Shown here: piece after piece, positions 1 through 64,000 of the stretch
Numbering within the stretch: the stretch's first letter is position 1
How the letters are laid out: every line of letters begins with the position of its first letter
DNA from: Deltaproteobacteria bacterium IMCC39524
GTDB lineage: Bacteria > Desulfobacterota > Desulfuromonadia > Desulfuromonadales > BM103
Direction of reading: 5' to 3'
Assembly: GCA_029667085.1 (NCBI GenBank)
Contig: JARUHJ010000003.1
Location: 372,001-436,000 of the forward strand
Length of the DNA: 64,000 nt
Made by a program: the position numbers and the translations under genes
The notes under the pieces: model-generated
Database searches by the model: none
What the model was told of the DNA's origin: nothing
What the model saw: the letters and a program-made list of their open reading frames with translations, nothing else

Positions 1-47
1 GTGCCATTGATTTGCGTGAAGCTGTGGCCTTAACCAAAAACAATTGA
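1..47 (+). CDS. hisA: HisA C-terminal end (partial)
   Basis: The first 47 bases read, from base 3, as AIDLREAVALTKNN and then a TGA stop. This matches the usual end of HisA, the ProFAR isomerase (phosphoribosylformimino-AICAR-phosphate isomerase) of histidine synthesis, which ends in a GAIDL-type motif followed by a short helix. The next gene is hisF, the normal downstream partner, which supports the call. Only 14 codons are visible, so the assignment rests mostly on context. Confidence 0.7.
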   Translation, partial: AIDLREAVALTKNN

Positions 48-48
48 A

Positions 49-133
49 ACACGAAGAAATTGAAGGCCACGAAGTGAAACAAAGACGAGCTCCACTATTG
101 TTAAGGTTTTTCTCAGTGTTCTTCGTGGTAAAC
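49..133. repeat. Imperfect inverted repeat of ACGAAG type
   Basis: The left part contains two copies of CACGAAG and the right part ends in GTTCTTCGTGGTAAAC, whose reverse complement begins GTTTACCACGAAGAAC. The arms can therefore pair across a T-rich centre. The element fills the hisA-hisF gap and resembles the one between hisF and hisE. Confidence 0.6.
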
Positions 134-156
134 GATTTTGAAATGATTGGTAACCA

Positions 157-924
157 ATGCTAGCAAAACGAATTATTCCCTGCCTCGACGTTAAGGACGG
201 CCGGGTTGTCAAAGGGGTCAACTTTGTCGGCCTGCGCGACGCCGGAGACCCGGTTGAAGCCGCTGAGGCTTACTGTGAGCAGGGCGCCGACGAGCTGACC
301 TTCCTCGACATCACCGCCTCGAGCGACAAGCGCAATATCATCCTCGATGTGGTTCGCGAGACCGCTGAGAGGGTGTTCATGCCGCTGACCGTAGGCGGCG
401 GGGTGCGCGAAGTCTCAGACATTCGCAACCTGCTTAACGCCGGAGCCGATAAGGTTTCGATTAACACGGCTGCCGTGCATCGCCCGGAGTTTGTTCGCGA
501 AGCAGCTGAGCGTTTTGGCTCGCAGTGCATCGTTGTGGCGATCGATGCCCGTCGAGTGCCGGACAGTGACCCGCTGGCGTGGGAAGTCTACACTCATGGT
601 GGCCGTAACCCGACCGGAATTGACGCCCTGGAATGGGCGGAACGGATGGCTGACTATGGCGCCGGAGAAATTCTTCTCACGTCCATGGATTGTGATGGCA
701 CCAAGGATGGTTATGACATCCCCCTGACCCGCGCGGTCAGTGATCGTGTCGAAATCCCGGTGATCGCTTCAGGTGGCGTGGGGAATCTTGAACATATTCG
801 TGAAGGGTTGGTTGAGGGCGCTGCCAGTGCGGCCCTTGCGGCAAGCATTTTCCATTTTCGGGAGTACACGATTGGGGAATGTAAGGAATATCTCAAGAAA
901 AATGATGTGCCCGTGAGACTTTAA
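157..924 (+). CDS. hisF: Imidazole glycerol phosphate synthase subunit HisF
   Basis: HisF is the cyclase subunit of imidazole glycerol phosphate synthase. It uses ammonia from HisH to turn PRFAR into imidazole glycerol phosphate and AICAR in the cytoplasm. The 255-residue length is normal. The two catalytic aspartates of the (beta/alpha)8 barrel are present: D11 in [15 protein letters not shown] and D130 in VVAIDARR. Phosphate-binding glycine loops (TVGGGVR and ASGGVGN) are also seen. It follows the end of hisA and precedes hisE, so it belongs to the his operon, although both gaps contain inverted repeats that may affect transcript stability. Confidence 0.97.
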
Positions 925-935
925 GATTATTGATG

Positions 936-1020
936 AACCACGAAGAGCACGAAATGCACGAAGAAAACTTAAAAAATGTTTTTAAAAGCTTTACTCTCTG
1001 GGCTTCGTGTCCTTCGTGGT
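936..1020. repeat. Inverted repeat of ACCACGAAG type
   Basis: The left arm AACCACGAAGAGCACGAAA pairs with the right arm GGCTTCGTGTCCTTCGTGGT (reverse complement ACCACGAAGGACACGAAG). About 16 of 18 positions pair, across an A/T-rich centre. It fills almost the whole hisF-hisE gap and is the clearest member of the repeat family seen also near bases 49, 1413 and 21518. Confidence 0.75.
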
Positions 1021-1040
1021 GAACAAAAAGGGTTCAAATT

Positions 1041-1367
1041 ATGAAAGAACGTAACGATATTTTGGCTGCCGTCTACCAGGTGGTCCAGGATCGTAAGCAG
1101 AATCCGTCTGAAAAATCCTACGTGGCATCACTTTACGCTAAAGGCCTTGATAAGATTCTCGGCAAGATCGGTGAGGAGGCTACGGAAGTTGCTGTGGCCG
1201 GTAAGGGTGGCGAGGTCGACGAAGTGGTCAGTGAAGTGGCCGACTTATGGTTCCATACCCTGGTGCTGCTGAGTTATTACGATTTGCCCCCTGAAAAAAT
1301 TTATGCAGAGCTGGAGCGCCGTTTCGGCCTGTCCGGTCTGAAAGAAAAAGCCAGTCGTAAAAGCTGA
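1041..1367 (+). CDS. hisE: Phosphoribosyl-ATP pyrophosphatase HisE
   Basis: HisE removes pyrophosphate from phosphoribosyl-ATP, the second step of histidine synthesis. The 108-residue protein is an all-alpha MazG-type pyrophosphohydrolase. The motif KIGEEATEVAVA followed by EVADLWFHTLVLL gives the acidic metal-binding residues. It is a stand-alone HisE rather than a HisI-HisE fusion. It closes the his gene group; the following gene has an unrelated function. Confidence 0.95.
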   Translation: MKERNDILAAVYQVVQDRKQNPSEKSYVASLYAKGLDKILGKIGEEATEVAVAGKGGEVDEVVSEVADLWFHTLVLLSYYDLPPEKIYAELERRFGLSGLKEKASRKS

Positions 1368-1412
1368 CACTTTTGGCAATTAAGGGGCTCTTCTCATCAA
1401 ATTCTCTGAGCC

Positions 1413-1430
1413 CTCTGTGTCTCTGTGGTA
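1413..1430. repeat. Half copy of the intergenic repeat
   Basis: The sequence CTCTGTGTCTCTGTGGTA is the reverse complement of TACCACAGAGACACAGAG. It resembles the right arm of the ACCACGAAG-type repeats nearby, but no matching left arm is visible in the hisE-yqeY gap. Confidence 0.4.
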
Positions 1431-1479
1431 AGGCTTTTGCCAGGCCCTATACTTAAAAGCTTTAAGGAGATAGCAAGGA

Positions 1480-1923
1480 ATGAGTATCCAGGATCAATTG
1501 CTTGATGCGATGAAGGTGGCGATGAAGGCGAAAGACAGCTTGCGTCTGACCACGATTCGTATGGCCCGTACCGCTTTGAAGAACGTTGAGATAGACACGC
1601 GTCAGGAGCTTGATGAGGCCGCTGCGATCAAGGTTCTTTCGACCCTGGTCAAGCAGAGGCGGGAGGCAGCGGAAGCCTACCGCGAAACGCGCCCGGAGCT
1701 GGCTGAAAAGGAAGAGTTGGAAGTCGTGATCCTGCAGGAGTTTCTGCCGGCTCAGTTGAGCGAGGCCGAGATTGAGGCGTTGGTGGCCAAGGCGGTCGCC
1801 GAAAGTGGTGCTGGTTCCATGAAGGATATGGGTGCGGTTATGAAACTGGTTACCCCACAAACCACCGGTCGAGCCGATGGTAAACTGGTCAGCAACCTGG
1901 TTCGCAAACTTCTGGCGGGGTAA
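1480..1923 (+). CDS. yqeY: GatB/YqeY domain protein
   Basis: This is a 147-residue YqeY-family protein, related to the C-terminal tRNA-binding tail of GatB. The family is helical and may help tRNA-dependent amidation, but its exact role is not settled. Typical features are the N-terminal DQLLDAMKVAMKAKDSLRLTTIRM and the LSEAEIEALVAKA and MGAVMKLV segments. An AAGGAG site lies upstream. It heads the yqeY-cvpA-mutS2-dnaG cluster, an arrangement common in Desulfuromonadia. Confidence 0.92.
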   Translation: MSIQDQLLDAMKVAMKAKDSLRLTTIRMARTALKNVEIDTRQELDEAAAIKVLSTLVKQRREAAEAYRETRPELAEKEELEVVILQEFLPAQLSEAEIEALVAKAVAESGAGSMKDMGAVMKLVTPQTTGRADGKLVSNLVRKLLAG

Positions 1924-1944
1924 GCCAAAGGAGCTGTTTCTTAT

Positions 1945-2427
1945 ATGAACGGCATTGATATTGCCATCCTTGTCATCCTCTGCGGCTTTTTGCTGAAGGG
2001 GTTGCTGCGCGGCCTGCTCAAGGAAGTTTGTTCTTTGGCAGGCCTTTTTGTCGGTGCCTTTCTGGCTTTTCGCTATCATGGGCCTTTGGCCGATGCTCTG
2101 CTGAAGTCGGTCGACCTGCCTGCTCAAATTGCTGTTGCCATTACCTTTACCGTTCTGTTTTTGGTGACCATGGTGTTTTTCGTCGTCCTTGGTTTCCTGC
2201 TCTCACGGTTTATCAAGTTGCTCTTTCTTGGCGGTTTCAACCGATTGCTCGGTGGCGTCTTCGGTTTGTGCCAAGGGGTCTTGTTGCTGGCCGTGGTGCT
2301 CTTTGCCCTCTCGTTACGTCCCATGCCCTGGGGCCTGGATCAGTCAATGAAAGAAGCTTCCCTGGCGCCACCTTTTGTAGAGCTGGGTAATGCTGCACTG
2401 GAGGGGAGCCAGCGCGTATTGAAATGA
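1945..2427 (+). CDS. cvpA: CvpA family membrane protein
   Basis: A 160-residue integral membrane protein with about four hydrophobic helices (around residues 5-20, 28-45, 63-90 and 100-122). The glycine-rich N-terminus (IDIAILVILCGFLLKGLLRG) is typical of CvpA. The E. coli member is needed for colicin V production; in other bacteria CvpA has been linked to envelope stress. It overlaps mutS2 by 4 bases (ATGA), so the two are probably translationally coupled. Confidence 0.9.
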   Translation: MNGIDIAILVILCGFLLKGLLRGLLKEVCSLAGLFVGAFLAFRYHGPLADALLKSVDLPAQIAVAITFTVLFLVTMVFFVVLGFLLSRFIKLLFLGGFNRLLGGVFGLCQGVLLLAVVLFALSLRPMPWGLDQSMKEASLAPPFVELGNAALEGSQRVLK

Positions 2428-4817
2428 CAGCGGAGAAAGTAGCTTCCAAAGAAAAAACCATGGCAGACAGCCTGGTGCAACTTGAGTTTGCCAAGGTCGT
2501 CAAGCTGGTGGTGGCTAAGACCCAGACAACCTACGGTCGAACCCTGGCAGAGGACCTTTACCCTCTTCATGAGCGTCCCAGGATCGAAGAGGCTCTGTGT
2601 GAAGCAAAGGAGGCCGCTCAGCTACTTCAGGAAGATGGGCCTTTAGCTCTTGGCTCCGGAGATGACCTCCTGCCCCACCTGGCGCGCCTGAAGACAGAAG
2701 GTCTGCGCCTGGAGGCCGAGGTCTTGCGTGATGTGCAGGCGGCCCTCGAGGCCGCCCAGGCGTGTCGACAAAAACTTCTAAAAAGTGAAGTCTGCCCCTC
2801 TCTTCAAGGCTTTGCGAGACGCTTGACCCCGTTCCCTGACCTTGCTGCCGAGATCCGACGCAGCATCGGTCCGCGGGCTGAAATTCTTGATTCGGCTTCT
2901 TTCGAATTGGCCGATTTGCGAGATGGCCTCAAGGGGGAGCGTAATCGCGTCAAGCGTCAACTGGATCGGTTGCTGCAGGACGACGGATTGCAGGGTGTTT
3001 TTCAGGAATCGTTGATTACTGATCGCAACGGCCGTTATGTTGTCCCGGTGCGGGCGGATCACAGCGGTCGCCTGAAGGGCTTTGTGCACGACATCTCTGC
3101 CAGTGGTCAGACCCTCTATGTTGAGCCTGCAGCGACTTTAGAAAACAACAACCGGGTTCAGACCCTGTTGCACAAGATCAGTCGTGAGGAAGAACGCATC
3201 CTGGCCAGACTGACTGCCAGTGTGCGTGAGGTTCGAAAGCCTCTGGCAGAGAACCAGGCTATTCTGGCTCGCCTTGACCTGCGCCAGGCTATTGCACGTC
3301 TGAGCGTCGAGCTCGAGGCGATTGTTCCGGTGCTGGAAGAAGAACCTTCTCTCTTGCTGCACGATGCCCGTCACCCCTTGCTGGTTGCGGCGAAGATAAA
3401 TAATCTTGAGGCCCCGAGCGTGGTGCCCGTTGATCTGCGCTTGCCACAGGAGTGTCACTCCCTGATTATCAGCGGGCCGAACACCGGCGGCAAAACGGTG
3501 ACGCTCAAGACGGCCGGGTTGCTTGTCTTGATGGTGCGTGCCGGTTTGCCGATCCCCTGTGCGCCAGGCAGCCGAATTTTCCCCTTCGCCCCGGTGATGG
3601 CGGATATCGGTGATGAGCAGAGTGTCGAAGAGAGTCTTTCAACCTTTTCCGGACATCTGCTGCGGTTGCGTCACATCCTGCAGGAAGCGGATAGCCGGAG
3701 CCTGGTTCTGATGGACGAGTTGGGTACCGGCACCGATCCCGGTGAAGGCTCGGCTCTGGCTCTGGCGGCGGTTGACTGCTTGCGCGATCTCGATGCGCGG
3801 GTGATGGCGACGACTCATTTGCATATCATCAAGGGCTACGCTCAGCTCGAAGCCGGGGTGGAAAACGCCGCCGTGGAGTTTGATGCCGAAACCCTGCAGC
3901 CAACCTATCGCCTCCACTACGGCATTCCCGGGGCCAGCCATGCTTTTACCATTGCCCGGAGGATCGGGTTGCCGGGGAAGCTCTTAAGCGCAGCAGAAGA
4001 GTACCTGGGACAAGGGGAACGGGAAGGTGTGGCCATTATTGAACGGCTGCAGACTTTGCGAGCAACTCTGGACGAGGAGCTGTTAGTTGCCCAACGGCTG
4101 AAGATTCATGCTGAAGAGGATGCTCAAAAAGCACGCCGAGAGCTGGGTGATATTGAGTCCAGGCGCACGCTAATTCTCGATGATGCACGCCAACAGGGTG
4201 TTCGCTTGCTGGCCTCTGCTGAAGAGCGCCTGCAGGAGCTTTTCCGCCAGGCTCCGAAGGACAGTGCTCAGCCGAAACAGCGCGCAGAATTGACGAGTGC
4301 AGTCAGGGCCCTGCATGAAACTTTACCGCAACCTCTCCCGGTGGGGCCTGAGCAGGTCCCCGAAGACGTTGTCTCCGGTGAGAAGCTCTATGTGCCCGCC
4401 CTCGGGGTTGAAGCTGAAGTTGTCGCTGTTGATGGCTCCCGGGTGGAGTTGCTCGCTGGTGGTAAAAAGTTGCGTCAGCCGCTGTCAGCATTACGCCAGT
4501 TTCAGCCGAGACGCTACGTGTCACAACAGAAGGTCACACCGAAGATTCGCGACCGCGTCGAGCGTAAGGCTTTCCTGCCGCGCCTGGTTCTGGTTGGCAA
4601 GCGGGTCGAGGATGCCAGCCTCATGCTTGATCGTTTTCTTGATGACGCCTTGCTGCACGGCGAGCTGAATCTGGAGATTGTGCATGGCTCCGGCCAGGGG
4701 ATACTGCGCAGGGCTGTCCGGGAGTTTTTGGCCGGACGTAAAGAGGTGGCGATTTTTCAGGCCGCTGCTGCTGAGCAGGGCGGAGATAACGTAACAATAG
4801 TGGAGTTGCGACACTGA
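2424..4817 (+). CDS. mutS2: Endonuclease MutS2
   Basis: MutS2 binds branched DNA and limits recombination; some members act in ribosome rescue. The order is: MutS-like core and clamp (about 1-320), ATPase with Walker A GPNTGGKT at 351-358 and Walker B LVLMDELGTGTDP near 430, a coiled segment (about 520-610), and a C-terminal Smr nuclease domain (about 715-797). The Smr domain carries LDRFLDDAL and the HGSGQGILR loop. The first ATG overlaps cvpA; a second in-frame ATG at 2460 is a possible start. The length of 797 is normal. The stop overlaps the dnaG start by one base. Confidence 0.96.
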   Translation: MTAEKVASKEKTMADSLVQLEFAKVVKLVVAKTQTTYGRTLAEDLYPLHERPRIEEALCEAKEAAQLLQEDGPLALGSGDDLLPHLARLKTEGLRLEAEVLRDVQAALEAAQACRQKLLKSEVCPSLQGFARRLTPFPDLAAEIRRSIGPRAEILDSASFELADLRDGLKGERNRVKRQLDRLLQDDGLQGVFQESLITDRNGRYVVPVRADHSGRLKGFVHDISASGQTLYVEPAATLENNNRVQTLLHKISREEERILARLTASVREVRKPLAENQAILARLDLRQAIARLSVELEAIVPVLEEEPSLLLHDARHPLLVAAKINNLEAPSVVPVDLRLPQECHSLIISGPNTGGKTVTLKTAGLLVLMVRAGLPIPCAPGSRIFPFAPVMADIGDEQSVEESLSTFSGHLLRLRHILQEADSRSLVLMDELGTGTDPGEGSALALAAVDCLRDLDARVMATTHLHIIKGYAQLEAGVENAAVEFDAETLQPTYRLHYGIPGASHAFTIARRIGLPGKLLSAAEEYLGQGEREGVAIIERLQTLRATLDEELLVAQRLKIHAEEDAQKARRELGDIESRRTLILDDARQQGVRLLASAEERLQELFRQAPKDSAQPKQRAELTSAVRALHETLPQPLPVGPEQVPEDVVSGEKLYVPALGVEAEVVAVDGSRVELLAGGKKLRQPLSALRQFQPRRYVSQQKVTPKIRDRVERKAFLPRLVLVGKRVEDASLMLDRFLDDALLHGELNLEIVHGSGQGILRRAVREFLAGRKEVAIFQAAAAEQGGDNVTIVELRH

Positions 4818-6601
4818 TGGGACGTATTGCAGACGAAAAAATTGATGAGATTCGCGAACGGACCGATATTGTTGAGGTCGTTTCGAGCTATCTGCCTCTC
4901 AAGCGTTCTGGTGTTAATCACCAGGGTCTCTGTCCTTTCCACCAGGAAAAGAGTCCCTCGTTCAATGTCAATTCGGCCCGGCAGATCTTTCACTGTTTCG
5001 GTTGCGGAGTCGGTGGCAACGTCTTCTCTTTCTTGATGCGCATGGAGGGGCTGAGTTTCCCCGATGCCGTGCGCAGGCTCGGTGAAAAGGTCGGTGTCGA
5101 AGTCGAGGAAGAAGCCGTTTCTCCCGAAGAGGTGCGGCGCCGCGATGAGCGCGAACGGATCTTGCGCATCAACGAGGTTGCCGGCGAATTCTATCAGCAG
5201 CTGCTTCTGACTGATGAAGAGGGCGCCCCCGGTCGGCGCTATCTGCGCCAGCGCGGCTACGAAAGTGAAATCGTACGGACTTTTCAGTTGGGTTTTGCAC
5301 CGGGCGGTTGGGAATCGCTGGCAAAGCATCTGGCCGGAAAAAGCTTCTCCAGTGAGGACTCTCAAAAGGCTGGCCTGGTGCGGCCCGGCAAGCAGGAGCG
5401 CGGAGATTATGATCTGTTCCGCAATCGTCTGCTCTTCCCGATTCATGATCTGCAGGGGAGGATGGTTGCCTTCGGCGGTCGCGTTCTGGATGACAGCCTG
5501 CCCAAGTATATCAATTCCCCTGAAACAGCTGTTTATCACAAGGGACAGACTCTTTATGGCCTCTATCAGGCGCGGGATGCCATGCGACACAGTGGCGAGG
5601 CGTTGGTGGTCGAAGGCTACTTCGATGTCCTCGCGCTGCATCGAGCTGGTTTTCCCGGCGCGGTGGCGACCTGTGGCACAGCCCTGACCGCTGATCATGC
5701 CCGGCTGCTGAAACGGTATGCTGACAAGATCCTGCTGATCTTCGATGCAGATGCGGCCGGTCGGCAGGCAACTTTTCGCGCCATGGATGCCCTTGTGCCG
5801 GCGGGATTGTCGGTCAGCGTGGTCACCATGCCTGTCGGCGAGGACCCTGATTCATTGCTCAAGGAGAAAGGCGAGGAAGGCTTTCGCCTTTGCCTGGATG
5901 CCGCGCGTCCGGTTCTGGAGGTCTTCATCGAAGATCAGCTGCGCGTCAATGATGAGAGTGTTGAAGGTCGTGCGCGGGCAGCAGAACAGGTTCTGGAACG
6001 CATCAAGCGTCTGCCGGGAGACCTTGAACGCAGCCTCTATGTGAAGCGTCTGGCAGAGCTAACCGGCCTCGATGTTGAGCTGCTCAAGTCGAAGGTTCGT
6101 GGTGGCGTGCCAGCATTGAAGCAAGGTCGAACTCCAGCCCAATCGAACCCGGTGCGAAAACCTGCTGCCGAGACAGGGCAGACCCAGAAATACCTGCTAC
6201 GCTTGATGTTGATGGATGATCAACAGCGCCGCCTGGTCCGCCAGGAAGGGACATCTGACCTCTTCATTGACGATCTTTATCGGGAACTTGCCGATTATCT
6301 GCTGAGTCGGGAAGATGAGCAGGGCAACCTGCCCGACGATTTGATTGATGCGGCTCTTGATGCAGACCAGCAATCCTTGTTGACCAGCCTGACTTTTCAA
6401 GAAGCTGGTGATTGGGCAGATAACGCGGACAAGATTTTTACCGACTGTCGCCGGGCTGCCAGCAACTACGCTTTGAAAAGGCGGCTGAAAGAGATTTCCA
6501 GCCTCGAAGACGAGGCGCGCAACAACAATGATGAAGCAGGATTGACAAAGTATTTGCGTGAGCGTGTGGAAATCAACCAGAAACTTAAAAAAAAGCTTTG
6601 A
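4817..6601 (+). CDS. dnaG: DNA primase DnaG
   Basis: DnaG makes RNA primers at the replication fork. The N-terminal CHC2 zinc-binding domain has C39, H42, C60 and C63 (CPFHQEKSPSF and FHCFGCG). The Toprim catalytic domain (about 255-340) has the acidic motifs VVEGYFDVLAL and LLIFDADAAG. The last ~150 residues form the helicase-binding domain, which is less conserved. The length of 594 is typical. It lies between mutS2 and rpoD, the macromolecular-synthesis arrangement found in many bacteria. Confidence 0.97.
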   Translation: MGRIADEKIDEIRERTDIVEVVSSYLPLKRSGVNHQGLCPFHQEKSPSFNVNSARQIFHCFGCGVGGNVFSFLMRMEGLSFPDAVRRLGEKVGVEVEEEAVSPEEVRRRDERERILRINEVAGEFYQQLLLTDEEGAPGRRYLRQRGYESEIVRTFQLGFAPGGWESLAKHLAGKSFSSEDSQKAGLVRPGKQERGDYDLFRNRLLFPIHDLQGRMVAFGGRVLDDSLPKYINSPETAVYHKGQTLYGLYQARDAMRHSGEALVVEGYFDVLALHRAGFPGAVATCGTALTADHARLLKRYADKILLIFDADAAGRQATFRAMDALVPAGLSVSVVTMPVGEDPDSLLKEKGEEGFRLCLDAARPVLEVFIEDQLRVNDESVEGRARAAEQVLERIKRLPGDLERSLYVKRLAELTGLDVELLKSKVRGGVPALKQGRTPAQSNPVRKPAAETGQTQKYLLRLMLMDDQQRRLVRQEGTSDLFIDDLYRELADYLLSREDEQGNLPDDLIDAALDADQQSLLTSLTFQEAGDWADNADKIFTDCRRAASNYALKRRLKEISSLEDEARNNNDEAGLTKYLRERVEINQKLKKKL

Positions 6602-6625
6602 TAAATACAAGATTGTCCATATAAT
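6598..6625 (+). promoter_or_regulatory. Candidate sigma70 promoter of rpoD
   Basis: TTGATA (6598-6603) and TATAAT (6620-6625) are separated by 16 bases. The -35 element overlaps the dnaG stop. This would let rpoD be transcribed separately from the upstream genes. Confidence 0.55.
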
Positions 6626-6687
6626 CCAAAGCTTGTCCAAAAAATGCCGGTGCCAGCTTCGAATGAGCATCCTGCGGGGGAGTTTTG

Positions 6688-8451
6688 ATGGCCAAGAAAA
6701 CCAGTATTGAAGAAGTTCAACAGCTGATTGATCTCGGTAAGGAAAAGGGTTTCCTCACTTACGAGGAGGTCAATGATATTCTGCCAGCCGACATGGTTTC
6801 TTCTGAACAGATTGAAGATGTCATGACCATGTTCGGAGAAATGGATATCGAAGTGGTTGAGTCGGAACAAAAGGCGACGGCAACCAAGGCAAAGCAAAGT
6901 GACTCTTCCGATAGCGATGATAGCGACGACGAACCGGAATTTGACGCAGACGTGATGGGCCGCACCAGCGACCCCGTCCGTATGTATCTGCGTGAAATGG
7001 GCCAGGTCTCGCTCCTTACCCGCGAGGGTGAGGTTGAGATTGCCAAGCGCATCGAAGAGGGTGAGGCACTGGTCGCACGTGTCATCGTCAAAACACCGAT
7101 CGCGTTTATGGAAGTTGTTAACCTGGGTGAGCGCCACCATAAAGGCCAGATCAGCATCGCTGAAATCACCAAGGACTATGACGAAGAAGAGGGCGCCGAG
7201 GCGGAAGAGCGCCATCGTGAACGCGTGGTTGCCCTGATCGCCGAGATCAAGGTGCGCTATGATCGCTTCATGGAGCTGCGTGATGAGGCTGCTGGGGCAA
7301 CCAAAACGGCTCGTAAGCCTCTCGATAAAGAGATGGAATTCCTGAAAGTGGAAATGGGCGATCTGATGAACCAGGTCCGCCTCAAGGATTACCAGATTGC
7401 AAAAATCGTCGACCGGCTCAAAGAACTTGCCAAGCAGGTAAAAAAAGCCAAGCAAGAGGTCAAGGCCTGCGAGGAAGCTCTCGGGCGTCCTTACGCAGAA
7501 GGCGTCAGGCTTCTGCGCAAGATGCGTAAGAGTGAAAACGATGCCCGCGCCGTAGCCGAGGAACTCAACCGACCAATGGATACCCTCCTGGTCGTTGAAA
7601 AACGCCTCAAGGGTACGGAGCGCAAGTTTGCCAAGGTCGAAGAAGAGTCCGGGTTTGCTCCTGAGGAGCTGCTTGAGTCTCTCAAGGAAGTTAATAAAGG
7701 CGAGTGGCGAGCCAAGCAGGCCAAGACCGAACTGGTCGAAGCCAACCTTCGCCTGGTCGTTTCTATTGCCAAGAAATATACCAATCGTGGCTTGCAGTTC
7801 CTCGACCTGATCCAGGAAGGCAACATTGGCCTCATGAAGGCCGTCGATAAGTTCGAGTATCAACGTGGTTACAAGTTCTCGACTTATGCCACCTGGTGGA
7901 TTCGCCAGGCGATTACCCGCGCTATTGCTGACCAGGCTCGCACCATCCGTATCCCTGTCCATATGATCGAAACGATCAACAAGCTGATCCGCACCAGCCG
8001 CCAGCTGGTTCAGGAAATTGGCCGCGAGCCGGTTCCCGAAGAGATCGCTGAGCGCATGGAGCTGCCACTGGAAAAGGTTCGCCGGGTGCTGAAGATTGCC
8101 AAGGAACCGATCAGCCTCGAAACGCCAATCGGTGAGGAGGAAGATTCCTCTCTGGGTGATTTTATCGAAGACAAAGGTGTTGTCTCGCCTCTTGAGGCAG
8201 TCATCAAGGGCAACCTCTCGGATCAGACGGCCAAGGTGTTGGCCACTCTGACCCCCCGTGAAGAGCGGGTTTTACGTATGCGTTTTGGTATTGGCGAAAA
8301 ATCTGACCATACTCTCGAAGAGGTTGGACAGGATTTTGCCGTTACCCGCGAGCGTATTCGCCAGATCGAAGCCAAGGCTCTGCGCAAGTTGCGTCATCCG
8401 AGCCGGGCAAAACGTTTGAAGAGCTTTATGGAGACAAACAGCAACAACTAG
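6688..8451 (+). CDS. rpoD: RNA polymerase primary sigma factor RpoD
   Basis: This is the housekeeping sigma factor. Region 1.1 lies at the N-terminus ([20 protein letters not shown]), followed by an acidic linker. Region 1.2 follows ([11 protein letters not shown]), then a long non-conserved insert. Regions 2.1-2.4 contain [16 protein letters not shown] and [15 protein letters not shown]. Region 4.2 at the C-terminus ([17 protein letters not shown]) recognises the -35 element. The ATG at 6688 follows GGGGGAG and is preferred to the adjacent in-frame TTG at 6685. The length of 587 residues is normal for a primary sigma. Confidence 0.98.
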
Positions 8452-8568
8452 TCGTTTGCCAGAGGCGAGCGGGGTTGCTGAGACGTGTTGTTTAGAAAAG
8501 AACCCGGGCACTGGAAGGTGTTTATCAGATCAGATTACGCAACATATGCTTTTGACTTAAACTCTTGC

Positions 8569-8644
8569 GGGCCCATAGCTCAGTTGGAAGAGCCACCGGC
8601 TCATAACCGGTCGGTCCCAGGTTCGAACCCTGGTGGGCCCACCA
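8569..8644 (+). tRNA. tRNA with CAU anticodon, probably tRNA-Ile2
   Basis: A full 76-base cloverleaf is seen: 7-bp acceptor stem GGGCCCA/TGGGCCC, D stem GCTC/GAGC, anticodon stem ACCGG/CCGGT with loop CTCATAA, T stem CCAGG/CCTGG with loop TTCGAAC, and an encoded CCA. Anticodon CAU occurs in initiator and elongator tRNA-Met and in tRNA-Ile2. The first pair G1-C72 argues against an initiator. Pairs C4-G69 and C5-G68 are those by which TilS (lysidine synthetase) recognises tRNA-Ile2, so tRNA-Ile(CAU) is favoured over elongator Met. Confidence 0.9.
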
Positions 8645-8700
8645 CCCGCCAGAAAACCATGATTGAGATGTATTGGTTCAACATAGATCTTCAGAGTTAA

Positions 8701-8737
8701 AAAGAGTGCAGCCAAAAACCAGGCTGCACTCTTTTTA
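8701..8737. terminator. Intrinsic terminator after the tRNA
   Basis: An inverted repeat AAGAGTGCAGCC/GGCTGCACTCTT with an 8-base loop is flanked by A-run and T-run, so it could act on either strand. It ends the tRNA transcript before the Nif3-like gene. Confidence 0.85.
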
Positions 8738-8769
8738 CGTGAGGCCATAGATCAAACGGATAGGAATAA

Positions 8770-9894
8770 ATGGTTAAGCAGGGACAGCGCATACAGGATC
8801 TGGTCGGGCTTATTCATAAGCTTTATGCTCCTGAGCTGGCTGAAGATTGGGACAATGTCGGTCTGCAGGTCGGCGACCCGGGCAGGGCTCTGGACCGGGT
8901 CATGGTCGCCCTGGATCCTGGTCTTGAAGCGGTTGAAGCTGCTCGCGATGCAGGCGCTCAGGCTCTTGTCACTCATCACCCTCTGCTCTTTAAACCGGTC
9001 AAGCGTCTAACCCCTGATGATGCTGTTGGAAAAGCCCTTTGGGCCGCGGTCCGTGATGACGTCGCCATTATCAGTGCCCATACCAACCTGGACTGCGCCG
9101 TCGATGGTCTGAATAGCTGGTTGGCTCAGAAAATGGGGGTCGAACAGGCTATTCCTTTGCAAGCGGTTGCCGGCGATTACCTGAAATTGGTTGTCTTCGT
9201 CCCTGTTGGCCACGAAGACGCCATTGCCGATGCTCTCTTTTCAGCGGGTGGCGGACAGATAGGTGCTTACGATCAGTGCTCTTTCCGTAGCAGCGGTGAA
9301 GGGACGTTTCGTCCCGGGGCTGGAACACAGCCTTATATCGGTACGGTTGGGCAAAGAGAAAAAGCCGAGGAAGTTCGCCTCGAAACGATTATTCCCAAAC
9401 GTAAGCTGCTACGTGTTTTGGAAAAAATGCAAAAAGCCCATCCCTACGAAGAAGTTGCTTACGATTTGTTGCCTCTGCAAAATCAGGTCCCTGGTGCAGG
9501 TTTGGGTCGGATCGGCAGGTTGGCACAGTCGGTGAGCTTGGGCGAGTTCGCTGCCAGGGTTAAGGAATCTCTCGGTTGTGATCACCTGCGCTTGATCGGT
9601 GCAGACCAGATGCCGGTCCGCAAGGTCGCGCTCTGTGGTGGTAGCGGCGCGTTCCTGCTGCAAACTGCTCATAGACAGGGCGCTGATGTTCTGGTCACGG
9701 GTGATGTCAAATATCATGAAGCCCGTCAAGCTGAAGAGCTTGGCATAGCATTGATCGATGCCGGGCATTTTGCTACAGAACAGCTGATGATTGAACAGGT
9801 AACACAGTCGCTGCAGGCGGCGGCCAGGCAACTGAATTGGGGGGTTGCTTTTGAGGCTTACACCGGAGAAGAGGATCCTTTCCGGTTTTACTAA
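8770..9894 (+). CDS. Nif3-like dinuclear metal centre protein
   Basis: A Nif3/YqfO family protein that forms hexameric toroids with a dinuclear metal site; its substrate is not firmly known and some members have been linked to GTP cyclohydrolase or folate metabolism. The 374-residue length indicates the long form, with a central CutA/PII-like insert (about 130-235) between the two halves. Metal ligands are expected in LVTHHPLLFKP (about 63-73) and at the C-terminal DAGHFATE. The start at 8770 follows a weak GA-rich site. It is followed by the zinc-ribbon gene, a conserved pair in Desulfuromonadia. Confidence 0.92.
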   Translation: MVKQGQRIQDLVGLIHKLYAPELAEDWDNVGLQVGDPGRALDRVMVALDPGLEAVEAARDAGAQALVTHHPLLFKPVKRLTPDDAVGKALWAAVRDDVAIISAHTNLDCAVDGLNSWLAQKMGVEQAIPLQAVAGDYLKLVVFVPVGHEDAIADALFSAGGGQIGAYDQCSFRSSGEGTFRPGAGTQPYIGTVGQREKAEEVRLETIIPKRKLLRVLEKMQKAHPYEEVAYDLLPLQNQVPGAGLGRIGRLAQSVSLGEFAARVKESLGCDHLRLIGADQMPVRKVALCGGSGAFLLQTAHRQGADVLVTGDVKYHEARQAEELGIALIDAGHFATEQLMIEQVTQSLQAAARQLNWGVAFEAYTGEEDPFRFY

Positions 9895-10013
9895 CCCCGT
9901 ATTCGTGGGAAAAGGTGGTCTGTTGCATGCCGCTGGCTAACACGGATTCAGCCAAACAAGCTCGATCGATCAACGGTCGATACAAAAGAGATTTTTATAG
10001 GGAGGCGTTTATC

Positions 10014-10724
10014 GTGCAGAAGCAGTTACAGTTACTGCGAGATTTGCAGGAGTTGGACACAGAGAAGAAGGTTGTTGAGGACGAGCAAAAGGCCGCGCTA
10101 AGTGAGCAGCAGACTCTTAAGGTAGAACTTGATCGTCTGCAGGGAATGGTTGACAGTCTTGCTGGTGAAATCGGTGTCCTTGAAGCTGAAAAACGCGAAC
10201 TTGAAAAAGCCATGATCCTGGAACAAGAAAACATAGAACGTTCCGAGGGTCGACTCCCCCAGATCAAGACGCAGAAGGAATACGTCGCGGTTCTCAAGGA
10301 GGTCGACACGGCCAAGAAGCTAGCCAAGGAACTGCAGGCCAGTATCGACGCCAAGAACGAAATCCTTTCGTCCCTTTCTGCGGATAAGGACGAGAAAGAT
10401 GGCGAGTTGGCAGCGAGTACCGAGCAGGCGAATGCTCGCTGCGCTGAAATTGATGCGGCCATGGTCTCGGTGAATAACAAGTTTGCCAAGATGACCAGCC
10501 AGCGTGAGGCTCTTCTGGAAGAGTTGCCCAAGTCCCTGCGCAAGCGCTACAAACTCCTGATGAGTCGTCGTGCCGGCGTGGCCGTGGTAGAAGCTCGTGA
10601 CGGAGCCTGCACCGGGTGCCACATGCACCTGCCGCCGCAGATGTACAACAGTCTTTTCGTTGTCCAGGAAATTCAGCCCTGCCCGCATTGCAGCCGTTTG
10701 TTGTTTGTCACTGCCCCGGATTGA
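10014..10724 (+). CDS. Coiled-coil protein with C-terminal C4 zinc ribbon
   Basis: About 236 residues. Residues 1-170 are a long antiparallel coiled coil rich in E, K, L and A. The C-terminus has a C4 zinc ribbon, CTGCHMHLP and CPHCSRLLF. Members resemble the flagellar-associated FlgZ/CdsZ-type zinc-ribbon family, for which a role in ribosome or RNA binding has been proposed, but the function here is unproven. I chose GTG at 10014 because GGGAGG lies just upstream; the open frame extends to 9915 without a good ribosome site. It lies between the Nif3-like gene and RNase P RNA. Confidence 0.85.
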   Translation: MQKQLQLLRDLQELDTEKKVVEDEQKAALSEQQTLKVELDRLQGMVDSLAGEIGVLEAEKRELEKAMILEQENIERSEGRLPQIKTQKEYVAVLKEVDTAKKLAKELQASIDAKNEILSSLSADKDEKDGELAASTEQANARCAEIDAAMVSVNNKFAKMTSQREALLEELPKSLRKRYKLLMSRRAGVAVVEARDGACTGCHMHLPPQMYNSLFVVQEIQPCPHCSRLLFVTAPD

Positions 10725-10742
10725 TGCGCTGATTTTTTTAAA

Positions 10743-11135
10743 GTGGTTGGAGACAACCAGACGATCGCCGGCCCATGTCTGTGGGCGGGAGGAAAGTCCG
10801 GGCTCCACAGGGCAGGATGGTCCTTAACGGGGACCGGGGGCGACCTTAGGGATAGTGCCACAGAGAGAAGACCGCCCGTCATCGTTTTTGCGATGGCAGG
10901 TAAGGGTGAAAGGGTGAGGTAAGAGCTCACCAGTGTCGGCGGTGACGTCGGCAGCTAGGTAAACCCCATCCGGAGCAAGGCCAAATAGGGGAGTGCTTGA
11001 GGACGGCCCGTCCGAAGCTCCCGGGTCAGGCTGCTTGAGGCCGTCGGCAACGGCGGTCCTAGAGGAATGATCGTCACTCTGCAGGGGGTAACCGCTACAG
11101 AGGACAAAACCCGGCTTACGGTTCTCTCCGACCAC
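10743..11135 (+). ncRNA. rnpB: RNase P RNA, bacterial type A
   Basis: The catalytic RNA that matures tRNA 5' ends. Terminal helix P1 forms between GTGGTTGGAGA at the 5' end and TCTCCGACCAC at the 3' end. Conserved core segments include GAGGAAAGTCCGGGCTCC near the start, the AGGGTGAAAGGGTGAGGTAAGAG region, the TAGGTAAACCCC segment, and the AGAGGAATGATCGTC and ACAAAACCCGGCTTAC segments near the end. The length of about 390 bases is normal. No mature protein overlaps it. Confidence 0.96.
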
Positions 11136-11159
11136 CTTTTTATGATTCTGAATGATAAT

Positions 11160-11196
11160 GGCACCTGCGCTGATCGTCTGGTGCCGTTTCTTTTTT
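11160..11196 (+). terminator. Intrinsic terminator downstream of rnpB
   Basis: GGCACC (11160-11165) and GGTGCC (11180-11185) form a stem with a 14-base loop, followed by GTTTCTTTTTT. It lies 24 bases after rnpB and ends only four bases before the next start codon. Confidence 0.75.
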
Positions 11197-11200
11197 GCCT

Positions 11201-11764
11201 ATGCGCGATACTCCTGACAAGCTCAACCTGGACTGGCCTGCTCTGCTAAAGAGAATAACGCTTGAGCTCAACGCTTTGGGTGCCGACGAGAAAGCGTGGC
11301 TCAGAGAGAGGCTATCTGCCATTGCAGCGACCCAGGTCGAACTGGATGAGCTCTTTCACAAAGCTGATGGGCTTGATGCCTGTGCCGGCTGCGACGGAGC
11401 CTGCTGCGGTTGTGGTCGACACCATGTGACATTGACCAACCTGCTGGCTTATCTGCTCGCAGACGAAACCCCTCCTTCCCCTGATTTCAGCCGAACCTGT
11501 CCCTATCTCGGTGAGAGAGGCTGTCTGCTGACTGTCGATCGCCGTCCCTACAATTGCATCACCTTCTTCTGTGAAACCCTTGAAAATCAGCTGGGTGACG
11601 ATGATTGCGAGAGACTGAGGAGTCTGGACCGACGTTTACGCAACGAGTACCTGCGGATCGCCGCGCGCTATCCGGCTGCCAGCCTGCGTGGCCTCTGGAT
11701 TGCCCTGCAGCGCTTTGGCGATGGCGCATTGTTACAATCAACCGGAAAAGACATGATAGAATAG
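11201..11764 (+). CDS. YkgJ family cysteine cluster protein
   Basis: A 187-residue member of the YkgJ (UPF0153) family, whose cysteines are thought to bind zinc or an Fe-S cluster. Motifs seen are CAGCDGACCGCGRHH (about 62-76) and CPYLGERGCLLTVDRRPYNC (about 102-121), followed by TFFCE. The function of the family is unknown. The ATG at 11201 lies directly after a terminator and lacks a clear Shine-Dalgarno; a leaderless mRNA or a promoter inside the terminator region is possible. A LOG-type gene follows after 41 bases. Confidence 0.85.
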   Translation: MRDTPDKLNLDWPALLKRITLELNALGADEKAWLRERLSAIAATQVELDELFHKADGLDACAGCDGACCGCGRHHVTLTNLLAYLLADETPPSPDFSRTCPYLGERGCLLTVDRRPYNCITFFCETLENQLGDDDCERLRSLDRRLRNEYLRIAARYPAASLRGLWIALQRFGDGALLQSTGKDMIE

Positions 11765-11805
11765 TTGTTCACTCTTCAGCGTCAAATTCTATGAAGGATT
11801 CTGCT

Positions 11806-12834
11806 ATGGATATCAGTTTTAAGAAAACCAACGGCCCCCTTGACGATCTGCTCAATGAAATTCTCTCTATGGCCGAAGTCAACCATCCGGAGATTATCCG
11901 GGAGATGCTGATCAGCGCCTTGAAGACCGGCCAGGAGAATGACTATCTCGCTGATTTGAAGATGTTACGGACCACCATGAAGGAGATGCGCTACACCAGC
12001 AAGATGTTCGGCCCGTACCGGGATCGCAAGAAAGTGACTATCTTCGGCTCGGCTAGAACCGCTCCTGATGAAGCAATCTACCAGAAATGTGTGACCTTCT
12101 CGCGGCAGTTGGTGCGGCTCGGTTACATGGTGATTACGGGTGGTGGCCCCGGCATCATGCAGGCGGGGAATGAGGGCGCTGGTGCGGAGAATTCTTTTGC
12201 CGTGAATATCAGGCTGCCTTTTGAGCAGGGAACCAACCCGGTCATGGAGAACAGCGGTCACTCGATCACCTACCAGTATTTTTTCAACCGTAAGGTGGCC
12301 TTTTTGAAGGAAGCGGATGCGGTGGTGCTGTTCCCTGGTGGTTTCGGGACCATGGATGAGGCGATGGAAACCCTGACCCTGATTCAGACCGGCAAGAATC
12401 CGCCGATACCCTTGGTTCTGGTTGACGATGATGATGGCAGTTACTGGGAGCCCTGGTTTGATTTTATCAAGGAGGTCATGCTCAAGCGGGGTCTGATCTC
12501 CGGTGAGGATTTCAGTCTCTTTACCATCACCCGGGACCCTTTTGAGGCCGCACAGGTCATTCACGACTTCTACAGGATCTATCACTCGAGTCGTTGGGTC
12601 GGTTCAACCTTTGTCATTCGTCTCAACAAGACCTTGAGCGCGGAGAACCTGACAACCCTGGAAGGGGAGTTCAGTGAAATTCTGGAGGCCGGCAGTCATC
12701 TGGAATTGACCAGTGCCTTACCGGAAGAGAAGGATCAACCCGATCTTGTCGATCTGCCGCGTCTGGTTTTCAAATTCAATCGGCGTAACTACGGTTTACT
12801 CAAGGCGTTTCTGCGAAGACTGAATGCCTTCTGA
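11806..12834 (+). CDS. LOG family (TIGR00730-like) protein
   Basis: A 342-residue Rossmann-fold protein of the LOG/lysine-decarboxylase-like family. The nucleotide-binding motifs GGGPGIMQAGNEGA and PGGFGTMDEAMETL are clear. Characterised family members are cytokinin riboside-5'-monophosphate phosphoribohydrolases, or PpnN-type nucleosidases that cleave nucleoside monophosphates. The length and the extra N- and C-terminal parts are closer to PpnN-like proteins than to short LOG proteins, but the substrate cannot be read from sequence. ATG 11806 follows GAAGGA; ATG 11791, in the same frame, lacks one. Confidence 0.85.
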   Translation: MDISFKKTNGPLDDLLNEILSMAEVNHPEIIREMLISALKTGQENDYLADLKMLRTTMKEMRYTSKMFGPYRDRKKVTIFGSARTAPDEAIYQKCVTFSRQLVRLGYMVITGGGPGIMQAGNEGAGAENSFAVNIRLPFEQGTNPVMENSGHSITYQYFFNRKVAFLKEADAVVLFPGGFGTMDEAMETLTLIQTGKNPPIPLVLVDDDDGSYWEPWFDFIKEVMLKRGLISGEDFSLFTITRDPFEAAQVIHDFYRIYHSSRWVGSTFVIRLNKTLSAENLTTLEGEFSEILEAGSHLELTSALPEEKDQPDLVDLPRLVFKFNRRNYGLLKAFLRRLNAF

Positions 12835-12845
12835 TCGAGTAGCTT

Positions 12846-13004
12846 TCAAGAAAGGTTTTTTCTGCCTTTCTTCTTGATCGGTGGCCTTAACTCTGCAGTC
12901 AGGTCGATGAAGGTTGCTCTACGCGCCGAGGATGTTCTTTCCTTGCTCAGGATGAACCAGAAAATGACTCCCAGCAGCGTCAGTAATATAAGGACTTCAA
13001 ACAT
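12846..13004 (-). CDS. Small single-pass membrane protein (52 aa)
   Basis: Read on the minus strand from ATG at 13004, 52 codons end in TGA. Residues 3-20 (EVLILLTLLGVIFWFILS) form one hydrophobic helix, followed by KERTSSARRA and a lysine-rich tail (IKKKGRKNL), as expected for a small inner-membrane protein with a cytoplasmic tail. The upstream GTGAGAG is a modest ribosome site. I recognise no family. It lies downstream of the 60-residue zinc-ribbon gene on the same strand. Confidence 0.5.
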   Translation of the reverse strand: MFEVLILLTLLGVIFWFILSKERTSSARRATFIDLTAELRPPIKKKGRKNLS

Positions 13005-13084
13005 GGGCTCTCACCACAGACGGGTCTTTCAGCAGAAGTGGCTCTGACTGATAGTGCTCAGCCTGTCTCCGGGTGTTATTGGCT

Positions 13085-13267
13085 TCAGTAGCCAGCCATC
13101 ACCAGCTTGCTGCTTTCGTGAGTCATGTCATTGCCATCGACTGGCACACAGGTGGCACACACTTGTAGCGATTTTTGTTCCTCGTAGCCGTAGCGCGCTC
13201 TCACGAGGGTGCGCCGCGAGCACTTGTCGCATTTGCCAGGCCATAAAGGTTTTAACAATTTCAGCAT
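13085..13267 (-). CDS. Small zinc-ribbon-like protein (60 aa)
   Basis: A 60-residue protein with two cysteine pairs, CDKC and CATC, about 20 residues apart, which suggests a zinc ribbon or rubredoxin-like knuckle. AAGGAG lies about 7 bases before the ATG, so translation is well supported. It begins MLKLLKPLWPGK and is basic in its first half. I do not recognise a family. It may form a small transcript with the membrane protein downstream (12846-13004). Confidence 0.7.
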   Translation of the reverse strand: MLKLLKPLWPGKCDKCSRRTLVRARYGYEEQKSLQVCATCVPVDGNDMTHESSKLVMAGY

Positions 13268-13398
13268 CTTAGCTCTCCTTGAGTCGCAAAGTCCCCGCTT
13301 GCTATAAGGATGAGTATTTCAATGACCGTGCCAAGTGTGATGCGGCCCTGTTTTGGCAAAGCTCCTTTCTGTTCGATAGTTATAAAGTGTATGTAACA

Positions 13399-13433
13399 AA
13401 AAAGAGGGCGCCTTCTTGGCGTCCTCTTTTTTT
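13399..13433. terminator. Bidirectional terminator
   Basis: AAGAGG-g-CGCC and GGCG-t-CCTCTT form a stem around TTCTT, flanked by an A-run and a T-run. It lies just after the end of lpdA (minus strand) and can stop that transcript. Confidence 0.85.
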
Positions 13434-13466
13434 ATGCTCCCTGGTTGAATGAATTTTCTGTTGGGG

Positions 13467-14876
13467 TCAGGCGTGTACCGCCTTGCCAAAGGCACCGAGG
13501 GCCGCTTCCTTGAAGGCTTCGCTGAGCGTCGGGTGGGCGTGCATGGTCAGTGCGATGTCCTCAATGCTACCATCGAAGGACATGATGGTGACAGCTTCAC
13601 TGATCAGTTCGGAAGCGAAAGGCCCGATGATATGGACACCGAGGAGTTTGCCGCTCTCCGGGTTGGCCAGAACTTTTACGAAGCCGTCGACGTTATCCAT
13701 TGCCCGGGCCCGGCCACTGGCCATAAAGGGAAAGCGGCCGACTTTGTAGGGGGTTCCCTGCTCTTTGAGTTGTTCTTCTGTTGCGCCGATAGATGCTGCT
13801 TCAGGATGCGTGTAAACAACCCCCGGGATCAGGTTGTAGTCGACAACAGGATGTTCTCCGGCCAACTTCTCGACCAGGACAACGCCTTCATCCATCGCCT
13901 TGTGGGCGAGCATGGGACCGTGAATCAGGTCACCGAGGGCATAGATGTTCGGTATATTGGTCTGATAGTTTTCGTTAACCGCGATACGTCTGGTTTCGTC
14001 CAGTTTGACCCCTGCTTCATCGAGGCCAAGCCCCTCGGTGCAAGGCTTCCGGCCTGCGGCCACCAGCACCTTGTCGCAGGTCAGTGACTGATTCACTTTT
14101 CCTTCAAGTGTCAGGGTGACGCCCTGGTCGGTCGATTCCATCCCCGAGACCCGGGTCCCGGAATGGATCGTCATCCCTTGCTTTTGCAAACTCTTCAATA
14201 GCGCCGCAGTGATCTCCTGGTCGGATGTCGGCAGCATCTGCTCAAGCATCTCAACCACGGTAACTTTGGCCCCTAGGCGGAGCCAGACCGAGCCAAGCTC
14301 AAGGCCGATGTAGCCGCCGCCGATAACCACCAGGTGTTCAGGGACGGCAGTGTATTCGAGGGCGTCGCGCGCCTGGCCGACGCGTTCGCCATCCTGGGGT
14401 AAGCCGGGGATGTCGTTGGCGACACTGCCAGTCGCGAGAAGTACGCGCTTGCCCTGCAGTGTCTGCTCGCCTTCTGCTGTTGTGGCGATGACCTGGAGAG
14501 GCCCTTCAGAGCCCGGTTTGGTGAGACGGCCGCTGCCTGTAACCAGAGTGATCTGGTTCTTCTTGAAGAGGCTGGCGATACCGCGTGTCAGCCGCGTGAT
14601 GATGTCTTCCTTACGTTTCATCATCTTGTCAAGATCGAGGCCAGGCGGGTCAACGATGATGCCGTGACCGGCAAACTTGTCGCGGGCCTGGACAAAGAGT
14701 TCACTTGAATCAAGCAAGGCCTTGCTCGGGATGCAGCCTTCGTTGAGGCAGGTGCCGCCAAGGGCGTTGCGTTTTTCGATCACAGCAACACTGGAACCGA
14801 GTTGAGCGGCACGAATCGCGGCCACGTAGCCGCCAGGGCCGCCGCCGATGATAATCAGGTCATAGGTTTCACTCAT
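13467..14876 (-). CDS. lpdA: Dihydrolipoyl dehydrogenase (E3)
   Basis: E3 reoxidises the dihydrolipoyl group of E2 and passes electrons to NAD. The 469 residues show the N-terminal FAD site ([20 protein letters not shown]), the redox disulfide [13 protein letters not shown] (about 40-52), the NAD site ([16 protein letters not shown], about 180-195) and the C-terminal catalytic His-Glu in [11 protein letters not shown]. It is the last gene of the sucA-sucB-lpdA operon, 34 bases after sucB, so it probably serves the 2-oxoglutarate dehydrogenase complex; sharing with other lipoyl complexes is possible. Confidence 0.97.
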
Positions 14877-14910
14877 TTAAAACTCCGGAAAATAGTGGCG
14901 AAAGAACTCA

Positions 14911-16128
14911 TCAGAGTTCTAGAAACAACTCAGAAGGATCCTCAATATACTCCTTGATCAACTTGAGAAAGCTGACAGCTTCACGACCATCGATAAGACG
15001 ATGATCGTAGCTCAGAGCCAGATTCATGATCGGTTTGATGACAATTTCACCGTTTACGACGACTGGTCGATCCTGTATCGAGTGCATGCCGAGTACGCCG
15101 CACTGGGGCGGGTTGATGATCGGTGTGCTCAGCAGCGACCCATAGACGCCACCGTTGGTGATGGTAAAGGTCCCACCTTCAAGGTCGGCCAGAGTCAGTT
15201 TGCGGGCGTTGGCCTTGGTGGCGAGATCGGCAATCTGTTGCTCGATTTCGGCAAAGGTCAGCTGGTCTGCGTCACGCAGAACCGGCACGACCAGACCGCG
15301 GTCGGTGCCGACTGCGATGCCGATATCGTAATAGTGGTGATAGACAATATCGCTGCCGTCGATGCTCGCATTGACCGCTGGAAATTCCTTGAGGGCTTCG
15401 ATGCAGGCTTTGACGAAAAAGGACATCATGCCCAGCTTGATGCCATGTTTTTTTGTGAATTGCTCCTGATGTCGTTTGCGAATCTTTTTGACCCACGACA
15501 TATCCGCTTCATTAAATGTCGTCAGCATGGCGGTTTCTTGGCGGGCCTGAAGCAGGCGTGCCGCAATGCGTTGTCGAATCGGGGTCATGGCCTGACGGGT
15601 AATCGGCCGGTCGTCGCCATCTGTTTTTGCCGTTACCCTGGAGTTCTCCGGCTCTTTGGGTTCAGCTTGCGAAGCAGAGGGTTTGTTGTGGGCGAGGACA
15701 TCATCCAAAATGACCCTGCCATCGCGACCACTGCCGGCGACCTTTTGCAGGTCAATGCCACGTTCTTCGGCTTGTTGGCGGGCCGCGGGGTTCGCAGGGG
15801 TTTGCGACTCCTGCTCCTGTGCGGCCGTGTCCGTTGCAGTAGGTGCAACCGGCTCAGTTTTTTCTTCAGCCGCAGGGAGAGGTGCGGCCACCTCAACGTC
15901 TCCTTCTGCGAGGGTCGCAATGACCGTGCCGATCGGCACGGTCTGGCCTTGTGGAATAACAATGCTCAGGATGCCGGAAGCTTCCGCGGTCAGTTCAACG
16001 TTGACCTTGTCAGTTTCCAGTTCGCAGATGATGTCATCTTTGGCAACGGCGTCGCCGTCCTCCTTAAACCAGTTGGCGACCAGTGCTTCGAGAATCGATT
16101 CGCCAATTTCAGGGATTTTGATCTCCAT
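14911..16128 (-). CDS. sucB: 2-oxoglutarate dehydrogenase E2, succinyltransferase
   Basis: E2 of the 2-oxoglutarate dehydrogenase complex transfers the succinyl group from lipoate to CoA. The order is: lipoyl domain (1-75) with the modified lysine K41 in [11 protein letters not shown], an Ala/Pro/Glu-rich linker, the E1/E3-binding domain (about 113-148, [15 protein letters not shown]), a second linker and the acyltransferase domain. The active-site motif [13 protein letters not shown] lies near residue 376. The length of 405 matches SucB rather than a longer pyruvate E2. It lies 16 bases after sucA. Confidence 0.96.
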
Positions 16129-16144
16129 TTATCTTTCCTTATGG

Positions 16145-18835
16145 TTAAGAATCAGTTGAGTTGCCAAGGGCTGCGTCAATGATCTGTTGTTGTTCTTCCT
16201 TGTGGCGACGGTGTGATCCGACCGCGGGCGCTGCTGCAGCCCGACGTCCGCAATATTCAGGATTTCTGCCTATGGCCCGGCCCAGTCGGTATTGCAGGTG
16301 GGGCCAGGGTCCCATATTCTTCGGCTCTTCCTGAACCCAGACAATGCGTTGAGCGTCGCTATATCGATTTACTGCTTCCTGTAATACCTCCTGATGGAGA
16401 GGATAAAGTTTCTCTATGCGCAACAGGCCGATGTCCTTCCTGTTCTCAGCGTCAACTGCGGCCTGGAGCTCGTAGTAAATTTTACCGCTACAGAGAAGCA
16501 GTGTCTTAACTTGTTCCGGCGGTGTGCTACAAGGCAGAATCGCCTGAAAAGAACCTTCGCTCAACTCTTCAAGAGTGCTGCTGCAGGCTGGAAAGCGCAG
16601 GAGACTTTTCGGGGTGAAGACGATTAATGGCCGACGGTAGGGGAGTTTGCACTGCCGGCGCAGGAGGTGAAAAAGTTGTGCCGGGGTACTTGGATAGGCG
16701 ACGTGCATATTGTTGTCGGCACAGAGATTCATGAAACGTTCAATGCGGGCGTTTGAATGCTCTGGTCCCTGGCCTTCGTAGCCATGCGGTAGAAACATCA
16801 CCAGACCGCTGGAGCGGTCCCACTTGGTGCCGCTCGTACCGATGAACTGGTCGATGATGACCTGGGCGCCGTTGGCAAAGTCACCAAACTGGGCTTCCCA
16901 GATTGTCAGACCGTGCGGCGTTTCCAGTGAATAACCGTATTCAAGGCCCAGCACAGCAGCCTCAGAGAGCATGCTGTCGTAAATCTGGATTGCAGCCTGG
17001 CTTTTTCCCAGGAAGGCCAGAGGGACATAAAGTTGCCCGTTTTTCTGGTCAACCAGGGTTGAATGTCGTTGGTTGAAGGTGCCGCGACGCGAGTCCTGTC
17101 CCGAGAGGCGTACAGGGGAATGCTCAATCAATAATGAGGCAAAGGCGAGTGCTTCAGCGTTGGCCCAATCGATACCTTCCCCTTTGAGGAGGCTCTCTTC
17201 GCGGCGTTTGAGAAGACGTGCAATTTTAGGGTGAGCGTTGAATTTCTCCGGCAGGCTTGCCATCCGCGAGCCCAGTTTTAAGAGGGTTTCCGCGTCAACC
17301 TTGGTCTCCGGCTCTTCCCGTGAATATTCGCGTTTTATGCCCGTCCACTTTGCCTGGAAACCTACATCGGTTTGTGGCTTGGTTTCTCCTTCAAGGGCCT
17401 CTTCGAGGCGCTGAGTTATCTTGTCGACACGTTCCTTGACCAATTGAGGCTCAAGGCCACCTTCAATCAATTGTTGTGCGTAAATTTCATGTAGTGGGGG
17501 TCTTTGGCGAATCTTCTCGTACATGAGCGGTTGTGTGAAAAAAGGCTCATCTCCTTCATTGTGACCATGGCGACGATAGCAGATGACTTCAACGACCACG
17601 TCTTCACCGAACTCTTGGCGATATTCCAATGCCAGGTTGGTCGCATAAACGGCTGCTTCAGGATCTTCGCCGTTGATATGAAAGATAGGCACCATGAGCA
17701 TTTTGGCGATATCAGTGGCGTAAAGGGTCGAACGTGCGTGGGCTGGGGCGGTGGTGAAGCCGATCTGGTTGTTGATAACCAGATGAAACGTGCCGCCCGA
17801 CTGGTAGCCATCAAGCTGGGAGAGGTTAAGAACTTCCGGCACCAAGCCTTGACCGGCAAAGGCGGCATCGCCATGAAGCAGTACCGGCAACACTCTTTTC
17901 TTGCCGCCAGGTCCGTAGCTGACATGTCGGGCTCGACACCTGCCGATTACCACGGGGTCGACAGCTTCAAGGTGGCTCGGGTTGGCCGCTAGACTGAGAT
18001 GAATATTGTGTCCGGAGGGGAATGATCGGTCAGTAGAGTACCCCTTATGATACTTCACATCGCCATCGCCAACAAATGCCAGTTCGAGATTGTCCTGGAA
18101 TTCGGCGAAGATATTCTCCAGCGGTTTGTTGAAAATATTGGCCAGCACGTTGAGGCGGCCACGATGGGCCATCCCCATAATCAGATCACTGACCCCTCTT
18201 TCTGCGGCCTGCATCAACAAGGTGTCCAAGAGTGGAATGATGGCCTCCCCACCTTCCAGTGAGAAGCGTTTCTGACCGAGGAACTTGCGATGAAGAAATG
18301 CTTCGAAAAGGGTCGCTTCCTGAAGTTTCTCAAGGATGTGCAGTTGCTCGTCGCGAGCCAGGTTGGGTTGATTGCGGTTTTCTTCCATACGCTTCTTCAG
18401 CCAGGTCCGTTTTTTCGGATCCTGAATGTGCATGAACTCCACGCCAATTTTCCCGCAATAGGTCTCTTTGAGCAGGTCAATAATTTCACGAAGGGTGGCT
18501 TTATGTTTTGGGAAGCGTAGCGGGTAAAAGGTTCGGTCGAGGTCGTCTTCAGTGAGACCGAATGCCGCCAGGTTCAGTTCTGCGTGTTCGGCCTGTTCGG
18601 GTGAGAGAGGATCCGTGCTGGCCTGCAGGTGTCCGAGGTCGCGATATCGGTAAATCAGGGAGTCGACAGAAGACGTTTTGGCCGCCAGGTCGCAATCGGT
18701 AGCCGGAGCTTGACTGGCAAGCTCGAAGCCTTCGAAAAAAGCCTGCCAGTCGGCCGAAACCTGGTCAGGATCGGATTTCCATAGTTGAAATTGCTCTTCT
18801 AGCCACTGAGGGCTGACATTGCTGGCTATACTCAT
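16145..18835 (-). CDS. sucA: 2-oxoglutarate dehydrogenase E1
   Basis: The thiamine-diphosphate E1 of 2-oxoglutarate dehydrogenase, a TCA-cycle enzyme. The 896-residue protein starts with the E2-binding motif region (SPQWLEEQFQLWKSDPDQV). It contains the typical HRGRLNVLANI segment, the thiamine-diphosphate-binding HGDAAFAGQG loop and, in the second half, WEAQFGDFANGAQVIIDQF. The C-terminus ends in WVQEEPKNMGPWPHLQYRL. A sigma70-like promoter lies about 145 bases upstream. A complete oxidative complex like this is notable in a probable anaerobe, which often uses a ferredoxin-dependent enzyme instead. Confidence 0.96.
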   Translation of the reverse strand: MSIASNVSPQWLEEQFQLWKSDPDQVSADWQAFFEGFELASQAPATDCDLAAKTSSVDSLIYRYRDLGHLQASTDPLSPEQAEHAELNLAAFGLTEDDLDRTFYPLRFPKHKATLREIIDLLKETYCGKIGVEFMHIQDPKKRTWLKKRMEENRNQPNLARDEQLHILEKLQEATLFEAFLHRKFLGQKRFSLEGGEAIIPLLDTLLMQAAERGVSDLIMGMAHRGRLNVLANIFNKPLENIFAEFQDNLELAFVGDGDVKYHKGYSTDRSFPSGHNIHLSLAANPSHLEAVDPVVIGRCRARHVSYGPGGKKRVLPVLLHGDAAFAGQGLVPEVLNLSQLDGYQSGGTFHLVINNQIGFTTAPAHARSTLYATDIAKMLMVPIFHINGEDPEAAVYATNLALEYRQEFGEDVVVEVICYRRHGHNEGDEPFFTQPLMYEKIRQRPPLHEIYAQQLIEGGLEPQLVKERVDKITQRLEEALEGETKPQTDVGFQAKWTGIKREYSREEPETKVDAETLLKLGSRMASLPEKFNAHPKIARLLKRREESLLKGEGIDWANAEALAFASLLIEHSPVRLSGQDSRRGTFNQRHSTLVDQKNGQLYVPLAFLGKSQAAIQIYDSMLSEAAVLGLEYGYSLETPHGLTIWEAQFGDFANGAQVIIDQFIGTSGTKWDRSSGLVMFLPHGYEGQGPEHSNARIERFMNLCADNNMHVAYPSTPAQLFHLLRRQCKLPYRRPLIVFTPKSLLRFPACSSTLEELSEGSFQAILPCSTPPEQVKTLLLCSGKIYYELQAAVDAENRKDIGLLRIEKLYPLHQEVLQEAVNRYSDAQRIVWVQEEPKNMGPWPHLQYRLGRAIGRNPEYCGRRAAAAPAVGSHRRHKEEQQQIIDAALGNSTDS

Positions 18836-18978
18836 CGATACCCCTGTTGATGATGATCTGTTATGCGTTTTAACGCTACGGAGAAAGAAGCCTTCCCAAA
18901 ATTGCCCTTGCTGCGTCCCTATTTCAACACAACATGCGATTCATGGATACTGAAGGCCGGGAAAAATGAACTGCGCAA

Positions 18979-19007
18979 ATTATATCAAGGGGTTGGCGTT
19001 CAGGCAA
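18979..19007 (-). promoter_or_regulatory. Candidate sigma70 promoter of the suc operon
   Basis: On the minus strand, TTGCCT and TATAAT are separated by 17 bases. Transcription would start about 18970, giving a leader of roughly 135 bases before sucA. The remaining 18836-19083 gap shows no other clear feature. Confidence 0.5.
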
Positions 19008-19083
19008 ACGGGTCGGAGCTTAGAGGGAGGGTTTTTGAACCCTTGACCGAAGATCCTTTCCTGCCCCCTGTAGCCGGGAAACT

Positions 19084-20073
19084 TTAAGGCTGCGCTTTTG
19101 GCTTGCAAACCCCCTTTTTGCATGAGAGCTCCGAGTCGTAAGGAAGGTCATCGAGAAAGCGCTCAGCCTGTATCGCTGCCATGCAACCGGTCCCTGCCGC
19201 GGTCACCGCTTGACGGAATTGTTGGTCCTGAACGTCACCTGCAGCAAAGACTCCGGAGATATTGGTCTCCGTGCCGTTTTTGGTGAGCAGGTAACCTTCG
19301 TTGTCCATCTCCAGTTGACCTTCGAAGAGAGAGGTGTTTGGTCGATGGCCGATGGCGATAAAGATGCCATCGCAGTCCATCTCAGTTTCCATGCCGGTTT
19401 TAAGATTTTTGATGCGGGTTCCGGTTACGCCGCTTGTGTCAGTGAGAATCTCTGTGAGCTCGGAGTCCCACTTGAAGTTGATCGCTTTGTTGCCCAGCGC
19501 CCGGTCAGCGAGAACTGGTGTCGCCCTTAGAGAATCACGGCGATGAACAACGGTTACTTTCTTGGCAAAGCGGGTCAAAAAGACAGCCTCTTCCATTGCA
19601 GTATCGCCACCGCCAACGACAACGACTTCACGGTCGCGATAGAAAAATCCATCGCAGGTTGCACAGACTGATACTCCCTTGCCGTAGAGCGACTCTTCGT
19701 TGCCCAAGCCGAGAAGCTTTGGCGAGGCCCCGGTCGTGATGATCAGAGAGAGGCAGCGGTAGAGCTCTTCTCCCACCCAGAGTCTGAAAGGACGTTCCTG
19801 CAAGTCGACCTTGGTGACGTCACCCTCGACAAATTGAGTGCCGAAACGCTCTGCCTGAAGTTTCATCTTTTCCATCAATTCAGGGCCGTCTATGCCTTCC
19901 GGGAAGCCGGGAAAGTTGTCGACCGCCGTCGTGGTGGTCAATTGCCCGCCAGGCTGAAGACCGTGGATCATCAGGGGGCAGCAACGGCTGCGCGCAGCAT
20001 AGATGGCGGCGGTGAGGCCTGCCGGGCCTGAGCCGAGGATGATCGTTTCGTAAATCAGGTCAGGGTTGCTCAT
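19084..20073 (-). CDS. trxB: Thioredoxin reductase
   Basis: A flavoprotein that reduces thioredoxin with NADPH. The 329-residue protein begins MSNPDLIYETIILGSGPAG with the FAD site. It has the redox pair CATC in VCATCDGFFYRD (about 136-147), the NADPH site VVGGGDTAMEEA, and the C-terminal FAD motif GVFAAGDV. GGGAGA lies before the ATG at 20073, so I prefer this start to the longer frame reaching 20199. It overlaps the end of lipA by 14 bases, which suggests coupling. The tail contains two further cysteines (CKKGVC), an addition not seen in the standard family. Confidence 0.94.
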   Translation of the reverse strand: MSNPDLIYETIILGSGPAGLTAAIYAARSRCCPLMIHGLQPGGQLTTTTAVDNFPGFPEGIDGPELMEKMKLQAERFGTQFVEGDVTKVDLQERPFRLWVGEELYRCLSLIITTGASPKLLGLGNEESLYGKGVSVCATCDGFFYRDREVVVVGGGDTAMEEAVFLTRFAKKVTVVHRRDSLRATPVLADRALGNKAINFKWDSELTEILTDTSGVTGTRIKNLKTGMETEMDCDGIFIAIGHRPNTSLFEGQLEMDNEGYLLTKNGTETNISGVFAAGDVQDQQFRQAVTAAGTGCMAAIQAERFLDDLPYDSELSCKKGVCKPKAQP

Positions 20074-20950
20074 CGGAATCTCCCTCGAATTGTTCTGCAG
20101 CGTGATAGGAAGAACGCACCAGCGGCCCTGCTTCGACATGGGCGAAGCCGAGTTGCAGGCCAATGTCTCGCAAACTCGAGAATTCTGAAGGTTCGACATA
20201 GCGAACCACCGGCAGGTGGTGACGGGTTGGCTGGAGGTATTGTCCCAGTGTCAGCATGCGGCAGCCTGCTTTCTGGAGGTCTTGCATGACAGTGGGAATC
20301 TCACCCATGGTCTCCCCCATGCCGAGCATCAGGCCCGACTTGATTGGAATGTCGGGAGCTGCCTGCGCGGCTGCAGCGAGCAAGTTCAGAGAGCGCTGGT
20401 AGTCGGCGCCAGCCCTGGCAAGAGGATAGAGCCTGGGAACAGTCTCCAGATTGTGGCCGAAGATGGCCGGTTTGGCCATGAGGATCGTGCTCAAGGCTTC
20501 GTGGTTTCCCTGCAGGTCGGGCACAAGCAATTCAACCCGACATTCCGGACGGTAATCATGAATCGCGCGGGTCACGGCTGCAAACTGGGCGGCGCCACCA
20601 TCTTCGAGATCGTCACGTGTGACCGATGTGATCACTGCGTGATTCAATTCCAGTTCAGCAACAGCTCTGGCGACTTTGTCCGTTTCCTGTGGATCGACAG
20701 ACAGAGGTTTTTCGTGGGTAACATTACAAAAACGGCAATCACGGGTACAGTGGTCACCCAGGATCATGAAGGTTGCCGTGCCCTTTTCCCAGCATTCTCC
20801 CTGGTTGGGGCAGGCCGCGCTGCGGCAGACGGAATGCAGCCCCTGCTCGCGGTGCAGGCGATCGATACGGGCGTAGTTCGGTCCTGCCGGAAAACGAACT
20901 TTGAGCCAATCGGGTTTACGTGGTGGGCGGGTCTTCATATTCATTGCCAA
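20060..20950 (-). CDS. lipA: Lipoyl synthase
   Basis: LipA is a radical SAM enzyme that inserts two sulfurs into the octanoyl group on lipoyl domains. The 296-residue protein has both clusters: the auxiliary CRSAACPNQGEC (about 41-52) and the radical SAM CTRDCRFC. The length is typical. Its product is needed by SucB encoded nearby. The gene is followed by trxB with a 14-base overlap. No lipB was seen in the window. Confidence 0.96.
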   Translation of the reverse strand: MAMNMKTRPPRKPDWLKVRFPAGPNYARIDRLHREQGLHSVCRSAACPNQGECWEKGTATFMILGDHCTRDCRFCNVTHEKPLSVDPQETDKVARAVAELELNHAVITSVTRDDLEDGGAAQFAAVTRAIHDYRPECRVELLVPDLQGNHEALSTILMAKPAIFGHNLETVPRLYPLARAGADYQRSLNLLAAAAQAAPDIPIKSGLMLGMGETMGEIPTVMQDLQKAGCRMLTLGQYLQPTRHHLPVVRYVEPSEFSSLRDIGLQLGFAHVEAGPLVRSSYHAAEQFEGDSDEQP

Positions 20951-21236
20951 ATCAGAGGTCGTAAGGGCTTAAAAACAGTGAATTTAATAATAACTGATAG
21001 AGTGCCGGGAGGCTATGGTTATCGAGAGGATTTTATCGAAAAGAGCTTCGGGGCAGCAGGATTACTGCACTAACGAATGGCCATGCAGGAAGAAACTGCC
21101 TCAGGGTTGATGGCAGCCAGCTCTTCACGTTGTATCAGACGTCCCGGTCTGAGGGTCGACCGGGACGCCGATTCTGACAAACCTCAAACCCGTTTATTGT
21201 TTCTTGCTATTCAGGCTGGGCGTTTAACTTTGTCGC
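20951..21236. other. Intergenic, lipA to rubredoxin
   Basis: About 285 bases without a convincing gene. A 10-bp stem, CGTCCCGGTC/GACCGGGACG (21140-21167), has no T-run, so it is a structured element rather than a clear terminator; it may lie in the 3' region of the rubredoxin transcript. Confidence 0.4.
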
Positions 21237-21395
21237 TTAGGCGGCTTCGAAATTGCTTTTATCTGCACCACAGAGGGGGCAGCACCAATCCTCAGGCAGA
21301 TCTTCGAAAGAGGTGCCGGGGTCAATGCCGTTGCCGGGATCGCCTTCAGCCGGGTCGTAGATGTAGTCACAGATTACGCAACGAAACTTGGTCAT
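21237..21395 (-). CDS. Rubredoxin
   Basis: A small electron carrier with one Fe(Cys)4 site, used in oxygen or peroxide detoxification in anaerobes. The 52 residues read [19 protein letters not shown] and so on, with C6, C9, C39 and C42 in CVIC and CPLC. AAGGAG lies 7 bases before the ATG. A neighbouring C38 (WCCPLC) precedes the second cluster, a common rubredoxin feature. It is a monocistronic gene on the minus strand. Confidence 0.95.
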
Positions 21396-21517
21396 GATGT
21401 ACTCCTTGAGAATTTAGTAGTTGGCCAAAGCGGCCAAAATATCCAGACCATTCTAGTGCAAGAATGAATTCTGACAAGTGTAGATTTGAGAAAATGGTTC
21501 TATAACCCAAAAAATGT

Positions 21518-21620
21518 TTAACGCAAAGGCGCAAAGAGCGCAGAGGGAAAAGGCTTCAAAGTCTTAAAAATGGGTCAATTCCGATTATTGATCTCTGCGT
21601 CCCAGCGTCTTTGCGTTAAT
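21518..21620. repeat. Inverted repeat of CGCAAAG type
   Basis: The left arm TTAACGCAAAGGCGCAAAG and the right arm, whose reverse complement is ATTAACGCAAAGACGCTGG, pair over most of their length. It is the same type of intergenic element as those near bases 49 and 936, but with a CGCAAAG instead of CACGAAG core. Confidence 0.7.
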
Positions 21621-21702
21621 AAATAGCCTGAGTTTGCCTTGTCTTTGTTTTGGTTGAGGTCCGAAAAAAAGCAAATGCTTTTAATCAGGTGCAAGTAATT
21701 GC

Positions 21703-22371
21703 TCAGTCAATCATCCCGATCAGAGCCTGAACGGTTTTTTCGATGCCTTCAGCAGCTTCTGAAATCCTGCCGGCAAGCATGTAAGCCGGGCTTGAAACCA
21801 GCTTATTGTCGCGATCTATGACAAATTCTTCAACAGGACACTGAATATGCTCTGAGCCAAGCGCAGCGAGTGCTGCTGCGGTTCCCTCATCGTTGCCAAT
21901 CGTTAGTTTGGGCGAGATGTTTTCGTCACCCAGGACCTTGGAAAGGACTGCCGGGGCGATGCAGACAGCAGCAATCGGTTTCTTTGCAGCGTACATTCCC
22001 TTGAGCAGGCGAGCTGTCTCAGCATTGACTTCACAGTCAGCGCCAGCGACAGCGAAGTTGCAAAGGTTCTTCGCGGCCCCAAAACCTCCGGGCAATATCA
22101 ACGCGTCAAGATCAGAGGCCTGAACCTTTGCCAGGTCTTGAATCTTGCCCCGGGCGATGCGAGCAGACTCAATCAGTACGTTTCGAGTTGCGCCGGCTTC
22201 AGGCTCTCCGGTCAGGTGATTGATGACGTGCATCTGGGGAATATCCGGAGCCATGCAGACGGCTTCAGCGCCGGCGCGATCAATGGCCAGTAAGGTGATG
22301 ACTGCTTCGTGGATCTCGCTGCCGTCGTAGACGCCGCAGCCGGACAGGATGACACCGATACGCTTTGCCAT
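21703..22371 (-). CDS. elbB: ElbB-type glutamine amidotransferase-like protein
   Basis: A 222-residue DJ-1/PfpI-like protein matching ElbB (also called sigma cross-reacting protein 27A). The E. coli protein has glyoxalase activity and has been linked to isoprenoid synthesis, but the physiological role is unclear. The N-terminal VILSGCGVYDGSEIHEAV motif and the nucleophile-elbow region AAVCIAPAVLSKVLG (catalytic Cys) are clear. The gene is monocistronic; the ATG at 22371 is well placed behind an AGGAG site. Confidence 0.9.
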   Translation of the reverse strand: MAKRIGVILSGCGVYDGSEIHEAVITLLAIDRAGAEAVCMAPDIPQMHVINHLTGEPEAGATRNVLIESARIARGKIQDLAKVQASDLDALILPGGFGAAKNLCNFAVAGADCEVNAETARLLKGMYAAKKPIAAVCIAPAVLSKVLGDENISPKLTIGNDEGTAAALAALGSEHIQCPVEEFVIDRDNKLVSSPAYMLAGRISEAAEGIEKTVQALIGMID

Positions 22372-22840
22372 AAGACTCCTCCTGAAATTGTGATGATGGC
22401 TATCTTTTTACAAGGTTATGTCAAGATTAAAGAAAAATTCAGGCATGTCAAGATTGTTGAAATTTGTTCTGCCTCTTGCCTCAATCATGCTTATCTCTTC
22501 ATGATACCTGATATGGGAGGTCAGTGAGTATGGCGGCGGCGTAAAAGTTTTTATAAATGTCAGAATTGAGCCCTTAACTCTTTTCTCGAGAGTTGCCGGT
22601 CCAGATTGACTTAAACGCTTGTTTTCGTTACTGTACGAAGTTGTAAAATAAGGGCTCGCACTTTTTCTCTTAAACCTGTTGCTCGATAGGGCCAGTGAGC
22701 CGCTTGGTAGAACAGCTTCGCAGAAGACTTGATCCTTTGTACGCCACGATCGACCCTGTCGTTGTCGTTCGATTGATAGTCAGGACCCGGGTGTCTTCCA
22801 CCCGATAGAAATATATGCTCACTCCAAATGTGGAGGTCTC
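22372..22840. other. Intergenic region with a possible long leader
   Basis: A stretch of 469 bases between divergently oriented genes has no gene. TTGACT (22606-22611) and TACTGT (22629-22634), 17 bases apart, could be a promoter for the operon starting at 22841; transcription would give a leader of about 200 bases. This contains hairpins, for example CGGGTG/CACCCG near 22787-22803. I could not match it to a known riboswitch. Confidence 0.4.
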
Positions 22841-23110
22841 ATGGCCAAACTGGTAGACAATCCTAAACTGGCATTTCGTTTAGCCCGTGCCATCGTCTCG
22901 GATATCGCCCTTTACAATCAGGAGAAGGTGAAGGAAGGGATCAAAAATGACTCGATTTTTGAAGTCCTGACCGAAGAACTGCAAGAGGGGCGTGATCACT
23001 TCTATGGTCGGGTTTCTCCTGACCTGGACGATCGAGCTCATCTTTATGATCGGGCAATCGTCGATGTCATGATTAAGCAGGCCGGCAAGATCGAAAGTTC
23101 GATCTGGTAG
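22841..23110 (+). CDS. Conserved protein of unknown function (89 aa)
   Basis: An 89-residue, mainly helical, soluble protein. The middle LYNQEKVKEGIKNDSIFEVLTEELQEG is rich in charged residues, and a HLYDRAIVDVMI segment follows near the C-terminus. A good AGG-containing site (GTGGAGG) lies before the ATG. It is 5 bases from the next gene, the pseudouridine synthase, so it is part of that transcript. I do not recognise a defined family; similar small proteins occur in Geobacter relatives. Confidence 0.8.
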   Translation: MAKLVDNPKLAFRLARAIVSDIALYNQEKVKEGIKNDSIFEVLTEELQEGRDHFYGRVSPDLDDRAHLYDRAIVDVMIKQAGKIESSIW

Positions 23111-23115
23111 ATTGC

Positions 23116-24135
23116 ATGCCTGAACCCCGCTGCTTTCAGGTCAGCCCCGATGATGTTTCGGTGCGCCTGGATCGTTTCCTGGATGACAACCTGCCGGAGG
23201 TTACCCGCTCGCAGATCAAGCGTCTTATCGATGAGGGTGCTGTCACTCTGGATGGGGCCACGAGTAAGGCAGGCATCAAGTTGCGGGGGGGCGAAGAGAT
23301 TCGCGTGGTTTTGCCTGAACCTGTTGCGACAGCAGCTCAGGCCGAAGCTATTCCATTGGCGGTTCTTTACGAGGACTCCGCCCTGATCGTTGTTAATAAA
23401 CCGGCTCATTTTGTGGTGCACCCGGCACCGGGCCACCAGAGCGGCACGTTGGTCAATGCTTTGCTGCATCACTGCCAGGATCTCTCTGGTGTTGGTGGGG
23501 AGTTGCGGCCCGGCATCGTTCATCGTCTCGACAAGGACACCTCCGGTGTGATGGTCGCCACCAAGGATGACCAAACCCACCAACATCTGGCCAGCCAGTT
23601 CAAAGACCATACGATTCAACGGCGCTATCGGGCCTTGGTCCATGGTGTGGTGGCAGCAAATAAGGGCAGTATTGACCAGGCGATTGGCAGGCATCCGGTG
23701 CATCGTAAGAAGATGTCTACCGATGCCCGTATCAGTCGTACTGCTGTGACGCACTGGAAAGTTTTGCGTCGCTATGAGGAGGATCGCCTGACACTTGTCG
23801 ATCTGCTGCTGGAGACGGGCCGAACCCACCAGATTCGGGTCCACCTGACCGGGATGGGCTCTCCGGTTGTCGGCGACCCCCTCTACGGCGGAGCCAGTCG
23901 CGCCAAGTCAATCAGCGACACTGTGCTACGGAAAATGATCGTCCATCTGGAACGGCAGTTCTTGCACGCCTGGCAACTTGGCTTTGCTCACCCTGATGGC
24001 AGGGCCATGCTGTTCCAGGCCGCTTTACCGAAAGAGTTGCAGGAGATCCTCAGCTACCTTGAGGAAAAATATCACTACGAACCTGCCGCACTTGCGATCG
24101 AAGCATGTGCGGGTCCGGTTGAAACGGCTTATTGA
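23116..24135 (+). CDS. rluD: RluA/RluD family rRNA pseudouridine synthase
   Basis: Converts uridines to pseudouridine, probably in 23S rRNA. The 339 residues begin with an S4 RNA-binding domain (about 10-70), then the catalytic domain with HRLDKDTSGVMVATKD, where the aspartate is catalytic. Typical downstream motifs are LVDLLLETGRTHQIRVHL and VVGDPLYGG. The order of domains fits RluD (23S helix 69), but RluA/RluC paralogues cannot be ruled out. The stop overlaps the pgeF start by one base (TGATG). Confidence 0.93.
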   Translation: MPEPRCFQVSPDDVSVRLDRFLDDNLPEVTRSQIKRLIDEGAVTLDGATSKAGIKLRGGEEIRVVLPEPVATAAQAEAIPLAVLYEDSALIVVNKPAHFVVHPAPGHQSGTLVNALLHHCQDLSGVGGELRPGIVHRLDKDTSGVMVATKDDQTHQHLASQFKDHTIQRRYRALVHGVVAANKGSIDQAIGRHPVHRKKMSTDARISRTAVTHWKVLRRYEEDRLTLVDLLLETGRTHQIRVHLTGMGSPVVGDPLYGGASRAKSISDTVLRKMIVHLERQFLHAWQLGFAHPDGRAMLFQAALPKELQEILSYLEEKYHYEPAALAIEACAGPVETAY

Positions 24136-24929
24136 TGAATACTGTTAAGCAAGGCAAAATTCACTATCTGCAGCCTGATTGGGTAGGTCAGAACCGCTTG
24201 GTCGCAGGCTTTACCACGCGTAACGGCGGCTGTAGCCGGCCCCCTTTTAATTCCCTCAACCTTGGCTTCAATTCCGGTGACCAGATGTCACAGGTAGAAG
24301 CAAATCGTGCCGCAGTGGCCAGAGCCTTTGACCTGGAGCCGCATCTTTTGCTGACGGTTAACCAGGTTCACGGCACCGAGATTCTGGTTATTGACGAGTC
24401 GAACCTGGAAGTCTCTCATTTCCAGCGCGTCGCAAGCGATGCCATTATTACCAATCAGCGTAATATTCTCATTGGTATTCTTGTGGCTGACTGTTTTCCG
24501 GTTATTCTATACGATCAGAAAAAACAGGTAGCCGCGGTGGTTCACCTCGGTTGGCGTGGCACGTCCGCCGGCTTGTTGGGCCGCACCGTAAAGGCCATGC
24601 AGGAGATCTTTGGTTGTCTGGCGACGGACCTTTGTGCTGCTATCGGCCCGGGCATTGCGGCCCACAGGTATGAAGTTGATCGTCCTGTGCGTGATGCTTT
24701 TCGACAAGGGGTTGGTCAGTGGCAGAGGATCGTCAAGGAAGTTACTCTCGGCCATTGGCAGCTTGATCTGCAGAAAAGCGTTATGTTGCAACTCGATGAA
24801 GCAGGAATTAGCCGGTCGGTGATTGATACGGTTGCGGAATGCACCTGCTGTCACAAGGAAACGTTTTTCTCCTACCGGCGTGACGAAGGACGAACCGGCC
24901 GTCAAATGGGTTTTGCCTTGTTACGTTAA
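24135..24929 (+). CDS. pgeF: Peptidoglycan editing factor PgeF
   Basis: PgeF (YfiH, formerly the polyphenol oxidase or laccase family) removes wrongly incorporated residues from muropeptide precursors. The 264-residue protein has the metal/catalytic motifs VHLGWRGTSAGL and AIGPGI, and the C-terminal CTCCHKETFFSYRRDEGRTGR. I chose ATG 24135, overlapping the rluD stop, over the in-frame TTG three bases earlier. The rluD-pgeF pair is widely conserved. Confidence 0.92.
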   Translation: MNTVKQGKIHYLQPDWVGQNRLVAGFTTRNGGCSRPPFNSLNLGFNSGDQMSQVEANRAAVARAFDLEPHLLLTVNQVHGTEILVIDESNLEVSHFQRVASDAIITNQRNILIGILVADCFPVILYDQKKQVAAVVHLGWRGTSAGLLGRTVKAMQEIFGCLATDLCAAIGPGIAAHRYEVDRPVRDAFRQGVGQWQRIVKEVTLGHWQLDLQKSVMLQLDEAGISRSVIDTVAECTCCHKETFFSYRRDEGRTGRQMGFALLR

Positions 24930-24953
24930 CATCTTTTGAAAGGAAGTCGCTTC

Positions 24954-26159
24954 ATGGATAACCCCCACATCCTTATCATCGAAGATGATTCCAGCGTCTG
25001 TGAGCTTCTTTTCGCCTGTCTGAGCAAGGCAGGATATCGTGTCTCCATTGCCCAGAGCGGCGAGGCAGGCCTGTCGCAAATCGAAGAAGATCCTCCTGAA
25101 GCTATTGTTCTTGATCTCAACCTGCCCGGTATGAACGGGTTGGATGTGTGTCGCGCAATGCGCCGCGATCCATGGATGAGTAGAATCCCTGTCCTGATGT
25201 TAACCGGTCAGGCCGAAGAGGATGATGTTGTCGCTGGCTTGGAAGTCGGCGCCGATGACTACATGACCAAGCCGTTTTCGCCGAAGCTTCTGACTGCGCG
25301 GGTTAAGTCCTTGTTGCGTCGTCGCAGTAGCAAGCCAATCCCTGCAGATGGTACGGTCTCCGCTGAAAACTCACCGGAATCTTTGATGGTGAAAACGCTG
25401 GGCCGGTGTGAGTTGCGTGTCGGTAACCGGAGTTTGTCATGGACCGACGAATTCAGCCCAGCCCAACGTCAGCTGATGGCCATGTTGGTTGGATCCTCTA
25501 GCGGCAAGATCTCTCAGGAAGAGGTTCAGGTCTCGCTTTGGCCGGACAGCACGTCCACGCGAGCTCGTTCGAGCTTCGATTCCCTGCTGTCAAGAGTGCG
25601 TCGCACTCTTGATCAGACTTTGGCGCCTTTTGACAGCAAGAAGTATCTGGTCGTCAAACGCAGCTATCTCTGCCTTGAACATTCACTCATAGACGCGCAC
25701 GAATTTCGCCGCTTGATACGCAAGGCCAACCTGCAAATCTCTGCAGGTGAATGGTGGCCGGCTGAAATCACCTTTTCGTCGGCGTTCAGCCTCTGGAGAG
25801 GAACTTTTGTGCCGGGAGATTTCGGCAGTGATGCGGCCATAATTTTTCAGGATGAACTGGAGCAACTCTATCTCGACAGCAGTCAGACTTTTGCTCGTTT
25901 GTTGGCACAGAATGAACGCTACGAGGAAGCTGCGAAACTATTGCGAGACGCCTTGCGCTATGAACCGACCAATGATGGCGTTGTTCGACTGCTTTATTCG
26001 CTCTGCCTTGCCCAGGACAGCCCGGGGAAGGCCAACCAGGTCATCAAACAATACAGCGAAGCCCTGGTCCGTGAGAATTTCCCGGCCCATGACATAGAGG
26101 ATGCGCTATTGGATTTTCCCAAGGAGAAGCCTGCCCAGGGTTGGCTGAATCACAGTTAA
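24954..26159 (+). CDS. Response regulator with SARP-like winged-helix and BTAD output
   Basis: A 401-residue regulator. Residues 1-125 are a receiver domain with phosphoacceptor D54 (IVLDLNLPGMNG), switch T84 and K106 (YMTKPFSP). Residues 140-240 resemble an OmpR-type winged helix, and residues about 250-395 a helical bacterial transcriptional activator (BTAD) domain. This output pair is that of SARP activators, which bind direct repeats with 11-bp period. Such repeats lie just downstream, at 26210 and 26396. The start at 24954 has AAGGAAG; it is 24 bases after pgeF. No partner kinase is adjacent. Confidence 0.88.
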   Translation: MDNPHILIIEDDSSVCELLFACLSKAGYRVSIAQSGEAGLSQIEEDPPEAIVLDLNLPGMNGLDVCRAMRRDPWMSRIPVLMLTGQAEEDDVVAGLEVGADDYMTKPFSPKLLTARVKSLLRRRSSKPIPADGTVSAENSPESLMVKTLGRCELRVGNRSLSWTDEFSPAQRQLMAMLVGSSSGKISQEEVQVSLWPDSTSTRARSSFDSLLSRVRRTLDQTLAPFDSKKYLVVKRSYLCLEHSLIDAHEFRRLIRKANLQISAGEWWPAEITFSSAFSLWRGTFVPGDFGSDAAIIFQDELEQLYLDSSQTFARLLAQNERYEEAAKLLRDALRYEPTNDGVVRLLYSLCLAQDSPGKANQVIKQYSEALVRENFPAHDIEDALLDFPKEKPAQGWLNHS

Positions 26160-26209
26160 AAAATTAAAAAACAGCCAAACAGGCATTTTTTTCTTTGTCA
26201 ACACCCGGA

Positions 26210-26242
26210 TGTGAGAGATTTGTGAGAAGCCATGTGTATACT
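26210..26242 (+). promoter_or_regulatory. Tandem TGTGAG repeat with -10 element
   Basis: TGTGAG at 26210-26215 and 26221-26226, so with an 11-bp period, is followed after 10 bases by TATACT (26237-26242). There is no consensus -35, so activation by a bound regulator is likely. A similar pair is at 26396. Confidence 0.6.
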
Positions 26243-26248
26243 GCAGAC

Positions 26249-26361
26249 AATCTTTCGAATTTTTGTTTGAGTTTGCAGGCTATAAAGAGTGTTACAAAAC
26301 GAAGAGTTTTAATTTGATTTATTAGGGGGGCCCCCATCCATCGGATGGGGGCCATTTTTTT
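26249..26361 (+). ncRNA. Candidate small RNA ending in a strong terminator
   Basis: A transcript starting about 7 bases after the -10 (TATACT) would run ~112 bases to a terminator. The terminator has an 11-bp stem GGCCCCCATCC/GGATGGGGGCC (26329-26353) with a 3-base loop, followed by ATTTTTTT. No ORF with a ribosome site is present. The RNA identity is inference from the promoter-like and terminator-like features. Confidence 0.45.
26329..26361 (+). terminator. Intrinsic terminator (strong)
   Basis: An 11-bp G/C-rich stem with loop ATC is followed by seven Ts. It ends either the response-regulator transcript or the candidate small RNA. Confidence 0.9.
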
Positions 26362-26395
26362 ATTGAATATCATTCAAAAAGTGAGCTCTGCTGGT

Positions 26396-26429
26396 TGTGA
26401 GAAACTTGTGAGTGGTAGTGTGCTACAAG
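26396..26429 (+). promoter_or_regulatory. Second tandem TGTGAG repeat
   Basis: TGTGAG at 26396-26401 and 26407-26412 again has an 11-bp period, and both pairs share TGTGAGA-x-A-x-TTGTGAG. A poorer -10 (TACAAG, 26424-26429) lies 11 bases on. It is 35 bases after the preceding terminator. Confidence 0.55.
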
Positions 26430-26434
26430 TTGAA

Positions 26435-26500
26435 TCAGAATTAATCTTCTACCTCCGAAACAAAGAAAAGAGCCCGGGTCTTCGACCCGGGCTCTTTTCT
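26435..26500 (+). ncRNA. Candidate small RNA 2
   Basis: A transcript of about 65 bases would run from the second TGTGAG promoter to the terminator at 26468-26500. It carries CTACCTCCG before the hairpin, a stretch complementary to Shine-Dalgarno sequences. The RNA is inferred; its -10 element is weak. Confidence 0.3.
26468..26500. terminator. Bidirectional terminator
   Basis: The stem AAGAGCCCGGGT/ACCCGGGCTCTT has loop CTTCG and is flanked by A-rich and T-rich ends. It separates the plus-strand region from the convergent hydrolase gene. Confidence 0.9.
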
Positions 26501-26524
26501 TGTTTGAACAAGCAACCGGGCTGT

Positions 26525-27397
26525 TTATCGATCAGGTTCCGTTGTAAAACCTGTCCAACTTTCAATAACCTGCTTCAGGGTGTCCCGGTAACGCTTTCCA
26601 CCAACAACAAAGCCATCGTTGTGGCCGGCCTCAGGAATCCAGAGGAGCTGTTTCTCTTGCGGCGCCCTTGCGTAAAGTTCTTCGGCCATGCTGGGTGGGC
26701 AGATGCTGTCGTTCTTGCCGTGGATGAGCAGTAGTGGCGCTTCAAGATCTGCAATCTTTGCCAAATTGTTGTACTTTGCGCCGATCAGCCAGCCGAGCAA
26801 GCTGCTGAGCAACGGGTAGTGGTGGCGACCCATCGCCTCTATCGAGGTAAAGGGGGACTCCATGATCAGTCCGGCCGGAGTTCTGTGCAGGCTGCCTTCA
26901 AGGCTGACTGCAGCGCCGAGTGAGCGGCCAAAGAGGATGACGCGCTCAGCAGGCCAGCCGCGCTCGTTGAGAAAGTTCATGGCGCCGGCAAGGTCACTGT
27001 AGGTTCCTGTTTCGCTGGCTCGTCCCTTACTTGTGCCATATCCCCGGTAATTAAAGATGAACACGGTGACGCCGAGTTGATGAAGTAACTGCAGGGTTTC
27101 AAGGCGATGCGAGATGTTGCCTGCATTGCCCATGCAGAAGAGCACAGCGGGTGCCTCAGCCTGTCCAGGGACCAGCCAACCCTGGAGTTGAGTAGCATCT
27201 GTGGCCGAGAAGTTTATCTCTTCGTAGCCAAGGCTAACTCTCGCCGGAGTCGCCATATGAAAAGGTTCGGGGAAATAAATAAAGTGTTGTTCGAGAGCGT
27301 TACGAAGAGGCATGGTAAAAACCAGGGCAGCTACCAGGTAGAGCAGGAGCCGGTAGCGAAATTTGCTGAAGAGGACAGTTCTCTTTGCAGAAGCCAT
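26525..27397 (-). CDS. Alpha/beta hydrolase (BAAT/dienelactone hydrolase-like)
   Basis: A 290-residue serine hydrolase anchored by an N-terminal hydrophobic helix (LLLYLVAALVFTM, about 15-28). The oxyanion and nucleophile region is LFGRSLGAAVSLEG with GxSxG, an Asp lies in LLIHGKNDSICPP, and the catalytic His in EAGHNDGF. It resembles COG1073-type lipoyl/alpha-beta hydrolases of unknown substrate. ATG 27397 starts 7 bases after the end of trkH; a longer in-frame ORF extends into trkH but lacks a clear site. It closes the trkA-trkH group, though no functional link is known. Confidence 0.85.
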   Translation of the reverse strand: MASAKRTVLFSKFRYRLLLYLVAALVFTMPLRNALEQHFIYFPEPFHMATPARVSLGYEEINFSATDATQLQGWLVPGQAEAPAVLFCMGNAGNISHRLETLQLLHQLGVTVFIFNYRGYGTSKGRASETGTYSDLAGAMNFLNERGWPAERVILFGRSLGAAVSLEGSLHRTPAGLIMESPFTSIEAMGRHHYPLLSSLLGWLIGAKYNNLAKIADLEAPLLLIHGKNDSICPPSMAEELYARAPQEKQLLWIPEAGHNDGFVVGGKRYRDTLKQVIESWTGFTTEPDR

Positions 27398-27404
27398 TGG
27401 CCGA

Positions 27405-28847
27405 TCATTTTCGCCAGAAGCTCGGGAAGACCAGAACCAGCACGGTAAACAGTTCCAGTCTTCCCAGGAGCATGCAGAAGGCAAGGACCAGCTTGCCGAT
27501 GGCCGGGACATGGGCAAAGTTGTCAACAGGGCCAACACTGCCAAGGCCGGGGCCGATATTGCTCAGCGTTGCGATGACCGAGCCCCCCGCCGAATTGAGA
27601 TCCATGCCGGTTGCTGCCATGACGAACGAGGCGGCGACGAAAACACCGAGATAGAGCGCAAAGAAGCCGAGAATCGATTGCATGACGTCTTTGTCGACCG
27701 GGCGATCGCCGAGCTTGACCAGGCGTACGGCGCGGGGGTGAATCAGGCGGTAAACCTGCACCTGGGCGTGTTTGAAGAGCAGCAGGATACGCGCGACTTT
27801 CATGCCTCCGCCGGTGGACCCTGCGCAGCCACCGATAAACATGAAGAAAACCAACAGGTACTGACAGAGCACCGGCCAGAGCTCATAGTCGGCCGTACCG
27901 AAGCCGGTGGTGGTGATGATCGAGACGACCTGGAAGGCACTGTAGCGCAGGTTGTCAAGAAAGCCCGGGTAGGTGCTGCCCATGTTGAGCATGGTGATCA
28001 GGGCCGCGCCGACAATGACCAGGGAACTATAGAAGAGGAACTCTTCATTGCGAATAAAATCGCCAATCTTGCCACGCAAGGCAAGGTAGTGCAGGGAGAA
28101 GTTGACCCCGGCCAGGAACATGAAAATAGTGATGATCCAATCGATGTAGGCACTATTGTACGCGGCAACAGAAGCGTTGCGCGTGGAGAAACCGCCGGTT
28201 GCCATGGTGGTGAAAGCGTGATTGAGACCGTCGAAGAAACTCATGCCTCCGGCCATCAGCAGCAGGATTTCGATGCAGGTCAAAAGGACGTAAACACCCC
28301 AGAGCAGTTTGGCCGTATCCTGGATGCGTGGTTTCAGACGGTCTGTGGTCGGCCCCGGAACTTCGGCTTTGAAGAGCTGCATGCCCCCGACGCCGAGCAT
28401 GGGTAGAATCGCCAGCGAAAGCACTATGATTCCCATGCCGCCGAGCCATTGAGTCAGGGAACGCCACAGCAGCAGGCTGGGCGGCATGGCCTCAATGTCA
28501 GTGAGAATGGTCGAGCCGGTGGTTGTGAAGCCGCTCATGGTCTCGAAAAAAGCGTTGAGATAGGAAGGGATGGCTCCGGAAAAGACAAAAGGCAGGGCAC
28601 CGAAAAGCGCAAAAAAAGTCCAGCCGAAGGTGACAATGGCAAACCCTTCGCGCACAGAAAGGTCTTTCTCCGAGTTGAACTGGCTGAACAGAATCCCGCC
28701 GCAGACCGCCGATATGATTGCGGACAGGATAAAGGCCCCCGAAGCACCATCACCGTAAATCCATGAGAAGGGCACCGGGAAGAGCAGGGCTATGGCCAGA
28801 AAAAGCAGCAGGGCACCGAGTATGCGCAGGGTCAGGGTGATGTTCAT
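27405..28847 (-). CDS. trkH: Trk potassium uptake membrane protein TrkH
   Basis: The K+-translocating subunit of the Trk system in the inner membrane. The 480 residues contain about ten hydrophobic helices in four M1-P-M2 repeats. The selectivity-loop glycines are seen in segments such as TTTGSTILTD, ATGGFSTRN, TTTGFGTADY and NIGPGLGSVG. It directly follows trkA, sharing the junction, so it is co-transcribed with the gating subunit. Confidence 0.95.
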   Translation of the reverse strand: MNITLTLRILGALLLFLAIALLFPVPFSWIYGDGASGAFILSAIISAVCGGILFSQFNSEKDLSVREGFAIVTFGWTFFALFGALPFVFSGAIPSYLNAFFETMSGFTTTGSTILTDIEAMPPSLLLWRSLTQWLGGMGIIVLSLAILPMLGVGGMQLFKAEVPGPTTDRLKPRIQDTAKLLWGVYVLLTCIEILLLMAGGMSFFDGLNHAFTTMATGGFSTRNASVAAYNSAYIDWIITIFMFLAGVNFSLHYLALRGKIGDFIRNEEFLFYSSLVIVGAALITMLNMGSTYPGFLDNLRYSAFQVVSIITTTGFGTADYELWPVLCQYLLVFFMFIGGCAGSTGGGMKVARILLLFKHAQVQVYRLIHPRAVRLVKLGDRPVDKDVMQSILGFFALYLGVFVAASFVMAATGMDLNSAGGSVIATLSNIGPGLGSVGPVDNFAHVPAIGKLVLAFCMLLGRLELFTVLVLVFPSFWRK

Positions 28848-30200
28848 CTACTCGAAGAACCTTTCGACCTTGGCCAGGGCTTCCGGGAGAGCGAAGACCA
28901 GCACCCGGTCGCCGACTTTGATGCTGTTTTCGCCATCGGGGATCTCGTAGCTGTTTTTATGGACGATCGCACCGATGATAGCTCCACGAGGAAAGTTGAG
29001 GTCTTTGAGCGGTGTGTCGAGAACCTGACTCGTGCTCTTGATCTCGATTTCAAGCACCTCGGAGTTGCTGCCTTCGATCGTCGCGAGAGAGATGACGTTA
29101 CCGCGCCGAGCGAATTTGAGAATCGCACTTGCCGCCGAGAGACGCGGTGAGACACAGGCGTCAACACCGAGTGAGGGCGCCAGGTCAAGGAACTCGGGGC
29201 GGTTGACCAGGCAAAGGGTCCGGTGCGCGCCGTGACGTTTGCAGAGCAGTGAGCAGAGAATGTTGGTTTCATCATTGTCCGTAGCTGCGATAACGACATC
29301 CGCGTCGGCGATGCCTTCATCGAGCAAGGCACGAATGTCCGTGCCCTCGGCATGAATGACCATGGTCTTCTGCAACTCTGCCGAGAGTTTCTCGCAACGC
29401 TCCTGATCACGTTCCACAAGGCGTACGTTGAACTGTCGTGCCTCCAGGTTGCGGGCTACGCGCAGGCCAATGCGACCCCCACCAAGGATAAAGGCTTTTC
29501 GCGAGCCCCTGCGTTTCTCTTCCTTGATTTGCAGCATATATTGAATCGCCGGGAGTTCTTCCTTGTGGGCGAAGATGAAGATACTGTCACCGACCTGGAT
29601 GGTGTCGTCACCGCGGGGAATGATCGTCTGGCCCTGACGTGAGATGGCGACGACCACGAAGCGGTAGATGCCGCGAATCTCGCCCAGCTCTTTCAGGGTC
29701 AAGTCACAAAGGGGACTGTCTTCGGTAATCCGGTAGCCGAGAAACTGAATCTGACCGCCGACGAATTCGGCGACGTCAAAGGTGCCCGCGCGGCCGGCCA
29801 GATTGGCGAGCTCGTCGGCCACGGCATCATCCGGATTGATCATCAGGTCGATGCCGAGTTTGTCCTTGGAGAGCACGGCTCCCCGGCTCAGGTAATCGAT
29901 ACTCTTGACACGGGCGATACGTTTGCCGACGCCGTACTCACGGGCCAGCAGGCAGACCAGAATATTGACTTCGTCGAGGTCGGTAACGGCCATAACGATG
30001 TCGGCTTCTTTAATGCCGGCCTGTTCCATGGTCTCGGCGCTGGCGCCGTTACCAAGAACGCCAAGCACGTTGAGACGATCCTGGGCCTCATTGAGGTGCT
30101 CCTGGTCACGGTCGACCAGTGTCACCTCGTGCCCTTCCAGGGAAAGGCGTTCACAAAGAAAGTAGCCGACCTGGCCGGCTCCAACGATGAGTATGTTCAT
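28848..30200 (-). CDS. trkA: Trk system potassium-binding regulator TrkA
   Basis: The cytoplasmic NAD(H)-binding regulator of Trk K+ uptake. The 450 residues have two RCK repeats: each begins with a Rossmann GxGxxG motif (ILIVGAGQVGYFL at 2-14 and FILGGGRIGLRVARN near 233) and is followed by a TrkA-C domain. The two-repeat architecture is that of classical TrkA. It heads the trkA-trkH-hydrolase operon. A divergent HNH gene begins 122 bases upstream. Confidence 0.96.
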   Translation of the reverse strand: MNILIVGAGQVGYFLCERLSLEGHEVTLVDRDQEHLNEAQDRLNVLGVLGNGASAETMEQAGIKEADIVMAVTDLDEVNILVCLLAREYGVGKRIARVKSIDYLSRGAVLSKDKLGIDLMINPDDAVADELANLAGRAGTFDVAEFVGGQIQFLGYRITEDSPLCDLTLKELGEIRGIYRFVVVAISRQGQTIIPRGDDTIQVGDSIFIFAHKEELPAIQYMLQIKEEKRRGSRKAFILGGGRIGLRVARNLEARQFNVRLVERDQERCEKLSAELQKTMVIHAEGTDIRALLDEGIADADVVIAATDNDETNILCSLLCKRHGAHRTLCLVNRPEFLDLAPSLGVDACVSPRLSAASAILKFARRGNVISLATIEGSNSEVLEIEIKSTSQVLDTPLKDLNFPRGAIIGAIVHKNSYEIPDGENSIKVGDRVLVFALPEALAKVERFFE

Positions 30201-30321
30201 CTATAGTCCCTTGGATGTAAAAAAACAGCAAGGCGCCAGGATACCGCAGACCGCAGGCAGAGGAAACAAATTATACCTGTTTTTACTGTATTCCCTAGGC
30301 CGGATTCTGTATCCTGTGTTC

Positions 30322-30609
30322 ATGCAGTTTTTCGCTGACATTCCTGAAGAGCAGTTGCGCCGTGAGCGCCAGAAGGCCCGTGAACTAAGGCGCTCTCAGT
30401 GGTGGCGAAACCGGATTGCCTCGGGGCTCTGCCACTACTGCGGCGGTCATTTTGCTCCTGCCGAGTTGACGCTGGATCATGTTGTCCCTCTGGTGCGTGG
30501 TGGGCGCAGCAGCAAAGGCAACTGTGTCGCGGCGTGCAAAGACTGCAATACCCGCAAGCGCGATCTGTTGCCTACCGAATGGCAGGAATATCTGGACAAC
30601 CTGGTTTAA
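30322..30609 (+). CDS. HNH endonuclease family protein
   Basis: A 95-residue HNH nuclease-like protein. The motif has C-x2-C (CHYCGG), LTLDHVVPLVRGG with the catalytic His, N in GNCVAACKDCNTRK, and a second C-x2-C. The N-terminal half is helical and charged. I chose ATG 30322 rather than the long frame beginning at 30187, which overlaps the trkA start. Homologues of this small type are common and usually of unknown role; it could be a restriction-like or homing nuclease remnant. Confidence 0.8.
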   Translation: MQFFADIPEEQLRRERQKARELRRSQWWRNRIASGLCHYCGGHFAPAELTLDHVVPLVRGGRSSKGNCVAACKDCNTRKRDLLPTEWQEYLDNLV

Positions 30610-30624
30610 CATTCCGCGGCCCTG

Positions 30625-30849
30625 CTAAAGCTCTTCAAATTGTTCCGGGTCATCATCGTCGCCATCATCAAGCTCGTCATCGTCGAGATCGTCAAAGTCT
30701 TCATCCATAAAGCGTTCCAGAAAACGCTGATTGCTGCGCAGGCGGCGCTGGGTCTTCTCCTGCAGCTCCGCAAGCTCCGGAAAGCGCTCTTCCTTGACCT
30801 CGCCTTCAGCTTGTTCCGTTTCAATGAACTTGTCTTGTTCTTCCGTCAT
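30625..30849 (-). CDS. Small acidic protein downstream of glgA (74 aa)
   Basis: A very acidic 74-residue protein, with a helical centre (ELQEKTQRRLRSNQRFLERFM) and an Asp/Glu tail (DEDFDDLDDDELDDGDDDD). Its start overlaps the glgA stop by 4 bases (ATGA), which supports translation. I recognise no family; the helix-plus-acidic-tail pattern suggests a small protein-binding factor, but this is speculation. Confidence 0.7.
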   Translation of the reverse strand: MTEEQDKFIETEQAEGEVKEERFPELAELQEKTQRRLRSNQRFLERFMDEDFDDLDDDELDDGDDDDPEQFEEL

Positions 30850-32339
30850 TGCAATCCCTTTTTACATAATCGATAGAGGTCCAGATATTGCTCTGCCGCC
30901 TGCGTCCAGGACATATCCTGAGTCATTCCCTGGTGCCTTATCTTCTGCCAGAGCGGCGATTCGCTGTAAGCCTCCAGGGCTCTATCCAACCCCTGTAGAA
31001 GACTTGCGTACTGATATTTTTCAAAGACGAAACCATTTGCCGTTTCGGGTGCGATCCGTGGGTCGATAATCGTATCTGCGAGGCCGCCTGTTGCATGAAC
31101 CAGAGGGATACAGCCGTAACGCAGAGCAATGAGCTGGCTAAGGCCGCAAGGCTCATAGCGGCTCGGCATCAGGAAAAGGTCACTGCCAGCATAGATCCGC
31201 CGTGACTGGGCATCGTCAAAGCGGAGCAGAACCTTGGCCTGGCCCGGATAAAAGTCAGCAGCCTCGGCCAGCCGCCGCTCGTAGTCCGGGTTTCCGGTGC
31301 CGAGGATGACCAGCTGCAAGTTCCGAGACAGGATCTTCTCCCAACTCCCCAGAACCAGTTCGATCCCTTTCTGGGTGTCAAGACGTGTGACCATGGCCAC
31401 GATCGCCGTGTTGGGTGCTGTTTGCAGACCGAGTTCGTCCTGCAGCTTTTGTTTGCAGACAGCTTTACCAGAAAGGTCATCCGCAGAGTAGGCCTGCGGG
31501 AGAGTATGATCCTGGGCCGGAGTCCAGAGTTTGCCGTCCAGGCCGTTCAACAGCCCGTGCAGGTGGTCTGCACGCGAGCGTAGCAGGCCGTAGAGGCCCA
31601 TCCCCTGTTCCGGGGTTTGGATCTCCCGACAGTAGGTCGGAGAGACGGTGTTGACCTGGCTGGCATAGCGGATCCCTGCTTTCAACAGGGAGAGCTTGCC
31701 ATGAAATTCAATCCCGTCGGATGTCAGCAAACTTGAATCAATCCCCAGAGACTTTGCCGTTTGCAAAGGAAACACGCCCTGGTAGCCGAGGTTGTGAATA
31801 CTGAAGAGAGTGCCGGTGCCGGCAAAGTACGGGTCACGCCTGAGTTGCTGATGCAGGTAAAGCGGGACTAGGCCTGTCTGCCAGTCGTGAGCATGAATGA
31901 CATCCGGAACGAAACCGAGGTGGCGGGTGAGCTCAATAGCGGCACTGCTGAGCAAGCCAAAGCGTTCCGCATTGTCTGGGTAATCAAGGCCTTGCTCGCC
32001 GTAGAGTTCGTCGCGGTTATAGTATTCAGGGTAGTCGAGAAAATAGACCTGAACGCCTTGGAATTCTCCTGTCCGATAACCAACTTTGTAACTGTGCCCG
32101 CCCATGGAAACCGACAGCTTGTTTTGGCTTAAGGGGAGGTCGCCAGTGATTGTGCGAACCTGGCGATACCAAGGCATGACCAGGCGCACATCATGTCCGA
32201 GGGAACACAAGGCCGGGGGCAGAGAGCCCACAACGTCTGCAAGCCCACCGGTTTTGGCGAAGGGTGCAGCTTCCGAGGCGACCATGAGCAGTTTCATTGG
32301 TGTTGAGGTCGAGGTTCTTTTGTCGTCTTGAGTGGCCAT
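30846..32339 (-). CDS. glgA: Glycogen synthase GlgA
   Basis: Transfers glucose from ADP-glucose to alpha-1,4-glucan. The 497-residue GT5 protein has the ADP-glucose-binding KTGGLADVVGSLP near the N-terminus and the C-terminal motif of retaining GT-B enzymes (PSRYEPCGLSQLIALRYG). Two starts are possible: 32339 (used here) or 32297 (MKLLMVASEAAP), where the conserved fold begins; neither has a strong ribosome site. It is part of the glycogen/sugar group with the large GH13 gene. Confidence 0.93.
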   Translation of the reverse strand: MATQDDKRTSTSTPMKLLMVASEAAPFAKTGGLADVVGSLPPALCSLGHDVRLVMPWYRQVRTITGDLPLSQNKLSVSMGGHSYKVGYRTGEFQGVQVYFLDYPEYYNRDELYGEQGLDYPDNAERFGLLSSAAIELTRHLGFVPDVIHAHDWQTGLVPLYLHQQLRRDPYFAGTGTLFSIHNLGYQGVFPLQTAKSLGIDSSLLTSDGIEFHGKLSLLKAGIRYASQVNTVSPTYCREIQTPEQGMGLYGLLRSRADHLHGLLNGLDGKLWTPAQDHTLPQAYSADDLSGKAVCKQKLQDELGLQTAPNTAIVAMVTRLDTQKGIELVLGSWEKILSRNLQLVILGTGNPDYERRLAEAADFYPGQAKVLLRFDDAQSRRIYAGSDLFLMPSRYEPCGLSQLIALRYGCIPLVHATGGLADTIIDPRIAPETANGFVFEKYQYASLLQGLDRALEAYSESPLWQKIRHQGMTQDMSWTQAAEQYLDLYRLCKKGLQ

Positions 32340-32353
32340 TTGAGGGGCGCATT

Positions 32354-35300
32354 CTAACTCAAATCGAGGAATTTATCCAGTCGGTAGCCGACAGCCGCAG
32401 CTCGGGCCAGACGTTGACGCAGGTGCTCGGCAGCTGATGTTGAAATGGCCGGAGCCTCTTTGCCTTGGACTGCACGAAGTTGCAAGATGCCGGCCTGAAG
32501 CGCTATGGCTCCAGCCAGAGCGGTCATACCCTCCTGTAAAAACCAGGTCTGCTCTTGATGCCTGTTGACGCCCAGGAACCTGCTGTTGTCGCGGCCTTGG
32601 CAGAGGTGTGCAAAAGCTTGGGCATCAACAGCCGGGTGTGGTTGCATGCCGGCAGTCTTTGTCAGAAGAGTGGCAAGGAAAACGGCTCTGCCCTGATCGT
32701 CTGACGCAGCGCTTTCCTGCCAGGCAAAATCAAGGCCGTAGGAACCGAATACTTTTAAACAACGAGACTCGTCAGAAAAGCCGAGGGCTTGAGACAGGTT
32801 CTGCAGCATCAGCCAGCTTAGGATTGTTACACCAAGCCCTGCCTGAGAGCGCGTGCCCTGCCATTGCCCGGCGAGCATTTTCTCCACCGCTTCAGCCGCA
32901 GCTAATTCAGCCAACCAACCGGACACCTCTGCGAAGAGAGCCTTTAGGTCGATCTGTGGAGTCGAATGACTTTCAAAACCTTCTATTGACGAACCGATCA
33001 TGCTGGCGAAGGCGTTACACTCTGCACTCATTTCCGTCATGATTTTATCGATCGGGCCGGTCGGTTGGGCTGTCACCAAGCCGCCCGCCAGAACATGGAG
33101 GCGGCCCTGATCAAAGAGCGCTGCGAAAGCCTTCCAGAGAGGTTGATAGACTATTCTCAGCCGTTCGCGCTCAAGGTTGGAGACCGTGCGACCATTGAGG
33201 TGCTGATAAAGTTTCTGCCAGGAGCCGTCTTCGTCGCTGAGCGTCTGGAAATCACTGAACACACGGTGTTCGTAGCCATCAAGCTGCAGCTCGAGGCCAT
33301 GAGACAGTTGCTCTCGAGAGGCCAGTTGTTGGTTGCCCTGCAGGTCATGAAAACGGCAGAAAGGGTCGCCGGACCGATCAAGTCCCAGCTCTTGCCAGAA
33401 GGGTGGCATCGGCAGGGCGAGGCCTTCCTCCTCTGGCGAGGCTTTGTCGGCAGCCAGATGAATTCGTCCCCGGGTTGCTTGAGTTTTATTGTTATAAACG
33501 ACCAGGAACTTCTGTCCGATTGGGCCGTTGCTGTAGGCGAAGACGTTTTCATCCACACCCTGGTCGGTCATGAAATCGTAAAGAGAAAAATATTCGATAT
33601 CGGCGAACAAGTGACGTGAGCGTAAAAGAGGAAAGACCTGTTGCTCATGATGCTGAATAAATCCGACATCCGGCTCTTCTTTCCAGTAGGCGCGACGATA
33701 CTCCATGCCATATTTTTCACGGTAACCTTCAACCTGGCCATGGCCGAACATCGGCAGACCGGGCAGGGTGGCCAGCAGGGTGGAGACGCCGAAATATTTG
33801 TCGCCTTTGCCGAACTGTTCAACGGCGGTCGCTTCGTCCGGATTGTTCATGAAATTGACGTAGCGCTTTAATATGCCAGGATTGTAGGCCAGCGTGTCTT
33901 TAAGAATCTGGCGGTACTTGGTGTTCTCTTCGCGCTTGAGCATATTCATAAAGGCGCTGTTGTAAACCCGGTGCATGCCCAGGTTGCGTACAAAATAGCT
34001 CTCCATCAGCCAGAAGGCCTCGGCGATCAGGAGCGTGTCCGGAGCTTCCCGGTTAATGCGGTCCACCACTTCACGCCAGAACTCGACCGGGAAGGCCGCG
34101 GTAAAATCCTCGTCGGACAGGGCAAAGGCCGAACGCGACTGGACTCCGGCGCTGCCTCCCGGTGGCGGAAACCAAAGGCGGCGGAAATGCTTGCGTGCCA
34201 GGGTCATAGCGGCGTCAAAGCGGATCAGACTGAAACGCCGGGCAACGGCAAGGATCAGGTCGCTCATGGCCTGTCGGACTTCCGGCATCAGGAAGTTCAG
34301 TTGAGCCGTGTCGTTCCAGGGCATATGAGTGCCATCGTTGCCATGATAGATATAGCGGTGCTGACCGCTGTTATGGTCATGATGCTCAAAGACCACTGCC
34401 GCATCACTGTGATCCCAGTAACCCTTTTCAATGCGAATGCCGATCCCCTCCATCTCGCACAGGTCCGGCCCGCTGAAATCATAGGCCGGATAGGGGGGCT
34501 GGTCGGTTTGTAGAAACCAGTCAGGGTGTTCCTTGACCAGTTCTGAGTCGATGCCGGTATGGTTGGGGACGACGTCGCAGGCCAAGCGTATGCCGTGCTG
34601 ACGACAACGAGCCTCGAGAGCCTGCAAGGCGTTCTCGCCGCCCAGCTCTTCTGCAATCCGGTAGGCATGCAGTGCGTATGCGGACGCTTCCGCTTCCGGG
34701 TTGCCGCACAGTTGCTTGATGCGTTTAGAGGCACTGGAACGCTCCCAGATACCGATCAGCCAGAGAGCATTGAAGCCCCGATTTGCCAGGCTGACCAGTT
34801 CTTCCTCCGGAATGTCTGCCAGGGTGGTGATGCTGCGCTGATAATGACTGCTGAGCTGGTCGAGCCAGATGTAGATCGATTTCGCCAGCAGGACGCTGGT
34901 GGTCATCCAGTCGGTATCGGCAGTAAAGGCTGCGGCGGCATCACTGCCGTCGCCTTCGCCAAAGAGCGGCATAGGCGATGGCCCGGGACCCGGTAGATAA
35001 GCGCGGCTCTCTTCTTCGGTGAGGGCGATGGCAATCTGCATCCTGGTTACCACCTCTTGCGGCAGCCATGGCGACCAGTTCTTAATGATATAAGAAATCT
35101 GCTCGGCCAGATTGTGCGGGTTCTCCTTCGCAGGTCTGCGCAGTAACTCCGGCAGCGATTTGCCATGCTCTCGCAATGGCTCCGCCTGTCCGGCGAATTG
35201 CATTATCAGGCTGCGATAATCAAGGCGTGAGGCCAAATCGCTGTCATCGAGAAGGTCTTTGAAAGATTCTGTCGCCGGGTTTTCGCTCAGGGCGTCGAGG

Positions 35301-35701
35301 AAGAAGAGGTCGGAAAGCAATGCCTGTCTGGCCTGAATGGCTGCTGTTGCCATGCCCGGTTCGTTGACCAGGCTGAGGGCTTCGCCGGGATAGCATTCAA
35401 GATAAGATTGATAGGCTGTCGATAGCTCGGGAAGAGCCTGTTCACCTTTGGCTGAATGAATTGTAGCGAGGCCCGGCTGTAAACCCATTTGCGGCAGGTA
35501 ATGTCGGGCCATCCCTCTGGAGGCTGTTGTTAACAGTGCGAAAAGGTAGACCTCTGCTCCGGAACTCTGCCGCCAGAGAGCTATCTTGCGAGCCGCATGG
35601 ATATCAATGTCACCTTCTGCGACCTTCCTTAAACCTGCTTCTTGCAAGAGATAAAGGGCCTGCTTTTTCAGTAATAACTTATTGATAAAAGTTTGGGGCA
35701 T
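32354..35701 (-). CDS. Large GH13 alpha-amylase family protein
   Basis: A 1115-residue protein with a glycoside hydrolase family 13 barrel in the middle. The catalytic residues are expected at RFDAAMTLARKHF (nucleophile Asp), LLIAEAFW (acid/base Glu) and MNNPDEA (third Asp). The first ~270 residues are a helical region without a family I recognise, and the C-terminal ~250 residues are also helical. The same architecture occurs in other Desulfuromonadia next to glgA. It probably acts in glycogen or maltodextrin turnover in the cytoplasm, since no signal peptide is seen. Confidence 0.82.
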   Translation of the reverse strand: MPQTFINKLLLKKQALYLLQEAGLRKVAEGDIDIHAARKIALWRQSSGAEVYLFALLTTASRGMARHYLPQMGLQPGLATIHSAKGEQALPELSTAYQSYLECYPGEALSLVNEPGMATAAIQARQALLSDLFFLDALSENPATESFKDLLDDSDLASRLDYRSLIMQFAGQAEPLREHGKSLPELLRRPAKENPHNLAEQISYIIKNWSPWLPQEVVTRMQIAIALTEEESRAYLPGPGPSPMPLFGEGDGSDAAAAFTADTDWMTTSVLLAKSIYIWLDQLSSHYQRSITTLADIPEEELVSLANRGFNALWLIGIWERSSASKRIKQLCGNPEAEASAYALHAYRIAEELGGENALQALEARCRQHGIRLACDVVPNHTGIDSELVKEHPDWFLQTDQPPYPAYDFSGPDLCEMEGIGIRIEKGYWDHSDAAVVFEHHDHNSGQHRYIYHGNDGTHMPWNDTAQLNFLMPEVRQAMSDLILAVARRFSLIRFDAAMTLARKHFRRLWFPPPGGSAGVQSRSAFALSDEDFTAAFPVEFWREVVDRINREAPDTLLIAEAFWLMESYFVRNLGMHRVYNSAFMNMLKREENTKYRQILKDTLAYNPGILKRYVNFMNNPDEATAVEQFGKGDKYFGVSTLLATLPGLPMFGHGQVEGYREKYGMEYRRAYWKEEPDVGFIQHHEQQVFPLLRSRHLFADIEYFSLYDFMTDQGVDENVFAYSNGPIGQKFLVVYNNKTQATRGRIHLAADKASPEEEGLALPMPPFWQELGLDRSGDPFCRFHDLQGNQQLASREQLSHGLELQLDGYEHRVFSDFQTLSDEDGSWQKLYQHLNGRTVSNLERERLRIVYQPLWKAFAALFDQGRLHVLAGGLVTAQPTGPIDKIMTEMSAECNAFASMIGSSIEGFESHSTPQIDLKALFAEVSGWLAELAAAEAVEKMLAGQWQGTRSQAGLGVTILSWLMLQNLSQALGFSDESRCLKVFGSYGLDFAWQESAASDDQGRAVFLATLLTKTAGMQPHPAVDAQAFAHLCQGRDNSRFLGVNRHQEQTWFLQEGMTALAGAIALQAGILQLRAVQGKEAPAISTSAAEHLRQRLARAAAVGYRLDKFLDLS

Positions 35702-35824
35702 TGAGTTTCAGGCTCCGATTCCTGATCATTATTGAAAACTCAAAATCACATAAAAGCGACTGTGCTTTTCAGTTAGCAGGGTGCATTGAGCACTACCTGG
35801 GCATTGCTGTCAATCACGTGAAAG

Positions 35825-38344
35825 TTAGCACGGGTCAATATCGGCCAGTTCGGCGAGCCAGCCGGAGACTTTCACGCGATAAAGTTCGATCAGCTCGTTA
35901 GCGACCTTTTCCTCTGTGGTTTCAACGTAGATGTGAGCGATCGGGCGGTGTTGGTCGGGCAGGACCAGAACCCATCCCTGTTTCGAGTCGATGCGCACGC
36001 CATCGGTAAACGAGGCTCGTTGGTCGACGGCGTACTCACTCATCCTGCGCATCAGCCCACCCTTGCTCTCCCAGGGGCATGACAGTTCCAGGTGATGGTA
36101 ATGGTTGCGGGGGAGTGTGGCGAAAGCCTGGTCCAGTGACAGTTTGGCACGTACTGAGAGTTCCATGATCTTGGCGGTAGCAAAAAGGCCGTCGAAGTTT
36201 GGCTGAAATTTTGGGAAGCCGAAACGGTCATCCATCGAGGCCACAAAACGGACCTTCCGGCTGCGGGCTGCGTCGACAAGCGAGCAACCGTCAGAGCGGG
36301 TGCGCTCCACGGTCAAACCGGCAGCCTTGGCCAGCTCGTCAACCGCTTGAGGAGCCGCAACCGGGACAACCAATCGACCCTCGTTCTCCGCTGCGCAAAC
36401 CAGAACAGTAAGGACGCTAATCGCCTCACGGTTTGAGAAGACGTGTCCTGCACCGCTGACGACACGGAGTTTTTCTCCGGAAGGGCCGACCCAGAAGCCG
36501 GCGTCAGCCTCAAGGGTTTTGACGATGCGGCTCAGCCGATCCAGGGCGGCGTCCAGTTCGTCGGTTGACATGTCCATGGTTTTCTCATGAACGTGCGAGT
36601 TCAACTCTGTTACCTCAAAATCGAGGTCAGCGAGCAGACCTGGCAACAGGTCTGCGGCAGGAGAATGATTGAGGTCAAGGACGACCTTCGGGGAAGCTTT
36701 CTTCAGTAAGTCGCTGTCCAGCCCGCGCAGAAATCCTTCGCGATAGAAATCATAAATACGAGGCAATTCTTCGATGCCGCCCGGTTCAGAATGATGGGCG
36801 CGGCGAAAGTTCTCCTTAAAGTAGATGCGTTCAATCCCTTTGGCCGTGCCCGAAGGGATTTCGTTACCATCGGCATCAAAGAAAATAATCTCCGTGGCGG
36901 CAGGATCTTCTGGTGACTGGCGAAAATGTATGCCGCCAACTTCACCGAAGGTCGTCAGCTTGTAGCGTAACACCGGCAGTGAGATCATCTTGATGTCACG
37001 AACGTTCACCCCGGCGGAAAGCAAGCCGCCGACGAAAGAGCGTTTAAGCATTCGCGACGAGCGAATGGCATCGCGCCCGACCAGGATAAAACTGTCCTTC
37101 GGCAGCGTTGATCCGTAGGCTGCACCGAGGCGGGCAGTGAACTCCGGTGTCAACTCAACGTTGGTCATGCCGCGGACCAGGGCTCCTTCGAAGAGGCTTT
37201 TACGCCACTTCTCTCCCCAGATCAGGTTGGTCGACACGGTCGACCCGCTTTCAATGACCTTGCGCGGCCAGATTTTGACATTGGGTCGAATATTGACGTC
37301 ATCACCGATCATCGTCTCATCCGCAATCACAACGCCGGATTCGATGACCGAATTCTTGCCGACGCGAACCCGGTGCCCGAGATTCGACCCTGTGATCCTT
37401 GTCCCCGCCTTGATGTAGACGTTATCCCAGAGAATGGCATCCTCAAGCGTGACACCCTCCTCGATCTGGCAGTTACGGCCAACCACGCAGTTGGTAAGGC
37501 TTGCATTGCCTTCGATCCGGGTGTTACCCCCCAGAACGACCATGCCGGAGAGCCTGGCCTGTTCGTCGACCTGGGCGTCAGGGCTGATAAATATCCTCTC
37601 TTCTGTCGACCTGGCTGGCTCATGAACCTTTACAGTGATCCTGCCGTGGCAGATATCCTGGCATGCCTCGAGGTATGCCTCCGGATTGCCGATGTCGGCC
37701 CAGTAGCCTTGCAGGTCGCAACCAAACAGATCGTCTGCATTCTCAAGCATTTTGGGGAAGACATCCTTGGCCCAGTCACGATTTTCTCCCTCCGGGATAA
37801 GCTCCAGAACTTCCGGTTCCAGAATATAGATGCCCGTGTTGATGGTGTCGGAAAAGACTTCTCCCCAACCGGGTTTCTCGAGGAACTTGGTGATGCGGGA
37901 CTCTTTGTCGGTGATAACAACACCAAATTGAAGAGGGTCGGTGACCGCTGTCAGGGTGATGGTCGCCTTCGCCTGTTTTTTCTCATGGAATGCGATTGCT
38001 TTTGAGAGGTCGAAATCGGTTAAAAGATCACCACTGATAATCATAAATCTTTCATCGAGGTGTTTCGCTGCAGCCTTGACTGCGCCGGCGGTACCAAAGT
38101 CCTCCAAGGGGGTTACATAAGTGATATGGACGCCGAACTCGCTGCCGTCACCGAAATATTTTTTGATGACTTCCGGCTGGTGGAAAAGCAGTAACACCAG
38201 GTCGGTAATACCATGTTGTTTGAGCAGGTTAACGATGTGTTCCATGATCGGTCGGTTGATCAGGGGGATCATCGGCTTGGGCATGCTGATGGTTAGAGGA
38301 TGAATGCGGGTGCCGAAGCCTCCCGCCATGATGACAGCTTTCAA
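35825..38344 (-). CDS. Mannose-1-phosphate guanylyltransferase with phosphomannomutase-like domain
   Basis: An 839-residue three-part protein. Residues 1-230 are a nucleotidyltransferase (AVIMAGGFGTRIHPLT and PKPMIPLINRPIMEH), residues about 240-370 a left-handed beta-helix with hexapeptide repeats, and residues about 380-839 a phosphohexomutase-like region. The mutase loop retains the serine (GGIHFRQSPEDP versus the usual TASHNP) but the metal motif DGDxDR is degenerate (VGPSGEKLR), so the mutase activity is doubtful. The start is TTG at 38344 with AAGGAG six bases upstream. The product would be GDP-mannose or a related nucleotide sugar. Confidence 0.85.
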   Translation of the reverse strand: MKAVIMAGGFGTRIHPLTISMPKPMIPLINRPIMEHIVNLLKQHGITDLVLLLFHQPEVIKKYFGDGSEFGVHITYVTPLEDFGTAGAVKAAAKHLDERFMIISGDLLTDFDLSKAIAFHEKKQAKATITLTAVTDPLQFGVVITDKESRITKFLEKPGWGEVFSDTINTGIYILEPEVLELIPEGENRDWAKDVFPKMLENADDLFGCDLQGYWADIGNPEAYLEACQDICHGRITVKVHEPARSTEERIFISPDAQVDEQARLSGMVVLGGNTRIEGNASLTNCVVGRNCQIEEGVTLEDAILWDNVYIKAGTRITGSNLGHRVRVGKNSVIESGVVIADETMIGDDVNIRPNVKIWPRKVIESGSTVSTNLIWGEKWRKSLFEGALVRGMTNVELTPEFTARLGAAYGSTLPKDSFILVGRDAIRSSRMLKRSFVGGLLSAGVNVRDIKMISLPVLRYKLTTFGEVGGIHFRQSPEDPAATEIIFFDADGNEIPSGTAKGIERIYFKENFRRAHHSEPGGIEELPRIYDFYREGFLRGLDSDLLKKASPKVVLDLNHSPAADLLPGLLADLDFEVTELNSHVHEKTMDMSTDELDAALDRLSRIVKTLEADAGFWVGPSGEKLRVVSGAGHVFSNREAISVLTVLVCAAENEGRLVVPVAAPQAVDELAKAAGLTVERTRSDGCSLVDAARSRKVRFVASMDDRFGFPKFQPNFDGLFATAKIMELSVRAKLSLDQAFATLPRNHYHHLELSCPWESKGGLMRRMSEYAVDQRASFTDGVRIDSKQGWVLVLPDQHRPIAHIYVETTEEKVANELIELYRVKVSGWLAELADIDPC

Positions 38345-38398
38345 TGAAGTCTCCTTAACTGGTGATAAGGTGGGGCCTGGTTCTCCTTGGTGGAGATG

Positions 38399-38755
38399 TC
38401 AGGGTTTTGCGAGTTGTCGGCGGACTTCATTTTTCAGTTCGTCGAGATTGGAACTTTTGACCACGTAGGCATCTGCCAGCCAGGAGGAAAAATCCTCCTT
38501 GTAACTACTGTAAGCGGTGCAGAGGATCACCGGGGTTTTCTCACTTTCGTGGGCTATTTGCTGCAGGAGTTCCAGGCCGCTTTCCTGGCCAAGCTGGATG
38601 TCGAGGACGATCAGGTCGAAAACCTGATGACGCAGCTGCTCCAGCGCTTCGCTGCGGTTACCACAAGTAACAACGGTATGGCCTTCATCTTCTAGCTCAG
38701 CAGCGAAAAGGTGCTGGATATCTCCCTCATCATCAATAACCAACAGGTGTGCCAT
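38399..38755 (-). CDS. Single-domain response regulator
   Basis: A 118-residue receiver domain without an output domain. The acidic pair is in VIDDEGD, the phosphoacceptor is D52 (LIVLDIQLG), the switch Thr in VILCTAYSS and the conserved Lys in YVVKSSN. AAGGAG before the ATG at 38755 fixes the start. It lies just upstream of the guanylyltransferase gene on the same strand (54 bases), so it may be in that operon. No partner kinase is adjacent; it could act in a phosphorelay or in protein-protein signalling. Confidence 0.9.
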   Translation of the reverse strand: MAHLLVIDDEGDIQHLFAAELEDEGHTVVTCGNRSEALEQLRHQVFDLIVLDIQLGQESGLELLQQIAHESEKTPVILCTAYSSYKEDFSSWLADAYVVKSSNLDELKNEVRRQLAKP

Positions 38756-38965
38756 GGTGTACTCCTTACAGGGCGTGTTGAGAACCCGTTCATTATACCA
38801 ACACACCGCTTTCTGGCAATGCCGTCGGTCTCTTTGTCCTCTTGCTCCCGCCAGAACAAGGTGGCATAGTTAATGTGAATATGACACCCTAGCAGGCTGA
38901 TTCTTCTTGTTTTCAGCCCGTTTCCTTATTACCCCTACTGCCACGTGCATTCTTTGGTTTAATCG

Positions 38966-39883
38966 ATGAAGTCTTATCAGCTTTTCTCCAGTCACCTTAA
39001 AAAACGCTTCGGTGGCCGTGTCCACAAAATCTCCGTTGACGCAGGCTTTGGTTGCCCCAATCGCAATGGCGGTCGGTCTGGCGCCGGTTGTCTCTTCTGC
39101 GACCCGGGTGGTTCCGGCGCCGTTGGCATAGAACGTCAGCTGAGTGTCGCCGCACAGATTGAGCAGGGCAAGGAGGTCATGACCCGCAAGTATAAGGCGG
39201 GCAAGTTCATGGCCTATTTTCAGCCTTTTTCCAACACCCTTGCTCCTGTTGACGTTTTGCGTGCCCTTTATGATGAAGCACTGGACGTTGAGGATGTGGT
39301 CGGCCTGGCGATTGGCACGCGGCCAGACTGTGTTCCTGCCGAGGTTCTGGACCTGCTTGCAGAATATCATGAAAAAACCTACCTCTGGTTGGAGTTGGGA
39401 CTGCAGAGCAGCCACGATCGTACTCTTGACTGGTTGAAGCGTGGTCATGACTTTGCGACTTTTGTCGAGGCTTTGCAGGGCGCAAAATCGCGCGGTTTGC
39501 GTATCTGTGTGCACGTGATTCTCGGTCTGCCAGGTGAAAGTCGAGCCGACATACTGAAGACTATGGATGCTCTTGCAGAGTTACAGGTCGAGGGCGTGAA
39601 ACTGCACCTGCTTCATGTTCTTCAGGATACGCCTCTTGGCGACCTCTATGTCGAGGGTGAAATTTCAGTGATGGGCATGGAGGAGTATGTTGCGCTGGTT
39701 GTCGATTGCATGGAGCGTCTGCATCCCGAGACTTTGATTCACCGTCTGACCGGTGATGGCCCCAGGGCGCAACTTTTGGCACCGCTCTGGTCGCTCAAAA
39801 AATGGGAGGTTCTCAACGCGATTGATGCGGAGTTCGCACGACGCGGGTCGCGTCAGGGAGACTTTTGCCGTTGCTTGGCATAA
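38966..39883 (+). CDS. Radical SAM protein of the TIGR01212/YhcC family
   Basis: A 305-residue radical SAM protein of the YhcC family. The Fe-S cluster motif is CPNRNGGRSGAGCLFC, of the unusual long-spacing type typical of this family. The barrel continues with LWLELGLQSSHDRTLDWLKRGH. The reaction is unknown. The gene stands alone between a minus-strand regulator and a terminator. Confidence 0.9.
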   Translation: MKSYQLFSSHLKKRFGGRVHKISVDAGFGCPNRNGGRSGAGCLFCDPGGSGAVGIERQLSVAAQIEQGKEVMTRKYKAGKFMAYFQPFSNTLAPVDVLRALYDEALDVEDVVGLAIGTRPDCVPAEVLDLLAEYHEKTYLWLELGLQSSHDRTLDWLKRGHDFATFVEALQGAKSRGLRICVHVILGLPGESRADILKTMDALAELQVEGVKLHLLHVLQDTPLGDLYVEGEISVMGMEEYVALVVDCMERLHPETLIHRLTGDGPRAQLLAPLWSLKKWEVLNAIDAEFARRGSRQGDFCRCLA

Positions 39884-39911
39884 AGAAGAGAAGGGCCAGT
39901 CCTGGAAACTG

Positions 39912-39943
39912 AAAACGCCCCCTGTGTCTCAGGAGGCGTTTTT
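39912..39943. terminator. Bidirectional terminator
   Basis: AAAACGCC/GGCGTTTT plus CCTG/CAGG form a stem with loop TGTCT and one mismatch, with A- and T-rich flanks. It can end the radical SAM transcript and, on the other strand, the transcript reading from 40449. Confidence 0.8.
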
Positions 39944-40048
39944 GACAACCGCTGTCGGCTGGGCAGCTGTTTCAGCTGGCCCGCTCCAGGAAAGGAGAAG
40001 AAGGCTTGCCCAGAGGATACTGCCGAATAAAATCAGGTAACGGAACAT
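39929..40048 (-). CDS. Possible small membrane peptide (39 aa)
   Basis: On the minus strand from ATG 40048, 39 codons end in TGA inside the terminator. Residues 4-20 (YLILFGSILWASLLLLS) are strongly hydrophobic. The reading frame is open further upstream (IAFLIFLVGSVILRA), which could add a second helix if translation began at a non-ATG codon. No good ribosome site is seen, so this is weak; it would share a transcript with the cytochrome b5-like gene. Confidence 0.25.
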   Translation of the reverse strand: MFRYLILFGSILWASLLLLSWSGPAETAAQPTAVVKNAS

Positions 40049-40131
40049 GGCGCGGAGGATAACCGAGCCGACCAAAAAAATCAAGAAGGCAATACACCCG
40101 GCAACAGAATTATTGTTTCCATGCCGGGCGG

Positions 40132-40449
40132 CTAAATGACCAGAAAAATGACTATGGCGAAAACAATTGCAGCGATAATAATCCCTAAGGTGACTTTCCC
40201 ACCGCCTGCGGCCGCTGGGGTCGTCGCTTCTTCAAGAGAACCAACAACCGGGAAACGTTCAATCACTGTGCGCACGTGGGGGGCCTGGGTCAGTTCCTCG
40301 GTCAGGTCCTTGCCGGCCTGATGATCAGGGGGGTGCAGCCCATTTTCCCAGCGTGGACTGTCGGTCACATCATAAACCGTTCCGTTTACAGCGATGTATG
40401 CGCGGCGACCGTCGCGGCCATCATGTTCGGCAAGTTCAGCAAGGGTCAT
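40132..40449 (-). CDS. Cytochrome b5-like heme-binding domain protein
   Basis: A 105-residue protein with a cytochrome b5/steroid-binding-like domain at residues 1-75 and a C-terminal transmembrane helix (LGIIIAAIVFAIVIFLVI). The two axial heme histidines fit HPPDHQAG and the APH segment. The A/G-rich linker is typical of a tail-anchored protein. AAGGAG 9 bases before the ATG supports the start. In related Geobacter genes the function is unknown; it may serve electron transfer at the membrane. Confidence 0.85.
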   Translation of the reverse strand: MTLAELAEHDGRDGRRAYIAVNGTVYDVTDSPRWENGLHPPDHQAGKDLTEELTQAPHVRTVIERFPVVGSLEEATTPAAAGGGKVTLGIIIAAIVFAIVIFLVI

Positions 40450-40515
40450 GAGCTCATCTCCTTATTGTACCTATGAGGTCCCCGGAGTTTTGATAATATT
40501 TTAAGTCTTTATTTC

Positions 40516-40545
40516 TTGGTTTAATCTTACCTTAGCCTATATAAT
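40516..40545 (+). promoter_or_regulatory. Candidate sigma70 promoter
   Basis: TTGGTT (40516-40521) and TATAAT (40540-40545) are 18 bases apart, about 50 bases before the MshM-like gene. A small CCCGC/GCGGG hairpin follows. Confidence 0.55.
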
Positions 40546-40594
40546 ACCCGCTATTTGCGGGTTAGCAAGATCGCCGACCTGGGGGGCGTAGTTC

Positions 40595-41515
40595 ATGTAT
40601 CAGGAACATTTCAAGCTGCGGGAAGCTCCATTCTCGCTGACACCTGATCCCGATTATTTTTACAACTACACCGGACATCAACAGGCCCTGAACGTTCTTT
40701 TAGTTGCTTTGCAGAGCGGTGAGGGTCTGATCAAGATTACCGGTGAAGTCGGGACCGGCAAGACTTTGCTGTGCCGGAAATTGCTTGCTGCCCTGGCCAG
40801 TGATTTTAAGGCTATCTATCTTCCTAACCCCTTGTTGACGCCATTTGAACTTTATCAGGCCCTTACAGAAGAGCTGAACATCATGATCCCTCAAGGGATC
40901 ACCATGCATGACCTAGTTAAGCGGATCACCCGGCAACTGGTGCATTTGCGGAAGGGTGGCAAGAAGGCTGTCCTCTGTATTGACGAAGCGCAAGCCATGC
41001 CGAGAGAGAGCCTGGAAGCGTTGCGTCTGCTCAGTAATCTGGAGACGGAAAAGCACAAGCTTCTGCAGATTGTGATCTTCGCCCAGCCGGAGTTGGATGC
41101 GCTACTGGAAAATGATAACTTGAGGCAACTACGCCAGCGCATAACCTTTAGTTATGATTTGCCCGCTCTGGATCGCGCTGCAGTGAGCGGTTATGTCCAT
41201 CATCGTTTAACGGTGGCCGGGCATGAGGGGCCTAGGCTTTTCGATGAGGCTGCTCTGGATGCCGTCTACCGCTCCAGTCGTGGAATCCCCAGACTGGTCA
41301 ATATACTCTGTCACAAAGCCTTGATGGTTGCTTATGGTCAAGGACAAAACGAAGTTGCTCAGGCGCAAGTGAAAATGGCCAGCAGCGACACGGAAGACGC
41401 TACGAAAAGCTCTCGATCCTTCCTGGCCGGGAACTCATTCTACTTCACAATTGGTCTTATTACGGTGCTGGAAGTCGTCCTGGTTGTTTACCTGTTGCGG
41501 AGTGTCTTGTCATGA
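40595..41515 (+). CDS. MshM/ExeA-type AAA ATPase
   Basis: A 306-residue AAA+ ATPase of the ExeA/GspA/MshM type, which helps assemble type II secretion or MSHA pilus machines. Walker A is GEVGTGKTLL (near 50), Walker B is VLCIDEAQ (near 130), and the last ~25 residues (FTIGLITVLEVVLVVYLL) form one transmembrane helix. The periplasmic domain of ExeA is absent. It overlaps the next gene by 4 bases (ATGA). No other pilus or secretion genes lie nearby. Confidence 0.88.
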   Translation: MYQEHFKLREAPFSLTPDPDYFYNYTGHQQALNVLLVALQSGEGLIKITGEVGTGKTLLCRKLLAALASDFKAIYLPNPLLTPFELYQALTEELNIMIPQGITMHDLVKRITRQLVHLRKGGKKAVLCIDEAQAMPRESLEALRLLSNLETEKHKLLQIVIFAQPELDALLENDNLRQLRQRITFSYDLPALDRAAVSGYVHHRLTVAGHEGPRLFDEAALDAVYRSSRGIPRLVNILCHKALMVAYGQGQNEVAQAQVKMASSDTEDATKSSRSFLAGNSFYFTIGLITVLEVVLVVYLLRSVLS

Positions 41516-41811
41516 GCTTGATCAACCAGATGTTGCGTGACTTGCAGCAACAGAAGAAAAATGGCGCATCACCCGGCGTTAAGCCTCCGCGGCGTAGCAT
41601 GTTGGAAAAAATTCCTTACCTGCCCCTGCCCTTTGTGCTGGGTGGCGGAGGGGTTGTCCTGCTTGTCCTCATCTGGTGGATGGCGGGGGTCCTCTCGGAT
41701 GTGATGTTTGGCTTTGAGCCGGCAAACTCAAAAGCTGAAAGCCGCCAGGTCGCCGCGATTGAAGAAGTTTTAGCCCGGGAAGAGCTAAACACTCCCATTA
41801 TAAAGGATTAG
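41512..41811 (+). CDS. MshN/GspB-like membrane protein (short)
   Basis: A 99-residue protein that starts MSLINQMLRDLQQQKK, the hallmark of the N-terminus of MshN/GspB-type partner proteins of ExeA-like ATPases. A transmembrane helix (FVLGGGGVVLLVLIWWMAGVL) follows at about 46-67, then a short periplasmic tail. Typical MshN has a long periplasmic TPR domain, missing here, so this is either a reduced partner or the remains of a larger gene. Translation is coupled to the ATPase gene. Confidence 0.75.
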   Translation: MSLINQMLRDLQQQKKNGASPGVKPPRRSMLEKIPYLPLPFVLGGGGVVLLVLIWWMAGVLSDVMFGFEPANSKAESRQVAAIEEVLAREELNTPIIKD

Positions 41812-41875
41812 CTGACTTTTTTGTTAGCCAGAGACATTGTGTTCCATTGACTGTTAATTCTGCCTCGGGTGATGA

Positions 41876-42553
41876 GTGCCTCTCCTTAAACAAGATTTGA
41901 CGTCCATCCTTGATTCCTGCCGCCGTTTGTATGATGAGGTGGATGACTGGTTCGCAATCTGCCTACAGGCAGGAGGGACTTCTCTCGCCTGCAGAGGGGG
42001 GTGCAGTTCCTGCTGTCGTGGTTTGTTCGACATCACCCTGCTTGACGCCTGGGTTCTCAAAGACGCTGTCGCCGCCTTACCTGAGACAACCCGACTCCAG
42101 GTGCTGGAGCGCTGTAGACCCCGTCTTGTTGAGCTCCGAAAACGCTGGCCGGAGCTTAAGAATCCATATTTGCTGAATACCTTGCCGGATATGGCATGGC
42201 AGGAGATGCCCGAAGAGGACCTGACCCCTTGTCCACTGCTTGATGAACAAGGCTATTGCCTGGTTTACGCTGCCAGACCTCTGACCTGTCGTCTGCATGG
42301 TCTGCCAAATATCGATGTGAGTGGTGAAGACTTCGATGGCACCGTCTGTACTTTGCATCCCGGCGATCCGGCAAGTTTTCCGGACGACATCCTGCGCTGG
42401 CGGTTCAGAGAGATTTTCACCCGGGAGATTGAGCTTTTTGGTCACTTTACCCGGGAGTTGACCGGAAGACCCTGGGATGAGCTTGATACTTTTATCCCTT
42501 TGGCGGTGGTGGCGGATTACGACAAGGTTGACTGGCGTCGCTTGCAGATATAA
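41876..42553 (+). CDS. YkgJ family cysteine cluster protein
   Basis: A 225-residue member of the YkgJ (UPF0153) family, of unknown function. The metal-binding pattern is CRGGCSSCCRG (about 39-49), followed by CPLLDEQGYCLVYAARPLTCRLHG (about 119-142) and the C in GTVCTLHPG. The start is GTG at 41876, the only near-full-length option; the preceding ATG is out of frame and stops at once. It differs from the other YkgJ gene in the window (11201-11764) in its longer spacing. Confidence 0.82.
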   Translation: MPLLKQDLTSILDSCRRLYDEVDDWFAICLQAGGTSLACRGGCSSCCRGLFDITLLDAWVLKDAVAALPETTRLQVLERCRPRLVELRKRWPELKNPYLLNTLPDMAWQEMPEEDLTPCPLLDEQGYCLVYAARPLTCRLHGLPNIDVSGEDFDGTVCTLHPGDPASFPDDILRWRFREIFTREIELFGHFTRELTGRPWDELDTFIPLAVVADYDKVDWRRLQI

Positions 42554-42619
42554 TGGTTGCTGCCGCTCCTTGGAGATCGTTTTTGAGCCTCCTCAGAGCG
42601 ACAGCTCTTTGCTGTGATC

Positions 42620-43090
42620 TTATTGCTTCCCTTGCCGGTGCTTGGCTGCCTCCCTGCGCTCCTGTCTCTGCTGGCGGAAAGCCTCATGCTGTTCCTGCTG
42701 CTCAGGTGAGAGAACCTGGTTGATCCTGGTCCTTGTGGCATGCTTGGCGATCATCATGTCGGCCCGCTGGTCAGATTGTTTGCGAACCAGTTCCCGTAAA
42801 CGAGACTCATCAAGAGTCTCGGCCCTGGAAATTTCTTGAAGCTCCTTGCGGGTCGTGCGCTTCTCTTCGCGTTGGGCTTCATTCCTCTCTTTACTTGTGG
42901 ACAGAATCTCTTTGATCTCCGTTTCCTGTTGCGCGGTCAGGTCAAGTCTCTCTTTAAGCTGCTCGAGCCTGATTGCTTGCTGCTCGCCATTTTCGCACCC
43001 CTTGCCATATTGACCAGGTTTTGCGAAGGATGGTGTGATTGCCAGGGTTGCAAGCAATAACGCCAGTGTTAAATATTTCAGGTTATGCAT
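42620..43090 (-). CDS. Periplasmic CpxP/Spy-like protein
   Basis: A 156-residue exported protein. Residues 1-22 (MHNLKYLTLALLLATLAITPSF) form a signal peptide ending at AFA-like cleavage. The mature part is helical, with an LTAQQETEIKEIL motif (LTxxQ) and a second LSPEQQEQHEAFRQQRQ, as in Spy and CpxP, which bind unfolded proteins or metal-stress signals. AAGGAGG before ATG 43090 fixes the start. The downstream kinase is on the opposite strand. Confidence 0.82.
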   Translation of the reverse strand: MHNLKYLTLALLLATLAITPSFAKPGQYGKGCENGEQQAIRLEQLKERLDLTAQQETEIKEILSTSKERNEAQREEKRTTRKELQEISRAETLDESRLRELVRKQSDQRADMMIAKHATRTRINQVLSPEQQEQHEAFRQQRQERREAAKHRQGKQ

Positions 43091-43278
43091 GATGGCCTCC
43101 TTACTTTGTGTTGAGTGTTGGTTGCTGCCGGCAAGGTTATTGATCTGCTTGCTTGGACGAGTCATTCTGAAAAAGGTTTACTTTGAGGCCGGGCAAAATT
43201 GATCAACTTTGTTGTCGTGTCACCGCACTGTGCGATTGCACAGTGTCCAGAGAGAAATTCTGTGGTACTTTCTAACTC

Positions 43279-44652
43279 ATGAGACTTGCACTGAAACATC
43301 AGATAATCATGGCGCCAGCTGCCGTCCTCTTCCTTATGACCTTGTTGCTCTGCTTTCTGCAGTTCACTTACTGGGACTTGTCGGTGAAGCGTCAGCAGGC
43401 CAAGAACCTCAAAACCGCCTTTATTGCCCTGGCCGAAGCAGACATGGCCTCGCAGCGCATGGAGGGTATTGTTGGTTTCCTGGCTCAGGCCCAGATGCCG
43501 GATGCCAAGGCCGTACAGCAGCTGTCATTTTTGCATGAGCATCTTTCGGCGGCTTTCGAGCAGTTGCTGGAAACCGAGCTGTTGGGAGTGTCTGATACTA
43601 GCCTGCTGCGGCAAAGTGTTCGTGACCTGAATCCCGAGCAGGGAGTGAACCTGGATAATCTTGCAGAGGGTCTGAAATTGCTGCGGCCTAACATCAAGAA
43701 GCTACTGAACTCGTTGAACCAACAACGTCTGGATTTCGGGGCTCTGCATCAGGAAGATATTGAAGAATTGGTTGCCGAGACAACCTTCGTCACGATTGTC
43801 GTTCTCGGCATTGCTATCCTGATCGGAATTTTCCTTTCTCTTGCCTTCGCGCGCAACATCCTGAGCCGCATTAAAATTCTTTCTGACAGCGCTGCACGCA
43901 TCACTGCCGGCGAGTTTGTGCCGCCTCCGGCTCCGGATAAGGTGCGTGACGAACTTGACGGCCTCGCGGTTTCCATTAACCAGATGACAGATCAGCTGAT
44001 CCGCGTGGTGGCGTCCGAGAAACTGCTTGAAGGTGCCGAAGAGGAACGTCGGCGCATCGCCATGGACATTCATGACCAGACCCTTGCCGAGCTGTCGGCT
44101 GTGCGTAGAAAGATCGAGCATCTACGCGAGCAGTCTTCTTTTGGTAAAGAGGCGTTATCAATCGAGACAGATTTACAAAAAACGATGACCAATCTGCGAG
44201 TGGTGATGGATAATCTGCACCCGCAGACCCTTGATATCCTCGGCCTGCCAGCGGCCATTGAATCCATGCTCGACAAGGTGTGCGAGCCCCCCGGGACGCC
44301 GACCTATCATTTCATGGCTGGAGACGATGTCGCGAAACTCCAGTTGCCACGTCTGACACAGGTGACCGTTTATCGGATTATCGTCGAGGCTGTTAATAAT
44401 GTCTTGCGGCACGCTCACGCCAACCAGATGGAGGTTGCTATGAGTTTGCGAAGCAATACTTTGATAGTTATCGTTGAGGACAACGGGCAAGGTTTTAATC
44501 ACACTCCGCAGCTACCGACAGAGAGTGGGGGCCGGGGGGTTCATAACGTTCAAGAACGCGCCCGTGCTATTGGTGGACAGGTTCGTTGGCAGAGTTCGCG
44601 TTTTTCTTCGGGAACACGCTTTGAATTGGAGTTGCCGCTCAACGAAGGATAA
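43279..44652 (+). CDS. NarX-like sensor histidine kinase
   Basis: A 457-residue membrane kinase. Residues 8-28 and about 172-195 (FVTIVVLGIAILIGIFLSLAF) are transmembrane helices around a periplasmic domain of about 140 residues. A HAMP segment follows. The HisKA_3 dimerisation box is AEEERRRIAMDIHDQTLAEL with the phosphoaccepting His. The HATPase domain has EAVNNVLRHAHA and VEDNGQGF and a C-terminal G-box (GGRGVHNVQERAR). The NarX/NreB type usually pairs with LuxR-like regulators, which fits the next gene. The signal is unknown. Confidence 0.9.
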   Translation: MRLALKHQIIMAPAAVLFLMTLLLCFLQFTYWDLSVKRQQAKNLKTAFIALAEADMASQRMEGIVGFLAQAQMPDAKAVQQLSFLHEHLSAAFEQLLETELLGVSDTSLLRQSVRDLNPEQGVNLDNLAEGLKLLRPNIKKLLNSLNQQRLDFGALHQEDIEELVAETTFVTIVVLGIAILIGIFLSLAFARNILSRIKILSDSAARITAGEFVPPPAPDKVRDELDGLAVSINQMTDQLIRVVASEKLLEGAEEERRRIAMDIHDQTLAELSAVRRKIEHLREQSSFGKEALSIETDLQKTMTNLRVVMDNLHPQTLDILGLPAAIESMLDKVCEPPGTPTYHFMAGDDVAKLQLPRLTQVTVYRIIVEAVNNVLRHAHANQMEVAMSLRSNTLIVIVEDNGQGFNHTPQLPTESGGRGVHNVQERARAIGGQVRWQSSRFSSGTRFELELPLNEG

Positions 44653-44664
44653 GGAGAAAGCACC

Positions 44665-45411
44665 ATGGCACCATACGCCCTGGTTATCGCTGAAGATAAT
44701 CCGAAGGATTTCGAGTTCCTCAAGCAGATGGTAGAAGCCTGGGAGCAGGACTGTACGACGGAGCATGCTGACAATGGTGCGTTTGCTCTAGAGCTGGCTT
44801 TGAAACACGATGAGCCGCTGGTGATCAGTGATATCCAGATGCCACAGATGAATGGCGTCGAGTTTGCCAGAGCTCTGTGGGAGCAAAAGCCCCAGGCACG
44901 AATCGTCTTCTGGAGTCAGTTCAAGGATGAGATGTACGTGCGGGCCCTGTCCAAGATCGTGCCCCCCGAAACCGTTTATGGCTACGTGCTCAAGTCGAGC
45001 GCCCGGGAAAAGATTTCAACGGCCATGGCCACCGTCCTTTTCGAAGATCAATGCTGGATCGACCCCGAAGTTCGCAAGGTGCAGGGCCGTACCGGTCACA
45101 GCCAAACAGCGCTCTCTGATATCGAGTATGAAGCTTTGGTCGATATCTCCCTCGGCTTGACCGATAATCTCATTGCCCAGCGGCGCTATCTCTCCCGGCG
45201 AGGTGTGCAGAGTCGCCTCAACTCCCTCTATGGCAAGCTGAGTCTCGACCAGGAGCAATTCCAGAGCGATAAGGTCGGTGATGCTTTCAACTTGCGGAAT
45301 CGTGCGGTTGCTGTCGCCTTACGCCGGGGCCTGATCAATGCTTTTGAGCTCGAGCACGAAGACGATGACCTGCAGGAGTGGCTGAAGCGTTACAAGAGCG
45401 GCAGAGGTTAA
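44665..45411 (+). CDS. Response regulator with LuxR-like output
   Basis: A 248-residue regulator. Its receiver has acidic ED (VIAEDNPKD), phosphoacceptor Asp in LVISDIQMPQMNG, switch Ser in VFWSQF and Lys in YVLKSS. The segment LSDIEYEALVDISLGLTDNLIAQRRYLSRRGVQSRLNSL has the length and spacing of a LuxR/GerE helix-turn-helix but is diverged. The last ~40 residues form a helical, partly acidic tail (HEDDDLQEWL). It is encoded 13 bases after the NarX-like kinase, its likely partner. Confidence 0.85.
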   Translation: MAPYALVIAEDNPKDFEFLKQMVEAWEQDCTTEHADNGAFALELALKHDEPLVISDIQMPQMNGVEFARALWEQKPQARIVFWSQFKDEMYVRALSKIVPPETVYGYVLKSSAREKISTAMATVLFEDQCWIDPEVRKVQGRTGHSQTALSDIEYEALVDISLGLTDNLIAQRRYLSRRGVQSRLNSLYGKLSLDQEQFQSDKVGDAFNLRNRAVAVALRRGLINAFELEHEDDDLQEWLKRYKSGRG

Positions 45412-45493
45412 AATCGGGACGGCCCCGCACGGGAACGGTCCTTTTCCGGTGCGGCTTTGGCGTTGTGTTCGATCCCTTATTATGTTAGAAAAT

Positions 45494-45504
45494 TGGTCAT
45501 ACCA
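45494..45504. promoter_or_regulatory. FadR-type operator before the regulator gene
   Basis: TGGTCATACCA fits the TNGTNNNACNA-type recognition sequence of FadR/LldR/PdhR regulators. It lies 22 bases before the regulator ATG and just after a TATTAT -10 (45478-45483), so it suggests autoregulation. The reverse complement occurs exactly at 52899-52909. Confidence 0.65.
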
Positions 45505-45525
45505 TATTGTGAGTGGGGAAAAGGC

Positions 45526-46254
45526 ATGACCATTGTTCTTGAGCCGATCAGGCCGAAAAAAATATCCGAAGAAATTGTCAGCCAAATCAAACAGCTGATC
45601 TCAAAAGGTGAACTCAAACCCGGGGACCGTATCCCTTCCGAGCGTGAGTTGGCGGCAATGCTGGGTGTCAGCAGACCCTCTGTTCGGGAAGCGATTATGG
45701 TTCTTGAGGCGATGGGTTTTCTGGACTCTCGCCAGGGTGGGGGCACTTTCGTCAAAGCATTGACCGCGGTCAGCATCATGGATCCTTTGGCCAAGCTGGT
45801 GGAAAAAAGGGATCCTGAACTTTTGCGCTCTCTTGCCGAGGTGCGTATGGGCCTTGAGAGCTGGTCCGCATATCTTGCAGGCAAAAGGGCCACGGCAAAG
45901 GACATTGCTGAGCTGCGTCGACTCTATTATGTCATGGAGAAGCAGGCGGCGAAGGGTGGCTGGGATTCTGAGGTTGACGCAGAATTTCATTACGCGATTA
46001 CCGCCGCCAGTCACAACAGCTTGCAGATGCATGTCCTCGATTCAATTCATTCTCTCTTTCATACAACCATTCAGGTTGCCTTAATGGAGTTTTACCAGCA
46101 AGAAGGTCACGTCCAGTTGCTGCTGACGCAACATCGAGATATTATGGAGGCGATTGCCGACCACCAGCCTGAACTGGCGAGGCAGAGGATGATGGAACAT
46201 CTGAAGATGGTCGAGGAGAAGATGGCTCAACTTCTCAAGGAGAAGGGCGCCTGA
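45526..46254 (+). CDS. FadR-subfamily GntR regulator (LldR/PdhR-like)
   Basis: A 242-residue regulator. Residues 1-75 form a winged helix-turn-helix (SERELAAMLGVSRPSVREAI), and residues ~90-235 an FCD effector domain that binds carboxylic acids, with metal-binding Asp/His positions (DAEFHYAIT, QHRDIMEAI). FadR-type proteins bind TGGTNNNACCA. The gene has such a site upstream, as do the TRAP and lut genes. The nearest functional analogues are LldR and LutR, repressors relieved by lactate. ATG 45526 has AAGG six bases upstream. Confidence 0.88.
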   Translation: MTIVLEPIRPKKISEEIVSQIKQLISKGELKPGDRIPSERELAAMLGVSRPSVREAIMVLEAMGFLDSRQGGGTFVKALTAVSIMDPLAKLVEKRDPELLRSLAEVRMGLESWSAYLAGKRATAKDIAELRRLYYVMEKQAAKGGWDSEVDAEFHYAITAASHNSLQMHVLDSIHSLFHTTIQVALMEFYQQEGHVQLLLTQHRDIMEAIADHQPELARQRMMEHLKMVEEKMAQLLKEKGA

Positions 46255-46303
46255 TAAAATCGGAGATGCGGAACGCTGGGCAAGATAACCGAAAAACAAA
46301 AGC

Positions 46304-46343
46304 AAGCGGGGTCAGAACAAATTTCTGACCCCGCTTCTTTTTA
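46304..46343. terminator. Bidirectional terminator
   Basis: AAGCGGGGTCAGAA/TTCTGACCCCGCTT with loop CAAAT is followed by CTTTTTT, with an A-rich left flank. It ends both the regulator transcript and the convergent oxidase operon (46395-). Confidence 0.9.
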
Positions 46344-46394
46344 CATCCAGGTTTAGCTTTTAATCTTCACGCTCCTCGTCCTTCGTTCCGCTTT

Positions 46395-47693
46395 TCAACC
46401 CGTCGCAATCCCCAACAACTCCGTGATGTGCACTACTTCTTGTGTCATGCCGGCCTGTTTCAGCCCCCAGGCCAGTTGCAAGTGACATCCGGGGTTGGCG
46501 GTGACTAACAGTTCGGCACCGGTTGCCCTGATGTTTTCAAGTTTGCGGTCGAGAATCTGCTGGCTCTCTGTGGTGTACTTGAGGCTAAAGGTCGCTGCAC
46601 TGCCGCAGCACCAGCTGGCCTCTTCCATTTCGCGATAAACGATTCCTGGAATCGCCTTGATCAGCTCCCGCGGCTGTTTGCTGATGCCTTGCGCATGGCA
46701 GAGATGGCAGGGTTCATGGTAGGTGACGATTTTTTTGACCGGTTTCAAGCCTTCCGTTCGTAACCCCTGCTCTGCCAGGAATTCACTGACATCCTTGATC
46801 TTGGCGCGGAAGGTGGCAAGTTTGTCATGCTCACCGGCCTCCTCGAGCAATTCTTCGTACTCTTTCAAAGCTGCCCCGCAACCGGCACAGTCGGTCACGA
46901 TCGCATCGACATCGAGGGCCATGAAGAGATCAAGGTTATGCTGCGCTATGCGTTTGGTTGTGTCGCGATCGCCCTCGGTCAAATGAGGAGCGCCGCAGCA
47001 CTTTTGTTCTTTTGGCGTAACCACTTCGAAGCCCTGATGGGTCAAAACACGGACAGTTTGACGGGAGACTTCGGGATACATAAGGGTCATTATGCAGCCG
47101 AGGAAAAACGCCACCCGACCGCGTTGTTCTCCTTCTGCAGGAATGACATCCGCTAACTGTGGACGTAGCGGTGGATGCAATTCAGGGATCATTCTTTCGG
47201 CTTTGTCGACCCACTCCGGTCCCAACTTGAGTAATTGCGAGTGCCTGACCAACCACTGGATACCGAGCTTCTGATAAAGCCTCGCCGGCAGCATCGAGGT
47301 CTCGAGCAGGTCGGGATTGGGCAGCATCTTCTGCAAGACGAATTCTCGGAATGATTTGCTTACATGCTTGAGCGGGAAGAACTGGTGGGCCTGACTGCGA
47401 CAAATTTCCATGACTTCACCGGCACGTACACCGGAGGGACAGGCGGTAGTGCAGGCTCGACAGTCGAGACAGAAGAAGGCTTCTTCTTTGACCGCTTCAG
47501 TGAACTCGAGTTTTCCTTCAGCCACGGCCCGGGCCAGGGCCACACGACCGCGCGGGCTGGAACGCTCACGACCGGAGAGGGCGAAGGTCGGACAGGTCGG
47601 CAGGCAGAAGCCGCAGCGCATGCACTGCAGGACATCTTCATATTCTGGTGCATTCTCGGGGGTAAAGTTGCCAAGTTTCTCTTTGTCGGCCAT
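46395..47693 (-). CDS. GlcF-like Fe-S subunit of a hydroxyacid oxidase
   Basis: The iron-sulfur partner of a GlcD-type flavoprotein. The 432 residues have two 4Fe-4S motifs near the N-terminus (CMRCGFCLPTCP and CLDCRACTTACP), and two CCG domains with EQKCCGAPHL and EASWCCGSAATFSL. Such proteins transfer electrons from glycolate or D-lactate to the quinone pool. Its stop lies near the terminator, and its start is 4 bases after the GlcD stop. Confidence 0.92.
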   Translation of the reverse strand: MADKEKLGNFTPENAPEYEDVLQCMRCGFCLPTCPTFALSGRERSSPRGRVALARAVAEGKLEFTEAVKEEAFFCLDCRACTTACPSGVRAGEVMEICRSQAHQFFPLKHVSKSFREFVLQKMLPNPDLLETSMLPARLYQKLGIQWLVRHSQLLKLGPEWVDKAERMIPELHPPLRPQLADVIPAEGEQRGRVAFFLGCIMTLMYPEVSRQTVRVLTHQGFEVVTPKEQKCCGAPHLTEGDRDTTKRIAQHNLDLFMALDVDAIVTDCAGCGAALKEYEELLEEAGEHDKLATFRAKIKDVSEFLAEQGLRTEGLKPVKKIVTYHEPCHLCHAQGISKQPRELIKAIPGIVYREMEEASWCCGSAATFSLKYTTESQQILDRKLENIRATGAELLVTANPGCHLQLAWGLKQAGMTQEVVHITELLGIATG

Positions 47694-47697
47694 CAGT

Positions 47698-49089
47698 TTA
47701 CTCCTGACCGTCTGCGAAGATTTTTCCGGGGTTTAGTATGCCTTCGGGGTCAAATGCTTGTTTGATTCGTTTCATTACCGCAACGCCACCCGGGCCGATC
47801 TGTCTGGCCAGGTATTCTTTTTTGGCGATACCGATGCCGTGTTCCCCTGAGACGGTACCACCCCAGGCAAGGACCTGCTCGTAAAGTTCATCGTAAAAAG
47901 CGTGCGCACGTTTCATCTCGTCTGCGTCTCGTTCGTCACAGAGGACTGTCGGGTGCAGGTTGCCGTCACCGGCGTGACCGAAGGTGCCAACCGTCAACGC
48001 ATATTTCTTTGTTAATCGCTCAATCAGGGTAAAAGTTTCTGCGAGCATCGAACGGGGCACAGTAGCGTCTTCCAGCAGGGTCGTCGGTGAAACCCGCGCC
48101 AGTGCAGAGAGAGCGGTACGTCGTGCCGCAGCCAGGCTGGCAGCTTCTTCAGCGTCCTTGGCAACCTGAACTTCTGCCGCTCCCACTTCCCTCAGTATCC
48201 GCTCGACCCCTTCGGCCTCTTCGGTCACCATCGCCGGGTGACCGTCAACCTCGATCAACAGCAACGCTGCCATCTCACGCGGTAAACCGATTTTGACGTA
48301 ATCCTCGACGCAATTGATGGTTGCCTTGTCCATGATCTCCATGGTTGAAGGGATGATCTTTGCGGCGATAATCTTGCTGACCGCCGCACCGGCAATGCTG
48401 ATATCATCGAAATAAGCGAGGAAGGTCCGTTTGTCCTGCGGCGGTGGGATCAGCTTAACTGTGATTTCGGTGATGATCGCCAGGGTCCCTTCGCTGCCGA
48501 TCAGCAAATCCTTGAAAGCGTAACCGGCGACGTCCTTTACGCTTTTACCGCCAGTGCTCAGCAGGCTGCCATCCGGCAACACGCATTTGAGGGCCATGAC
48601 GTAATCGCGGGTGACGCCGTACTTGAGGCCGCGCAGGCCGCCGGCGTCTTCCATAACATTACCGCCGAGGGTCGAAATTTTCTGTGAACCAGGATCCGGC
48701 GGATAGAAAAGGCCCTTTGCAGCGACGGCATTGAAGAGGTCGAGAGTAACAACACCGGCTTGGCAAGTGGCGGTCAGGTTTTCTTCATCGATTTCAAGGA
48801 TTTTGTCCATTTTGTTCAAGCAGATGACGATACCGCCATCGACCGGGATGCTGCCACCGGAAAGGCCGGTACCGCTGCCACGCGGGGTGATCGGAACTTT
48901 GTGGTCACGGGCAACCTGCATAACGCTTTGCACCTGCTCACTGTCGGTCGGGTAGACGACCAGGTCAGGCGTCGCATGCAGGCCAGGCGTAGAGTCGTAG
49001 CCGAGGACCAGCAGATCTTCCGCTGCGGTAATGACGTTTTCTTTGCCCAGTTTGTCAATCAGGGTCTGAATGGCTGTTTCTGAAATCAT
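47698..49089 (-). CDS. GlcD-like FAD-binding glycolate/D-lactate dehydrogenase
   Basis: A 463-residue flavoprotein of the GlcD/LDH2 family, with FAD-binding PCMH domain (TPRGSGTGLSGG and PPDPGSQKISTLGGNVME) and the FAD_oxidase_C domain (GTFGHAGDGNLHPT and SGEHGIGIAKKEYL). Family members oxidise glycolate or D-lactate. The start at 49089 follows AAGGGAAA; a longer in-frame ORF runs to 49134. In Desulfovibrio similar genes sit with lactate genes; the FadR/lut context here also points to a D-2-hydroxyacid. Confidence 0.92.
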   Translation of the reverse strand: MISETAIQTLIDKLGKENVITAAEDLLVLGYDSTPGLHATPDLVVYPTDSEQVQSVMQVARDHKVPITPRGSGTGLSGGSIPVDGGIVICLNKMDKILEIDEENLTATCQAGVVTLDLFNAVAAKGLFYPPDPGSQKISTLGGNVMEDAGGLRGLKYGVTRDYVMALKCVLPDGSLLSTGGKSVKDVAGYAFKDLLIGSEGTLAIITEITVKLIPPPQDKRTFLAYFDDISIAGAAVSKIIAAKIIPSTMEIMDKATINCVEDYVKIGLPREMAALLLIEVDGHPAMVTEEAEGVERILREVGAAEVQVAKDAEEAASLAAARRTALSALARVSPTTLLEDATVPRSMLAETFTLIERLTKKYALTVGTFGHAGDGNLHPTVLCDERDADEMKRAHAFYDELYEQVLAWGGTVSGEHGIGIAKKEYLARQIGPGGVAVMKRIKQAFDPEGILNPGKIFADGQE

Positions 49090-49173
49090 GGCGTTTCCCT
49101 TAAAGACTCCGTGGCTTGCAGGCAAGAGCTGCATGCCCCGAAAATGTTGGCTGACGGAGTTTGCTCTGGTGGT

Positions 49174-49683
49174 TTAGAAGCCCTCTTCGTGAAAACCTTC
49201 CGGAATCCTTACCACCAGAACCGGCTGGGCTGCGCTATGCAACACTTTGTGGGTCGTGCTGCCGAGGATTGCATCTCCGATCACGGTGTGGCGATGTGCG
49301 CCCATAATGATCAGATCGACAGCGTATTCCTTTGCAGCAGCCAAGATGACCTGAGCCGGTTGGCCTTCTTCAATCAGAACTTCGCTAACGCGCTGTGTGC
49401 ACACCTGGTCGTCAGCGCACTCACTTTCGCAGAGACGCGCGACGCGTTCCCGCAAGCGCTCCTTGCCCTGGGTCTGTGCCGTACTGTGGATCTGCTCCGA
49501 TTGCTCCTGGGAAATGTGCAATTCCACCAAGCTCTGGGCAAATGTTGGCAGGGGCTCCAGTGCCGAGATGGCAATGATCTGCGCGTCATGTTGATTGGCC
49601 AGGGCAAGGGCGTAGCGGAAGACGTACGGTGCCGATGGGCCCATGCCTGTCGCGTAGAGAATCGTCTTGATTTGCGGAAGCAT
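49174..49683 (-). CDS. Universal stress protein (UspA family)
   Basis: A 169-residue UspA-family protein, with the N-terminal ILYATGMGPSA and the C-terminal nucleotide-binding IIMGAHRHTVIGDAILGSTTHKVLHSAAQPVLVV (GxxxxG-9-GS/T pattern). It sits between dctM and glcD in the transporter operon; a UspA-like partner next to TRAP genes is common, and TeaD of Halomonas regulates its TRAP transporter. The start follows AGGAGA. Confidence 0.9.
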   Translation of the reverse strand: MLPQIKTILYATGMGPSAPYVFRYALALANQHDAQIIAISALEPLPTFAQSLVELHISQEQSEQIHSTAQTQGKERLRERVARLCESECADDQVCTQRVSEVLIEEGQPAQVILAAAKEYAVDLIIMGAHRHTVIGDAILGSTTHKVLHSAAQPVLVVRIPEGFHEEGF

Positions 49684-49707
49684 TATGGCTTCTCCTCTGA
49701 TGTGTGA

Positions 49708-51048
49708 CTATCTGCCGAAGAAAACGTCAGGCAGGTAAGTAATGATCTGCGGGAATAATATCATGGTCGCCAGGGCAAAAACCTGGATCATGACAAAGGG
49801 AAGAATCCCTCGATAGACATCGCCCATGGTGTATTCTGGTGGCGCAACCCCCTTGAAGTAGAAAAGGGAATAGCCAAAAGGCGGGGTCAGGAAAGATGTC
49901 TGCAGGTTGATGCAAATCATCATGGCAAACCAGAGTGGATTGAAATCCAGGTCCATGGCGATCGGCGTGAAGATCGGTACGACCACAAGCAGGATGGCTG
50001 CCCAGTCGATGAACATGCCCATGAAGAAAACAACCGCCATCATAATGCCGAAGACGACGAAGCGGTTCACGTCCATGCCGAGCAGAACATCAGCGACAAC
50101 GTCGCCACCGCCCATGCTCAAAAAGACCACGGAAAAGAATTTGCCTCCGACGAAGAGGGCCATGATCATGGCTGTGGTACGGGCCGTTGAGATGCAGGCC
50201 TGGGTAATGACGTTCCAGTTTAACTTACGACTGACCAGGGCCAGGACCAGAGCGCCAACGCAGCCCAACGCTGCTGCTTCAGTCGGAGTCGCGACTCCGG
50301 CCAAAATGGTCCCCATAACGGTGAGAATCAAACCGAACGGCGGCACGAAGTTCTTCATCGTCATGGTAAATTTTTCCAAGACGGTGGCGGTACGCTCTGC
50401 CGCGGGAATCGGCGGCCCGAGTTTGGGGTTCATGTAACAGCGCACGGCGACATAGAGCAGGTACATGCCAGACAAAAGCAGGCCGGGCAGGATGGCTGCG
50501 GCAAACAGGTTGCCGACCGAGGTCTCTTTTTGGCCGGTCAGGCCACCATAAACGACCAGCATGATCGACGGCGGGATCAAAATCCCCAAGGTCCCCGACG
50601 AGCAGATAATCCCCGCTGAGAGAGATTTGTCGTAACCTCGTTTGAGTAATGCTGGGCCGGCCATCAAGCCCATGGCGACAACCGAGGCACCAACAATGCC
50701 GGTGGTTGCGGCGAAGACGGTTGAGACCACAATGACTGCCAGTCCCAGGCCGCCGCGCAGACCGCCCAGTACGGTATAGAGGGCGTCAAACAGACCTTCA
50801 GAAACCTTGGATCGATCGAGGACCTGGGCCATGAAAATAAATAGCGGGATGGCTACAAGGGTGTAGTTAAGAAAAATTCCCCAGGCATTGTTAGCAAACA
50901 AACCGAGTAATGCCGAGAAATTGAAGCCGTTATCTATCAGGCCGAAGAGGGTCGCAACTGCGGCTAAAGTTACCGCTAAGGGGTGCCCCATGGCAATGGA
51001 CGCCATCAGCGTCACGAACATGAGTATGGTTAAAGCTTCTACGCTCAT
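49708..51048 (-). CDS. dctM: TRAP transporter large permease DctM
   Basis: The large transport subunit of a tripartite ATP-independent periplasmic transporter. The 446-residue protein has about 12 hydrophobic helices and GIVGASVVAMGLMAGPALLKRGY and SGTLGILIPPSIMLVVYGGL segments typical of DctM. It works with DctQ and the binding protein DctP in a Na+-driven uptake of carboxylates. It follows dctQ by 30 bases. Confidence 0.94.
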   Translation of the reverse strand: MSVEALTILMFVTLMASIAMGHPLAVTLAAVATLFGLIDNGFNFSALLGLFANNAWGIFLNYTLVAIPLFIFMAQVLDRSKVSEGLFDALYTVLGGLRGGLGLAVIVVSTVFAATTGIVGASVVAMGLMAGPALLKRGYDKSLSAGIICSSGTLGILIPPSIMLVVYGGLTGQKETSVGNLFAAAILPGLLLSGMYLLYVAVRCYMNPKLGPPIPAAERTATVLEKFTMTMKNFVPPFGLILTVMGTILAGVATPTEAAALGCVGALVLALVSRKLNWNVITQACISTARTTAMIMALFVGGKFFSVVFLSMGGGDVVADVLLGMDVNRFVVFGIMMAVVFFMGMFIDWAAILLVVVPIFTPIAMDLDFNPLWFAMMICINLQTSFLTPPFGYSLFYFKGVAPPEYTMGDVYRGILPFVMIQVFALATMILFPQIITYLPDVFFGR

Positions 51049-51078
51049 TGGTCTCTTATCTCCAGGCTCAAGCGGGTA

Positions 51079-51576
51079 TTAAGGGGTTTCTTTTAGGGCG
51101 CGGATATCTTGGATCAGTTTGGCAATTCCTTGCAGCAAGAAGAGGAAAAAGCCGACGGCCATGAGCGTTTTTACCGGATAGATCGCCGGCGCCCAGGAGC
51201 TGGAAGCATGCTCCCATTGTTGCCACGAGTTAACAGCTAAAACCCAGACATGAAAACTCAGCAGCCCCATCGCGGGAAGAAAGAGAGCTACGTTGGTGAT
51301 GATACGCAGGATAATTCGCGATTTTGGTGACAGTCGCGATTCAAAGACATCGATAGCAACGTGAGTGTTGTGTTTGTGGGCGTAGGCCAAGGCAAAACAA
51401 AAATGGACTCCGTAAAGAAAAACCGTCAGCTCAAAGGCCCAGGTTGTCGGTGCGTTGAATGCGTAGCGCATAAAGACCTCAAAGACAACTACGATAATCA
51501 ACGGCAACACGAGATAAGAGGCATAAAAGCCAAACTTTTCGTTGAGGGTATCGATCGCACTATCAATCTTAAACAT
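51079..51576 (-). CDS. dctQ: TRAP transporter small permease DctQ
   Basis: The small membrane subunit that links DctP and DctM. The 165 residues contain four hydrophobic helices. It starts MFKIDSAIDTLNEKFG; AGAGG lies before this ATG, so the longer frame to 51687 is unlikely. The length is typical of DctQ. It lies behind a terminator-like hairpin that follows dctP. Confidence 0.9.
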   Translation of the reverse strand: MFKIDSAIDTLNEKFGFYASYLVLPLIIVVVFEVFMRYAFNAPTTWAFELTVFLYGVHFCFALAYAHKHNTHVAIDVFESRLSPKSRIILRIITNVALFLPAMGLLSFHVWVLAVNSWQQWEHASSSWAPAIYPVKTLMAVGFFLFLLQGIAKLIQDIRALKETP

Positions 51577-51622
51577 AGAAACCTCTTGTTCGTGAAATGG
51601 TTTGCTTCTGTCGTTCGTGGCT

Positions 51623-51652
51623 AAAAAAGGCGGGAGCCCACAGGCTCCCGCC
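51623..51652 (-). terminator. Intrinsic terminator between dctP and dctQ
   Basis: GGCGGGAGCC/GGCTCCCGCC (10-bp stem, loop TGTG on the minus strand) is followed by TTTTTT in the transcribed direction. It lies between the dctP stop and the dctQ start and could lower expression of the membrane subunits relative to the binding protein. Confidence 0.85.
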
Positions 51653-51661
51653 AGGGTTTTC

Positions 51662-52819
51662 TTACTGCATGTGCTTGCCCTTAACAAAGTCCTCGTAGGG
51701 CCAAGGAGCTATGCCACCACGCTCTTGTCGCCAGTCGGCAAAGTCGGCTTTGAACTGATCCTGAGAATCCATGACTTTTTTCACGTCAGGGAATTTCACT
51801 TTCAGGCTCTCAATGTAAGTGTGAGAGGCTTTGGCGAATTCGTTGATCGTCTCTTCATCCATGCGTACGAATTCGACCTTCTCTTTAAACATTTTAACCG
51901 CTTCAGCATTGAGGTTCTCTTGCCATGCAGTCGACCAGAGCTGGGTCTCTTTAGCGGCGATGTCGACGATCCACTTCAGGTCGGCAGGCAGCTTGTTGTA
52001 AGAGTCCTTATTTATGAAAAATGCGCTCTGGCAAGAAGGTTGGTGGACGCCGGGCTGAATGACATACTTGGTGATGTCGTCAAAACCCATCGGGTAGTTA
52101 ATGGCGGGAGTACTAAATTCAGCCGCGTCGATAACGCCACGCTCCAGTGCAAGGTAGACTTCACCGCCGGGCAGGGGGGTAACACTGGCACCGAGTTGGG
52201 TCATGATGTCCATGTACCAGCCCGGAGTTCTGATGCGCATGCCTTTAAAATCAGACATTTTTGAAGCTTTTTTGTTGGAGAACAGGCCCAGCTCCTGGCC
52301 GACATTGCCGCCGGGAAGAGCGAACAGGTTGTAACGACCGTACAGCTCCTGCATCATTTCCAGACCACCGCGCTCATAGAGCCAGATGTTGTAGCCTTCA
52401 GCGTCGAGACCGAAAGGCACGGAAGCAAAGGCGACAAAAGCCTCATTCTTGCCTTTCCAGTAGCCCGGCCAGTCGTGGCCGATATCTGCTTGGCCCTTGC
52501 TGACCGCATCAAAGCTTTCCATGGCGCCAACCAGTTCGCCAGCAGAAAACAGTTTGATTTCAAGACGACCACCAGAAGCTAGCGCTACTGAGTCTGCAAA
52601 GTGCTGGGCCACATCATAAAACAGCAAGCCTTTGGACCAAGGCATGACCATCTTCCACTTGAATTCTTCTTTTGAGGCCTTGATGGTACGCAATTCTTTT
52701 TTGACGGCATCGTGACGTTTGTCGGCGCCGAACTTCTCGCGTTTGGCGGCGAAAGCTGACGGGGCGCATGCCAGGCTGAGAACGACCAGCAGGCCTACCA
52801 ACATTTTCATTCTTCTCAT
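51662..52819 (-). CDS. dctP: TRAP transporter substrate-binding protein DctP
   Basis: The periplasmic solute-binding protein of the TRAP system. The 385-residue protein has a signal peptide (about 1-24, LLVVLSLACAPSAFA). The SKMSDFKGMRIRTPG segment with the substrate-binding Arg and the WSTAWQ motif are typical. The EEFKWKMVMPWSKG start resembles TakP, which binds 2-oxoacids, so the substrate may be lactate, pyruvate or another 2-hydroxy/oxo acid; this is inference. The start at 52819 follows AAGGAGA. Confidence 0.92.
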   Translation of the reverse strand: MRRMKMLVGLLVVLSLACAPSAFAAKREKFGADKRHDAVKKELRTIKASKEEFKWKMVMPWSKGLLFYDVAQHFADSVALASGGRLEIKLFSAGELVGAMESFDAVSKGQADIGHDWPGYWKGKNEAFVAFASVPFGLDAEGYNIWLYERGGLEMMQELYGRYNLFALPGGNVGQELGLFSNKKASKMSDFKGMRIRTPGWYMDIMTQLGASVTPLPGGEVYLALERGVIDAAEFSTPAINYPMGFDDITKYVIQPGVHQPSCQSAFFINKDSYNKLPADLKWIVDIAAKETQLWSTAWQENLNAEAVKMFKEKVEFVRMDEETINEFAKASHTYIESLKVKFPDVKKVMDSQDQFKADFADWRQERGGIAPWPYEDFVKGKHMQ

Positions 52820-52854
52820 CGTGGGATCTCCTTTGCTTGGGTTATGGGTTTATC

Positions 52855-52870
52855 ATGGTCACGTGACCAT
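52855..52870. promoter_or_regulatory. 16-bp perfect palindrome in the dctP leader
   Basis: ATGGTCACGTGACCAT is fully self-complementary and lies 36 bases before dctP, downstream of the predicted start of transcription. Its outer half-sites TGGT and ACCA are 6 bases apart rather than 3, so it may be a second, lower-affinity regulator site. Confidence 0.5.
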
Positions 52871-52889
52871 TAGCAAGACTGAATATATG

Positions 52890-52909
52890 ACCAATAATTG
52901 GTATGACCA
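52890..52909. promoter_or_regulatory. Composite FadR-type operator of the TRAP operon
   Basis: ACCA (52890), TGGT (52899) and ACCA (52906) are spaced N5 and N3; TGGTATGACCA is the exact reverse complement of the site before the regulator gene. The site lies just downstream of the promoter at 52917-52945 on the minus strand and would block transcription. Confidence 0.7.
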
Positions 52910-52916
52910 CTTTTGA

Positions 52917-52945
52917 ACGTTAGCCAATCTTGTCTAGCAGGTCAA
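52917..52945 (-). promoter_or_regulatory. Candidate sigma70 promoter of the TRAP operon
   Basis: On the minus strand TTGACC (52945-52940) and TAACGT (52922-52917) are 17 bases apart. The layout of promoter followed by composite operator equals that at 58461-58511. Confidence 0.55.
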
Positions 52946-53014
52946 GAGAAAAAACAAACAGTGTTGTATCGTGTCGTTTTCTGCTGACGGTCGAGTGGTC
53001 ATAAGTCTTCCTGT

Positions 53015-53773
53015 TCAGCAGGCGGTCCAACCGCAGTCGATGGTAAAGTCAGTGCCGGTCATGCAGCCGGCGGCATCTGAACAGAGATACATGGCGGCGG
53101 CGCCTATTTCGCTCGGTTCAATCATCCTTTTGATCGCAGCTTTCTTCAGCATGATGCTGCCAATGACCTCCTCCCTGGGAATACTGTGGGTTGCAGCCTG
53201 GGCATCAATCTGATTGTCGACCAGCGGGGTGCGCACGTAGGCCGGGCAGATGGCGTTGACCGTGATGCCGAAGGGCCCGCCTTCCAGGGCGGTGGTTTTA
53301 GTTAGTCCCATGATGCCGTGTTTGGCACTGATGTATGCTGATTTGAACTCGCTGGCGCGTAGACCGTGCACCGAACTGATGTTAATCACCCGGCCCCATC
53401 CGGCAGCTTTCATGTGTGGCCAGGCGTACTTGGTGAGCAAGAAGGGAGCGGTCAGCATCAGGCGGATAATGAAGTCCCACTTGTCCTCGGGGAAATCTTC
53501 CACCGGGCTGACATGCTGAATGCCGGCATTGTTGATCAGTACATCGACCGAACCGAACTTGCCTACCGCCGCGTCGATCAGGGACTTGCAGGCCGTGCGG
53601 TCAGCGAGGTCAGCATGGACGAAGTAAGCATTGAGGCGATCGGCTTCGCGTTGGCCGGACTCGGTATTGACATCAGCCATGACCAACCGGTAGTCTCCCG
53701 CGGCCAGAGCTTCGGCGACGGCGAGGCCGATGCCGCTGGCAGCGCCGGTAACAACAGCAACTTTTTGTGACAT
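53015..53773 (-). CDS. bdhA: 3-hydroxybutyrate dehydrogenase (SDR)
   Basis: A 252-residue short-chain dehydrogenase that interconverts 3-hydroxybutyrate and acetoacetate with NAD. The cofactor motif is VVTGAASGIG (8-17), the NNAG motif is present, and the catalytic Ser-Tyr-Lys lie in INISSVHG and SAYISAKHG. The IDCGWTAC C-terminus is typical of BdhA. It is the last gene of the thiolase-CoA transferase-BdhA operon, which gives a complete path from 3-hydroxybutyrate to acetyl-CoA. AAGGAG precedes the start. Confidence 0.92.
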   Translation of the reverse strand: MSQKVAVVTGAASGIGLAVAEALAAGDYRLVMADVNTESGQREADRLNAYFVHADLADRTACKSLIDAAVGKFGSVDVLINNAGIQHVSPVEDFPEDKWDFIIRLMLTAPFLLTKYAWPHMKAAGWGRVINISSVHGLRASEFKSAYISAKHGIMGLTKTTALEGGPFGITVNAICPAYVRTPLVDNQIDAQAATHSIPREEVIGSIMLKKAAIKRMIEPSEIGAAAMYLCSDAAGCMTGTDFTIDCGWTAC

Positions 53774-53801
53774 GCAGCGTCTCCTTTATGGTTTTGATCG
53801 A

Positions 53802-55169
53802 TCAGTTGCTTTTAAGAGTGTCAGCAACCTGGAATGCGCAGCCGGTGGCATTGCGAACTTCCTCGAGGCTAGAGAAAGGGGAGATCTCGGTCAGTATCAG
53901 TCCTGCTTCAGCATCTACGGTGAAGACCGCCAGGTCAGTCACCAGCAAGTCAACCACTTGGCGGCCGGTGACCGGCAGGTCGCATTGCTCGAGAATCTTC
54001 GGCGAGCCGTCCTTGGCGCAGTGCTCCATCATGATCACTACTTTCTTGACACCGGAAACCAGGTCCATGGCGCCGCCCGGTCCCTTGACCATCTTGCCGG
54101 GGATCATCCAGTTGGCCAGGTCGCCAGTTCGACTGACCTGCATGCCGCCAAGCACCGACAGGTCGATGTGCCCACCGCGGATCATGGCGAACGATTCCGA
54201 AGAATCGAAGTAGCTGGCTCCAGGCAGGGCTGTAATGGTCTGTTTGCCGGCATTGATCAGATCGGGGTCGAGCCGGTCCTCGGTAGGAAAAGGTCCGATG
54301 CCGAGCAAGCCGTTCTCCGACTGCAGGGTGACTTGTATCCCCTCGGGAATGAAGTTGGCGACCAGGGTCGGCATGCCGATGCCGAGGTTGATATAGGCAC
54401 CGTCCGTCAGTTCCTGGGCAACGCGCTTGGCCATCCATTCGCGTTGCGGGTTGAAGCCCTTGGCCGAAATGCCGGCACCGGAAACGGTACGCTGTTCAAT
54501 CGGTTTCTCGTAGTTGCTGCCTAGCACCAGGCGGTCGACATAGACGCCGGGAACATGTATCTGGTGCGGATCGAGTTCACCAATTTCAACGATCTCTTCG
54601 ACCTCGGCCACCGTGACGCGGCCTGCTTTAGCACAGGCAACGTTGAAGTTGTTGGCCGTCTTGTTCATCACCAGGTTGCCTGCTTTGTCGGCTTTCCAGG
54701 CCTTGACGATCGCCAGATCGGCCTGAATGCTCTCTTCCAAAACATAGGAGAGACCTTTGAAATCCTTGGTGTCTTTCCCTTCGCTTAACATTGTGCCGAA
54801 ACCTGTACGGGTAAAGAATGCCGGGATGCCTGCGCCACCGGCGCGCAGTTTCTCGGCGAGGGTCCCCTGTGGCGTCAGTTCAAGCTCAAGGTCGCCATCA
54901 AGAAACTGTTTCTCAAATAAGGCGTTTTCACCCACGTAAGAGGAGACCATTTTGCGAATCTGGCGGGTCTGCAACAGCAGGCCGAGGCCAAAATCATCAA
55001 CCCCCGCGTTGTTGCTGACAAGTGTCAACTGCTTGGCACCGGAGTCGCGCAGGGCCAGAATCAGTTTTTCGGGAATGCCGCAGAGGCCAAAGCCACCGGC
55101 GGCAATGGTCATGTTGTCTGCAACCAGCCCTTCCAGAGCGGCTTTAGCATCGGTGAAGATCGGTTTCAT
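53802..55169 (-). CDS. Succinyl-CoA:3-ketoacid CoA transferase, fused A and B subunits
   Basis: Transfers CoA from succinyl-CoA (or acetyl-CoA) to acetoacetate. Residues 1-230 match subunit A ([25 protein letters not shown]) and residues 240-455 subunit B, with the catalytic glutamate E285 in the SENG motif and the GGAMDLVSG loop. In most bacteria these are two genes; the fused form resembles animal SCOT. The linker (about 220-240) is continuous and no frameshift is needed. AAGGAG lies before the ATG. The order thiolase-SCOT-BdhA supports ketone-body use. Confidence 0.93.
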
Positions 55170-55185
55170 TGGTTCTCCTTAAAGG

Positions 55186-56361
55186 CTAGCAGCGTTCGAA
55201 GATGGCGGCGACAGCTTCTCCGCCGCCGATGCAAAGGCTGGCAGTGCCGTAGCGTAGCTGCCGTGCCTGTAGCTCTCGGATCAAGGTCACAGCAAGTCGT
55301 GCGCCGCTGGCGCCGACCGGATGACCGATTGCAACAGCTCCGCCGTTGACGTTGACCTTGTCGGGGTCGATGCCCAGTTCGCGGATGGCAATCAGTGGTA
55401 CTGCGGCGAATGCTTCATTAATCTCGAACAGGTCGATGTCGGCCAGGGTCAGGCCGGCCCGTGCAATTGCTTTTTGGATGGCGCCGATCGGCGCTTCGGC
55501 AAAGTCATTCGGGGCGATACTGTTGGTCGCTGAGGCGACCAGTCGGGCGATTGGTTTCAGGTTATGACGTTCCATCGCTTGTTTGGAACAGGTCAGAACA
55601 AAGGCGGCGCCGTCATTGATAGTCGAGGCGTTGCCGGCTGTGATCGTGCCCTCCTTGTTGAACGCAGGGCGCAAGCTGGACAACTTGTCGATGTTGCCGC
55701 GGCCCGGCTCCTCATCCTGATCAACGGTGACGTCACCCTTGCGACTGCTTTTGATCACCGGAGTCAACTCATCGGTGAAAGTGCCTGCGGCAACAGCTGC
55801 CTGGGCCAGGCGGTAGGAGCGGGCGGCGTACAGGTCCTGGTCCTCACGGCTTAGACCGTGGCGCTCGACCCAGATTTCGGTGATTTCTCCCATGTGACGA
55901 TCGCTGTAGGGATCTTGCAGGGCGTCGTAAATCATCAGGTCAAGGGCCTGGGCGTGCCCCATGCGTTGTCCGGTGCGAAGCGTAGGGAGGGCATAGGGGG
56001 CAAGTGACATGCTTTCCATGCCGCCAGCAATCACGCAGGTTGCGTCACCCAGACGAATGGAGTCGGCTGCGAGCATAATCGCCTTAAGGCCGCTGCCGCA
56101 GACCTTGTTGATGGTCATGGCGTGGACGCTGTCCGGAAGGCCAGCCTTGCGCATCGCCTGGCGCGCAGGAGCCTGGCCGCAGCCGCCCTGGAGAACCTGG
56201 CCAGCGATCACTTCGTCGATCGCTGTGGCCGGGATCTGTGAGCGGTGAAGCAGGTCACGCATCACTTGGCTGGCAAGGTCCGGTGCTGAAATATCTCTCA
56301 GAGCGCCACCAAAAGAGCCAAAAGGTGTGCGTCGTGCTTCAACAATGAAAACCTCGTTCAT
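55186..56361 (-). CDS. Acetyl-CoA acetyltransferase (thiolase)
   Basis: Cleaves acetoacetyl-CoA to two acetyl-CoA, or condenses them. The 391 residues have the nucleophile C88 in NKVCGSGLKAI, the GHPVGASGAR motif with the second catalytic His, and the C-terminal CIGGGEAVA. The length is typical of AtoB/PhaA. It is the first gene of the operon with the CoA transferase (16 bases downstream) and bdhA. The start follows AGGAGA. Confidence 0.95.
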   Translation of the reverse strand: MNEVFIVEARRTPFGSFGGALRDISAPDLASQVMRDLLHRSQIPATAIDEVIAGQVLQGGCGQAPARQAMRKAGLPDSVHAMTINKVCGSGLKAIMLAADSIRLGDATCVIAGGMESMSLAPYALPTLRTGQRMGHAQALDLMIYDALQDPYSDRHMGEITEIWVERHGLSREDQDLYAARSYRLAQAAVAAGTFTDELTPVIKSSRKGDVTVDQDEEPGRGNIDKLSSLRPAFNKEGTITAGNASTINDGAAFVLTCSKQAMERHNLKPIARLVASATNSIAPNDFAEAPIGAIQKAIARAGLTLADIDLFEINEAFAAVPLIAIRELGIDPDKVNVNGGAVAIGHPVGASGARLAVTLIRELQARQLRYGTASLCIGGGEAVAAIFERC

Positions 56362-56960
56362 TCTGTTTCTCCTGACGTAGTGTTGTGGAATGTTCTTAAG
56401 TCACTCAATATGCGTGCCCTACCAATAACGTGAGTCATAAGCCTCTTGGCCGACAGTTCAAACGTAACGCTAAAGAACGTATTGTCAAATGGCTCGAACC
56501 CGACTGTTTGATGCATTGCCGTACTCATATCTCTCAGCCGTTACCATATGTTAGTAAAAAATAAAACATCGTTATGATTTTAATATAGAGCAAGTTGCGA
56601 GCCAGTGTTGCAGAGGTGCCATGGTTGTTTTTGCTCACAAAAAAAAGACACAATGATTACGAGTAGTTAGGCTTTGAGTTGTAAAACTTTAACCATGCTT
56701 AAGGAAAGCTACGAAAGGCTTGTAGTCGGAATAAGTGTATTCGCTTGACTACATATTTTTAGAGAGCTACCCTTGTCTTGAATCTGGAGATAGTTGCAGT
56801 AGAATAATCGGGGGTGCCAGAAATAGACAAAAAACGCTTCTTGTCCTGTGGGTTAGCAACAGAATATGCGGCGATCCGAATTGCTGCAGGAACGGGTCGA
56901 GGCAGGTTGACCACATTTGGCTACATGTAGCCAAAAAGAGACAACAAGAAGGGGTCACGC
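56362..56960. other. Long divergent intergenic region
   Basis: 599 bases with no convincing gene lie between the divergent thiolase and sigma54-activator genes. They hold an imperfect hairpin followed by a T-run (56721-56760) and a perfect palindrome (56916-56935). A GG-N10-GC sigma54 promoter was searched for by eye and not found. Confidence 0.5.
56916..56935. promoter_or_regulatory. 20-bp perfect palindrome before the sigma54 activator
   Basis: TTTGGCTACATGTAGCCAAA is exactly self-complementary and lies 25 bases before the activator ATG, with the Shine-Dalgarno and start directly downstream. It could be an operator for autoregulation. It differs from the FadR-type sites. Confidence 0.6.
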
Positions 56961-58406
56961 ATGAATGTACTTGAGTCGGAATCGCAGCATGGAACGCAAG
57001 AGGCGACTTTACCGTCCGAAGGACAATGGGCAGAAATCAGCCGTCGATTAACGCTTGCCAATCTTATTTTCGACCATATTGAGAATGGTGCCGTAGTCAC
57101 TGATAAAGACGGCAATATCCTCTATTTCAATCGGCCCTATGCCCGTTTTCTTGGCATCGAGGCTGAACAAGTGATTGGTAAACATATCACCGAGGTTCTC
57201 GAAGGCAGCCGCATGCATATTGTTGCCAGAACCGGCAAGGCCGAGCTCAATCAGCTCTTTACCACCCGGGGACGGGATATGGTGGTACAGCGCATCCCAA
57301 TCTTTGAGGATGGCAAGGTCGTTGCCGTATTCGGCCAGATCATGTTCAAGCAGGTCAGCGATGTGGGCCGGTTGGCCAACAACCTCAGTCTGTTGGAGAC
57401 AAAGCTTAAGTTGTATGAAAAAGAGCTGATTGCGCTGCGGTCCAGCCGGTACAATTTCGATAGTATCCGTGGTGAGAGCGCGCCGATCGTTGCTCTTAAA
57501 GAGGCCGCGATCAAAGCTGCGCTTACCGATCTGCCGATTCTCCTGACCGGGGAATCGGGAACCGGTAAAGAGTTGTTTGCCCAGGCGATTCACATGCGCA
57601 GTTCTCGGCATAAGAAACCGTCAATTCACATCAATTGCGCGGCGATCCCTAAAGAACTTTTTGAAGCAGAGCTGTTCGGTTACACGGAGGGTGCTTTTAC
57701 CGGAGCCAAACCCGGCGGAAAGCCGGGCAAGTTGGAATTGGCTGACGGCGGCACCCTGTTTCTGGATGAGATCGGTGAGATGCCACTTGAGCTGCAGCCA
57801 AAGCTGCTGCGCGTTCTGGAAGACAAACTTTTCGAGCGGGTGGGAGGCAATCAAATACTCAAAAGTGATTTTCGGATTATCGCCGCCACCAACCGTGATC
57901 TGGAGACAATGGTCAAACAGAAACTGTTCAGAGAAGATCTCTTCTATCGCTTGAATGTTATTTCTCTTGATGTGCCGCCGCTGCGCGAACGTCAGGGAGA
58001 CATCATCCCACTGGCCAGGCATCTGCTGGCCAAGATTGCCGAAAACTATCCGGGTTCTCGTTATCAACTGACCCCATCAGCAGAAAATGTGCTGGATGGC
58101 TATCATTGGCCTGGCAACATCCGAGAACTGATCAATGTTCTGGAACGCACAGCTTTTACCATTGAAGGCAACAACATTGACGCTTGCGACCTGCCTTTTT
58201 ATCTAAGTCGACCGACGCTTACTACCTTGAAAAGTGGACAGTGGGACCTGGGTGCAGTCGTCGCCGAGGCGGAACGCGAGGCCGTGCGCAAGGCTTTGGA
58301 GTTAACTGGCAACAACAAGGCCAAGGCCGCCAAGCTGCTCGGTATCCATCGTACCGTGCTTTATAAGAAGATGGCGAGATATCAGATTCCTTTGGTTCGG
58401 GAATAA
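56961..58406 (+). CDS. PAS-containing sigma54-dependent activator
   Basis: A 481-residue bacterial enhancer-binding protein. Residues ~30-140 form a PAS domain ([19 protein letters not shown]), which senses a small molecule or redox state. The AAA+ domain (~170-400) has Walker A GESGTGKE at 197-204 and the GAFTGA sigma54-contact loop at 244-249. The C-terminal Fis-type helix-turn-helix ([21 protein letters not shown]) binds DNA. The gene is next to lut genes, which suggests control of lactate or ketone-body genes, but no sigma54 promoter was found there. GAAGGGG precedes the start. Confidence 0.92.
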
Positions 58407-58460
58407 AGAATAAAAAATGATCTGTTCACGAAATTCTGAAAACAGTGTTTTGTTTTTTTC

Positions 58461-58489
58461 TTGACTTGAAGCAGGGCGACCCATACGAT
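58461..58489 (+). promoter_or_regulatory. Sigma70 promoter of the lut operon
   Basis: TTGACT (58461-58466) and TACGAT (58484-58489) are separated by 17 bases and lie just before the composite operator at 58492. Confidence 0.65.
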
Positions 58490-58491
58490 AA

Positions 58492-58511
58492 ACCAATTAA
58501 TGGTCTGACCA
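58492..58511. promoter_or_regulatory. Composite FadR-type operator of the lut operon
   Basis: ACCA (58492), TGGT (58501) and ACCA (58508) have the same N5/N3 spacing as in the dctP promoter. The inner TGGTCTGACCA fits the FadR/LldR consensus. It overlaps the expected start of transcription, so repression is likely. Confidence 0.7.
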
Positions 58512-58530
58512 ATTATGAGGAGTTCGTCTC

Positions 58531-59094
58531 ATGCAAGAAGAGAAGTTGGTTACAGCTTTTAGTGAAGCCGCCCGCGCCGTTGGAGCTGAGGTTTCTATTG
58601 TCGCAGGTGTTGAAGCCGTGGTGGACTACGTCAAGCAACTGGCGACAGGTGCGGTCATGGTGCCGGACTTTGCCTCGGCAAAAAGGCTTGATCTGACTGC
58701 CGCTCTGAAGACGGCCGGGATCTCACTGGTGGAAAATGATCTGCGTCAGGGCGCCGCCACGGCCGTCGTCGGTTTGACCGGGGCCAATTTCGCTTTTGCT
58801 GCCACAGGGACTGTGGTGCTGGAAAGCACCAGCGAAGACATCCGTCTGGCAACCACCCTGCCGGAACATCACGTGGTGCTGCTCGATCCGGCCAAAATTC
58901 TCGAAGATGATCTGGCCGCGGTCCCCTATCTGCGGACCTTTCACCAGAACAGCCCACGCAACTACCTGGCCTATATCACCGGGCCGAGCCGCACCGCGGA
59001 TATCGAACGGGTGCTGACTATCGGCGTCCATGGTCCGAAGCAGCTTCATATCCTGCTTTTCTCCGGCCTCTCCGATAATCCGGTGGAAATGTAG
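58531..59094 (+). CDS. lutC: LutC-type LUD-domain lactate utilisation protein
   Basis: A 187-residue LUD-domain protein matching LutC/LldG, the third component of the L-lactate oxidation complex LutABC. The core has the typical GANFAFAATGTVVLEST and PEHHVVLLDPAKIL segments and the GPSRTADIERVLTIGVHGP end. TGAGGAG lies before the ATG. The gene is followed after 32 bases by the fused LutB/LutA gene, as in Desulfovibrio (DVU3032-3033-like pair). Confidence 0.92.
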   Translation: MQEEKLVTAFSEAARAVGAEVSIVAGVEAVVDYVKQLATGAVMVPDFASAKRLDLTAALKTAGISLVENDLRQGAATAVVGLTGANFAFAATGTVVLESTSEDIRLATTLPEHHVVLLDPAKILEDDLAAVPYLRTFHQNSPRNYLAYITGPSRTADIERVLTIGVHGPKQLHILLFSGLSDNPVEM

Positions 59095-59126
59095 CGGGTC
59101 TCACCTGACCGCTAAGGGATGACATT

Positions 59127-61274
59127 ATGAGTAAAGTTCGCGCCAAGGAATATCAGGTTCGTATCGATCACGCTCTTGCGACGCCGAAGTTGCAGGATGC
59201 CCTGCACAAGTTTGGTGACGCCTTTCTGCTCGCCCGCGAAAAAGCCTTCAGCCAGTATGATTTCGAGGCTCTCCGCCAGGAGATTGCCGACTGCAAGGAT
59301 GAGGTGGCCACGCATCGACAGCAGTATCTTGACCAGTTCATCACGAATGCCGAAGCGGCTGGTGCGACAGTTTATCTAGCCAAAACTGCCGCTGATGCCA
59401 ATCAGTATATTGCTGACTTGGCCCGCACAAAAGGGGTCAAGTTGGTGACCAAGAGCAAGAGCATGGCGAGTGAGGAGACGCATCTCAACCAGGCTCTTGA
59501 GAGCGCGGGTGTCGAAGCGCTTGAGACCGATCTTGGTGAATGGATTATTCAACTTGCCGGTCAACGCCCCAGTCACATGGTGATGCCGGCGATCCACATG
59601 TTCAAGGAAGAGGTCGCCGAACTGTTCAGCAAGGTGACCGGTAGCGAGGAACCCGCTGAAATTGAGCATCTGGTACAGGTCGCTCGCGAGCAGCTGCGCC
59701 AGGGCTATCTTGATGCCGATATGGGGATCACCGGCGCCAACGTTGCGGTTGCTGAAACCGGTGGTATCGCCCTGGTCACTAACGAAGGCAATGCGAGGCT
59801 GGTATCGACCCTGCCGAAGATTCACGTCGCCCTGCTTGGCATAGAGAAGATCGTGCCGACCCTCGAGGATGCGGCGACGATCATCCGCACCCTGCCGAAG
59901 AACGCAACAGGTCAACTCTTGACCTCTTATATCACCTGGATCCGTGGTGCAGTCCCCTGCGGTGACAATGACAAAGAGCTGCACCTGGTGCTGCTCGACA
60001 ATGGCCGCAGTGCTCTGGCCGAGTCCCCGCAATGTCGTGATGCTTTACGTTGTATCAAGTGCGGTGCCTGCGCCAACGTCTGCCCGGTCTACCAGACCGT
60101 CGGCGGCCATGTTTTCGGGCATGTCTACATCGGTGCGATCGGCATCATTTTGACAGCTTTCTTCCACGGCCTGGACAAGGCTGCCGAGATTGTTCGCGCC
60201 TGCATCGGCTGCCGTGCGTGCGTCACGGTCTGCCCCTCGAATATTGATCTCGAAAACATTATTCTCAGTTTGCGTGAGACCATCGGCCACGAAGAAGGCA
60301 TCGGGGTTGGCAAGTCGATCGTCTTCCGCAAGGTGATGCGTAACCGCAAGCTCTTCCACAGCCTGATCCGCGCGGCCTCCCTGCTGCAGAAACCGGTCAC
60401 CGGCGGCAATCGTACGATTCGTCATCTGCCATTGTTCTTCTCTTCACTGACCGAATGGCGCACCTTGCCGGCCATTGCCGAAAAATCACTGCGCGACCAG
60501 TGGTCGAAGATTCCGCAGAAGGTCGATAAGCCACGTTACAAGGTCGCGCTCTTCGGCGGCTGCGCCAATGATTTCCTCTATCCGGAGCTTGGCATCGACC
60601 TGATCAAAGTCATGAACAAGCTGGATGTCGAGGTCTCTTATCCACTCGATCAGAACTGCTGTGGTGTGCCGGCTCTTTACTCCGGAGACAAGGAAACCGC
60701 CGTTGCGCTGGCCGAGCAGAATATCACCGCTATGCTCAAGGATGATCCTGATTTCGTCCTTACCACCTGCCCGACCTGCACCATGGCGCTGCAGCGGGAT
60801 TTTGTCGATTTCCTCAAGGACAACCCGGTCTGGGCCGCCAAGGCAGAGCACCTGGCCGAGATCACTGTCGATGCGGCCGGCTTCATCGTCAACCAGCTTG
60901 GTGCCGCCGAGGTTTTCAAGGGGCTCTCTGTTGCCGAGAAGGTCACCTATCATGACTCCTGCCATCTCAAGCGTGGCGCCGGAGTTTGGAAAGAGCCGCG
61001 TGAGCTGCTGACGACCTCTGGACGGGAGCTGGTCGAGATGGAACATGCTGACCGCTGTTGCGGTTTTGGCGGTTCCTATTCGCTGACCAGCCACCCCGAC
61101 ATTTCCAAGCAGATCCTGGGTGACAAGGTCAAGGATATTGAAAAGAGCGGTGCGACCTGCGTTGCCATGGATTGCCCTGGCTGCATGATGCAGTTGCGCG
61201 GTGGACTTGAGAAGCAAGAGATTGATGTGCGGGCGATGCACACGATCCAGCTGTTGGCTGAATCTTTGGAGTAG
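59127..61274 (+). CDS. Fused LutB-LutA lactate-oxidation Fe-S protein
   Basis: A 715-residue fusion. Residues 1-300 are a LUD domain (LutB-like). Two 4Fe-4S motifs follow (CIKCGACANVCP near 308 and CIGCRACVTVCPS near 358). The C-terminal half (about 470-715) has two CCG domains (LDQNCCGVPALYSGD and ADRCCGFGGSYSL) as in LutA/LldE. Together with LutC this forms an L-lactate:quinone-type oxidoreductase, as proposed for the fused Desulfovibrio protein. The AAGGGA site supports the ATG at 59127. Confidence 0.92.
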   Translation: MSKVRAKEYQVRIDHALATPKLQDALHKFGDAFLLAREKAFSQYDFEALRQEIADCKDEVATHRQQYLDQFITNAEAAGATVYLAKTAADANQYIADLARTKGVKLVTKSKSMASEETHLNQALESAGVEALETDLGEWIIQLAGQRPSHMVMPAIHMFKEEVAELFSKVTGSEEPAEIEHLVQVAREQLRQGYLDADMGITGANVAVAETGGIALVTNEGNARLVSTLPKIHVALLGIEKIVPTLEDAATIIRTLPKNATGQLLTSYITWIRGAVPCGDNDKELHLVLLDNGRSALAESPQCRDALRCIKCGACANVCPVYQTVGGHVFGHVYIGAIGIILTAFFHGLDKAAEIVRACIGCRACVTVCPSNIDLENIILSLRETIGHEEGIGVGKSIVFRKVMRNRKLFHSLIRAASLLQKPVTGGNRTIRHLPLFFSSLTEWRTLPAIAEKSLRDQWSKIPQKVDKPRYKVALFGGCANDFLYPELGIDLIKVMNKLDVEVSYPLDQNCCGVPALYSGDKETAVALAEQNITAMLKDDPDFVLTTCPTCTMALQRDFVDFLKDNPVWAAKAEHLAEITVDAAGFIVNQLGAAEVFKGLSVAEKVTYHDSCHLKRGAGVWKEPRELLTTSGRELVEMEHADRCCGFGGSYSLTSHPDISKQILGDKVKDIEKSGATCVAMDCPGCMMQLRGGLEKQEIDVRAMHTIQLLAESLE

Positions 61275-61925
61275 CCTGCACTCTTTCGCTTACACTCTTT
61301 TTTAGAAGATAGCAGGCTGCTGACAAAGTTCAGGCTTGTGGAAGTGGTTTCAAATGGATATACGACAACAGATCGTTAATCTGATTTCTTTTTTTGCTGA
61401 TCTTTTGCAATCAAGGGATAAAACAAAAACCGTCGGGGTTGCCCGACAGCAACGTCATTTTCTTTGTAGCAACAAAGAAAACGAAGCAAAAGAAAGCTTG
61501 ACGCTGCGCTGGGCATGTTGTGCTCGAAAGTTTCTACTGGCTATTTTCTGGCAACCAGACTTTTAATGCCTACGCTTCCCCCGTAGTTGACGAGGCCCTT
61601 TTGAACCTCTCCCACAGTGGTTCACTGGGCACACAGGTCATTACGTCACCTCCCTCTAGAAAGCCCTGACGGGAGGCCCCCTGAAACGGGCCGGATTCTC
61701 GAACCCCGCAACGTGTTAATGCCACAGACATGTGGAGAACGTATATGCCCTCCGCTAGGAGAAGGCGTTTTTGCATACTTTTGCCGCCGGGTAAAAGTAT
61801 GGCGCTTGGCGGTGCGCGAACCGCCGGTTCTGCTTTTAGCCTTTCAAAAGACAAACTCTACATAAGAGCCAGGGTTGGGTTTGTCAACAATCTGGATAGG
61901 GATACTGCCTCATGGGGACGTATCC
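61275..61925. other. Intergenic region with hairpins and a mini-ORF
   Basis: About 650 bases without a normal gene. The stem TTTTCTTTG-TAGCAA-CAAAGAAAA lies near 61458-61481, and CATACTTTT/AAAAGTATG near 61774-61802. Between them, on the minus strand, lies a 23-codon ORF with a strong ribosome site. Elements of this kind recur in intergenic regions of several proteobacteria; this is from memory and needs a search. Confidence 0.45.
61570..61641 (-). CDS. Possible 23-residue peptide ORF
   Basis: From ATG at 61641, 23 codons end at TAG (61570). GAGGGAGG lies about 7 bases before the ATG, a near-perfect ribosome site. The peptide begins MTCVPSEPLW and ends in a polar tail. A longer frame covers the same bases from 61854, but only this ATG has a strong site. 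No family is recognised. It may be a leader or a part of a repeated element. Confidence 0.3.
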   Translation of the reverse strand: MTCVPSEPLWERFKRASSTTGEA

Positions 61926-62330
61926 CTATTTGCTCAATTCCTCAATGATCTCTTCCATGAGGCACTTGACGTTAATCGACGTCTCTATAGCGACCGGGCT
62001 GGAGATCATGTCCATGATCCTGGCCGGGTCCTTGATCATGATCTTACAGCCTCCGGAATGAAGCTCGTAGATGATGATATTGCACGGCATTAACAAGCCA
62101 ATGTTCGGATCGGCGTTGAAAAGTAGTTGTGCGAACTCCGGATTGCAGGCGCCGATAATAATATAGCGCCCGAACTTATCGTGGTCGGAACGGCCCACAA
62201 TCTCATGCAGGTTGAGCCGCGTGTAAATTTGAAAGCCCTTCTCCTGCAGTCGTTGTTCTACCTGCTCAATCGTCTCCTCAAACCTGGTGGCAACTTCACA
62301 ACCGAAGCCATAGTTGCAATCAGTGGACAT
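61926..62330 (-). CDS. DUF302 family protein
   Basis: A 134-residue DUF302 protein. The segment FEETIEQVEQRLQEKGFQIYTRLNLHE, then ACNPEFAQLLFNADPNIGLLMPCNIIIYEL, is the family core. DUF302 proteins have a swapped beta fold and an unknown role, often next to stress or metal genes. AAGGGAGG before the ATG is a strong site. Its N-terminus has an additional pair of cysteines (CNYGFGC). Confidence 0.88.
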   Translation of the reverse strand: MSTDCNYGFGCEVATRFEETIEQVEQRLQEKGFQIYTRLNLHEIVGRSDHDKFGRYIIIGACNPEFAQLLFNADPNIGLLMPCNIIIYELHSGGCKIMIKDPARIMDMISSPVAIETSINVKCLMEEIIEELSK

Positions 62331-62531
62331 TCGATCCTCCCTTGTGTTTCACTTAAAGCGTTCTCAATAGTAACTTGCGAGGACACATTATCGCTCAAAA
62401 ATTACCAGCAAGCCAGTCTATTCCCACTCATAATGTGTGGATTAATATAAAGGCCGCTATCTGCTTGGCCGCATATGCTGAGTATGGCACAATACGATCA
62501 ATAACTTGTTTCACCGAACAGGATCTGCGGG

Positions 62532-63647
62532 ATGTCCAACTTTAACGAAAATTTAAGCGAGGCTGTCGTTGAACTGCCCGCAGTGGCCTTACGGCGTATG
62601 TGCAAACTGGTGCGCCTGCTCGATCGCCTCAGCCGCCATCCTGGTTATCGTTCCCATGTTTATCAAAACCTTCCCGAAACGGCCCGCTTTGATCCGGGGC
62701 ACTCTGCAGTGATGATGTGTTATGACTTTCACCTGACAGGAGACATGCCGCGCCTGATTGAGGTCAACACCAATGCCGGTGGCAGCCTGCTGGCTTACCT
62801 GTCTCACAACCCCAGACTCCCTATTCGACCTGAGTCGCTTGCTCCGAAGATGAAAGCTCGTCTGTTAAGAACGTTCGCCTCTGAGATGCGTCAGTTCTCA
62901 GGTGGCAGCAAGCCCAGGCCGGAGCGCATCGTCATCGTTGATGAGGAGCCGACTCAACAGTATCTTTATCCTGAGATGCTGGCTTTTGCAGACCTTTTCA
63001 AAGAATGGGGTATCCCTTCTGAGATCGCTGCCCCTGAACAGCTGGAAGCCTGCGAAGAAGTTGTCTGGCTGAATGATCAAGCGGTCGATATGGTTTACAA
63101 TCGCCACTGTGATTTCTTCCTGGAGAGTGACGCCATGGCCGGATTGCGGAAGGCTTACCTGGCTGGCAAGGTCTGCCTTACTCCAAATCCTCACATGTAT
63201 GGTCTGATCGCCGACAAGCGACGTATGGTGCTCTGGACTGATCCGGTCAAGAGAGCTCCCTACCTGACGTCTGATCAGGATGCAGGCATCCTCGATGCTC
63301 TTCTGCCGACGTCAAATATTCTTGCTGAGCTTGATTTGCAGGAGGCCTGGGCGGTTCGCAAACAGCATGTTTTCAAGCCGGTCGATAGCTTTGGCAGTCG
63401 GGGTGTGCTGCTTGGCGGGAAAATTAGCCGCAAAAGATTTGATGAGTTGCCTCTTGCGACCACTCTGGTGCAGGAACTCGTGCCCCCCTCTGTGACCGAA
63501 GTCCCCAACTTTGAGCCCATGAAGACTGATTTGCGGCTCTATGCTTACCGTGACCAGATTCTCGGCGTTACGGCCCGTCTGTATCGTGGCCAGGTGACCA
63601 ACCTGCGCACGCCTGGTGGAGGATTCGCTCGCGTTAAAGTTGTTTGA
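62532..63647 (+). CDS. ATP-grasp-like protein
   Basis: A 371-residue protein with ATP-grasp features in its second half: KPVDSFGSRGVLLGG (nucleotide-binding loop), LVQELVPPS, then TDLRLYAYRDQILGV and NLRTPGGGFARV, which match metal-binding and substrate segments. The first half (IEVNTNAGGSLLAYL) is similar to the preATP-grasp part of glutathionylspermidine or amide ligases. ATP-dependent ligase activity is likely, but the substrate is unknown. No obvious operon partner is seen. Confidence 0.72.
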   Translation: MSNFNENLSEAVVELPAVALRRMCKLVRLLDRLSRHPGYRSHVYQNLPETARFDPGHSAVMMCYDFHLTGDMPRLIEVNTNAGGSLLAYLSHNPRLPIRPESLAPKMKARLLRTFASEMRQFSGGSKPRPERIVIVDEEPTQQYLYPEMLAFADLFKEWGIPSEIAAPEQLEACEEVVWLNDQAVDMVYNRHCDFFLESDAMAGLRKAYLAGKVCLTPNPHMYGLIADKRRMVLWTDPVKRAPYLTSDQDAGILDALLPTSNILAELDLQEAWAVRKQHVFKPVDSFGSRGVLLGGKISRKRFDELPLATTLVQELVPPSVTEVPNFEPMKTDLRLYAYRDQILGVTARLYRGQVTNLRTPGGGFARVKVV

Positions 63648-63783
63648 GTAACAACAGTTTAACTGTTTGGCAGAATTGTCGACTGCCAGTGTCGGTTTCC
63701 CTCCAAGGATTAAAGAAATTAGTTGACCAGCCAGATCAACTGCATTAGTCTGTTTTAACTATAGGGATTAAATGTGAGGGGAT

Positions 63784-64000
63784 ATGCTGTACGATCTGGA
63801 GGCTGAAACAGGTTTCCGTTCAAAACTGAAGTTGTCGCTTTCGGGCTTTGGTATTCTCAGTGCCTTGCTCTGCGCCTATGCCTTGGGTTCCAGCTATCTG
63901 GCTGTCTCCGGTTATGGCGATTGGGCGATCCCTGGGCAAGAGCTGGTCTCCTGGTTCAGCTTGCTCGGCATGATCATCATGGTTGTTGCTGTATTCGGAC
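63784..64000 (+). CDS. Membrane protein, N-terminal part (runs off window)
   Basis: ATG 63784 has GAGGGG seven bases before it, and 72 codons are open to the edge. The N-terminus is MLYDLEAETGFRSKLKL, followed by two hydrophobic helices (about 20-37 and 57-72). The rest is missing, so no family can be given. A role as sensor or enzyme cannot be told. Confidence 0.65.
   Translation, partial: MLYDLEAETGFRSKLKLSLSGFGILSALLCAYALGSSYLAVSGYGDWAIPGQELVSWFSLLGMIIMVVAVFG

Follow-up and report, generated by a model that had tools for sequence, protein, structure and literature searches.

TGTGAG direct repeats beside a SARP-type response regulator gene mark a candidate promoter class that includes two predicted small RNAs

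The locus described here lies within a 64,000-nucleotide stretch of the genome of Deltaproteobacteria bacterium IMCC39524, referred to below as the window. A plus-strand gene at 24954..26159 encodes a response regulator of 401 amino acids with a receiver domain (residues 6-118), an OmpR-type winged helix (approximately 145-245) and a BTAD domain (approximately 246-369). Pfam recognizes the receiver (Response_reg, PF00072; 6.3e-29) and the BTAD (4.8e-10, above the cut-off). The Trans_reg_C match of the window regulator is weak (0.028, below the Pfam cut-off); among orthologues, ten of ten have such a match between receiver and BTAD at E ≤ 1, the best at 5.7e-5. Compared with the PDB, a profile of the C-terminal half retrieves EmbR (3.3e-7) and AfsR (7.1e-5). 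A winged helix of OmpR type followed by a BTAD is the domain order that defines SARPs, and by its domain content the gene encodes a SARP-type response regulator, as the original prediction had proposed. Residues D11, D54, T84 and K106 of the receiver, which we take to be its functional residues including the phospho-acceptor site, are identical in all 19 orthologues, and the helix RARSSFDSLLSRVRRTL is among the best-conserved parts of the protein in the same set. The AlphaFold model is poor (pLDDT 54.2), with an order of helices and strands that fits a receiver, a winged helix and helical repeats.

Direct inspection of the window confirms two TGTGAG pairs with 11-bp spacing downstream of this gene. 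Box 1 (TGTGAGAGATTTGTGAG, 26210..26226, plus strand) consists of repeats starting at 26210 and 26221, and Box 2 (TGTGAGAAACTTGTGAG, 26396..26412, plus strand) of repeats starting at 26396 and 26407. A -10 element, TATACT (26237-26242, plus strand), starts 10 bases past Box 1, exactly as predicted; the corresponding hexamer of Box 2, TACAAG (26424-26429, plus strand), starts 11 bases past the box and reads TATAAG or similar in the alignment of several relatives. A -35 element is absent from both promoters, and a sigma-70 scan lists no promoter at 26200-26510. The -10 elements lead into two predicted small RNAs on the plus strand, RNA1 (26249..26361, its start inferred from the -10) and RNA2 (26436..26506, both ends inferred). 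The strong terminators claimed for both are found as GC-rich hairpins followed by a T run: that of RNA1 spans 26329..26361 (plus strand), with 11 pairs and the GC-rich stem at 26329-26353, and that of RNA2 has a covarying stem of 16 pairs at about 26465..26499 (plus strand; stem ends approximate, from the alignment). Only short mechanical reading frames occur between boxes and terminators, in agreement with the earlier statement that no ORF lies there. An Rfam search of 26160-26540 gave nothing over the gathering score, all 49 low-score matches falling below it.

SARP sites are described as direct repeats 11 or 22 bp apart with the 3' repeat 8 bp ahead of the -10 element, and AfsR as an activator of promoters without a -35 element (PMC10936776). 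The TGTGAG repeats have the 11-bp period and end 10-11 bases before the -10 element; the distance becomes 8 bases when the unit is taken as TGTGAG plus two to three further bases, and on that count the SARP-type geometry put forward at the outset fits. Among 65 distinct sites taken from the retrieved loci, 47 of them perfect, a TA-initial -10-like hexamer lies 9-12 bases past the box at 28 of the 47 perfect sites, against 0-7 of 47 at nine control offsets; this set includes homologous regulator-side sites and so represents fewer independent cases. A good -10 element is wanting at 19 of the 47 perfect boxes, including those at L014 and the L011 pair. Taken from sequence, this pattern supports the view that the TGTGAG repeats form a promoter class.

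Perfect copies of TGTGAG-N5-TGTGAG number 10 in the 3.78 Mb genome (26210, 26396 and eight elsewhere), where a simple calculation from the twelve fixed bases gives about 0.45. Each of the ten has an A directly after the first repeat (TGTGAGA-N4-TGTGAG), and reversing this 13-base pattern gives 0 copies in the same genome. In the 22 genomes of the window's family there are 59 copies of the perfect 13-base box and two of its reversed counterpart. At the one-mismatch level the counts are 26 against 11 reversed for the 12-base pattern in the window genome, and 146 against 46 reversed for the 13-base pattern in 19 family genomes; since the reversed control reaches about a third of the signal, about a third of such sites may be chance. 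Allowing two mismatches, the window shows no excess (5 matches against 6.18 in shuffles), and the signal within it is therefore carried only by the two perfect copies.

The arrangement at the regulator is conserved. We retrieved 21 regulator loci, two of which are cut at contig ends (L140, L156), leaving 19 uncut loci with the window included. A box follows the regulator gene on its 3' side in 18 of these 19, with all twelve fixed bases in 12 loci, one mismatch in five and two mismatches in one. All 18 boxes are followed by a -10 hexamer at a distance of ten bases and, beyond it, by RNA1, which at L145 is cut by the contig end. The exception, L155 in genome G013, has the regulator and neither box nor RNA1. 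The original prediction had staked itself on conservation of the repeats beside the regulator in relatives, and this is what we find.

In a search of 136 genomes of the order, with the best 13 candidates of each genome scored, the regulator was present at E 1e-60 in 21 of the 22 genomes of the window's family and in none of the 114 others. The perfect box occurs in 17 of the 22 family genomes as against four of the 114 others, with one copy in each of those four. Co-occurrence of the two is strong (Fisher 1.7e-14, in a test that treats related genomes as independent) and, at the level of sequence, supports the conclusion that the box tracks the regulator across the order. Four genomes have the regulator and lack a perfect box (G013, G016, G020 and G021, the gene of the last being cut at a contig end). 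Distant regulator homologues from other families, at loci L157/L228 and L230, have no box nearer than 3 mismatches. A class-wide search that considered the best six candidates per genome returned no full-length protein as similar as the regulators within the family.

Three things connect regulator and box: adjacency, co-occurrence and protein class. Adjacency and co-occurrence are not proof of binding, and the same co-occurrence pattern would be expected if the boxes were a real promoter class bound by another family-confined regulator, the response regulator being a mere neighbour or target; G013, with a response regulator and no box or RNA1, fits such a scheme. We regard it as unlikely. It is opposed by the position of the box, which adjoins the response regulator gene in nearly every uncut locus, and by the 11-bp direct-repeat geometry, which is typical of OmpR/SARP-type proteins, the class of the response regulator itself. 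No box was seen on the 5' side of the response regulator gene itself in the 21 loci scanned with 1.5 kb flanks.

RNA1 is distinguished by an invariant element, TTGCAGGC in the DNA (26273..26280, plus strand) and UUGCAGGC in the RNA, that is identical in all 18 aligned loci. Strong matches to its model, R1 (E ≤ 2.7e-5), were found in 18 of the 22 family genomes searched and only in the family, the best match outside being weak (7.7e-4). The fold of RNA1 outside the terminator is unsupported: a local hairpin of five pairs has 78.8% of cells paired and no double change. What lies 3' of RNA1 varies between genomes, and RNA1 is therefore unlikely to be the leader of a downstream gene. A possible further copy in the window genome, C1:282814, was set aside; the match is weak (28.9 bits) and no box occurs in the preceding 114 bases. 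The two loci L191 (G009:C13) and L142 (G009:C64) point to a rearrangement: away from the regulator, which retains its own RNA1, G009 carries an intact RNA2 together with the 3' half of an RNA1.

RNA2 is built of a short 5' hairpin of four pairs (26437..26450, plus strand), the segment CUACCUCC and the covarying terminator. The segment holds an anti-Shine-Dalgarno-like CCUCC (26452..26456, plus strand) that is unpaired in the window with a probability of 0.98-1.0. Taken together, the two helices have 97.5% of 160 cells paired, with double changes in 21 cells against 6.0 in shuffles, and none of 500 shuffles reaches 21. Covariation, one of the checks suggested with the original prediction, thus supports the RNA2 helices and lends no support to the RNA1 fold beyond the terminator. 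The start of the RNA2 box lies 131 to 186 bases downstream of that of Box 1 in seven loci and 626 bases in an eighth. Strong matches to the RNA2 model, R2 (E ≤ 1.5e-7), occur in 12 of the 22 family genomes searched and only in the family; beyond the eight regulator-side loci they come from G005, G007, G009 and G015. RNA2 is located away from the regulator in G005, G007 and G009, still with a box in front, and a box with no more than two mismatches precedes RNA2 in all 12 genomes that have it. At E ≤ 0.01, weak R2 matches turn up in 34 of 40 genomes; those outside the family, which reach 2.7e-6 and 4.4e-6 at best, we provisionally take for look-alike terminators.

The CCUCC is kept in nine of the 12 RNA2s; the three that have lost it belong to G004, G005 and G007, all closely related to the window genome. 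Seven of the eight aligned RNA2s have it, wholly open in four, with one paired base in two and partly paired in L153 (0.23-0.84 unpaired). By computed pairing, RNA2 thus exposes the CCUCC expected of an anti-Shine-Dalgarno small RNA; the stretch noted in the original prediction is present and accessible in the window and is not universal among relatives. At L141 the second RNA has the hairpin-CUACCUCC unit duplicated, with CUACCUCU (CCUCU) as its second copy.

Overall, the sequence data support the conclusion that each box heads a conserved, terminated and apparently non-coding predicted transcript. Such transcripts might be short terminated by-products of conserved promoters that do not act on other RNAs, and the decay of RNA2 in near relatives through loss of its CCUCC, together with the lack of a supported RNA1 fold beyond the terminator, is what such by-products could look like. 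This explanation is improbable in our judgement: the UUGCAGGC element does not vary in any aligned locus, the RNA2 stems are preserved by double changes, and RNA2 remains behind a box even in the three genomes where it lies away from the regulator. Two specific modes of action were considered and rejected. A Csr/Rsm sponge would carry several GGA motifs exposed in loops, whereas a fully unpaired GGA occurs once each in three of 17 RNA1s and in none of eight RNA2s. Pairing between RNA1 and RNA2 was rejected from eight loci, in which 35 to 176 of 200 shuffles pair equally well. Hfq is encoded in 11 of the 11 genomes tested.

By sequence, the box is not small-RNA-specific and marks a wider gene set that is rich in c-di-GMP-I riboswitches and also includes secreted proteins. 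There are 249 c-di-GMP-I riboswitch matches in 19 genomes, of which the 150 listed were used for pairing with boxes. Among these listed matches, 19 of the 146 boxes with at most one mismatch lie no more than 300 bases upstream of a riboswitch on the same strand; at least 20 box-riboswitch pairs fall within 300 nt, against 0.07 expected under random placement, and one occurs in any other arrangement. L015 is an additional case from the window genome beyond the 20 pairs. In that genome four box sites (L009, L012, L015 and L017) lead into a riboswitch within 300 bases. The riboswitch at L009 scores in the c-di-GMP-I-GGC family, which includes cGAMP binders. The number of c-di-GMP-I matches per genome is 38 in G000, 27 in G003 and 36 in G005; the remaining 16 genomes searched have between 2 and 20.

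Genes behind boxes in the window genome include those for a receiver-PilZ protein (L013), a receiver-GAF-GGDEF protein (L022, one mismatch), a PilZ protein (L018, one mismatch, 0.6 kb on), subtilase-family proteins (L009, L011) and a protein with Laminin_G_3 and Ig-like domains (L012). Genes with no clear link encode an M24 peptidase (L014), a methyltransferase (L015, second frame), a DUF945 protein (L016), a lytic transglycosylase (L019) and a histidine-kinase-like ATPase protein (L020). The genes at L010, L017 and L018 sit 0.6-1.1 kb from the box. As a set, the predicted box genes point to cyclic-dinucleotide control of surface structures. The original proposal, a regulator with two small RNAs, is partly supported, namely as to promoter class, conservation, co-occurrence and conserved terminated RNAs, and needs widening as to the range of box promoters.

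Two further explanations fare worse. PhoB sites have a layout similar to that of the TGTGAG pairs, direct repeats with 11-bp spacing ahead of a -10 element, and the box could in principle be a Pho-type box used by a PhoB orthologue. We consider this very improbable and rejected it, as the best PhoB match (C3:268102, 241.9 bits) lies elsewhere, the window regulator scoring 139.5; no box within two mismatches occurs in 12 kb around that match, and the box is absent from 18 other families sampled. Two coincidental repeats beside ordinary terminators, a reading in line with the missing window excess at two mismatches, have a negligible likelihood and are refuted by the excess of perfect boxes over the reversed control and the conserved position at the locus, with the co-occurrence and riboswitch linkage also against them.

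Our preferred reading, to which we assign a probability of roughly 0.68, is that the predicted SARP-type regulator activates box promoters, those of the two small RNAs included, as part of a cyclic-dinucleotide surface programme. The box, its spacing, its conservation, the co-occurrence with the regulator, the riboswitch linkage and the conservation of the RNAs come from sequence; from these we infer binding, activation, transcription, RNA action and a role in surface life. A regulator dimer would bind TGTGAGA-N4-TGTGAG, whose two repeats lie one helical turn apart, and the activation domain would recruit RNA polymerase to a promoter that has a -10 and no -35 element. The regulon thus switched on would comprise the two small RNAs, c-di-GMP-I riboswitch leaders, a diguanylate cyclase, PilZ proteins and secreted surface proteins. 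The probable mode of action of RNA1 is via the invariant UUGCAGGC, and that of RNA2 via the exposed CUACCUCC at ribosome-binding sites; if so, the regulator would activate some genes directly and repress others through RNA. Expression of riboswitch-led genes would depend on the regulator together with the appropriate cyclic dinucleotide. A more far-reaching version, which we put forward tentatively and at somewhat less than even odds, makes the regulator a family-wide hub for the two small RNAs and the riboswitch-led genes, forming an AND gate of phosphorelay and c-di-GMP/cGAMP, with the RNAs repressing the opposite life style.

To our knowledge, most response regulators known to work through small RNAs belong to GacA/Rsm-type systems, and SARPs have mostly been described as activating antibiotic genes. 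The regulator studied here seems to sit at the centre of a previously undescribed circuit, probably one for surface life, in which a single SARP-type protein appears to join three layers commonly investigated separately: a phosphorelay, riboswitches for cyclic dinucleotides, and small RNAs. We found no description of the TGTGAG box or of RNA1 and RNA2 in the literature searched, which covered subscription journals little.

By layout, and by layout alone, the nearest characterized protein is GSU1771 of Geobacter sulfurreducens, a SARP-family response regulator with the same order of receiver, winged helix and activator domain. It controls biofilm and electron transfer, and its mutant showed changes in five genes with GEMM-I riboswitches (PMC10599522). 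The searched passages of that study show neither a box sequence nor a small RNA target, and its main text has no mention of small RNAs, a direct repeat or a consensus (PMC10599522). The short, strict TGTGAG box suggests a specific sequence that regulators laid out like GSU1771 might recognize. Like AfsR and EmbR, the window regulator combines an OmpR-type winged helix and a BTAD, and its putative sites are 11-bp direct repeats near the -10 element (PMC10936776); unlike them, it has a receiver in front and a non-actinomycete host, and two of its putative targets resemble small RNAs. GacA of Pseudomonas is a response regulator that produces two small RNAs, RsmY and RsmZ, in the choice between planktonic and sessile life (PMC4866733). 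In contrast to that system, the two RNAs described here are encoded next to their regulator and the box consists of direct repeats; a resemblance to a CsrA sponge is seen in neither RNA.

For SmelA075/SmelA099 and RS0680a, a CCUCC-type motif has been proposed to block ribosome sites (PMC3927594). These RNAs carry CCUCCUCCC in several hairpin loops (PMC3927594), whereas in RNA2 a single CUACCUCC separates a small hairpin from the terminator, the hairpin unit being doubled in L141. In the cGAMP/c-di-GMP riboswitch regulons of Geobacter, GEMM-I leaders ahead of surface and respiration genes are described as being under dinucleotide control (PMC6456294); in the window's family, by contrast, riboswitch leaders also bear a promoter box that they have in common with the response regulator locus.

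A few box sites depart from the usual arrangement. At L014, L118, L132 and L207 the usual -10 element is missing and the box continues into a conserved CCTGTGGATAGATTTGTGG-like stretch, which in our view resembles DnaA boxes. L011 has boxes at 2880 and 5548 (minus strand), 2.7 kb apart and with near-identical flanks, and a similar pair in G005:C99 is spaced 3.0 kb. L127 (G007:C274:11344-11393) is an array of five tandem TGTGAG repeats with an 11-bp period, equivalent to four overlapping boxes; the gene on its 3' side appears to be the one behind the single one-mismatch box L021 of the window genome.
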